From IMG/VR virus record IMGVR_UViG_3300025645_000381, positions 1-26,726 of that record: a stretch of 26,726 nucleotides of DNA, one strand, 5' to 3'. Source of the DNA: a virus. The position numbers and the translations under genes are program-made. Each line of letters begins with the position of its first letter. The first letter of the stretch is position 1. This document shows, piece after piece, positions 1 to 26,726 of this stretch. The notes beneath the pieces are model-generated. The model searched no databases and was not told the DNA's origin. It worked only from the letters and a program-made list of their open reading frames with translations.

Positions 1-310
1 CTTGCCGTCTTAACCCTAAATCAGCCACTTTCGCATCAAGCATGTCATGTTTTGCAAAACTAGAGAAAAGCTGCAGTGCCTTTACGTTGGCTTGTTGCAT
101 CTTTAAGTTAGCGACATAACAGCAACCCTGAACAACCTTAGCAAACATTCCCGCATCATCCTGTATTGCTGCAGTGACATTGGCTAGGTTGGAAGGGTCC
201 GTTTTTAATGTGTAGTCAAGGACATCTTGAGTAAATTGCTGTAAGGCAATATCAAAACCCGGTGCACGTAATAAGTTAGGTACTTCAGGAGAAGGAAAAT
301 AATTACTCAT
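1..310 (-). CDS. J: Baseplate assembly protein J, N-terminal part (cut by window edge)
   Basis: The reading frame starts at an ATG complementary to 308-310 and stays open to the window edge, so only about 103 residues are visible. The start reads MSNYFPSPEV, and the region contains PSNLANVTAAIQDD. Position directly after gpW, with a stop/start overlap (ATGA), is the P2 order V-W-J. In P2, gpJ forms the outer part of the baseplate wedge. The assignment rests on gene order plus general resemblance of the N-terminus to baseplate J-like proteins. The main baseplate-J domain lies outside the window. Confidence 0.7.
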   Translation of the reverse strand, partial: MSNYFPSPEVPNLLRAPGFDIALQQFTQDVLDYTLKTDPSNLANVTAAIQDDAGMFAKVVQGCCYVANLKMQQANVKALQLFSSFAKHDMLDAKVADLGLRRQ

Positions 311-630
311 AAACTAATTTCTCGATTGCGCCCGTTAAACCGGACGATAACTGATATTTTAAAACCATTGACATGAACACCTGAAACAATACGAATAAGT
401 TCAGCTTGCCTAAGGTTGCAAATGGGGTTGTAGTAGCATTCTGCAACATACGCAGCACACTTTGACAAATACGTAGGCGATACAGATTTACCCTGTAGAG
501 AATGAAGTTTAGAGCCATAATTCCTACGCTTTAATCGATGGTCCAAAGGCGTTAACACCGCATCTTTAAACCTAATGGCATACTCTTCCCAATCAGTAAC
601 CGTTTTGCCTGTAACAGGATTTATATTCAT
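307..630 (-). CDS. W: Baseplate wedge protein W (GPW/gp25 family)
   Basis: This is a 107-residue protein, close to the length of P2 gpW. It has the family's typical opening (NPVTGKTV.DWEEYAIRFKDAVLTP) and a central R.YGSKL element of the gp25/gpW fold. In P2 and T4 this protein sits in the inner baseplate wedge of contractile tails. The stop codon overlaps the J start, and the gene start overlaps the end of the small 65-residue gene upstream, so these genes are translationally linked. Together with V and J it argues for a contractile tail. Confidence 0.85.
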   Translation of the reverse strand: MNINPVTGKTVTDWEEYAIRFKDAVLTPLDHRLKRRNYGSKLHSLQGKSVSPTYLSKCAAYVAECYYNPICNLRQAELIRIVSGVHVNGFKISVIVRFNGRNREISL

Positions 631-824
631 ACGATGGAGTGTTGGCCAGCAGAACTACCACCAGCAACATTTGCTTTCGCTTTGCTGGTTAGTTGATTAA
701 CAGATACTTTGGCTAACACTTTAGCCATTGGCTTTATGAAACAATGTTCATTATCAACTTTAAAACCAGCCGCTTTAAATTCAGCCACCAATTCCGCTTC
801 CCAATCTGCCGCAGATAAAGCCAT
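627..824 (-). CDS. Small tail-region protein between baseplate V and W
   Basis: This 65-residue protein begins MALSAADWEAELVAEF and ends in a Ser/Gly-rich tail. I do not recognise its family. It overlaps the start of W by 4 bp and begins one base after the V stop codon, so it belongs to the baseplate operon. Small unassigned proteins at this position are common in P2-like and Mu-like baseplate modules. Its tight packing and normal start support it as a real gene. Confidence 0.6.
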   Translation of the reverse strand: MALSAADWEAELVAEFKAAGFKVDNEHCFIKPMAKVLAKVSVNQLTSKAKANVAGGSSAGQHSIV

Positions 825-825
825 G

Positions 826-1425
826 TTAAGGTTTCCCTATAAAAATAGTGTTTCCACAAGACATATGTGGTGAGCCGGTATAAGCACATATTGTATTTCT
901 ACTAAGTGCCTCGTCTAAAGCCGTTCCGTCAGAATTCATGAATACTTTTGGCGCAGTAACTTCGGTATTACCTTTTGAATTGACCGTTGTTTTACCTTTG
1001 GTGTTAATTACCGCTTCACCGGATAAATCCAAGGTTAACTTTTTAACTTCATGATTATAAATAACAGTAGATCCATCAGGATAAGTACGTTTGTGCTCAG
1101 ATGGATTGGTATCGATAAAATCAAATTCATCTGAACTGAGGCCAACTAATGCCATGCATGCAGACGTGTCACGGCCACCTGTTATATTTAACAAGAGACA
1201 TTGCTCACCTATGCTAGGCGCACGATATTCAATAACGCCTCCTGCAGCTGGAGCAAACCATTTTATAAACGGTGTTTTGTTACTGCCATGTTCAACTTTT
1301 ACGGTTTTATTATCTTCGCTAAGTTCTATCACTTTACCCGGTATAATGAGGTTATCTTGTCGACGTTGCATTTCATTAACAACTGCAGATAACTGCACTA
1401 TTTTTTCAATAATTTCATCACTCAT
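826..1425 (-). CDS. V: Baseplate central spike protein V
   Basis: The protein has 199 residues, like P2 gpV. An N-terminal OB-like part (around 28-105: GKVIELSEDNKTVKVEHG, then RAPSIGEQCLLL) precedes a repetitive Gly/Thr/Val-rich stretch (about 130-165: GEAVINTKGKTTVNSKGNTEV) expected to form the trimeric beta-helical needle. The tip ends in SPHMSCGNTIFIGKP, whose His and Cys could bind metal as in other spike tips (inference). The spike pierces the outer membrane in contractile-tailed phages. It overlaps the upstream tail-completion gene by 8 bp. Confidence 0.85.
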   Translation of the reverse strand: MSDEIIEKIVQLSAVVNEMQRRQDNLIIPGKVIELSEDNKTVKVEHGSNKTPFIKWFAPAAGGVIEYRAPSIGEQCLLLNITGGRDTSACMALVGLSSDEFDFIDTNPSEHKRTYPDGSTVIYNHEVKKLTLDLSGEAVINTKGKTTVNSKGNTEVTAPKVFMNSDGTALDEALSRNTICAYTGSPHMSCGNTIFIGKP

Positions 1426-1942
1426 GAACTATCTCACCAATTAGCTTATAGTCTTCATCAGTTTTAGGGTTGATACCTAAATACAATTCATTGAACTGTT
1501 TTGGTGTTTCTTTTTCAGGTGAAGCAACTTTTACTTTTTGTACGAAGCTTACGCGCCATTCTTTTATGCCTTTTTGCAAGCCTGTTGTATTCATTCCAGT
1601 GATATTTTCAGGTGCACAACAACCCTCACCTAGCCCCCAATGGTTATAAGACACTTTTTGTTTTACAAAACTAGCAAGGTTAAACACTGCTTTATCTGCA
1701 TCAGCTGTATTTGATGAAATACAGCAAACCAATTCCATATTGAAGGGCTCAGATAAAGAACCATCCCCTGAATCTGACACTGTAATGGCGCCTGAACTGT
1801 CGCATAATATAAAAACAGCCGGTGTTACTAAGTTTTCAAGTTCATCCTCATCTTTGAATACGGGATTGAAAAGCACGGTCTGAATTCCCCACGCTTTGAC
1901 TTCGGTTTCGATAGCATCGATATAATCACTGATTTTTAACAT
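1418..1942 (-). CDS. Putative tail completion/terminator protein
   Basis: The protein has 174 residues and begins LKISDYIDAIETEVKAWGI. A later LVTPAVFILC strand matches the general pattern of tail terminators and Mu Gp37-like proteins (short helix, then xTPAVFxxx). It lies between minor tail protein Z and baseplate V, where lambda has gpU and P2 has gpR/S. Tail terminators cap the tail tube and join it to the head. The family call is by pattern and position only. It overlaps the upstream gene's end by 17 bp, and I see no clear ribosome-binding site, so coupling is likely. Confidence 0.55.
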   Translation of the reverse strand: MLKISDYIDAIETEVKAWGIQTVLFNPVFKDEDELENLVTPAVFILCDSSGAITVSDSGDGSLSEPFNMELVCCISSNTADADKAVFNLASFVKQKVSYNHWGLGEGCCAPENITGMNTTGLQKGIKEWRVSFVQKVKVASPEKETPKQFNELYLGINPKTDEDYKLIGEIVHE

Positions 1943-2525
1943 GGAATTCGTAATTCAACTCTTGTTGTAAAATGATGTTAAAACGTTGGCCGATGAGTCG
2001 TTCTTGTTTCTCTAAAATTTCTCGACCTTCATATTCAACTTTTAAACCGACTTTTTTTAATGGGTAACGTGGCCATAAATTGTGACTTTCAGGGTTTTGT
2101 TGATTTTTTTCAAACAAACTATTGCGGACTTCATCGTGATCAGAAGCATGCTTGCTCGACGCCCTTCGCCAAGCCATATCTTTAGAAACAAATGCACCAC
2201 GAAACGCATGGCCCCTAACAGATACACCCGCTTTTGTTTGTCTTACCTTGCCGATTGAAATGGCATGTATATCATCAAGGCCAACCCAAATAGAGGCTTT
2301 GCCTTGTTTCGTTTTTTCAATATCAAAATAAATACGGTCTCTAATCCCTTTAAGGGCAACATCAAGCTTTGCTGATAATGTTTTTGCAGCTTGGGTTGAT
2401 ACCCATCGAGTAACCTTTTTTAGCGATCGATTAATGGCAGCATTTATTTTGGTCTTGTTTATCGGGTCTTTTAAAAAATCACTTACCTGGTTCTCTTCAA
2501 TATCTAAATCGTAAGATATATCCAT
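1926..2525 (-). CDS. Minor tail protein Z-like
   Basis: This is a 199-residue protein whose N-terminal half carries the pattern of the lambda gpZ family: a helix with AAINRSLKKVTRWVSTQAAK followed by a basic ALKGIRDRIYF segment and a SIWVGLDDI strand. GpZ-type proteins help make the tail competent to join the head. The gene follows the FII-like gene after 3 bp, the same order as lambda FII-Z-U. The C-terminal part (about 150-199) is charged and shows no motif I recognise. Confidence 0.7.
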   Translation of the reverse strand: MDISYDLDIEENQVSDFLKDPINKTKINAAINRSLKKVTRWVSTQAAKTLSAKLDVALKGIRDRIYFDIEKTKQGKASIWVGLDDIHAISIGKVRQTKAGVSVRGHAFRGAFVSKDMAWRRASSKHASDHDEVRNSLFEKNQQNPESHNLWPRYPLKKVGLKVEYEGREILEKQERLIGQRFNIILQQELNYEFHVKNQ

Positions 2526-2528
2526 TTG

Positions 2529-2891
2529 CTAAAATCCGCGTGATGGTTGAATTTCAGTTGATTTTTTTAATGCACTTAACACTAATACTGATGTAGTTTC
2601 TTGGGGGTAAAATATATCTGCAATACGTCGTTGTCCTAATGCTGTTTCAACGATGGCATCAACATATATTTTTTTGCTCAACCTTTCGCCATGTATAGTC
2701 AGTGAGCCATTTTTCATTTCTTTGAAAATACTTTCTTTACCTTGCTGTTGAACTTGTTTGGTATCAAAAATGGCAAGTTTTTTCTTTACCGAATCATCTG
2801 GTAACGTAAATGTATGCATGTTGCCAAAAACAGCCATAATTTCGCTATCTGCCTCTTGCATAGCCTCATCAAAAACATTAGTAAAACTCAT
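2529..2891 (-). CDS. Head-tail attachment protein, FII-like
   Basis: This is a 120-residue protein. The ATG at 2891 is preferred over the one at 2903 because GGGTGA lies just upstream of it. Size, position between major capsid and gpZ, and the LALG-R-I-DIFYP-E-type C-terminal half (residues about 80-110) fit lambda gpFII-like attachment proteins, which form the connector end receiving the tail. A terminator hairpin (2916-2949) lies directly before the start, so tail genes are probably expressed less than the capsid gene. Family recognition is moderate. Confidence 0.55.
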   Translation of the reverse strand: MSFTNVFDEAMQEADSEIMAVFGNMHTFTLPDDSVKKKLAIFDTKQVQQQGKESIFKEMKNGSLTIHGERLSKKIYVDAIVETALGQRRIADIFYPQETTSVLVLSALKKSTEIQPSRGF

Positions 2892-2915
2892 AAATTCACC
2901 CATAAAAAATCACCG

Positions 2916-2949
2916 ACAATATCAATTATCGGTGATTTTAGTTACATCA
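2916..2949 (-). terminator. Terminator hairpin after the major capsid gene
   Basis: An 11-bp perfect inverted repeat (AAAATCACCGA at 2916-2926, TCGGTGATTTT at 2939-2949) has a 12-nt loop. On the minus strand it ends in a run of T. It sits between the capsid stop (2964) and the next gene start (2891). It would reduce transcription into the tail genes, a usual way to raise capsid over tail proteins. It is also T-flanked on the other strand, so it could work both ways. Confidence 0.8.
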
Positions 2950-2963
2950 AAAAAAGGTACTAA

Positions 2964-3956
2964 TTAGTTAGATGAGAAAATTTCACATAACAGCAAAGGA
3001 TCACGACAAATAGGTAAATAAATCGCTCTAGAACGAATTTCTAATCCTTCATCGTGAGGCAACTCATGCTTGGTTATATGACATTCTCGGTCTTTAGCAC
3101 TGTTTGCATTCATAACATCGGCTGGAGCACGCAACATGCCAAACAATTCATTGACACCTTCAGGATAGCTAGCACCTTTAGTGGCAACTTCATCAGCTTC
3201 ATCCGTAACAAAATACACACCACAAATATTAATGGAAGACGGGTCATCAGCGAAAGCGACAACACGTTTTGCATGGATTTCTTCACTGTAAAAGGCTTTG
3301 ATACTTGGGTGAGCTAAAATGCGCTCAATCATGTCTTGCCCGATACGACACGTCACCTTACTTATAGTTAAATGTCCATGGTCTTTAGCAATTTCTTTGG
3401 TTTTTTTTCTGAATGCTTTAAGCAAACCTGGTACGTCAGTACCTGCATTACCAAGTTTTAAATCCAAAACACGCTTTTCAACTTCTAACACGTTAAATAA
3501 GTTAACTAATGTATTGCCTTTTCTGTTCTTTACGATGCCTTTTAATGCGGTATAAGCCGTAAATGCGGCCGTATAGCGATGATTATTTTTATGCTTAGCC
3601 ATGCGTGTTTTAACCAACACAGCAAGCTCCGTCATTTTAAGCTTTTTATCTTTTAACGAGTTGATACGCGTCAGATCACTTGGCACCACTTTATTATCAA
3701 ATGGGTACCGAATAAGACTAACTGGGACCGCTGATTCTGCATCATGTTGGTCAATATTTGGGTGCTGACCAATTTCACCTGGCATTAAGACTTGTAAAGA
3801 TTTACCGGCCTTAACAATCATGACTTGTCGTTGTTCAACGTTTTCAACTTTGAACATGTTAAGCACTTCTGAATCAATGTGCGTAGTAGTATCAAAGCCA
3901 GTAGTTAATGAAAGCAGTGAAAACGCTTCAGGGTCAAAAATTGTGGATAATTCCAT
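2964..3956 (-). CDS. E: Major capsid protein, lambda gpE family
   Basis: The protein has 330 residues (lambda gpE has 341). Family features include the N-terminal pattern LSTIFDPEAFSLLSLT, the VPVSLIRYPFDNKVV-type strand near residue 78-92, and the C-terminal HDEGLEIRSRAIYLPICRDP, which resembles the conserved end of gpE (R-x-x-Y-P-xx-x-P). It assembles the icosahedral shell. It follows decoration protein D after a short gap and is followed by a strong terminator, consistent with the most highly expressed late gene. Confidence 0.9.
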   Translation of the reverse strand: MELSTIFDPEAFSLLSLTTGFDTTTHIDSEVLNMFKVENVEQRQVMIVKAGKSLQVLMPGEIGQHPNIDQHDAESAVPVSLIRYPFDNKVVPSDLTRINSLKDKKLKMTELAVLVKTRMAKHKNNHRYTAAFTAYTALKGIVKNRKGNTLVNLFNVLEVEKRVLDLKLGNAGTDVPGLLKAFRKKTKEIAKDHGHLTISKVTCRIGQDMIERILAHPSIKAFYSEEIHAKRVVAFADDPSSINICGVYFVTDEADEVATKGASYPEGVNELFGMLRAPADVMNANSAKDRECHITKHELPHDEGLEIRSRAIYLPICRDPLLLCEIFSSN

Positions 3957-3967
3957 GGATTATTTTC

Positions 3968-4282
3968 CTACTTAATAATTAAAAATGATTTTTCAAAATT
4001 GGCAATAAAACCAGTTTTTTGAACATCGCTTGCACCATCTGGCCACACGATATATTCAGAATTAAATACCGCATTAGCAAAGTACACAGTGCCGTCACCA
4101 GTATGTACACCATACGCAACAGTCGCATCTGTAGACGCCGCAACAGCATCGCCATTGGGTTTAACTAATGACCATAATGGCTTATCAGCAGCGGCTGGAA
4201 TTTGTTTATTACACAATTCACCACGTTCATGCGACCACAATAAAATCAGTGAGAGTGATACTTTATTTGTAATTTTGTCCAT
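3968..4282 (-). CDS. D: Head decoration protein, lambda gpD family
   Basis: The protein has 104 residues (lambda gpD has 110). The sequence includes PLWSLVKPNGDAVAASTDATVAYGV, close to the D-family pattern around its Pro/Gly-rich centre, and ends in a short hydrophobic strand (SFLIIK). D trimers stabilise the expanded shell. It lies between the S49 protease/scaffold and the major capsid gene, the lambda C-D-E order, and its start codon overlaps the protease stop. Confidence 0.85.
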   Translation of the reverse strand: MDKITNKVSLSLILLWSHERGELCNKQIPAAADKPLWSLVKPNGDAVAASTDATVAYGVHTGDGTVYFANAVFNSEYIVWPDGASDVQKTGFIANFEKSFLIIK

Positions 4283-5391
4283 TATGCTTCCTTAATCAGT
4301 TGTTGCATGTCAATAAACTCTTCATCATCAGAATCTAAGGTGCTAGTGAGTGAGATTTCTTCATCTTTCTTTGCAGCAGCAATTTTTAATTCTTTCGCTG
4401 CTTGCTCTGTTGATGCACCTTGCTCAATCAGTTGCCCTGCCATTTCAGGCATACCGGCAGATTTGGCAAGATTATTAATTTGCGTTGTAATTTCCAGTTG
4501 CGCTGACGCTTGTTCTTGCGTAAGCGCTTGTAACTCAGTAATTTGATTGGTCAATAAGGTTTTTTCAACTTCATGCGCAGCATTGAGGCCAGCCACAATG
4601 CTATTGTGCGTTTTGTCTGTCATCATAATTTTGATCTCTTCTTCAGTTTTAATACCATCAACTAAACCATGCTCAAGCATGTTTTTAGCAGTGAACGTTT
4701 TAGCTTGTAATGCTTTGATATCATCAGCATTAACACCGCGGTTTTTTGCGACCAAGGCAAAAAAGTCAGCACCGATTTCATCAACCATAGATTGATGTCT
4801 ATCTGATTCGCCTTTTTCCAATACGGTTAACGGCGCACCGTCAGCTTTTGCATCACCTGTGGTGAAATACGTTACGTTATGTTTATCGTCGATGATTTCG
4901 TATCGACCATAAATAACACCAATGGAACCACCTTGACTGTAAGCGCTTAAATACAACTCAGAACAAGCACTGGCTAAGGCATAATTGGCCGAGAATGAAT
5001 TACCATTAATAAAGCCTATAATCGGCTTTTCTTTGGCAAACTCTGCGATGTACTGCGCAAAATCAAAACAACCGCTCGCTTCTCCCCCAGGACCGTCAAA
5101 TTCAATAAATACCTTATGAACTGAACCATCATTTCTTAGTACTTCTAGTTCTTCGCGTAAATCTCGATAACACAGCACTTTATTGCAGTTCGAATCAAGA
5201 CCATTGAATCGATGTGATGTAGGTCCAAAAACTGACATATGGCAAATTGTGTCTTTACGGGTTGGTTTATCACCACCAATAAACAACTGAGGGTTTTGGT
5301 AATATTGTTTAAGTAAACTTAGATTTGTCTGATGGGCGTCTATCGTCATCAGCATCGGTGCGTTCGTCATTAGTTGTAACAGGTGCCGCAT
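4282..5391 (-). CDS. C: Prohead protease/scaffold, S49 (SppA/ClpP-like), lambda gpC-like
   Basis: The protein has 369 residues. The protease domain (about 45-255) has FIEFDGPGGEASG (oxyanion region), the nucleophile serine in NSFSANYALAS (Ser134) and a probable general-base lysine in GDAKADG (Lys182), the Ser-Lys dyad of S49 peptidases. A helical, Glu/Gln-rich C-terminal part (about 270-350) matches the scaffold half, like lambda C/Nu3. The first ATG has AGAGG eight bases upstream, so the 83-bp overlap with the portal gene is probably genuine. It cleaves portal and scaffold during prohead maturation. An internal scaffold-only start could exist, but I could not identify one. Confidence 0.9.
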   Translation of the reverse strand: MRHLLQLMTNAPMLMTIDAHQTNLSLLKQYYQNPQLFIGGDKPTRKDTICHMSVFGPTSHRFNGLDSNCNKVLCYRDLREELEVLRNDGSVHKVFIEFDGPGGEASGCFDFAQYIAEFAKEKPIIGFINGNSFSANYALASACSELYLSAYSQGGSIGVIYGRYEIIDDKHNVTYFTTGDAKADGAPLTVLEKGESDRHQSMVDEIGADFFALVAKNRGVNADDIKALQAKTFTAKNMLEHGLVDGIKTEEEIKIMMTDKTHNSIVAGLNAAHEVEKTLLTNQITELQALTQEQASAQLEITTQINNLAKSAGMPEMAGQLIEQGASTEQAAKELKIAAAKKDEEISLTSTLDSDDEEFIDMQQLIKEA

Positions 5392-6694
5392 TTTTTATAC
5401 CTCTTTTGTCTTTTGCATCTTGACTGCGTTTAATACCATCAAGATGCTGATCTAGTGTTTTACCACGTCCGTTTGCGACCTCTTCTATCGACTTGATATC
5501 GTTATTCAGTTCTTCAACTAATGCCTTAGCAGCTTTAAGTGGATCAATTTCTTCCCACTCTGGCCATATCCATTGTGGATCAAGATATTTGTAAGGATTT
5601 TCAAAATAACCTGGCAATTCTATGCCCGTTTTTAAATGGTAACCCTCAATAAACCAGCCTAAGATTTTATTAAATGCAGGCTCTAAAACAATATCTCTAA
5701 GTTGACCAATAAACTGCCTATGGTTAATCATTCCCGCACGAATACTGCTGTAGTTAACTTGCGTTAAATCACCGGTTAACTGTTCATAAGTAATGCCAAG
5801 TAAACCTGCAATCATGCGCAGAACTTGATTGTTATGCTCTTGATAATTCCCCGCTATTTCTGCAGGTGAAGCTGTTTTTATGTCCTTAACACCGTTTAAA
5901 ATGGTAACACCACCAACTTTATGGGCTAATTTTTCCGGCTTTTTAGATACACTTGGCGCACCAGGAGTAGGGCTTCCTTCATCAGACTTTAATGCATAAA
6001 CTTGCTGAGCAATTCGCTTCATACGCGATTTTATTTCAACAGTTTGGTTATCTTTATACTGCTTAGCGAAATCAGCACCAGCAGAAATCCAAGGCTGTGC
6101 ACTGCTTTGTCCGGCGTGAATGACATCACGTATTGATATAACATCAGCTGCAGGGAGCCAATTAACAGATTCTTCATCGAACTCAGGATGATCACGAGGT
6201 AATTTATAAAAAGCGTATTTTTTAATTTTGCCATTTTTAGCGTAAAGAATGCCGCCTCTAACGTAACTACCCTTACCCAGTCTTTCCATTTCAGTCGCTA
6301 AACTTAATGGACTAACAACTTGTAATTGAAACGGTATAGGATGAAATGTACGTCGGCGAACAATATAACCAGTGCCATCTAGAAGCATGGTTGTCACGTC
6401 AAGCGCTTGAATACCTGCAAAGTTGGTATTGCCATCGAAATCGCAGTACTGGGTCCACTCCGTAAAGCTTTGAATAAAATCTTCGCTGAATAACTTAGGA
6501 TCAAAAACAATCTTGCCGCCACCACCGATGCAACTAGCTCTGAATCGCGCAGTACCGACACGTAATAACGGGTTATTTCGCAGTAAATGGTGACTAGCGG
6601 TTATTTCTTTTCTTAACGCCTGCTCACTTTTTTCATTGTCGTGAATCTCAGCATCAGAGAACAACGCAGAGGTTGCTACATTGGAATAACTCAA
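5309..6694 (-). CDS. B: Portal protein, lambda gpB family
   Basis: The protein has 461 residues (lambda B has 533). Recognisable family features are LRNNPLLRVGTARFRASCIGGG near residues 38-58, the DVISIRDVIHAGQ-type loop near 195 and the Q-V-NYSSIRAGMI motif near 315, conserved in lambda-type portals. The portal dodecamer is the DNA channel. The start is a TTG that overlaps the TGA of the gpW joiner and has AGGTGG just upstream. The 3' end overlaps the protease gene by 83 bp. Confidence 0.9.
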   Translation of the reverse strand: MSYSNVATSALFSDAEIHDNEKSEQALRKEITASHHLLRNNPLLRVGTARFRASCIGGGGKIVFDPKLFSEDFIQSFTEWTQYCDFDGNTNFAGIQALDVTTMLLDGTGYIVRRRTFHPIPFQLQVVSPLSLATEMERLGKGSYVRGGILYAKNGKIKKYAFYKLPRDHPEFDEESVNWLPAADVISIRDVIHAGQSSAQPWISAGADFAKQYKDNQTVEIKSRMKRIAQQVYALKSDEGSPTPGAPSVSKKPEKLAHKVGGVTILNGVKDIKTASPAEIAGNYQEHNNQVLRMIAGLLGITYEQLTGDLTQVNYSSIRAGMINHRQFIGQLRDIVLEPAFNKILGWFIEGYHLKTGIELPGYFENPYKYLDPQWIWPEWEEIDPLKAAKALVEELNNDIKSIEEVANGRGKTLDQHLDGIKRSQDAKDKRGIKNAAPVTTNDERTDADDDRRPSDKSKFT

Positions 6695-6918
6695 AGCACC
6701 ACCTCTATGTCTATACTTTCCATTACAGGTGTAGGCGATAAAGCCTGCATCATTTGGCTTTGTAAATTAATCAACTGGTTTAGACTAACGTCCGTAAACT
6801 GTCTCGATGTGCGTCTACCATTGACATCAGTGAATTCAACTCTTACTTGACGAGTTCCTTTCACTAAGTCTTCGATGGCTTTGCCAACCGTCAGTAAATC
6901 TTCACGGGATCCAAACAT
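6691..6918 (-). CDS. Head-tail joining protein, lambda gpW family
   Basis: This is a 75-residue protein (lambda gpW has 68). It has the family pattern of two helices around a short hairpin: REDLLTVGKAIEDLVKG, then RVEFTDVNGRRTSRQFTDVS, then LNQLINLQSQM. GpW binds the portal after packaging and prepares the site for tail joining. It is translationally coupled: its ATG overlaps the terminase stop and its TGA overlaps the portal TTG start. This is the lambda A-W-B order. It is different from the baseplate W gene at 307-630, which shares only the name. Confidence 0.88.
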   Translation of the reverse strand: MFGSREDLLTVGKAIEDLVKGTRQVRVEFTDVNGRRTSRQFTDVSLNQLINLQSQMMQALSPTPVMESIDIEVVL

Positions 6919-8837
6919 TAATAAGCCTCGTAATCTGATGTTTCGTAATCGTCTGAATAACCGTTTTCGTCATCTGACTCATTGCTTTTATTGGCTTCGA
7001 TATCAACCAAACCAAGCGGTTCTTGTGGGCTAGCCAATTGAATTTCTGGTCTAAAAAAATCATATAGCCAAAGCACATAAACCAATAAATCCCATGGTTC
7101 ATTTCTTGTTTGACCTTTTTTCTTATCCCATTTGACTTTGTTTCCGCTACCGATCACTTCTTCTGCAGTCAGCATCTGAAAATAATTTAAATCGAACACA
7201 TCACCGACAGGAAAGTGAACATAATTTTTACCGGGCTTTTCATTATTTAGGCGTTCAGCAGCTCTATTTTTTAACTGATGAACGTTGAGGCTTCTATATT
7301 CGCAATTTGCTTCAGGGTGTACTTTGAATGTTAATGTGAACTCAGGTTTAAACTTTGCTTTAGCATTTCCTTCACCACGAATGGCATAAATCCAGCCCTT
7401 ATACGGTGCGCAAAACTCAAGCATGGCTTTCCAAGCATGCCCATTACAGTCCATTACAATCGCTAACGTATATATTTTTCGACCATCTGAAAGTGTTAGT
7501 TGTTGCTTTAGCTGATCAACTAAGTTTTTTTGCGTTGATTCATCTTCGGGATCACCATGTACATTTCCGTAATCAACAGCCCATATTTCACCACGTTCAC
7601 CAATGGCCCAGCGATGATATTCAAACCTGTTTTTTTGCGTATCAACTGACGCTAGAACGCACCGAGTTTGTGATGGTAAACTTTCAGTTGGGCTGTAATA
7701 TTCACGCCTTTTATACAGTTCTTCAAAATTATTAAGCTTATGAGAGCGCTGCGTATCTGAATACTCAACACCTACTTTGGTATTCATAAAAGACTGCATT
7801 TTCAGCGGGTCTTTTTTGGCTTTCTCGTATTCTTTGGCTAATGTGGGGAGTCCGGTGTTAGCATTGTCGTTGTAAGCCATCCAAATATGAAAACCGGCTT
7901 CGACCATCCCGCGCTCATTCGTATCACCAGGTTTGTCGCATTTACAACAAAGAGCAGTCCCTTTTTCATCCCATTTTTCTGGCTCTTGATGCGTATCGCA
8001 GCAAAAGAACTCTCGTGTCGCTCGATATTGACCAGCCTCAACCATAATGTACTTATGGTGTTCTTGGATTTTTCCGGTGCAAGACGTACAAACAAAATGA
8101 GCACTTGAATAATTTTTAGGAGAGTAGCGGAAATTTTCTAATTTCAATCGCTGCATGTGCTGACAGTGAGGACAAGGCACATAAAAATAACGTTGATCAG
8201 TTAGCAGGAATTCTTTCGTTATTTTACAAGTTCCCGCCTCTTTTGGCGTAGAGCCCATAACGATTTTTCGTCGGCTTTCTGTTTCAGTTCGTGTGATCGC
8301 GTTTTCAACTGGATCACCTTCATTATCTGGATTTTCAGGCCAACCCGATACTTCATCTAAAAATAGGTACCGAATAGTGACCATGCGGAAAGAACCCGCA
8401 GAAGTTGCCCAAACAACACTAAAGTCACCACCGAAAAAGGCTTTTTCTGTACTGGTGTTTTTACCAAACATGCACTGTGAAACTGGCGTGCAATAAGTAA
8501 ATATTTTACCCGCTTCTTTACTGGCGTACTTCTCAGCATCAGTAATGGTGTTCTGTGCCACCATGATATTCGACGGGTCATTAACAATTGACCAGGCGAT
8601 TGCTGAATTCATAAAAATGGCGTAACCAACACGCGCACTTTTTGCTAATACAATTTTTTCTATATACGGACATTCGAATGCTAATAACCAAGCACGTTGA
8701 AAAGCTTTAGGTTTATAAATCTGAGCCGTTGGTTTTTCGTTATCCGTTATCCATGGAATAATCGGCATCTTCGGCGGCGGCACGATGATATTTAGAATAC
8801 CGCTCGATAATTTCTTTGATAAGTGGCTGTAATTCAT
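6918..8837 (-). CDS. A: Terminase large subunit, lambda gpA family
   Basis: The protein has 639 residues from the ATG at 8837 (lambda gpA has 641). That ATG has AAGG five bases upstream; an ATG at 8852 lacks a site. Motifs are KSARVGYA (residues about 66-73), the distinctive gpA Walker A variant, YLFLDEVSGWP (Walker B, about 158-168), and a CPHC...CTSC zinc-binding cluster around residues 230-260. A second Cys cluster (CC.KC) follows. The C-terminal part should hold the cos-cutting nuclease. The start overlaps the small subunit by about 98 bp. Confidence 0.95.
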   Translation of the reverse strand: MNYSHLSKKLSSGILNIIVPPPKMPIIPWITDNEKPTAQIYKPKAFQRAWLLAFECPYIEKIVLAKSARVGYAIFMNSAIAWSIVNDPSNIMVAQNTITDAEKYASKEAGKIFTYCTPVSQCMFGKNTSTEKAFFGGDFSVVWATSAGSFRMVTIRYLFLDEVSGWPENPDNEGDPVENAITRTETESRRKIVMGSTPKEAGTCKITKEFLLTDQRYFYVPCPHCQHMQRLKLENFRYSPKNYSSAHFVCTSCTGKIQEHHKYIMVEAGQYRATREFFCCDTHQEPEKWDEKGTALCCKCDKPGDTNERGMVEAGFHIWMAYNDNANTGLPTLAKEYEKAKKDPLKMQSFMNTKVGVEYSDTQRSHKLNNFEELYKRREYYSPTESLPSQTRCVLASVDTQKNRFEYHRWAIGERGEIWAVDYGNVHGDPEDESTQKNLVDQLKQQLTLSDGRKIYTLAIVMDCNGHAWKAMLEFCAPYKGWIYAIRGEGNAKAKFKPEFTLTFKVHPEANCEYRSLNVHQLKNRAAERLNNEKPGKNYVHFPVGDVFDLNYFQMLTAEEVIGSGNKVKWDKKKGQTRNEPWDLLVYVLWLYDFFRPEIQLASPQEPLGLVDIEANKSNESDDENGYSDDYETSDYEAY

Positions 8838-9321
8838 CTTCGCCTTTTTCATTCAAACCGGCCAAGGCATCTGAAACAACATCATCAATTAGCTTTACCT
8901 GATCCGGTAAAAGAGGAATACGTTTTTGAATTTGGTTTGAAATATCGATCAGTTTGCTTTTTGTAATACCTAACGGTGCGTTATAAAGTTCAAACATTGC
9001 GTCTGATGGGATCATTTCACCGATATCTTTTTCATTTTGCAGTTTGATTTTAATTGCTGCTTGTTTCTCTTTTTCCGTTTTCCATTCCTCGGCCGTTTCA
9101 GGCTGTTTGGTATTTCCGGTTAACTCTATCGATCTTCGGCCCTTTTCAGCCTTAATCATTCGGATTACTTCAGATTGATATTTCACGAATGCTTGTATTG
9201 ATTTTTCTAAATCAATTTTGTTTGCAGGGTTTAGTACAACTGAGTATCCGTGTCTTTCATGGTTGCGGATTGTTCGTTCATGTACGCCCAACTTTTCCGC
9301 TAATTGTTTTTTAGTAGTCAC
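8740..9321 (-). CDS. Terminase small subunit, lambda Nu1-like
   Basis: The protein has 193 residues (lambda Nu1 has 181). An N-terminal winged helix-turn-helix (KKQLAEKLGVHERTIRNHERHG, residues about 4-25) should bind the packaging site. A Lys/Glu-rich helical segment (about 75-105) and a C-terminal helix fit oligomerisation and binding to the large subunit. It starts at 9321 and overlaps the large subunit gene. A cos-type packaging site would be expected in the gap upstream (9322-9470). Confidence 0.87.
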   Translation of the reverse strand: MTTKKQLAEKLGVHERTIRNHERHGYSVVLNPANKIDLEKSIQAFVKYQSEVIRMIKAEKGRRSIELTGNTKQPETAEEWKTEKEKQAAIKIKLQNEKDIGEMIPSDAMFELYNAPLGITKSKLIDISNQIQKRIPLLPDQVKLIDDVVSDALAGLNEKGEDELQPLIKEIIERYSKYHRAAAEDADYSMDNG

Positions 9322-9470
9322 TTTTTAAAATTCTTGCAGATAGGCTGAAAAGCGGAAAGGGAATCAGTCAAAAAATTTAAAAAAAAATATGTTTCCCCGA
9401 GAGTTTCTAACCCGCTAAAATCGAATACCCCCTCCGGAGTACCTTTTCCCAATCCCGAAAAAATCGCTGA
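9322..9470. other. Non-coding gap upstream of terminase; candidate cos region
   Basis: This 149-bp gap contains no convincing ORF. It holds a poly-A/T stretch (9375-9392) next to a GC-rich part with the symmetric octamer CTCCGGAG (9432-9439) inside ACCCCCTCCGGAGTACC. In lambda the cos site lies just before the small terminase gene, and its nicking site has twofold symmetry. The position is right and the symmetry suggestive, but no similarity to a known cos is claimed. Confidence 0.35.
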
Positions 9471-9809
9471 TTACTTCCAATGCCATAACGTCTTATCACC
9501 AACGTCTGGTTGAATAGCGTTAACGCAGTGATTAAAGTTACCTTCAAGCGGCCAGAATAATAGGTTAACTAGCCACATGAATGGAACAATCCAAATGACG
9601 CCGCGTTGATATGCTTTACCAATTCTTGATGATATTGCTTCTCGGTAATCACCAAATAATAACGCTGTGTTCGCTAAGCAATCCACTGAAAACAGCACAG
9701 CAAGCGCATAACGATACAAAAACGTATGTTTTGGCAGGAATATAAAGCAGATAAACATGCCTAAAAGATAGTAATTGTTGATTAATAATAACTTTAATAT
9801 TTCCATTTT
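9471..9809 (-). CDS. Small membrane protein of the lysis/packaging junction
   Basis: This is a 112-residue protein. The start at 9809 is chosen because AGGAAA lies at the right distance; an upstream in-frame ATG (9833) has no such site. Two hydrophobic segments lie at about residues 8-27 and 33-50, a weaker one near 78-92, and between them ETAISSR-type text (REAISSRIGKAYQRG). The C-terminal region is hydrophilic (HCVNAIQPD). The 'ISSR-GKA...C-xx-I' pattern is familiar from a phage protein family found beside lysis genes, whose function I do not know. A holin accessory role is possible. Confidence 0.6.
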   Translation of the reverse strand, partial: KMEILKLLLINNYYLLGMFICFIFLPKHTFLYRYALAVLFSVDCLANTALLFGDYREAISSRIGKAYQRGVIWIVPFMWLVNLLFWPLEGNFNHCVNAIQPDVGDKTLWHWK

Positions 9810-9840
9810 GTTTCCTATTAAATTAGTAACCACATTCGGC

Positions 9841-9912
9841 TGATATCTGGCACGTCAGGGACGCTAATGGGGTAGCGCTCTAACAAAGATTGAAGTCAGG
9901 AGCCAGATATCA
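9841..9912. repeat. Long-range inverted repeat with internal hairpin in intergenic gap
   Basis: TGATATCTGGC (9841-9851) pairs perfectly with GCCAGATATCA (9902-9912), 11 bp. The enclosed 50 nt contain a smaller perfect hairpin, CGCTA/TAGCG (around 9872-9887). It lies in the 179-bp gap between two small membrane-protein genes. It could be a folded RNA element in the late transcript or a protein-binding site. It is not followed by a T-run, so it is not a normal terminator. Confidence 0.6.
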
Positions 9913-9924
9913 TGCGAATAGGGT

Positions 9925-9954
9925 TGCGGCTCAAAATGGAGGTAAAGAGCCGCA
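9925..9954. repeat. Second inverted repeat in the same gap
   Basis: TGCGGCTC (9925-9932) and GAGCCGCA (9947-9954) form a perfect 8-bp stem with a 14-nt loop. It lies between the preceding inverted repeat and the end of the next gene at 9989. There is no T-run on either strand. With the first repeat it makes nearly the whole gap foldable. Confidence 0.6.
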
Positions 9955-9988
9955 GATGCAAGCTTTCGCTCACGCCACATTAAAAGGG

Positions 9989-10246
9989 TTATTTACTTAA
10001 TAGCTTATCTAGCTTGGTGTTGATATTCCCTAATTGCTTTTCTATTCGTACGACGTCTTCCTTGCGCTGCGCCTCGATGCGCATCATATCTTCTTTACGT
10101 TGTGCTTTAAGTACCGAGATATTAAGCGTGTTTGCAATGGCTTTATCTTCAATAGCGTTGATATAACTAAATAGTGCAACCGCTACAACTACTGTTGAAG
10201 CTAAGTGACCTAAATTTAGTCGCTTATCTAAATGCCAATCACTCAT
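9989..10246 (-). CDS. Single-span membrane protein with charged coiled-coil tail
   Basis: The protein has 85 residues. One hydrophobic segment (about 15-32: ASTVVVAVALFSYI) is followed by a charged helix with an internal repeat (AQRKEDMMRIE / AQRKEDVVRIE, about residues 48-69) and a heptad-like C-terminus. I do not recognise a family. Topology and place next to the spanins and transglycosylase suggest a lysis-cassette role (for example antiholin-like or holin-like), as inference only. Confidence 0.55.
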   Translation of the reverse strand: MSDWHLDKRLNLGHLASTVVVAVALFSYINAIEDKAIANTLNISVLKAQRKEDMMRIEAQRKEDVVRIEKQLGNINTKLDKLLSK

Positions 10247-10308
10247 GTTTAATATTACTCTTTAAAGTTGTGCTTAATTTTGATAACACCTATTACAACG
10301 TTTTGCTG

Positions 10309-10578
10309 TTAAGGTTTAATTTGAGATTGCTCTCTCAACAACGTTCTATCTGCTTTACACTGTTGCAACAGTGCTTTTAAATCAAAAATGTAATGGATCA
10401 GGTCTTGGTTTGTCTGGCCTGAAAACTTCGGAATGTCGAAGTCCTGTATCAACTGTGCGGGCGGCGTAATTCTCACCACTTGTGTTTGCACTACCACTTC
10501 CGGTATCGTCGTTGAGCAACCCAACAACAACGTCAGGCACAAGCTCATCAGCCCATATAACATCAGTTTCATATTCAC
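10309..10578 (-). CDS. Outer-membrane spanin lipoprotein, Rz1-like
   Basis: This is an 89-residue protein with a signal peptide ending in a lipobox (LTLLLGC; Cys about residue 21), followed by a short periplasmic chain with prolines (TPPAQL). The start lies inside the Rz-like gene in another frame, and the ORF runs past the end of Rz, an overlapped spanin layout. O-spanins join the Rz-type i-spanin to fuse inner and outer membranes at the end of lysis in Gram-negative hosts. Its periplasmic part (about 68 residues) is longer than lambda Rz1. Confidence 0.8.
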   Translation of the reverse strand: MNMKLMLYGLMSLCLTLLLGCSTTIPEVVVQTQVVRITPPAQLIQDFDIPKFSGQTNQDLIHYIFDLKALLQQCKADRTLLREQSQIKP

Positions 10579-10885
10579 TGTCCCGTAATTTAACTTTTAA
10601 TTCTGTTTTTGACTGACTCGTTGATGACGCTATCGACTGTTGAATATTAGAGCGCTTTATTGCTATTCGATCGGTGTTTTTTTGTTGCTTCTCAAGCTCG
10701 TCTATCGTTATTTGCTGCGTTGCATTAACAAGAGACATCTTCGAATTGTTATCACTCAACGTTTTATTGCTTTCAATTAACGCAGTGTTTTGAATCTTTA
10801 GGCCATAAATATATAAACCAACTGCGCCTACAGCCATAATGCTAATTAATAATGGCAGTAAAATACTTCGTAATTTTGTAAACAT
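10382..10885 (-). CDS. Inner-membrane spanin, Rz-like
   Basis: The protein has 167 residues, about the size of lambda Rz (153). One N-terminal transmembrane segment (about 10-30: LLPLLISIMAVGAVGLYIYG) precedes a periplasmic alpha-helical stretch rich in N, Q, K and E (about 35-105), typical of i-spanins. The second half fully overlaps the Rz1-like ORF. The gene start overlaps the end of the transglycosylase gene by 44 bp. Assignment is by topology and by its embedded lipoprotein partner. Confidence 0.8.
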   Translation of the reverse strand: MFTKLRSILLPLLISIMAVGAVGLYIYGLKIQNTALIESNKTLSDNNSKMSLVNATQQITIDELEKQQKNTDRIAIKRSNIQQSIASSTSQSKTELKVKLRDSEYETDVIWADELVPDVVVGLLNDDTGSGSANTSGENYAARTVDTGLRHSEVFRPDKPRPDPLHF

Positions 10886-11408
10886 AATCTATGGTCTCCA
10901 TTGAGTGATGCCCTGTTACACCAGGCAAGCATTTAATGATGGGTTGGTAATTTATCGCCATATTGCAGCGCTTTTGCGCCTTAGCAATGTTTCCGGCTCC
11001 AGCGTTATAACTAGCCAGCATTAACTTAATTCGTTCTTCTACTGGTCTTGGCGAATACCAAAACCGATATAATTTACTGTCATACCACGCGGCCGCTTCA
11101 ATATTTGTCCGGGCATCAAAAACCCCCTGACCTTTTCGAATGAATTGCGGTACATCTTCCCACGTTGCGGGCATAAATTGACAAACACCCGCAGCACCAA
11201 CAGGTGATACCGCTTTAGGTTTAAATCGGCTTTCTTGATAGCACTGGGCTTTTAATACACGCCAATCAATACCAGGCATTTGCCATGACATGGCAGATTT
11301 GAAATACAGATCGTATTTAAGCGACTGTAAAGGTGAAGCAGAACACAATGGTATAACAAGCCATGCGAGCAATAAGGTAACGCGCTTTATACATGTCATG
11401 CATCTCAT
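10842..11408 (-). CDS. Lytic transglycosylase endolysin (SLT family) with N-terminal signal
   Basis: The protein has 188 residues. A hydrophobic N-terminus (about 9-24: RVTLLLAWLVIPLCSA) looks like a signal or signal-anchor. The SLT domain follows, with catalytic Glu59 in CYQESRFKP, GVCQFMPATW (about 89-98), and ASYNAGAGNI (about 142-151), the three hallmark motifs. It should cleave the glycan strands of peptidoglycan with 1,6-anhydro product formation. The signal suggests export by the Sec system rather than passage only through a holin pore. It overlaps the putative holin gene by 92 bp. Confidence 0.9.
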   Translation of the reverse strand: MRCMTCIKRVTLLLAWLVIPLCSASPLQSLKYDLYFKSAMSWQMPGIDWRVLKAQCYQESRFKPKAVSPVGAAGVCQFMPATWEDVPQFIRKGQGVFDARTNIEAAAWYDSKLYRFWYSPRPVEERIKLMLASYNAGAGNIAKAQKRCNMAINYQPIIKCLPGVTGHHSMETIDYVYKITKYFTAIIN

Positions 11409-11541
11409 TCCATGTTTCTTTAAAATTAATGCCTGATCGCGTATCAGATATTCGCAAGGCCGTTAAAAGAAATACAGTCACCAATGTTGCGGCTATGCTC
11501 TTTTTAGCTATAGCAAATAAAATAGGTATTAAAAATTCCAT
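11317..11541 (-). CDS. Putative holin (two membrane spans)
   Basis: This 74-residue protein has two hydrophobic segments (about 2-28 and 57-74) around a polar loop (RSGINFKETWNEMHDMYKARY). Size, topology and first place in the lysis cassette, before the endolysin, fit a class II-type holin. The start ATG at 11541 has only a distant GAGG. The 3' third overlaps the transglycosylase gene. No holin family is recognised, and the other small membrane proteins at 9471 and 9989 are alternatives. Confidence 0.55.
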   Translation of the reverse strand: MEFLIPILFAIAKKSIAATLVTVFLLTALRISDTRSGINFKETWNEMHDMYKARYLIARMACYTIVFCFTFTVA

Positions 11542-11572
11542 TACATTTATCTAACCTCGGTATATTTCAGGC

Positions 11573-11606
11573 ATAAAAAAACCCCGCTTGAATTGGCGAG
11601 GTTTTA
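11573..11606 (-). terminator. Terminator before the lysis genes (candidate Q-controlled site)
   Basis: AAACCCCGC (11579-11587) pairs with GCGAGGTTT (11596-11604) with one mismatch and an 8-nt loop. On the minus strand the stem is followed by seven Ts. It lies between the Q-like gene and the first lysis gene, the position of lambda tR', where Q lets polymerase read through into late genes. That role is inference from gene order. Confidence 0.75.
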
Positions 11607-11734
11607 ACAACAATAGCAAAATTATACGTAATTTCAGTAGTGAGAAAAGGTTGTAAACAACCTGTTTTAATTTATTTTTATTTGTACTAAAAAACTAGTT
11701 AGATTTTGAAATTCAACGCGGTGCGCACTGCGCA
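11607..11734. other. Late-leader region between lysis genes and opposite-strand island
   Basis: No gene is seen here. On the minus strand there is a perfect -10 hexamer (TATAAT, 11621-11626), but the matching -35 is poor, as is common for phage late promoters, so this is a weak candidate late promoter. A perfect 7-bp hairpin, AGGTTGT/ACAACCT, lies at 11648-11663. The segment at 11719-11740 holds GC-rich TGCG repeats just before the plus-strand promoter. Confidence 0.35.
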
Positions 11735-11763
11735 TTGCGTTATATGCAAAATCGTGCTATAGT
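11735..11763 (+). promoter_or_regulatory. Promoter of the 89-residue plus-strand gene
   Basis: TTGCGT (11735-11740) and TATAGT (11758-11763) are separated by 17 bp and lie 45 bp before the ATG at 11808. The -35 is overlapped by GC-rich repeats (GTGCGCAC palindrome and repeated TGCG, 11719-11740), a plausible operator. Its own promoter, opposite to the phage operon, marks this as an independently expressed gene. Confidence 0.6.
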
Positions 11764-11807
11764 TATCTTGCTTTAGTTAAGCACTAACCAATATGGAGAT
11801 TTGAGAG

Positions 11808-12077
11808 ATGGATATAATAATCGTCAAAGAATCTTTCGTAGGGTTTGAAACATTACCAGAAAATGCAAAGGTCTCAGCCAGTCATATCATAAGAGCAATA
11901 CAAGCAGCTCCTGATATGAACAAATTGAAATCAGTATTGCCTGACGATGTAGTAACAACCGATGGCGTAGAACATCACGCCCTTGTTAAAGATAATTATC
12001 AACACGTTGCAGCGTGTATAAAGATAACAATCGACAGCAAGAACAGGGCGGTAGTTGCTTTTCAACCTTACGATTAG
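11808..12077 (+). CDS. Unknown 89-residue protein; possible toxin-antitoxin partner
   Basis: The protein begins MDIIIVKESFVGFETLPENAK and ends in AVVAFQPYD. It has one helical region (about 20-50) and short strands near the end. The size and helix-then-strands arrangement resemble the RelE/HigB toxin fold, but I do not see conserved RelE residues, so this is only a suggestion. It has a ribosome-binding site (GGAG), a consensus-like promoter upstream and a 15-bp hairpin downstream. It precedes a HigA-like HTH gene by 149 bp on the same strand. Confidence 0.6.
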   Translation: MDIIIVKESFVGFETLPENAKVSASHIIRAIQAAPDMNKLKSVLPDDVVTTDGVEHHALVKDNYQHVAACIKITIDSKNRAVVAFQPYD

Positions 12078-12081
12078 ATTT

Positions 12082-12117
12082 GTAAAGAAGTAGGCTAATT
12101 CTAGCCTACTTCTTTAC
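12082..12117 (+). terminator. Strong hairpin after the 89-residue gene
   Basis: GTAAAGAAGTAGGCT (12082-12096) and AGCCTACTTCTTTAC (12103-12117) form a perfect 15-bp stem with a 6-nt loop, 4 bp after the stop codon. No clear T-run follows, so it may act as a weak or bidirectional terminator, or protect the mRNA 3' end. It separates the two plus-strand genes, unlike a usual toxin-antitoxin operon. Confidence 0.65.
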
Positions 12118-12166
12118 TCAAAGTAAAGTTAGTAGATATTAACGAAGCTGAAAACAAAGCAGTACC

Positions 12167-12203
12167 GTACGAAACAAAATGATTTTGTACGAGATTTTAT
12201 AAT
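12167..12203 (+). promoter_or_regulatory. Putative operator and -10 of the HigA-like gene
   Basis: A dyad ACAAAAT/ATTTTGT (12174-12180 and 12182-12188) lies inside two GTACGA boxes (12167 and 12187), followed by a perfect TATAAT at 12198-12203. A good -35 is missing at the expected place, which is covered by the dyad. The arrangement suggests autoregulation by the HTH protein encoded just downstream. Confidence 0.45.
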
Positions 12204-12226
12204 TAAATTTAAAAAAGGAATTAACC

Positions 12227-12523
12227 ATGGAAAATGAAAAAACAATAGGTATAGAGGCGATAAGCCATCTACTAGCCCCACCGAAAGGTGCCTATGAATA
12301 TGTGAAAAGCATATTAGAATCTAAAGGTGAAAACCCAACACAAGCGGCAAAGAAACTAGATGTGAGCGCATCTACCGTGAAAAGACTTTTAGATGGAGGT
12401 AGCTTAACAACAAATATGGCTGCTAAATTACATAACACTTACAAAATGGATATAGATACATTATTCAACATTGAAGCTCAGGCTCACGCCTATGAAGCAC
12501 GGCACATAGCAAAAACTGCTTAG
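12227..12523 (+). CDS. HigA/VapI-type XRE antitoxin-like HTH protein
   Basis: The protein has 98 residues. The HTH lies at about 36-60 (NPTQAAKKLDVSASTVKRLLDGGS), followed by TNMAAKLHNTYKMDIDTLFNIEAQAHAYEARH, the typical HigA C-terminal helix ending. HigA-family antitoxins neutralise a RelE-fold toxin and repress their own operon. It has an AAAGGAA ribosome-binding site and a dyad over its promoter. No classical HigB is adjacent; the unknown gene at 11808 is the only candidate partner, so an orphan regulator is equally possible. Confidence 0.75.
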   Translation: MENEKTIGIEAISHLLAPPKGAYEYVKSILESKGENPTQAAKKLDVSASTVKRLLDGGSLTTNMAAKLHNTYKMDIDTLFNIEAQAHAYEARHIAKTA

Positions 12524-12532
12524 TTGCTTATT

Positions 12533-12562
12533 TTGTTGCGCTAGAATTCGCTAGCGCAACAA
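12533..12562. terminator. Hairpin between convergent HigA-like and Q-like genes
   Basis: TTGTTGCGCTAG (12533-12544) pairs perfectly with CTAGCGCAACAA (12551-12562), a 12-bp stem with a 6-nt loop. It lies between two convergent genes ending at 12523 and 12570. There is no real T-run on either strand, so terminator function is likely but not certain. Confidence 0.6.
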
Positions 12563-12569
12563 CAATCCA

Positions 12570-12923
12570 TTAAACATACGACAACAATTCGTGCTCAGCT
12601 TTTCTTAATAACTTCCACTGCTGTCGATCTAAAGTGATTGCGCCGTTTCTATACCTTAAAGCTACGACCGATATCAGTTCTGGTGGCAATTTTGATATCT
12701 TATCATCAATCAGTTCTATGTAATCAGGCACTATTATATTATTTGATAAACTGGTAAATAGATGGAGTGTGCTTGTACTAGCGCAACCAACTTCACAAGA
12801 CTCCCTGACAGATTGAACGTTAGATTTACTTGAGTAGCTTTGGCCAAGGCATTTCCTAGACCAAAACTTTCCCCACTCTTTTAATTGTAATCGTACATCT
12901 CTGATATTATCAATTGTATCCAA
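12570..12923 (-). CDS. Q: Late-gene antiterminator, Q-like
   Basis: The protein has 117 residues. The opening IRDVRLQLKEWGKFWSRK resembles the start of phage antitermination Q proteins (MRDIQxVLExWGxW), and the C-terminal half (KLPPELISVVALRYRNG) resembles a sigma region-4-like segment found in that family. The position at the end of the early operon, before the lysis genes, also fits Q, which binds near the late promoter and lets polymerase ignore terminators. The start is TTG (12923), 13 bases after a GAGGA site, and overlaps the upstream HTH gene. Confidence 0.7.
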   Translation of the reverse strand: MDTIDNIRDVRLQLKEWGKFWSRKCLGQSYSSKSNVQSVRESCEVGCASTSTLHLFTSLSNNIIVPDYIELIDDKISKLPPELISVVALRYRNGAITLDRQQWKLLRKAEHELLSYV

Positions 12924-13149
12924 TGACTAAATCCTCGGCTGTAGACATTTTCATTCTGCAAACTTTGATCACTATAGTTGAAACAGTTTTATATGTAGGT
13001 TCATGAATAAACCTTTCCCATTTGCTGATCGTCCCTTCATCCGTTTCTTTTTCACTATTCGATAACAAAGTGTAAAGCTCTGCAACTTCTGCTTGAGTAT
13101 AACCTCTAGCCTTTCTTGCTACTTTAATTAATGCACCACCACGAACCAT
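12910..13149 (-). CDS. Small XRE-type HTH protein
   Basis: This 79-residue protein is almost entirely one helix-turn-helix domain: LIKVARKARGYTQAEVAELY, an inserted acidic loop (SNSEKETDE), then GTISKWERFIHEPTYKT (recognition helix). It is coupled to its neighbours: its ATG overlaps the stop of the 67-residue gene, and its end overlaps the Q-like start. It could regulate late or early transcription with Q. The target is unknown. Confidence 0.7.
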   Translation of the reverse strand: MVRGGALIKVARKARGYTQAEVAELYTLLSNSEKETDEGTISKWERFIHEPTYKTVSTIVIKVCRMKMSTAEDLVIGYN

Positions 13150-13352
13150 TAAATACCCAACCTATTAAGTAATCGAGAGCGCCTTGCTATCACCCATTCA
13201 TCATCTTGTTGACTAAACCAATCAAGTACCTGCTGTTTATTCAAAGTCTTCAACTTATTTGCTGTTAAGCAATCTAGACGCTGCCAGCTCAACCGTTTTC
13301 GCTCTTGATCTGATTGAGGACCAAGGCTGCAGCAATTAACTTGAGACGACAT
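13149..13352 (-). CDS. Small hypothetical protein
   Basis: This 67-residue protein is basic and Gln/Arg-rich (for example DQERKRLSWQRLDCL and RRSRLLNRLGI), with a likely helical C-terminal half. No family is recognised. It overlaps the phosphatase gene by 17 bp and the HTH gene by 1 bp, and this coupling is the main evidence that it is a gene. Its ribosome-binding site is weak. Confidence 0.5.
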   Translation of the reverse strand: MSSQVNCCSLGPQSDQERKRLSWQRLDCLTANKLKTLNKQQVLDWFSQQDDEWVIARRSRLLNRLGI

Positions 13353-13812
13353 TAATAACTGTACAGTCGTATGACGGTACTAATAAACGATTTAATTTCG
13401 GAAAGTCTTTGGCAACCATTTCTACAATGCCAGGATGATCATCGATAATTATCGACTCTTCAATAAATTCATCCTTCAAGGTTGAAATAACATCACGTTT
13501 ATAATCAATTGTATTTCGGTGATCATCCATCGGCCGCATGATCAGCCTACAGCCATAATCCTGAAATTCATGGAATAACTGAGCTTTAGTTTCATTCCTA
13601 ACATTCTCCCCACGAGAAGTGACAAACACTATTGAGTGATCTGTTCTGTGTGCCAGGTGCTTGACTAAGTTAATCACCGCAAAGATCGGTTCATCATTTA
13701 TGCAAGCTTTGTTAAATTCCGTCCAATTGGGTGTGTGACCTCTAACTTCTGGCACTAGATGAGCCCTATGCAGGTTTTTAAATAAACAACCATCGATATC
13801 ACAAATAACCAT
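13336..13812 (-). CDS. Stand-alone polynucleotide 3' phosphatase (T4 PNK C-domain-like, HAD fold)
   Basis: The protein has 158 residues. HAD motif I is CDIDGCLF (Asp5, Asp7), motif II is FVTSRGE (about 63-69), a conserved Lys/Arg comes in TIDYKRDVI (Lys105), and motif III is IIIDDHPGIVEMV (Asp124, Asp125). The stretch MRPMDDHRNTIDYKRD strongly resembles the phosphatase half of T4 PseT. It should remove 3' phosphates from nucleic acid ends, helping repair of host-cleaved tRNA or DNA. The kinase half is absent. Start at 13812, with AAAGGA upstream. Confidence 0.8.
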   Translation of the reverse strand: MVICDIDGCLFKNLHRAHLVPEVRGHTPNWTEFNKACINDEPIFAVINLVKHLAHRTDHSIVFVTSRGENVRNETKAQLFHEFQDYGCRLIMRPMDDHRNTIDYKRDVISTLKDEFIEESIIIDDHPGIVEMVAKDFPKLNRLLVPSYDCTVINVVSS

Positions 13813-13836
13813 ATTTTATCCTTTAAAATTGCGTTT

Positions 13837-13866
13837 AAGGTATTCCACTTAGAGATACCTTTTTTT
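13837..13866 (+). terminator. Plus-strand terminator hairpin upstream of the phosphatase gene
   Basis: AAGGTAT (13837-13843) and ATACCTT (13855-13861) form a 7-bp stem with an 11-nt loop, followed by seven Ts at 13860-13866 on the plus strand. It lies between the phosphatase start and the integrase stop. In the operon direction it shows an A-run, so it would mostly stop antisense transcription entering the integrase gene. Confidence 0.55.
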
Positions 13867-13872
13867 ATTAAT

Positions 13873-15120
13873 CTAGGCCACGTTATCCATGTCTTTAGTG
13901 TCAAGGTTGAACTGGCTCGGGGTTGACTCAGGGTTGAGGATAAAGCACTTTTTATTTTGCTGAGACAACCAATTAGTATGCTCTATCAATGCTTGCTTTC
14001 GTTGCTTATATGCCTGACCGGTATAAGCACGAGTAGTTTTACCAAGCGTGTGATTCAACATACGTTCAGCAACTAATCCATCAACACCTTGTTCCTCCCA
14101 ACATAATCGAGCACACTTTCGTAAATCATGCGAATGCCACTCTCCTGCGCTAAATGCATGAATGGCTTTTCTAACTTTTTCATAATCGATAGCATTGTTA
14201 CCGGTTGGATTTGGAAACAACCATTTTCCGTTGTACTTACATTGCTTTTGATACTCTTTCCATTGAAGAAGCATATCCGTGATTCTTGGCGGTAAATGAA
14301 TAGTGATCGGTGTTTTAGTTTTGGTGTCTGGTTTAGGGATGTCCCAAGCAGGATCAAACGTTAAATTGAAATTACTCCATTTAGCCAGCAACGTTTCACC
14401 GATACGAGTACCAAGTGTTAGCATTAACATGCAGACCATTTTAATTAAATCTGGTTGCCCTTCCATCTCATCGAGTAGCCATGGGACCATTCTTGGTTTT
14501 AATAACGACTCTTTATCGTCTGCACTAAAATCACCAAAATCTGAAATTTTAAAGCGCTCTAATGGGTTGTTTGACAGCAGATCCAAACCTGACGCTTTTT
14601 TTGCTGCAGCTTTTAGTATGTGAAACTTTTTAACTACAGAGCTTTTTGCTAATACTTTCTGCAGTGGCCATATAAGAACTTTATCCAAAGTGTTTTTATC
14701 AACCTCACTAATGAGAAGATCACCTAATCGTGGGAATAAGTGCTTTTTGATGCTGCTTTTAATATCTTTTTTTCTCTGATCACTAAGGTTTGCATCTTCT
14801 TCAACTCGCTCGTTGTACCAGGTAAGTAAATCTCCCAATGTAATAAAGCAGTCACTTTTTACTTTTGCTTGGCCATTTCTTGCGATCACATCAAGAAGAA
14901 CAGCAATCGAGTTTCTCATTTCACGAGTTTTGGTTGATGGCCATTCAGCGACACGATGCCATTTATTACGATATAAAATTCGCCAAACACCTTGCGCCCG
15001 ATTTTTTTTGAAGCGCAATTGTAGTGCTGGATTTTGATTATCTCGTAAAACATCGACACCAGGTAAAGCACTGTGACTTGATATCGATTTGTCAGTAATA
15101 ACTAGACGAACTAAGCTCAT
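13873..15120 (-). CDS. int: Tyrosine recombinase (phage integrase)
   Basis: The protein has 415 residues. The catalytic set is complete: Arg239 (LGTRIGE), His331-x-x-Arg334 (HSHDLRK), His357 (MLNHTLG) and Tyr366 (RAYTG). The N-terminal arm-binding/DUF4102-like part (about 1-85) precedes a SAM-like core-binding domain (about 90-180). The start is the ATG at 15120 with AAGGA upstream; a TTG at 15123 is an alternative. It should integrate phage DNA at an attachment site by a tyrosine-DNA intermediate. Oddly, it lies inside the replication-to-late operon and not at a prophage end or beside the immunity region. Confidence 0.92.
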   Translation of the reverse strand: MSLVRLVITDKSISSHSALPGVDVLRDNQNPALQLRFKKNRAQGVWRILYRNKWHRVAEWPSTKTREMRNSIAVLLDVIARNGQAKVKSDCFITLGDLLTWYNERVEEDANLSDQRKKDIKSSIKKHLFPRLGDLLISEVDKNTLDKVLIWPLQKVLAKSSVVKKFHILKAAAKKASGLDLLSNNPLERFKISDFGDFSADDKESLLKPRMVPWLLDEMEGQPDLIKMVCMLMLTLGTRIGETLLAKWSNFNLTFDPAWDIPKPDTKTKTPITIHLPPRITDMLLQWKEYQKQCKYNGKWLFPNPTGNNAIDYEKVRKAIHAFSAGEWHSHDLRKCARLCWEEQGVDGLVAERMLNHTLGKTTRAYTGQAYKQRKQALIEHTNWLSQQNKKCFILNPESTPSQFNLDTKDMDNVA

Positions 15121-15132
15121 CAATACTGATCC

Positions 15133-15342
15133 TTACTTGAACATGAATGCGGTAACCAATAAGGATGATGTAACTATCAATAGCCACACTAACCAACCTT
15201 TTCCCGTATCTCTTGTGTTAATACGTTCATCCATTATCTTTTCAGCATCGCACCTAGCCCTTTCATTCATCGTGCCCAGCCAAATTCCAGCGATAAATAC
15301 AGAAAGAACAATCACAGCGTTAATAAATATAAAGTCATTCAT
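15133..15342 (-). CDS. Small two-span membrane protein
   Basis: This is a 69-residue protein with hydrophobic segments at about 3-23 and 50-67 and a charged loop (MNERARCDAEKIMDERINTRD). No family is recognised. The ATG is directly next to the stop of the P-like gene (TAAATG), so it is part of the replication operon. The membrane location is inference from hydrophobicity. Confidence 0.5.
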   Translation of the reverse strand: MNDFIFINAVIVLSVFIAGIWLGTMNERARCDAEKIMDERINTRDTGKGWLVWLLIVTSSLLVTAFMFK

Positions 15343-15990
15343 TTATGCAGCCCCGTTTACTTGTTTTAGTTTTTGTTTCATTGCAAAAAATTGACTGGTC
15401 GCTTTGACCGGCACACACACTTTTTCAGGTAGCGCTAATGGAATTTCGGCTGATAAGTCCTCGCCATTCATCACTCGATTACAGGCAATCTCATAGTTGC
15501 GGCGGAACATAGGTAATAAAACTTTGTGAGATAGGTTTTTTAAGTTTGATAGGCCCGTTGCTTTAGCAGCTACGTAAATCGCTGGATGCTGTTTCTTTTG
15601 ACCATTAACCACCATTTGCAACGCACGCTCGACTGCTGGTAGCCCATAATCTTCAAGACTTGGCTTACACCATGCAATGAATTCACCTGTTGATGGGAGC
15701 CAAGGTTTCGCTCGCTTTCTTACTTTTTTCATGCCGATATCAACTTGATGTTGATTCACAACACCATTTTCAAACAACGCTTGCGCCCATTGTTTCTTAG
15801 CTGCTTGTTCGATATCAATGTCGGTAAAGGTTTGTTGCCAAGCTGTACAGACCCCTTTTAAATCCTTAAACAAATCATTCACAATGGTGATTGCTTGGTA
15901 CGGCAATTCAAACTCTTGAGGTGTTTCATGCTTCGCCTGAAAATTTAAATGACTAGCGATTTTAGAAATTGGTTTAGGTGGATTTCTCAT
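15343..15990 (-). CDS. P: Replication protein P-like (helicase loader)
   Basis: The protein has 215 residues (lambda P has 233). It contains a WLPSTGEFIAWC motif (about residues 95-110) typical of the lambda P family, and IYVAAKATG near 138. Lambda P binds host DnaB and delivers it to the O-bound origin. The gene starts in overlap with the O-like stop, the lambda O-P order, with GGTGAA upstream of the ATG. Confidence 0.85.
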   Translation of the reverse strand: MRNPPKPISKIASHLNFQAKHETPQEFELPYQAITIVNDLFKDLKGVCTAWQQTFTDIDIEQAAKKQWAQALFENGVVNQHQVDIGMKKVRKRAKPWLPSTGEFIAWCKPSLEDYGLPAVERALQMVVNGQKKQHPAIYVAAKATGLSNLKNLSHKVLLPMFRRNYEIACNRVMNGEDLSAEIPLALPEKVCVPVKATSQFFAMKQKLKQVNGAA

Positions 15991-16835
15991 GATTTCACCT
16001 TGAAGCCTTTAGCCCACGAAGTGTCATTAGGATCTAGCGTTTTTGATTTTTTCGTGGTTAACGAACTCTGGCTTTTAATTTCCAGCTCATCCCACTTAGC
16101 TCTGAGTTTATTAGGGCTTAGGATATTGGCTTGCCAAAAGCTGTCGTTATTGGCCCATTTGAAAAGCTCACATATTTCTCTATGTGATTTACCATCCCGC
16201 TCTCGAATTAATCGAATGTGATCTGCCCATGATTCGATATTAGGTTTTTTAAAGTTAGATTTAACACTTAAAATCTTCGATAAGAAATAATTTGCTGCAA
16301 CTAAATCTTCGTCTGAGAATTTATTCGCTGACAAAGGTTTATTATTGTTTTGTATAGTATCTTTCTTTTGTGTGCATCGGTTCTGACTTACATTTGAGTC
16401 GGTTCTGACTTTTTCGTAAGTCGGTTCTGACTTACTTTTAAGTCGATTCTGACTTAAGGGCTTAGTTTTTATTTCTTTGTTTTCCCACTCTGAAACAACA
16501 GGATTAATCCCTATTTTCTTACCTTGAGTGATTAAGATTTTTCTCTTTACTAGTGATGATTTTACTTTGGCTATATTAGTCACTGCAATATTTGTGAGTT
16601 CAGATAACTCTTCGTAGCAAATCCAATCGAAGGACTTTTGCCAACCGAAAGTTTTAAGCATAACTGTATGCACTATTCTGCTCTCTCTATCGCTTAATTG
16701 GGTACTACAAAGAGCCAAGCCTAGTTCTTTCGCTACTCGATAATAGCCGTTATCGGTGTCCGCTTTCACAACAGCTATCTCCTGCGGTTTTGGCTCCTTT
16801 TCAGGAAACTTGATTACCTTTGCTACATTTGTCAT
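15987..16835 (-). CDS. O: Replication initiator O-like
   Basis: The protein has 282 residues from the ATG at 16835, chosen over 16877 because GAGGT lies five to nine bases upstream. The N-terminal winged-helix domain (about 25-110: NGYYRVAKELGLAL..., DRESRIVHTVMLKTFGWQK, ELTNIAVTNIAKVKSSLVKRKIL) is the lambda O-type origin-binding part. A low-complexity linker (about 127-154) is encoded by the iterons. A C-terminal part (about 175-260) should bind the P-like protein. It initiates theta replication at the origin inside its own gene. Confidence 0.88.
   Translation of the reverse strand: MTNVAKVIKFPEKEPKPQEIAVVKADTDNGYYRVAKELGLALCSTQLSDRESRIVHTVMLKTFGWQKSFDWICYEELSELTNIAVTNIAKVKSSLVKRKILITQGKKIGINPVVSEWENKEIKTKPLSQNRLKSKSEPTYEKVRTDSNVSQNRCTQKKDTIQNNNKPLSANKFSDEDLVAANYFLSKILSVKSNFKKPNIESWADHIRLIRERDGKSHREICELFKWANNDSFWQANILSPNKLRAKWDELEIKSQSSLTTKKSKTLDPNDTSWAKGFKVKS
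16321..16371. other. AT-rich DNA-unwinding side of the replication origin
   Basis: This stretch lies directly downstream of the iterons in the O reading direction and is about three-quarters A+T. In lambda, the AT-rich unwinding region has the same place relative to O-binding iterons. The role is inferred from that parallel. Confidence 0.55.
16372..16457. repeat. Four iterons with exact 22-bp period: replication origin
   Basis: Copies start at 16372, 16394, 16416 and 16438, each with core GTTCTGACT or GATTCTGACTT. Copies 3 and 4 are perfect dyads: GTAAGTC-GGTTCT-GACTTAC and TTAAGTC-GATTCT-GACTTAA (7-bp arms, 6-bp spacer). Copies 1 and 2 keep the right arm and part of the left. The array lies within the O-like gene, as in lambda, and should be where the O-like protein binds. 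Since 22 is not a multiple of 3, the same DNA is read in all three frames (SQNR, KSEPT, VRTD), showing selection on DNA rather than protein. Confidence 0.85.
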
Positions 16836-16854
16836 ACTTACCTCGTTGTAATTG

Positions 16855-16896
16855 AACCGCATATGAAATCTTTCCACGGATTTATGCGGTTTTTTT
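16855..16896 (+). terminator. Plus-strand terminator just upstream of the O-like gene
   Basis: AACCGCAT (16855-16862) and ATGCGGTT (16884-16891) form a perfect 8-bp stem, followed by seven Ts (16890-16896) on the plus strand. The direction is opposite to the O-like gene. It would end an antisense RNA made across O, similar in layout to lambda OOP RNA (inference). On the minus strand it is a leader hairpin before the O ribosome-binding site. Confidence 0.6.
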
Positions 16897-17035
16897 ATGT
16901 CGGTAAGGTCTGGGGAGTTTCCTCCCTTTTCCTTACGCTTTATCCATTGAAGCTATAACTCACATGGACGATGAGCATATACCCCTTAGCAACTGGGTTA
17001 CCTTCCTTGACTAAACTTATTTAAAAATTGAAAAC

Positions 17036-17094
17036 ACCTCTTTGCTCGCTTAACATGAGAGTGCGAAAAACAAAATCAAACAAAACAAAGAGGT
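17036..17094 (+). promoter_or_regulatory. Stem that pairs the ribosome-binding site of the gene at 17100
   Basis: ACCTCTTTG (17036-17044) is a perfect 9-bp complement of CAAAGAGGT (17086-17094), which contains the AGAGG ribosome-binding site seven bases before the ATG. Pairing would hide the site. The 41-nt loop is A-rich and unstructured by eye. It suggests translation control of this gene. Confidence 0.6.
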
Positions 17095-17099
17095 AGAAA

Positions 17100-17537
17100 A
17101 TGAACAAGGACGAAAAACAATCGCAATTCGTAGTGCTTAGCAGCTTGCTATTGCGAATGAGTAGTGAATCATTCCCTTCACAATGTTTAATTAACGAGAC
17201 TGAAGTACTTAGAGAATCAAAGAAGTTTAATTTGTACAGTTTTTTTGAACCTTCAAATGTTAAATTGCTATCAGATACAATCAAATGGCTTTCTGACGAA
17301 GGGTACATCCGATCTAGGGTTGTTGAAAAATCTTGGTACATAACTCTTTCAGAAAAAGGCATGAATGCTATTGATTTTTCAATTGTTAAACCTGATATTT
17401 TATCAAAATACAACTTGAGCAAATCCGTAAACAGAATGATCGCCGGTGGTAAAGATGGCCATGGAGAGCAAAAAGGCAACGGATTGAAGTTAACTAAACC
17501 AGCCACTACATTCATCCCTTCTGATTGGCTTGATTAG
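17100..17537 (+). CDS. Plus-strand cassette gene A: winged-helix-like unknown protein
   Basis: The protein has 145 residues. The middle (about 55-90) reads LLSDTIKWLSDEGYIRSR...WYITLSEKGMNAI, a pattern seen in winged-helix proteins that end in a 'TxxG' wing. A Gly/Lys-rich tail follows (about 116-130). I do not recognise the family. It faces against the surrounding early operon and overlaps the 3' end of the minus gene at 17512 by 26 bp. Its leader resembles those of the genes at 18033 and 19490. The AGAGG site is inside a hairpin. Confidence 0.65.
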   Translation: MNKDEKQSQFVVLSSLLLRMSSESFPSQCLINETEVLRESKKFNLYSFFEPSNVKLLSDTIKWLSDEGYIRSRVVEKSWYITLSEKGMNAIDFSIVKPDILSKYNLSKSVNRMIAGGKDGHGEQKGNGLKLTKPATTFIPSDWLD

Positions 17538-17763
17538 TATTTAAACTGGCAAATAGGCCTTGAAATTGATCGCTATTTTCAACGGCCTTATTCAATTCAG
17601 TTAATCTGTTGCTTGATTCCAAATTATTTTGGGCTTCATCGTTCAATAGCTCTCTTAAATTTTTATCATGCGCCTTAATAAAGTCAATTGTTGCTTTGTT
17701 TAATGGCAGAGCCCGTAATTGACCATTCTCGATAAATACGGCTATTCCTTTTTCTATACTCAT
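17512..17763 (-). CDS. Small unknown early protein
   Basis: This 83-residue protein is helical and Asn/Glu/Leu-rich (for example KNLRELLNDEAQNNLESSNRLTELNKAVE, about 35-62), perhaps a coiled coil. No family is recognised. It has an AGGAAA site before the ATG at 17763 and starts 2 bp after the stop of the zinc-finger gene, so it is in the leftward operon. Its C-terminal codons overlap cassette gene A in the opposite direction. Confidence 0.6.
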   Translation of the reverse strand: MSIEKGIAVFIENGQLRALPLNKATIDFIKAHDKNLRELLNDEAQNNLESSNRLTELNKAVENSDQFQGLFASLNTNQANQKG

Positions 17764-17765
17764 TT

Positions 17766-17945
17766 TTATTTCCTATTCATCTGTTCAAAGTCATCACGAC
17801 AATCTGAATCACAAAATCCACCTGTTTCAATCACGTCATCGCAATAATGGCATTGACCTGTAAATGGCAGTTCAATATTTCGCTTTTGAAGGGCTTGGTT
17901 AATACGTAGCTCTTCAAGTTTCTGTGCGTTATCTACTAAATCCAT
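17766..17945 (-). CDS. Small zinc-finger protein (TraR/DksA-like or treble-clef)
   Basis: The 59 residues start at the ATG complementary to 17943-17945, after AGGTGA, and end in MNRK. Four cysteines (Cys32, Cys35, Cys45, Cys49) occur as CHYC and FCDSDC, a small zinc-binding finger preceded by a helix (about 5-25: AQKLEELRINQALQKRN). Such tiny proteins are common in phage early operons, where TraR/DksA-type members bind RNA polymerase. The second pair's spacing (C-x3-C) is not classical, so polymerase binding is not certain. The TAA stop is 2 bp before the next gene's ATG (17763). Confidence 0.65.
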   Translation of the reverse strand: MDLVDNAQKLEELRINQALQKRNIELPFTGQCHYCDDVIETGGFCDSDCRDDFEQMNRK

Positions 17946-17960
17946 GCTTCACCTAACATA

Positions 17961-18035
17961 TTGAATCCCTTACCTTCGGTTGCTAAACTGCTTTTGCGAA
18001 AAAACTTATTTAAAACAACCAAAGGAAAGGAAATG
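17961..18035 (+). repeat. Hairpin leader, copy B
   Basis: This 75-bp leader ends in the ATG of the gene at 18033 and aligns without gaps to copy C (19418-19492) at about 60 of 75 positions. A hairpin pairs CCTTCGGTTG (17973-17982) with CAACCAAAGG (18016-18025) with one mismatch. Differences do not favour third codon positions, so conservation is at the nucleic-acid level although the frame is open. It includes the AAGGA ribosome-binding region. Confidence 0.7.
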
Positions 18036-18473
18036 GCAAAAAATACGGATTTGTTTCTTGAATGCGCTGCAAAACTAATTAGTGCAACACGTGAAGGGTA
18101 CCCTGCATTAATATCTCCTGATTTAGAGTCACTAACAGGTAAACGGTATAAATACTTTGGAGAACCTTTTGATGGACTAGAGCATGATGATGAACATGAA
18201 TTAATACAGGACACTGCTGACAGATTACTAGAGTTAGGTTTTTTGCACGCTCCTAGAGCGGACGAGCGAGGAATAATCTGGAATTGCGGATATTGTGATA
18301 CTCCCTTCACCATGGGTAAACCAACATTTGAACGTCTTTTCGGGGATATTTTAGACGACTCAACTATTGGAGACCGCATAACTAAAGCCGTAAAAGATGG
18401 CGCTAAATCAGAACTACCTAAACTTATGAGTAAAGGGTTTGCTGAGATATGTCGAGTAGCCATAATGAGTTGA
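18033..18473 (+). CDS. Plus-strand cassette gene B: unknown protein
   Basis: The protein has 146 residues from the ATG at 18033. The start follows AAAGGAAAGG; a longer frame from TTG at 17961 would translate the leader and is rejected. The centre (about 55-70: ELIQDTADRLLELGFL) resembles DTIKWLSDEGYI in cassette gene A, so the two may share a winged-helix core (weak). One CGYC motif lies near residue 89. The C-terminal helices (KAVKDGAKSELPKLM) are basic. Function unknown. It lies opposite to the early operon between two minus-strand genes. Confidence 0.65.
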   Translation: MAKNTDLFLECAAKLISATREGYPALISPDLESLTGKRYKYFGEPFDGLEHDDEHELIQDTADRLLELGFLHAPRADERGIIWNCGYCDTPFTMGKPTFERLFGDILDDSTIGDRITKAVKDGAKSELPKLMSKGFAEICRVAIMS

Positions 18474-18479
18474 TTCATT

Positions 18480-18941
18480 TTAATTAAAACCTTTTAAAGA
18501 TGAATTCATTGTAGATATAAAGTAATGATCTGCTGCTCCAAAACTCATTACTTTATTTATATCCTTAGTTAACTCGTGAATTCTAGATGCCATTTCTGCA
18601 CCCGCTGAAATCATAAATTGATTAGGGTTACCGTTATACTTCTTATGCAGCCAACTTAGCCAAATCAGATCCATTAACGGCATTAGTTGTTCAATTGTGA
18701 TATCTAATTTGTTAACAACAGGCCATAACTCTTTTAATTGTTCTATTTGAATTGGATTGAGTCGATAGTGTTTTGATAGAGATAATTCTGCCTCTTGTCG
18801 TAGCCATTCATCAACTTCCCTTCGAGATAGGCCCGATATTTCGAAGCTAATGGATTTACCATCTAACTGTTCAGCCTTTAGTATTAACTGATTGGCTTCA
18901 ATCCTTAGTTGTTCTGCTTTTGTTTTTGCAATATCACTCAT
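18480..18941 (-). CDS. Unknown early protein
   Basis: This is a 153-residue, helical and Glu/Lys/Leu-rich protein. It begins with a charged helix (MSDIAKTKAEQLRIEANQLILKAEQL), followed by GLSRREVDEWLRQEAELSLSKHYRL and a hydrophobic central part (VNKLDITIEQLMPLMDLIWLSWLH, about 78-102). No family is recognised. Start at 18941 with GAGGAG upstream; its ATG overlaps the TAA of the previous gene. It belongs to the leftward early operon. Confidence 0.65.
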   Translation of the reverse strand: MSDIAKTKAEQLRIEANQLILKAEQLDGKSISFEISGLSRREVDEWLRQEAELSLSKHYRLNPIQIEQLKELWPVVNKLDITIEQLMPLMDLIWLSWLHKKYNGNPNQFMISAGAEMASRIHELTKDINKVMSFGAADHYFISTMNSSLKGFN

Positions 18942-19399
18942 TATGTAGCTCCTCTTTCGATGGACTCGATAACAGGGTTATCGAACTTGAATGTAATGGA
19001 TGGCTGCACGCTAGAGATTAATTGCTCTAAATTATCTTGCATCTTTCCAATTTCGTAAAAAAGGGCTGTTTCAGTAAGATTATTTCTACCTAATGCAGTT
19101 CCAGCACTAACCAACAAAACAAGGGATATATTCAGTTTCTTTAAAAGAAAAACAACATCACGTGAAGGTAATGAGAACTCCTCTTTGTGCTGATTCAAAG
19201 GTCGATTTTTAGTTACAAGATCTCTCCAACTGGCAATGCCACGATGAAATGCCGTCGATTCCGTAAATAGTTCAAGTGCTTCATACATGCCTTTAGCTCT
19301 TAAACATGACTCTCTAGAGCCAATTATTAAATTGGCTTTTATTAAATCAATTAGTTCATTGCACTTAACTGTATCGATTGCTTGATTACTATCACTCAT
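18941..19399 (-). CDS. Unknown early protein
   Basis: This is a 152-residue, helical protein with no recognised family. The middle reads RDVVFLLKKLNISLVLLVSAGTALGRNNLTETALFYEIGKM. The ATG at 19399 follows GTG at 19402; I choose the ATG. The first codons (MSDS) and preceding DNA are duplicated at 19854-19878 on the other side of cassette C, where the cro-like gene ends, suggesting that this gene once followed the cro-like gene directly. The ribosome-binding site is weak. Confidence 0.65.
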   Translation of the reverse strand: MSDSNQAIDTVKCNELIDLIKANLIIGSRESCLRAKGMYEALELFTESTAFHRGIASWRDLVTKNRPLNQHKEEFSLPSRDVVFLLKKLNISLVLLVSAGTALGRNNLTETALFYEIGKMQDNLEQLISSVQPSITFKFDNPVIESIERGAT

Positions 19400-19404
19400 C
19401 ACGC
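19389..19404. repeat. 16-bp direct repeat, left copy
   Basis: CTATCACTCATCACGC here is identical to 19863-19878, 474 bp away. It covers the start codon of the minus gene at 19399. The two copies bracket plus-strand cassette C. Both are also followed, in the minus direction, by TCAAGC after a short indel, so the duplication reaches about 25 bp. Confidence 0.8.
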
Positions 19405-19417
19405 CGCATCGCTTCCG

Positions 19418-19492
19418 TTGAATCCTAAACCTTTGGTTGCTAAAATGTTTTTGTCTGAAAACAAATTTAAAACAACCAAAGAAATAGAAATG
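19418..19492 (+). repeat. Hairpin leader, copy C
   Basis: This 75-bp leader is the counterpart of copy B, from TTGAATCC to the ATG of the gene at 19490. The stem is a perfect 9 bp: CTTTGGTTG (19431-19439) with CAACCAAAG (19473-19481), with a 33-nt loop. TTTAAAACAACCAAAG is identical in both copies. It lies just upstream of the start codon, so pairing would affect ribosome access. Confidence 0.72.
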
Positions 19493-19846
19493 GGTAAAGT
19501 TATAAACTTTCCAACCAGCAAAGACAGTCTGTGGCTTGAGCTTAAAAAAAGAATTGACGCGGAATTCGAGAAAACATGTTTAGAAGACAAATACAGGAAA
19601 GAATTCATCAGCAGATTCAAACCTACTCTTGAGTTAATGTATTTCACTTATGAGCTCCCTATTACCTTTGAATTCAACGAAGGCGACATTACTGAAAGCG
19701 GGGTCGAGACTTTGAACAACTCGATTGAATCCTACTTCAGCTCTTTTGAGACAGTCTTCAATAAACACATCACTAAGATCGCCTGTGATAGATACGTTTG
19801 GGAAATAGGACACTACTTTAGGGAGATTGGATTTACTCCTAGCTAG
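19490..19846 (+). CDS. Plus-strand cassette gene C: unknown protein
   Basis: This is a 118-residue acidic protein beginning MGKVINFPTSKDSLW. It has helical segments (LKKRIDAEFEKTCLEDKYRKEFISRF, about 16-41) and aromatic-rich parts (MYFTYELPITFEF; YVWEIGHYFREIGF at the end). No family is recognised. The ATG at 19490 is set by the hairpin leader. A minus-strand ORF (19634-19876) overlaps it and is judged a shadow. The gene is flanked by 16-bp direct repeats, suggesting insertion as a unit. Confidence 0.65.
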   Translation: MGKVINFPTSKDSLWLELKKRIDAEFEKTCLEDKYRKEFISRFKPTLELMYFTYELPITFEFNEGDITESGVETLNNSIESYFSSFETVFNKHITKIACDRYVWEIGHYFREIGFTPS

Positions 19847-19862
19847 CTTGACTATTTTCTTG

Positions 19863-19878
19863 CTATCACTCATCACGC
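19863..19878. repeat. 16-bp direct repeat, right copy
   Basis: This copy is identical to 19389-19404 and overlaps the stop codon of the cro-like gene (19873-19875). It includes an orphan ATG start (MSDSKK... in the minus direction) resembling the start of the gene at 19399. It is the other edge of cassette C. Confidence 0.8.
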
Positions 19879-20136
19879 GACCTTTTTGTTTTTGTCGGCG
19901 AAACCATGTGTTGACTGCGATTCATTAGTGAAAACTAGCGGACATAACTCTGCTTTTGAAACCTTAAAGCCTGTTAGGGACTCAACGATAGATGCTTGGG
20001 ATGGTTGAACACTTCTGTGGCCATTAATATATGATCTTATTGTGACGGGAGATCTATCCAGTTTTAATGACATTGATGAAATAAATGACTTTCGTTCTAA
20101 TTTATTTAATTCTGTGAAAAATGGCTTTAGGTACAT
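19873..20136 (-). CDS. Cro-like early repressor (HTH)
   Basis: The protein has 87 residues from the ATG at 20136. An ATG at 20166 would precede the expected start of the transcript (-10 at 20169-20174), so 20136 is preferred, although its ribosome-binding site is poor. The HTH is at about 20-45 (MSLKLDRSPVTIRSYINGHRS). It is the first gene of the leftward early operon and diverges from the CI-like gene, the place of Cro. It is expected to repress CI and early promoters. Assignment is by position and motif. Confidence 0.7.
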   Translation of the reverse strand: MYLKPFFTELNKLERKSFISSMSLKLDRSPVTIRSYINGHRSVQPSQASIVESLTGFKVSKAELCPLVFTNESQSTHGFADKNKKVA

Positions 20137-20160
20137 TTCATAAAATTCAGCATACACAAG

Positions 20161-20191
20161 GTACATTAACTATACAATAAGTACACCAACT
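20161..20191. promoter_or_regulatory. Operator-like repeats in the immunity region
   Basis: GTACATTAACT (20161-20171) and GTACACCAACT (20181-20191) are 20 bp apart, two helical turns, over the leftward promoter. GTACACCAA occurs again at 22066-22074 beside the rightward early promoter. A third GTACAT lies at 20131. Shared sites in both early control regions are what a phage repressor would need. Binding is not shown. Confidence 0.5.
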
Positions 20192-20196
20192 GTCAA
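20169..20196 (-). promoter_or_regulatory. Leftward early promoter (PR-like)
   Basis: On the minus strand, TTGACA (complement of 20191-20196) and TATAGT (complement of 20169-20174) are 16 bp apart. The -35 is a perfect match to consensus. The motif GTACACCAA (20181-20189) fills the spacer, so a repressor bound there would block it. It drives the Cro-like gene and the replication operon. Confidence 0.8.
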
Positions 20197-20221
20197 GATG
20201 TAAATTTATATTAATGAATAA

Positions 20222-20251
20222 TTGATACTATATGTATTGTTGCGCTATAAT
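20222..20251 (+). promoter_or_regulatory. Promoter of the CI-like repressor
   Basis: TTGATA (20222-20227) and a perfect TATAAT (20246-20251) are separated by 18 bp, and the ATG lies 30 bp downstream. AAGGAG precedes the start codon by five bases. This near-consensus promoter should give strong repressor expression without activation. It does not overlap the leftward promoter. Confidence 0.82.
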
Positions 20252-20281
20252 AATACAGCAGGTATTATTTAAGGAGTTGAT

Positions 20282-20749
20282 ATGACAATTATTTTATTGG
20301 AAGAAATTTTGAATAAACCTGTGTGGGCTATAAATGCTAAAAAAAGAATGAAGCATTTAAACATAACCCAAAAAGATATTGCAGAACACGTAAAGGTAAC
20401 TCTAGGTGCTGTAGGGCATTGGTTTAGTGGAAGAAGATCACCAACTTTATATAACTTGGATGTTTTGGCAAGTTTCCTAAAAACAACATCTGCCGAATTG
20501 CTGCATGAATCTAAAGATGTAAATGAATTAAAGGGAGGATCTAAGAACTTGAAAGACGCCCTTGTTCTTCTATGTAGGTTTTCTTCTATAACTACAGACG
20601 ATTCTAAAGTGTTCTTTCAGGTTATTGATAATATTGGTGTCGAGAATATAATTAAAACTGTTAATGTTTTAAATGAGAGTGAAAAAACTAACAGAGATCC
20701 TACCGAAGTGATTGTGGATATAATGGATTACGTACAACAAACAGGGTGA
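20282..20749 (+). CDS. CI-like phage repressor (XRE HTH, no peptidase domain)
   Basis: The protein has 155 residues. The HTH is at about 16-70: AKKRMKHLNITQKDIAEHVKVTLGAVGHWFSGRRSP, with the recognition helix near 37-48. The C-terminal half (about 85-155) is unknown and helical, without the Ser/Lys protease motifs of LexA/CI S24 repressors. So self-cleavage by RecA is not expected; induction must use another route, such as an antirepressor. It has AAGGAG at the start and a consensus promoter. It is the immunity repressor by position, opposite the Cro-like gene. Confidence 0.82.
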   Translation: MTIILLEEILNKPVWAINAKKRMKHLNITQKDIAEHVKVTLGAVGHWFSGRRSPTLYNLDVLASFLKTTSAELLHESKDVNELKGGSKNLKDALVLLCRFSSITTDDSKVFFQVIDNIGVENIIKTVNVLNESEKTNRDPTEVIVDIMDYVQQTG

Positions 20750-20811
20750 GTTATTTTTTAAAGTTATTTTGGCAATAATATCTAAAGTTTTAACACCATC
20801 ACGCACTTATT

Positions 20812-21120
20812 TTATACTGCATTTCTCGAGTCACGGTCACATTTAATCATATTAGATATCCTAATCAAGTCACTATCAATCTTTCTAATTTCAACAACTT
20901 TGCTGCCCAAGTCAGATATTTCCTCTGCTGACGCTCTTCGATGAGCCAGCTCAAGAAGATCCTGCGTATAAACATCTAGCGTTTTTAGTGTACTAACTTC
21001 TTTATCGTTTACTTTCACTACAGATACATAATGCTTTTTTGAGTTAGCGTAAATGACTACACCTAAAATTACTACCAAAAGGAATAGGCAAAAACATAAC
21101 AAATTAACAACTGACAACAT
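20812..21120 (-). CDS. Membrane-anchored protein of the accessory block
   Basis: The 102 residues begin with a strong hydrophobic segment (about 4-25: VVNLLCFCLFLLVVILGVVIY), followed by a soluble, charged helical tail (about 35-95), probably cytoplasmic or periplasmic by topology. No family is recognised. It overlaps the end of the five-span protein by 17 bp and has AGGAGA upstream, so the two are co-translated. It lies beside the repressor, where lysogenic conversion or superinfection exclusion genes often sit. Confidence 0.6.
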   Translation of the reverse strand: MLSVVNLLCFCLFLLVVILGVVIYANSKKHYVSVVKVNDKEVSTLKTLDVYTQDLLELAHRRASAEEISDLGSKVVEIRKIDSDLIRISNMIKCDRDSRNAV

Positions 21121-21595
21121 CCTTTTTATCTCCTTGTATTGTGACTTTGTATCCTAAATATAACAATGTAATTATGTTTAACAGTGGAATTCCAAGCTTG
21201 TATGCCTCCCCTAAAACATCACTACCAATAACTTGTCTGTCTGTGTACCTAACGAACTGCACAAGTATCATCACAGAAAAGTAAAGAATGAGACTCATTG
21301 CGCTATCATCCAATTTTATTTTAAACATCTTATGCGATATTAATACAGTGAACATGGCTACCATATCAATCAATGCAAAAGTGAAATACCAAAAAAACCT
21401 ATTCAAATCCATATTGTCGCTTGTATGGTAAAGCTTAGGAGTTATATACAACATGAGCCCATTAAACAAAACAAATACCAACAGACTTACAAAGAAAGAG
21501 TTTATGGTTCTATCTTTCAATAACCAAATCAAAAAACATAAAATGTAACCTATCCATAAATAAGCGCTAACATCATGTAATGCTTGCTGCCACAT
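21104..21595 (-). CDS. Five-span integral membrane protein of the accessory block
   Basis: The protein has 163 residues with hydrophobic segments at about 11-27, 34-53, 68-88, 97-115 and 133-152. No family is recognised. The ATG at 21595 follows AGGGAA. It sits between the repeat protein and the single-span protein as the middle gene of a three-gene minus-strand cassette. An inner-membrane location is predicted from topology. Superinfection exclusion is a possible role, as inference only. Confidence 0.65.
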   Translation of the reverse strand: MWQQALHDVSAYLWIGYILCFLIWLLKDRTINSFFVSLLVFVLFNGLMLYITPKLYHTSDNMDLNRFFWYFTFALIDMVAMFTVLISHKMFKIKLDDSAMSLILYFSVMILVQFVRYTDRQVIGSDVLGEAYKLGIPLLNIITLLYLGYKVTIQGDKKDVVSC

Positions 21596-21619
21596 ACTAG
21601 TTCCCTAAGCAATTAATTC

Positions 21620-21946
21620 CTAATATTTTTTAGGTGGCTCAATGCCTCCACCGTTACTCTCTACATTATTAGGTGGCTCAATACCTCCACCGTTACTCTC
21701 TACATTATTAGGTGGCTCAATACCTCCACCGTTACTCTCTGTCCGCAATATATTTTCTGCTTCTTTACTGATAGTAACGCTAAAGTCTTGGTCATTATCC
21801 ACATTAAGTGGCACAGATTCAACATTATTAACTATTTTACTATCGGACAAATCCGACTTTTTTACAGAGGTTTCCGACAACTTATTGTTTGAACTAGGCA
21901 TATCAGATCTTAATGCCGCTTCAGTACTTCCAGAATCAATTTTCAT
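21620..21946 (-). CDS. Small protein with C-terminal GGGIEPP repeats
   Basis: The protein has 108 residues from the ATG at 21946, chosen because AAGGA lies eight bases upstream; longer starts (21967, 21991) lack a site. The first 65 residues are polar and probably disordered (Ser, Asp, Lys). The end is a repeat: three copies of VESNGGGIEPP with NN spacers, closing in KKY. No signal peptide. No family is recognised. It is the first gene of a three-gene cassette with two membrane proteins and may expose the repeat for binding or processing. Confidence 0.6.
   Translation of the reverse strand: MKIDSGSTEAALRSDMPSSNNKLSETSVKKSDLSDSKIVNNVESVPLNVDNDQDFSVTISKEAENILRTESNGGGIEPPNNVESNGGGIEPPNNVESNGGGIEPPKKY
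21631..21739. repeat. 39-bp tandem repeat, about 2.8 copies
   Basis: Units begin at 21631, 21670 and 21709. The first two are full 39-bp units; the third is 31 bp before it diverges. They differ at a single site (GCC/ACC complement, Gly codon GGC or GGT, synonymous). The repeat is in frame with the gene at 21620 and encodes VESNGGGIEPPNN. Near-identity suggests recent expansion or continuous homogenisation. Confidence 0.9.
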
Positions 21947-22034
21947 AACGCAATCCTTATTCAACATTTGAATATCGAATATATCAAACAATAAAAATAT
22001 TATCGAGAAAACACAATTAATTATACATTAAGTA

Positions 22035-22063
22035 TTGACTATTTCAACACTAATGACTACATT
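22035..22063 (+). promoter_or_regulatory. Rightward early promoter (PL-like)
   Basis: TTGACT (22035-22040) and TACATT (22058-22063) are 17 bp apart. GTACACCAA (22066-22074), the same motif as in the other early control region, lies at the expected transcript start. The first gene starts at 22093. This would drive the plus-strand early operon. Confidence 0.7.
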
Positions 22064-22092
22064 TAGTACACCAAACACGAACAGGAAGTACA

Positions 22093-22317
22093 ATGAGTGA
22101 TTTAGATGAGCCAGCCTTCCCTTTATTTGTGCAAGCGACAAATGATGATGAAGAACAATTTTTCGTCGGCGTTACAAAGAGAGAACTCTTTTCTATGGCG
22201 GCAATGCAAGGGTTATTGTCAAAAACAAGTTTAAGTCAGAAAGATCCTATTGAAATATCTAATTCAGCGGTGGAGGCTGCTGAAGCCTTGATTACTAGGT
22301 TGGGCCAATTGGAGTAA
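22093..22317 (+). CDS. Small conserved phage early protein
   Basis: This 74-residue protein opens with MSDLDEPAFPLF and carries GVTKRELFSMAAMQGLL (about 26-42), a pattern found in many small phage proteins ('pAFP...GmTlRdyfA..amqg'). The function of that family is unknown to me. AGGAAG precedes the ATG. It is the first gene of the rightward early operon. Confidence 0.7.
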   Translation: MSDLDEPAFPLFVQATNDDEEQFFVGVTKRELFSMAAMQGLLSKTSLSQKDPIEISNSAVEAAEALITRLGQLE

Positions 22318-22321
22318 CCAC

Positions 22322-22612
22322 ATGGACATTGAAATCCAAGCAGCACACATAAATTCAGACAGCTTAGCTAGCCCTATAGAGCTTTCAGACGAGCGCGCAG
22401 TTGATGACTTACTTATTAATGGTGCCGCTGAATTTTCAGTCGGAGAGATTGAACTTGATGATGTGTTGCTCGCTGTAGCTGAAAACCAAGCGATTATATC
22501 TATTTTAAATAAATTGGTAACCGGTGACTTAACCGCTATAGCAGAATTAAGAATATTAACAGCTGGTGCTGCTAACGAAAAAATTCAACAACTGGCTAGA
22601 TATAGTCATTAA
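22322..22612 (+). CDS. Unknown early protein
   Basis: This is a 96-residue, acidic and Ala/Leu/Ile-rich protein, mostly helical by appearance. No family is recognised. GGAG lies seven bases before the ATG, and it follows the first gene by 4 bp. Its 3' end precedes the GGCCCT hairpin at 22619. Confidence 0.6.
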   Translation: MDIEIQAAHINSDSLASPIELSDERAVDDLLINGAAEFSVGEIELDDVLLAVAENQAIISILNKLVTGDLTAIAELRILTAGAANEKIQQLARYSH

Positions 22613-22618
22613 GAAAAC

Positions 22619-22648
22619 GGCCCTCAATTCTTGGTGGAGTGAAGGGCC
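22619..22648 (+). repeat. Hairpin enclosing the AATTCTTGGTGGAGT motif
   Basis: GGCCCT (22619-22624) and AGGGCC (22643-22648) form a 6-bp stem. The 18-nt loop contains AATTCTTGGTGGAGT (22626-22640), identical to 24667-24681, where it is the ribosome-binding site of the gene at 24686. No start codon follows here. This may be a relic of a gene start or a binding site. Confidence 0.5.
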
Positions 22649-22700
22649 ATTAACTACCGGTAAGCATGCGCTTAACGGACTGACAAACGGAGATTACATT

Positions 22701-23042
22701 ATGCAAACATCTGCTGCAAACGTTAATAAGAACTTAGATTTGATATCTAGAGCTATTTCAGCGGCTAAACGAGGTGAAATAGCCATTGGTTCAACATTTA
22801 AAGAAAACTACTTATGCGTAATTTGTCTTGCGCATAACCTTAACCGAACGATAAATCTTGAAGCAAACAACGCAAACATGAAACTCGATTCATTGCTGCA
22901 AGAACTATACGCCTTAATCCCTTCTGATGAAGCTATGGTGTGCACTGATTCAAATATAGAAGCCCCTTTTAAAAGTTCCACCAAAGCGGCTCTTACCGCT
23001 CCGTTAAGAGCCGCCCCTCACGGGGGGATTATTCATGTTTAG
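22701..23042 (+). CDS. Unknown early protein
   Basis: The protein has 113 residues from the ATG at 22701, with GGAG eight bases before; an in-frame ATG at 22566 lies in the previous gene and is rejected. The middle has CVIC (near residues 44-47) and a helical part. The C-terminus (STKAALTAPLRAAPHGGII) is encoded by two GC-rich hairpins, so its sequence may be driven by RNA structure. Its stop overlaps the next gene's start by 8 bp. Confidence 0.6.
   Translation: MQTSAANVNKNLDLISRAISAAKRGEIAIGSTFKENYLCVICLAHNLNRTINLEANNANMKLDSLLQELYALIPSDEAMVCTDSNIEAPFKSSTKAALTAPLRAAPHGGIIHV
22986..23028 (+). promoter_or_regulatory. Two consecutive hairpins over the next ribosome-binding site
   Basis: GCGGCTCTTA (22986-22995) and TAAGAGCCGC (23005-23014) are a perfect 10-bp stem with a 9-nt loop. 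Directly next, CCCC-TCAC-GGGG (from 23014) forms a small hairpin holding GGGGGGA, the ribosome-binding site of the gene at 23035. It is GC-rich in an AT-rich genome and lies within the coding end of the previous gene. It could be an attenuator or translational switch. Confidence 0.6.
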
Positions 23043-23427
23043 TGTATACGGTAAAAGCCTACAAGCCGCAAAAAAAACGGTGGGTAAGCAAATGATGAAT
23101 AACAAAAGTGATATCAGTGTTGAGTTGAAAAAAATGAATGACGCAACCCAAACCGATAAGCAATTGATTGTTGATAAGCATATCGATGACGTATTCAAAA
23201 ACATGAAATCAAAGCGCTGTACTCATGAATTCAGTACGCCTCATATCGCTCAAGAAGCATACCAATTAATGAAAAATGATACTGCCAATTTTAGTGATTT
23301 AAGAATAATGAAAAAACGCCCTAAGAAAAATGCTGAAGGCAATGTATTAACCAGCAAAGCAACTCGTAAACCATTAATGGAATGGGTTCCTTTATACGAA
23401 GAAGAACAAGCAAAAGAAGCAGCTTAA
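23035..23427 (+). CDS. Unknown early protein
   Basis: This is a 130-residue basic protein, with Lys-rich text (KKTVGKQMMNNKSDISVELKKMN) and a C-terminal KKRPKKNAEGN...MEWVPLYEEEQAKEA. No family is recognised. It lies directly upstream of the RdgC-like gene on the same strand. The ATG follows GGGGGGA and overlaps the previous stop. Confidence 0.6.
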   Translation: MFSVYGKSLQAAKKTVGKQMMNNKSDISVELKKMNDATQTDKQLIVDKHIDDVFKNMKSKRCTHEFSTPHIAQEAYQLMKNDTANFSDLRIMKKRPKKNAEGNVLTSKATRKPLMEWVPLYEEEQAKEAA

Positions 23428-23455
23428 TAAACAATAATTTTAAAAGGTAATAACT

Positions 23456-24628
23456 ATGTGGTTTAAAAATATATTCATCTTCGCTTTTACTCGTCCGTTT
23501 ACATGGACTCAAGAGTTAATTGAAGAGCAATTACAGCAAAATGCATTTACTCCATGTGCGTCAACTGAAATGTCTCATTTTGGCTGGACCAAGCCGCTTG
23601 GTAAGCATGAAGTTTGGTTAACACACCAGGTTAACGGAAATATCTTAATTTGCGCACGTAAGGAAGAGAAAATACTTCCCGCACCAGTTATCAAAGATAT
23701 GCTTGATGAAAAAGTCGAGCAGCTTGAGGTGGAACAATCACGTAGTGCCACTAAAAAAGAAAAGGAACAATTTAAAGAAGATATTATTTTTGAATTATTA
23801 CCTCGCGCATTTTCGCGCATAAGTGATACACGCGCTTATATTTGTCCTGAGCAGAATATCATTGTTGTAGATGCTAGTAGCCGCGGTAAAGCTGAAGATT
23901 TTCTCGCCCTACTACGCAAATCACTAGGAACTTTACCTGTAACAACACCATCACCGGAGCGTGCACCTGATGAGGTGATGACTGAATGGTTAACTGAAGA
24001 TGGTCTTATTGAAGAGGCTTTAGGTGATAAATTCCAATTAGGCATGGAAGCCGAGTTTAATGCCCTTGGTGATGATGGTGCTATTGTCCGCGTAAAAAAT
24101 CAAGACTTAACCAGTGAAGAAGTGAAAAGCCATTTGGATGCTGATAAATACGTCACAAAAGTCGCGCTTCAGTTCGACGAAGCTATGTCATTCGTGCTCG
24201 CTGATGATTTATCAATTAAGCGTATTAAGTTCTTTGATGTTATCCATGAGCAAAACGATGATATCGACAGTGATGATGTTATGGCCAAGCTTGATGCTGA
24301 CTTTGCGCTAATGGCTGGTGAGTTAAATCGAATGATTAGCTGTTTACTAACTGAGTTTGGTATCAAGGCTAATGAATACGTAGAAAAAGAGTTATCCAAT
24401 GTTAAAGCAATAATTGATCTTAGCATTGATAAAGATGAGGTTGATTCTTTATATAACGATGTTGTCGAGTTCGTTACCGAAACACAGCGCGTTTCAATCT
24501 CAAGCATTCAACGCAAGTTCAGAATTGGCTATAACCGAGCAGCCCATATTGTTGAGCAGCTAGAATTAAACGACATTATTTCTGAGCCTGGCAATAATGG
24601 CGCAAGAGAAGTATTAGCAGCAGCTTAA
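23456..24628 (+). CDS. rdgC: RdgC fused to a C-terminal FtsK-gamma DNA-reading domain
   Basis: The protein has 390 residues; ordinary RdgC has about 300. Residues 1-303 are RdgC: the start [36 protein letters not shown] (about 75-90), and [12 protein letters not shown] near 280. A linker (about 304-329) leads to residues 330-390, a full FtsK-gamma winged helix: [29 protein letters not shown] and [14 protein letters not shown]. RdgC is a ring-forming duplex-DNA binder that limits RecA; FtsK-gamma reads KOPS sites and activates XerCD. The usual Arg after NRAA is His here. AAAGGT precedes the ATG. Confidence 0.93.
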
Positions 24629-24636
24629 ACTTAACG

Positions 24637-24653
24637 GGCGTCGATATGGCGCC
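24637..24653 (+). repeat. Short GC-rich hairpin between early genes
   Basis: GGCGTC (24637-24642) and GGCGCC (24648-24653) pair with one G-T wobble and a 5-nt loop. It lies in the 57-bp gap after the RdgC-like gene and is followed by TATATAATAATT. It could be a weak terminator or RNA-processing site. Confidence 0.4.
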
Positions 24654-24666
24654 AACTTTATATAAT

Positions 24667-24681
24667 AATTCTTGGTGGAGT
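24667..24681 (+). repeat. AATTCTTGGTGGAGT motif, second copy (ribosome-binding site)
   Basis: This 15-bp sequence is identical to 22626-22640. Here GGTGGAG lies seven bases before the ATG at 24686 and acts as the ribosome-binding site. The shared sequence suggests recombination at gene boundaries within the early operon. Confidence 0.6.
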
Positions 24682-24685
24682 AATT

Positions 24686-25543
24686 ATGCAAACTCAACAA
24701 ATAGCACAAGCAGTACAGGCTTTACCCTTGGCTGATGCTATCAATCAACTTATTGCCTCTTATGAAGCTGACGCGCAAGAGTCAAATAAATTAGTTGATG
24801 AAATAGAAAATAGCGAACAAGAAAACACGTTTTTAAAACTTCAGCTATCAAACATGAGCAAACGCTTAAATGAAGTCATCGGCGAAAACGATCAATTAGT
24901 AGCAGCGAGAAAGCGTGATGAAGCAAAAGAAAAAGATTTTAACAAGAAAGCGCAAATGGTTTCTGACAACGCAAAGCAGCACATGCAAATGCTTGAGCAA
25001 GCCCAACGAGAAAAAGCTCAACGAGAAAAAGCTCAAATTGAAGTAAGACTTGATGATGCTATGTTAACTATCGCGTCATATAAAGAAATGGGCTCACCTA
25101 AAAAAATTCGAGAACAACGAAAAGATTACCAAGACCGTATTGCCAAACATTTAGCCGCGGAAATACAGCACAAAATTGAAATCAAAAACTATCGTCATTC
25201 AATTGCCAAAGCTGAAGATGCAGTAAAGGAAATTACTTACCGCTTGCGTGAAATAGATATGACTGAAGCATACAACCAAAATGGCGAACACTTGTGGTTA
25301 TTCCCTAAAGTTATGCAGATCACTAACCGTGGCATGAATGATAAAGAGATTTGTTTCCTTTATCTCAACGACGATGGCCGCGGCTGTTTAATGACGCTTG
25401 ATGAAGATGGCGAGATTGTTCTAGGTAAAGCCCCTATTCGTCCTAAAGCCGAAACTAAAGCGCATGCTGGTATGTTATTGCGCAAGTTCAAAAAGAATGG
25501 CTGGACTGTCCAGGTTGACGATTTACAAGTGATAGGTGGTTAA
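24686..25543 (+). CDS. Long coiled-coil early protein
   Basis: The protein has 285 residues. Residues about 25-205 are a charged, heptad-like coiled coil (Glu/Lys/Gln-rich), including a 15-bp DNA repeat at 25004-25033 giving AQREK twice. The last 75 residues (from about 207: HLWLFPKVMQITNRG...CFLYLNDDGRGCLMTLDEDG) form a separate globular part with strands. No family is recognised. It lies between the RdgC fusion and the methyltransferase, probably expressed with them. Its stop overlaps the start region of the methyltransferase gene. Confidence 0.7.
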   Translation: MQTQQIAQAVQALPLADAINQLIASYEADAQESNKLVDEIENSEQENTFLKLQLSNMSKRLNEVIGENDQLVAARKRDEAKEKDFNKKAQMVSDNAKQHMQMLEQAQREKAQREKAQIEVRLDDAMLTIASYKEMGSPKKIREQRKDYQDRIAKHLAAEIQHKIEIKNYRHSIAKAEDAVKEITYRLREIDMTEAYNQNGEHLWLFPKVMQITNRGMNDKEICFLYLNDDGRGCLMTLDEDGEIVLGKAPIRPKAETKAHAGMLLRKFKKNGWTVQVDDLQVIGG

Positions 25544-25544
25544 A

Positions 25545-26210
25545 ATGAATTATTTACAAAAATTATTAAACGCTAAATTAAAACAATTACATAGCGCAGC
25601 TGACGTACAAGACGAATGGCGCACACCTGATCTAGAGTTTCTTGGTATTCAGCACCTGTACTGCCCTGGTGGTTCGTTTTCAATTGATTTATTCACTGAT
25701 GGAACTATCAATTCAAAAGCCCCGTTGTTTTTTACTGCAAAAGATAACGCGCTAAATCAAGACTGGGGTAAATACTGCAAAGAGCAAGGTGTGCCACCAG
25801 TAGGGTTTGCTAACCCTCCATTTTCAAAACCATACAAAGGCAAATTAGATGATGGTTCAACATGCACAGGCTTAAGCGATATTATGAAAAAAGCACATGT
25901 TGAAATGCATTTAGGTTTTAGGTCTGTGTTTTTCGTGCCTAATAACATAGAAGCTGACTGGTTCCCACATCGACTATCTAAACACCCTGCAAGTGCTGTT
26001 TATAAATTAGTGAATGGCCGTGTAAGTTTCGACACACCGCAATGGTACAAACAAGATCCTGATGGCAGCAAACCTAGCTCAAGCCGTGGCGGCATGGCGG
26101 TAGTAATATTTGACCCTAACCACCGTGGACCAGAAATTGACGATATTGTTTCTCGTGACCAATTACGTGCATTAGGCCAATTGGTTTTAGATGCAAAGGA
26201 TGCTGCGTAA
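25545..26210 (+). CDS. dam: Phage DNA N6-adenine methyltransferase (Dam family)
   Basis: The protein has 221 residues from the ATG at 25545, with AGGTGG five bases upstream; an upstream GTG is rejected. It has the phage Dam family pattern: DEWRTPDLEF (about 23-32), FSIDLFTD (45-52, cofactor region), the W of LNQDWGKY (71-77) and the catalytic NPPF (90-93). It should methylate adenine, probably in GATC, protecting phage DNA from restriction or timing replication. Specificity cannot be read from sequence. The stop overlaps the next ATG. Confidence 0.88.
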   Translation: MNYLQKLLNAKLKQLHSAADVQDEWRTPDLEFLGIQHLYCPGGSFSIDLFTDGTINSKAPLFFTAKDNALNQDWGKYCKEQGVPPVGFANPPFSKPYKGKLDDGSTCTGLSDIMKKAHVEMHLGFRSVFFVPNNIEADWFPHRLSKHPASAVYKLVNGRVSFDTPQWYKQDPDGSKPSSSRGGMAVVIFDPNHRGPEIDDIVSRDQLRALGQLVLDAKDAA

Positions 26211-26674
26211 TGAAAATATCTTACGACGCTCTAATTCAAGCAATTTGGACTTACCAGTTAAAAACTTTAAGTAAAGGCGTATTACATCACTACATTGGTG
26301 GTAGGTTCGGTGTGGTTAATACTGATTGGTTTCTCAACGCTTCTGGTATTCATACTTGTGAACGCGGCTTAATAACTGACAAGTTAGGCAAGCAGCAAAT
26401 GTACAAGCGTATACGAGAATTGATAGAACATAAGTATTTAAATTGGGCTCATAAACCCAATACTTTTTTTATTGATACTCTACAGTCAAATCAAGCGTTT
26501 GATGTGGCTCGTAAATTTTGGCTATCGAAAGGTGTACCAGAAGGTTTCGAAGAAGGGAAATGTCGATGTGTTCCATTAGATAATCACAAGCAGTTAATCG
26601 ATGAATGTTTTTTACTATTACAAAGCAAATTCAAGTCAGTTGATTGGAATGAATTGACTGACAAGGTGGTTTAA
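26210..26674 (+). CDS. Unknown early protein, possible HTH
   Basis: The 154 residues include the segment LITDKLGKQQMYKRIRELIEHKYLNW (about 56-80), which could form a helix-turn-helix. Cys pairs occur near 108-115 (GKCRC). No family is recognised. The ATG overlaps the methyltransferase TAA, so the two are translationally coupled. It is in the rightward early operon. Confidence 0.6.
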   Translation: MKISYDALIQAIWTYQLKTLSKGVLHHYIGGRFGVVNTDWFLNASGIHTCERGLITDKLGKQQMYKRIRELIEHKYLNWAHKPNTFFIDTLQSNQAFDVARKFWLSKGVPEGFEEGKCRCVPLDNHKQLIDECFLLLQSKFKSVDWNELTDKVV

Positions 26675-26676
26675 TT

Positions 26677-26726
26677 ATGAAATTCAAATTCATTTGTGAA
26701 CTTTGCAAAAAAAAAGTAAAGCGCGG
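26677..26726 (+). CDS. Start of a further ORF (cut by window edge)
   Basis: An ATG at 26677, two bases after the previous stop, opens MKFKFICELCKKKVKR and stays open to the window edge (16 codons). CELC suggests the first half of a zinc-binding finger. Too short to classify. Confidence 0.45.
   Translation, partial: MKFKFICELCKKKVKR

Follow-up and report, generated by a model that had tools for sequence, protein, structure and literature searches.

A shared inverted-repeat leader before three genes that oppose the early operon of a lambda-like marine phage, and its likeness to the IS10 antisense RNA

Gene content of the locus

The window analysed here is a 26.7-kb virus record (26,726 nt) of a lambda-like temperate phage of marine origin, the terminase of which is 70-75% identical to prophage terminases in Vibrio, Marinomonas and Photobacterium. 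The early operon runs leftward from 20166 and includes a gene for a replication protein O-like product (15987-16835, minus strand; Pfam E 1e-27). A repressor-like gene is located at 20282, and a strong early leftward promoter was predicted on the minus strand at 20169-20196 (TTGACA-16-TATAGT, 11 of 12 consensus bases). Inside this leftward operon three genes face rightward on the plus strand, as the first-pass annotation had stated: gene A (17100-17537, 145 aa, winged-helix-like), gene B (18033-18473, 146 aa) and gene C (19490-19846, 118 aa). A minus-strand transcript from the predicted promoter at 20196-20169 would cross all three cassettes in antisense.

The codon-usage scores of A and B were +0.13 per codon, with the other frames near or below zero, and the score of C was +0.045, a weak coding signal. 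The profile of phrog_2266 matched A (E 1.2e-4) and B (E 5e-5), so that the faint likeness of these two proteins noticed earlier proved to be real, whereas C gave no match in the same profile search, is unrelated to A and B and is without known relatives. By the profile matches, A and B fall into one family of accessory genes of P2-type phages, though only as remote relatives. The P2-type phage relatives of A and B have a Fic-like gene and a gene for a retron-type reverse transcriptase as neighbours. P2-type phages also have an anti-phage gene hotspot next to cos (PMC9122126), and on both counts an accessory or defence role is plausible. None of the three proteins matched a transposase. Relatives were not found for B and C in viral contigs, for A and B in named phages, for C in a plasmid search and for A in a genome-contig search, and the structure models of B and C were of too low quality for interpretation (pLDDT 49 and 47, respectively). 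Equivalent cassettes were not obvious near the terminase relatives in Vibrio, Marinomonas and Photobacterium or near relatives of the O-like gene in viral contigs. As searches with the flanking early genes gave no convincing relatives, there are no empty sites for comparison.

Organization of the shared leader

Each gene is preceded by a plus-strand leader of 75 nt ending at the ATG, and the three leaders (A, 17028-17102; B, 17961-18035; C, 19418-19492) align without gaps. Over the 72 nt before the ATG, B and C are identical at 57/72 positions, A and B at 38/72 (reached by 0 of 20,000 shuffles) and A and C at 34/72 (p 0.006), while other genes of the window reached at most 30/72 in the same comparison. 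The gapless alignment of leaders B and C at about 80% reported in the first-pass annotation was reproduced as one ungapped 81-nt repeat with 79% identity. Leader A, described there as a diverged relative, is indeed a homologue of the other two, but it had been placed in the wrong register: the start taken from TTGACTAAAC at 17007 was rejected, and the ATG-anchored alignment puts it at 17028.

In all three leaders the block of homology begins at a -35-like hexamer (TTGAA[A/T]) 72 nt ahead of the ATG and ends shortly after this codon, with identical spacing. In leader A, TTGAAA (17028-17033) is followed after a 17-nt spacer by the -10-like hexamer TAACAT (17051-17056). In leaders B and C, TTGAAT (17961-17966 and 19418-19423, respectively) is followed after a spacer of the same length by an extended -10-like element with TG one base upstream of the hexamer, namely TGcTAAACT in B (hexamer 17984-17989) and TGcTAAAAT in C (hexamer 19441-19446). 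Transcripts are predicted to start about 37 nt before the ATG, near leader position 36, which corresponds to approximately 17063 in A (GCGAAAAAC), 17996 in B (GCGAAAAAAC) and 19453 in C. A Shine-Dalgarno site is present in A and B. Promoters were called by similarity to the consensus, and promoter-like sites are no commoner in the window than in shuffles; the shared leader is likely to represent a module of a predicted promoter plus a short A-rich 5′-UTR.

All three leaders contain an inverted repeat (arms at 17036-17044 and 17086-17094 in A, 17968-17982 and 18016-18030 in B, 19431-19439 and 19473-19481 in C), with the 5′ arm between the -35-like and -10-like hexamers and the 3′ arm overlapping or adjoining the Shine-Dalgarno region. 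The stem that had been placed right before the start codon is formed on the plus strand by perfect 9-mers in A (ACCTCTTTG/CAAAGAGGT, shuffle p 0.0055) and in C (CTTTGGTTG/CAACCAAAG, shuffle p 0.0155), but in B it is broken on this strand by two 1x1 mismatches, with a longest perfect run of 5 bp. Because a transcript from the leader's own promoter would lack the 5′ arm, masking of the ribosome binding site would be possible only in transcripts that read through from upstream. The gap in opening energy of this site between the long transcript and the one beginning at the predicted promoter start amounted to 8.4 kcal/mol for C, 5.9 kcal/mol for A and 3.7 kcal/mol for B, the three largest values among 41 genes. 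When only the upstream sequence was shuffled, the gap was reached by 1/300 shuffles for C (p 0.003), 41/300 for A (0.14) and 77/300 for B (0.26); the gaps of A and B are unexceptional in this comparison because T-rich upstream DNA pairs easily with the A-rich leader. Of the earlier proposal, a cassette family under a common leader that probably controls translation is supported. The leader itself is now read differently, as a promoter plus 5′-UTR, the 5′ arm of its repeat falling within the promoter spacer, with the more stable structure on the opposite strand.

Further leader copies and covarying stem pairs had been named in the first-pass annotation as checks of its proposal. Copies outside this phage were not found by pattern scans of viral contigs, by phage blastn or by a scan of 395 genomes with a covariance model of the three leaders, which gave six hits, no more than chance predicts; one of the six immediately precedes the start codon of a DDE transposase gene. 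The regions upstream of phrog_2266 relatives in the 395 genomes were likewise without the A/B/C leader. This absence says little, since the flanking early genes also have no relatives there. Two-sided changes were present in 5 of the 17 stem pairs, a count reached by 7/500 shuffles, and this covariation is suggestive, as it is drawn from three leaders of one phage and the region has no relatives outside.

Cassette C is flanked by a 16-bp direct repeat (CTATCACTCATCACGC), one copy of which is located on the left at 19389-19404, over the start of the downstream early gene 18941-19402 on the minus strand, and the second on the right at 19863-19878; an equally long repeat occurred in 3/300 random sequences. 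The cassette appears as if inserted at a stop/start overlap. Such flanking repeats are limited to cassette C, with no comparable mark at A and B, and inspection of the cassettes by eye revealed no IS-derived ends.

Minus-strand hairpins and comparison with RNA-OUT

On the minus strand, each of the three leaders folds over its entire length into one long hairpin, which was more stable than every shuffle (A, -20.9 kcal/mol, z -4.6; B, -26.2 kcal/mol, z -6.4; C, -21.5 kcal/mol, z -5.4). Ranked against every 75-nt segment of the window, hairpins A, B and C fall within the best 2.3%, 0.4% and 1.8%, respectively. The non-Watson-Crick stem pairs are G-U on the minus strand in 11 of 11 cases and in none on the plus strand, a bias that is due in part to the A-rich 3′ arm. 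The same G-U lean towards the RNA-OUT strand is seen in most IS10-type loci.

In a scan with 4227 Rfam families, the model of RNA-OUT (RF00240), the IS10 antisense RNA by which the transposon Tn10 is kept silent, matched all three leaders end to end (model positions 1-70), with 16.8 bits for A (17029-17098), 22.8 bits for B (17961-18034) and 16.0 bits for C (19418-19491), all on the minus strand. These scores of 16-23 bits are far under the 41-bit cut-off for membership. RNA-OUT was the sole match of leader A among the 4227 families, and its score at B and C was equalled or exceeded by those of unrelated hairpin families. When a model was built from A, B and C only, IS10 RNA-OUT loci were its best foreign matches in 266 kb (best E 0.035). 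In 296 genomes from the order to which Vibrio belongs, the readable genes that follow RNA-OUT matches encode IS10-type transposases. The predicted transcripts of A and B begin with GCGAAAAA, like that of the IS10 leader L043, and those of other IS10-type leaders with GCCAAAAA. A sequence-only profile of IS10 leaders did not single out the leaders of the window (B, 3.3 bits, E 1.9). At each of the three leaders, a single hairpin of about 70 nt is positioned antisense to the predicted mRNA start and ribosome binding site. The comparison supports an IS10-like design of the leaders. As evidence of common descent with IS10 RNA-OUT the likeness falls short of proof, given the scores below the cut-off, the equal scores of other hairpin families at B and C and the failure of the sequence-only profile.

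The predicted pairing of each antisense hairpin with its own mRNA amounted to -38 to -45 kcal/mol net, compared to -1 to -17 kcal/mol with the others; since each hairpin pairs best with its own mRNA, three such switches would be largely independent. A dedicated antisense promoter did not stand out (best sites 6-8, background level), and among the pOUT-like sites just inside the coding region only that of C has a good -10 (TATAAC), with scores at background. Without an evident promoter of its own, the antisense RNA would have to be derived from the early transcript.

Proposed regulation and alternative explanations

Gene order and promoter prediction place each of the three genes, together with a promoter of its own, within an operon that runs the other way. 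In the reading favoured here, all three are moron-type accessory genes that are self-promoted during lysogeny, stand head-on in a noncontiguous early operon, carry an IS10-like leader and are silenced by early antisense transcription; this joint claim is tentative and stands just short of an even chance. An mRNA from the own promoter would start between the arms and be open for translation, and plus-strand read-through RNA would carry both arms and have its ribosome binding site buried. The RNA-OUT-like hairpin of the minus strand would present a loop and a 5′ half complementary to the mRNA start and the ribosome binding site. In the lysogen the early promoter would be repressed and A, B and C would stay on, while its firing at induction would turn them off through transcription across the cassettes together with the antisense hairpins. 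The early transcript would be the simplest source of antisense RNA, as it is expected to be absent in the lysogen and made on induction. For IS10, antisense control rises with copy number (PMC5006887), and such a rise would reinforce the shut-off as the phage replicates. The homology of the leaders, their common register, the inverted repeat, the strand asymmetry and the RNA-OUT likeness are observed features; they suggest, but do not yet prove, an RNA switch by which the genes are on in the dormant phage and off in lytic growth. From them we infer promoter activity, antisense action and lysogeny-only expression of A, B and C. That a natural IS10-type RNA-IN/RNA-OUT switch, taken from transposons or evolved separately from them, was placed before the three non-transposase phage genes in largely orthogonal copies, with the antisense hairpins that turn the lysogeny genes off coming from the lytic early transcript, is considered somewhat unlikely.

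The inverted repeat could also serve plus-strand control only, as part of a duplicated promoter and 5′-UTR that leaves read-through RNA untranslated, with the minus-strand hairpin as a by-product. The placement of the arms in all three leaders, one within the promoter spacer and the other at or adjoining the ribosome binding site, the top ranks of A, B and C for opening energy among 41 genes and the same layout in the T4-type genes e, I-TevI and segB and in Aeh1 mobE (PMC3014915, PMC2988022) agree with this explanation, which is nevertheless judged unlikely: the minus-strand structure is consistently stronger and favoured by all wobble pairs, the stem of B is mismatched on the plus strand, and upstream shuffles often reach the opening-energy values of A and B. 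The strength of the minus-strand hairpins, which end 16-19 nt before minus-strand genes in B and C, would fit an element whose target is the leftward early mRNA, where it would serve as an RNase III site or as a 5′ stabilizer ahead of the next early gene, the plus-strand genes being bystanders. This is improbable in view of the homology block, which is anchored on the plus-strand ATG and promoter-like start and stops there, and of the situation at A, where about 190 nt separate the element from the next minus-strand start (16835).

A DNA operator for a repressor of the three plus-strand promoters would fit the overlap of one arm with the promoter spacer, a usual place for an operator, but the arms of A differ in sequence and spacing (loop of 41 vs 33 nt) with complementarity kept. 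This pattern is more readily explained by base pairing than by a common protein-binding site, and the operator is regarded as improbable. Different genes after similar leaders and the 16-bp repeats around cassette C were compatible with the earlier suggestion of a recombination site for the swapping of genes. This suggestion was not supported and is regarded as highly improbable, as the leader does not include these repeats, A and B carry distant members of one family, and the searches of phages, viral contigs and genomes gave neither cassette nor leader elsewhere.

With IS10/Tn10 RNA-IN/RNA-OUT (RF00240) the phage leaders share an inverted repeat around the -10 and the mRNA start, an A-rich mRNA start GC[GC]AAAAA (leaders A and B) and an antisense hairpin of about 70 nt on the other strand, which is G-U-stabilized in most loci. 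Unlike IS10-type elements, they precede genes that do not encode a DDE transposase or any other transposase, occur as three diverged copies in one operon, have about 10 additional nt of 5′-UTR and, in A and B, a Shine-Dalgarno site, score below the RNA-OUT cut-off and have no evident antisense promoter. The fold-back arrangement of IS10 also protects against outside promoters, and RNA-IN/RNA-OUT is in wide use as an engineered regulator. If the favoured reading of early antisense silencing is true, the use of this layout by a phage for accessory genes would make it a portable module, and a prophage would express its lysogeny genes until induction and then shut them down through its own early mRNA.

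In the T4-type fold-back of e, I-TevI, segB and Aeh1 mobE, the promoter is also located inside the hairpin, and upstream-initiated transcripts alone hide the site (PMC3014915, PMC2988022), but T4 uses late promoters and early read-through in the same direction, whereas here sigma-70-like promoters oppose the early operon. Noncontiguous operons, in which a head-on gene driven by a promoter of its own keeps lysogenic and lytic expression from occurring together, were described for S. aureus phages (tha/ith in 80alpha; PMC11087260). In 80alpha the antisense gene is turned up at induction and its protein inhibits, whereas reverse polarity and an RNA hairpin would apply here. The SAS/ESAS of cluster K mycobacteriophages resemble the phage leaders as conserved start-proximal inverted repeats before unrelated genes (PMC3203893), but they differ in sequence and consist of 17-bp repeats with a spacer of mostly 4-13 bp and a 13-bp SAS, whereas in the present phage the whole promoter-UTR is conserved.

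Leader of a transposase gene

The model built from the leaders of this phage picked up the leader of a DDE transposase gene (PF01609; L065:17-1507, locus L065 being one of the matches of the genome scan), and this leader shows the layout of RNA-IN/RNA-OUT, the sense mRNA and antisense hairpin pair of IS10/Tn10.

GcvB-like RNA candidate and neighbouring genes

The small RNA GcvB was matched over its full length at 11573-11760 on the minus strand with 36.1 bits (E-value of 1.1e-4 for the window), which falls below the GcvB cut-off of 42 bits. The 3′ end of the match is terminator-like and lysis genes adjoin it; possibly, the phage carries a GcvB-like RNA here. Two small plus-strand genes, encoding 89 aa and 98 aa, are located at 11808-12523 and, here too, are opposed to the surrounding genes. 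A helix-turn-helix-like pattern is present in the second of them, and the two look like a toxin-antitoxin pair, judged by eye only.

Early operon and repeats

The early operon, which runs leftwards, includes an integrase-like gene (13873-15123, minus strand) that follows the replication protein O-like gene on its downstream side, an unusual position. Within the O-like gene itself, repeated palindromes AAGTCGrTTCTGACTT at 16366-16460 are possibly origin iterons. Additionally, an ORF on the minus strand (21620-21991) contains tandem SNGGGIEPPNNVE repeats.

Follow-up and report, generated by a model that had tools for sequence, protein, structure and literature searches.

To our knowledge, the functions of the FtsK gamma domain have been studied almost exclusively within FtsK itself. 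Gamma recognises KOPS through residues R1300, E1303 and E1306, whose joint mutation blinds FtsK to this motif; the R1300A variant still supports XerCD-dif recombination (PMC2680272). In the published structure, the gamma residues that contact XerD (Q1288, R1289, R1292, I1293, G1294 and N1296) are a subset of those that contact DNA, and a nonapeptide comprising FtsK residues 1289-1297 is sufficient to stimulate XerCD-dif recombination (PMC5052618).

The closest described parallel is the small terminase of Bacillus phages Sam46 and Sam112, a DNA-binding phage protein that carries an N-terminal FtsK_gamma domain (PMC8190038). Gamma has likewise been moved onto DNA-binding proteins in the laboratory fusions XerC-gamma and XerD-gamma, although these are artificial and the carrier is the recombinase itself (PMC5052618). 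Lambda RexA is also a phage protein that binds DNA and has central and base domains of the RdgC type, but it lacks gamma, was crystallised in a closed form rather than as a ring, and has an exclusion function together with RexB (PMC11077077).

The window analysed here, a 26.7-kb IMG/VR virus contig, encodes a protein in which an RdgC domain is joined to FtsK gamma. As in E. coli and other gammaproteobacterial RdgC proteins (PF04381; 2OWL), the RdgC domain is full-length and has the same fold. However, host RdgC ends at about 303-312 amino acids, whereas the window protein continues into a linker and gamma, and the fused form is carried by phages, prophages and plasmids. With FtsK gamma (PF09397; 2VE8, 2VE9, 5DCF) the protein shares the winged helix, all six XerD contacts, E1303 and E1306, but it lacks the motor, has His at the 1300 position, and joins gamma to a DNA ring. 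Like the Sam46 and Sam112 terminase it is a phage protein with an acquired FtsK gamma, although that protein functions in packaging, carries gamma at its N-terminus, and belongs to Firmicute phages.

An RdgC-gamma fusion in a temperate phage

The window encodes a terminase, a portal, a head protease and an endolysin-type gene, along with a tyrosine integrase, a lambda O-type initiator, a P-type loader and a Cro/C1-type repressor. On the basis of these structural, lysis, integrase, replication and repressor genes, it derives from a temperate tailed phage. The fusion occupies a single intact frame with an ATG start (Table 1). A Pfam search matched PF04381 over its whole length (profile positions 1-296 of 298, E=7e-113) and PF09397 at E=4.6e-24 (1.1e-26 in an own-genome search), both well past the Pfam cut-off. 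The same scan found neither the FtsK motor family (alpha-beta) nor a terminase family in the 390-aa chain.

An AlphaFold2 model of the monomer, made with an input alignment of 58 sequences, comprises two confident domains (mean pLDDT 90) and one weak stretch (aa 311-330, pLDDT about 54-55), which is the linker; alignments reveal that the length and sequence of this linker differ between relatives. Foldseek comparisons matched the RdgC half of the model to E. coli RdgC (2OWL_B of entry 2OWL, TM to target 0.94) and the gamma half to KOPS-bound FtsK gamma (2VE9, TM 0.93-0.96), as well as weakly to the XerD-gamma complex (5DCF). A frameshift or a chimeric contig was ruled out, since an intact 383-aa fusion with identical architecture (69-72% identical) recurs at the same gene-order position in independent contigs (L007, L008/L009 and L011). 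The original prediction that one 390-codon frame holds both RdgC and FtsK gamma, with His in place of the Arg that follows NRAA, is correct in both respects: the fusion is real, and His364 occupies the position of E. coli R1300.

Table 1. Features of the fusion gene and of its neighbours, in window coordinates
Feature	Position	Strand	Basis or remark
Conserved 96-aa gene, Colwelliaceae-phage cassette	22322..22612	+	Locus comparison
Conserved 130-aa gene, adjoins RdgC-gamma upstream, same cassette	23035..23427	+	57-65% in L007, L008, L011
RdgC-gamma frame, 390 aa	23456..24628	+	
RdgC domain, aa 1-302	23456..24361	+	Pfam, fold match, host identity, tree
Linker, 25 aa, aa 303-327	24362..24436	+	Alignments, low pLDDT
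FtsK_gamma winged helix, aa 328-388	24437..24619	+	Pfam, own-genome search, fold match
RKFRIGYNR, aa 353-361, counterpart of E. coli FtsK 1289-1297 (RQFRIGYNR)	24512..24538	+	Alignment; PMC5052618
His364 codon (cat), replaces KOPS-reading Arg1300	24545..24547	+	Alignment; PMC2680272
285-aa gene of unassigned family, adjoins RdgC-gamma downstream	24686..25543	+	Sequence suggests coiled coil
Dam-type N6-adenine DNA methyltransferase	25536..26210	+	Pfam PF05869 4.9e-16; phrog_111
154-aa gene	26210..26674	+	Kept in L008 and L012

Each of the five fused Colwelliaceae-phage loci has the 285-aa gene, and the unfused locus L012, whose Dam and 154-aa genes place it in the group of the window phage, lacks it. 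The product of this gene is possibly a partner of RdgC-gamma. More widely, the neighbourhoods of carriers include SSB (22 of 66 fused loci), exonuclease, RecE/RecT, and cytosine or Dam methylases. Such recombination and DNA-modification neighbours fit a RecA-modulating ring for phage DNA replication and recombination.

Two repeats were also observed elsewhere in the window. An 81-nt direct repeat (17961-18041 and 19418-19498, 79% identical) has its two copies over the leaders and starts of two separate small genes, and may be a duplicated expression signal or leader. At 21627-21743, a 39-nt unit present three times in tandem lies in a minus-strand frame and encodes repeated SNGGGIEPPNNVE units.

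Mobile-element distribution and turnover of gamma

The fusion is common and no singular case. Among annotated phages, 156 records match at least 80% of the query; named carriers include Vibrio phages ST2-1pr, PS14A.1, HY01 and SHOU24, the Pseudomonas PA8 group, and Pararheinheimera KLER1-1. RdgC-bearing IMG/VR loci were fused in 55 of 82 cases and unfused in 27, a proportion that is not a frequency, as resemblance to the fusion guided the choice of these loci. The fusion is also present on large Pseudomonas plasmids (192-343 kb) and on a Chromobacterium plasmid of 74 kb.

On chromosomes, gamma was attached to RdgC at none of 79 Colwelliaceae-type loci, and RdgC-gamma was found on none of the chromosomes of 92 other RdgC-bearing gammaproteobacterial genomes. 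A census of 274 gammaproteobacterial genomes, decided by per-genome counts and RdgC frame lengths, detected RdgC in 93 and gamma in 261. A frame with both was seen only in Aeromonas rivipollensis, a genome that was in the set because it has the fusion; the remaining genomes were called non-fused from a single gamma per genome or an RdgC frame that is too short. The A. rivipollensis fusion sits in a prophage with a RecE-like exonuclease, a RecT-like annealing protein, a PmgS-like protein and an integrase. Six genomes (G010, G039, G043, G145, G224 and G274) have a second FtsK_gamma match; they either lack an RdgC frame or have one of insufficient length for a fusion.

RdgC-gamma is therefore a property of mobile elements (phages, prophages and large plasmids) in the genomes sampled. 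As to whether such proteins are all phage-encoded, only mobile elements carry them in these samples, but large plasmids do so as well as phages. As to the proposed role during lysogeny, the fusion is not confined to that state, and a role tied to lysogeny alone is unlikely because plasmids and some annotated carrier genomes without a listed integrase hold the fusion. The original remark that such a fusion is not known to have been described agrees with our search of the open-access literature, where no paper names the fusion or mentions RdgC together with 'FtsK gamma'. What these data describe is a recurrent variant combining two well-known domains, and not a new kind of system.

Three individual loci showed further peculiarities of sequence or annotation. 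Pseudomonas plasmids NZ_CP096947.1 (L170:7947-9155) and NZ_CP115217.1 (L171:5959-7161) encode intact RdgC-gamma proteins of about 400 aa, yet these frames are annotated over their last 53-84 codons only, as 'DNA translocase FtsK', and the RdgC part is unlisted. In Vibrio phage HY01 (L005:3986-5284), the linker stretch LLTDVINLVVETGRSVVG looks as if the first gamma helix had been partly duplicated, and is weakly matched by the gamma profile.

One ancient fusion followed by inheritance was rejected by the RdgC-domain tree, a quick tree with some long branches, on which the fused state undergoes 15 changes, at least 11 of them forced by well-supported branches. The window group falls within the host RdgCs of Colwelliaceae, an Aeromonas fusion group is placed next to the RdgC from the chromosome of the same Aeromonas genome, and the group that includes the Pseudomonas phages is placed next to another host RdgC. 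An exact in-frame difference of 240 bp, corresponding to gamma plus linker, separates two Aeromonas prophages, one fused (L168:10001-11152) and one unfused (L026:10001-10912), whose RdgC DNA is 93% identical and whose following genes are 90% identical over 112 bases at their start. Gamma has thus been repeatedly gained or lost on mobile-element RdgC.

The RdgC of the window is 70-76% identical to Colwelliaceae chromosomal RdgC, with the nearest at 78% over 301 columns. Gamma domains of the window group (window, L007, L008 and L011) are 68-80% identical to Colwelliaceae FtsK gamma, roughly as near as to their best phage relatives. That of the window itself is 68-71% identical to FtsK gamma of the likely host family, as against 72-75% for its best phage relatives, a comparison over 60 residues that cannot prove host origin; the gamma-domain tree, with 60 columns, has too low a resolution to settle all origins. 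These values fit assembly of the window fusion from host parts, with both halves apparently derived from Colwelliaceae.

Conserved gamma residues, candidate targets and possible functions

Fusion sequences were clustered at 90% identity, yielding 47 clusters for comparison with 62 FtsK clusters. Residues Q1288, R1289, N1296, G1318 and R1320 are invariant in all 47, and E1303 and E1306 are kept in 45 and 43, respectively. In contrast, R1300 is kept in 36 fusion clusters and changed in 11, versus 62 of 62 kept in FtsK (p=4.5e-5, for an FtsK sample that favours high-scoring members and clusters that are not fully independent), and it alone is relaxed within the KOPS triad. Of the 47 fusion clusters, 33 keep the full triad, which is incomplete in the window (H, E, E), whereas 40 keep the full XerD contact set, which is complete in the window. 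R1280 and D1270, near-invariant in FtsK, are variable in fusions. The RKFRIGYNR segment of the window is identical in five Colwelliaceae FtsKs. Retention of the contact residues across fusion clusters shows that gamma is no remnant in decay, and the His at the R1300 position could alter KOPS reading. Sequence cannot separate a DNA target from an XerD target, because the XerD contacts lie within the DNA contacts.

Carrier genomes were also examined for sequences that gamma might recognise. GGGNAGGG is absent from the window, and motif numbers are near chance in ST2-1pr, PS14A.1, KLER1-1 and PA8. The scan covered 47 records, and an order-4 coding-oriented Markov null with a reversed-motif control was run on nine genomes. 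Two large high-GC carriers, one of which has Ala at 1300, exhibit an excess of KOPS (z=3.3). For seven high-GC carriers pooled, 131 KOPS were observed and 78 expected, compared with 70 and 52 for the reversed control, and the excess over this control is not significant as estimated from the pooled totals. An enrichment first suggested by raw counts of fused versus unfused carriers, where a single Aeromonas-type lineage makes up most of the unfused set, did not significantly exceed the reversed control under the Markov null. No dif site was found in the carrier genomes tested, where the best candidates have at least 7 mismatches, and no candidate target sequence for gamma was found in the carrier genomes examined. 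Direction of RdgC by gamma to KOPS-rich phage DNA or to a phage dif site accordingly finds no support in these genomes. Colwellia genomes carry GGGNAGGG with a clear contig-wise polarity, as read from listed positions, and so a KOPS system is likely present in the host family Colwelliaceae. Given that carriers show no clear KOPS excess and no dif, any known gamma target would probably be on the host chromosome.

Our preferred reading, held tentatively and with slightly less than even confidence, is that this protein is a mobile-element RdgC variant in which gamma serves as a DNA-docking module, possibly for XerD too, that probably acts on host DNA. As in the rest of its family, the RdgC part would form a dimeric ring on duplex DNA without sequence preference, and would restrain RecA during phage replication and recombination. 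Gamma would most likely bring this ring to particular G-rich sites of the FtsK type or, in proteins with a substituted R1300 such as that of the window, to sites of changed sequence; relaxation of R1300 alone is what one would expect from a shift in the sequence read. It would probably act in trans, on the host chromosome, and XerD could be contacted through the same surface. We infer both this DNA targeting and a benefit to the phage. DNA binding alone can explain the conserved surface, since the XerD contacts lie within the DNA contacts (PMC5052618), and retention of residues outside the XerD contact set (G1318, R1320, E1303 and E1306) counts for DNA docking. Against it are the lack of KOPS enrichment over control and the fact that XerD contact would preserve most of the same residues.

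It is rather unlikely that the ring-tethered gamma instead activates or ties up XerD without the FtsK motor, thereby altering host dimer resolution or division, or the resolution of multimers of circular elements. Such an activity would suit the invariance of Q1288, R1289 and N1296, the more frequent preservation of the XerD set than of the KOPS triad, and the window segment RKFRIGYNR, which is one residue from the E. coli nonapeptide that stimulates XerCD-dif recombination (PMC5052618). Changes at R1300 would be neutral, since R1300A supports this recombination (PMC2680272), and gamma placed on XerC, another DNA-bound protein, works without translocation (PMC5052618). However, the invariant residues contact DNA as well, G1318 and R1320 are equally invariant though they are not XerD contacts, the carrier genomes tested have no dif-like site, and the fusion also occurs in phages without a listed integrase. 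In a related reading, which we consider unlikely, RdgC-gamma might be a regulator through which mobile elements switch on or take over host XerCD with no FtsK motor, its DNA-clamped gamma uncoupling dif recombination from the septum; KOPS reading would be relaxed since there would be no translocation to aim.

A generic affinity tail, in which a small winged helix strengthens non-specific binding to DNA or makes the protein more stable, would accommodate the relaxed R1300, the variable R1280 and D1270, the unconstrained linker, and prophages that keep the gene while gaining or losing gamma. We judge this explanation improbable, as the base-reading E1303 and E1306 and the contact residues are kept in 91-100% of clusters across many lineages, and the repeated changes of state all converge on a C-terminal gamma. 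Competition with FtsK, whereby RdgC-gamma would occupy host KOPS or pair with FtsK and so block septal DNA pumping in infection, is very unlikely: although the window gamma is nearly as close to host-family FtsK gamma as to phage relatives and Colwellia chromosomes have polarised GGGNAGGG, the key KOPS Arg is lost in the window, which would weaken competition, and the fusion is also found on plasmids, which live with their host.

These findings expose automated annotation that names the gamma end of such frames 'DNA translocase FtsK'. The Aeromonas prophage pairs with and without gamma offer a direct route to what this domain adds to a DNA ring. More generally, a natural, recurrent fusion of this kind lets one ask whether phages and plasmids reach into the KOPS/XerCD system of their hosts.
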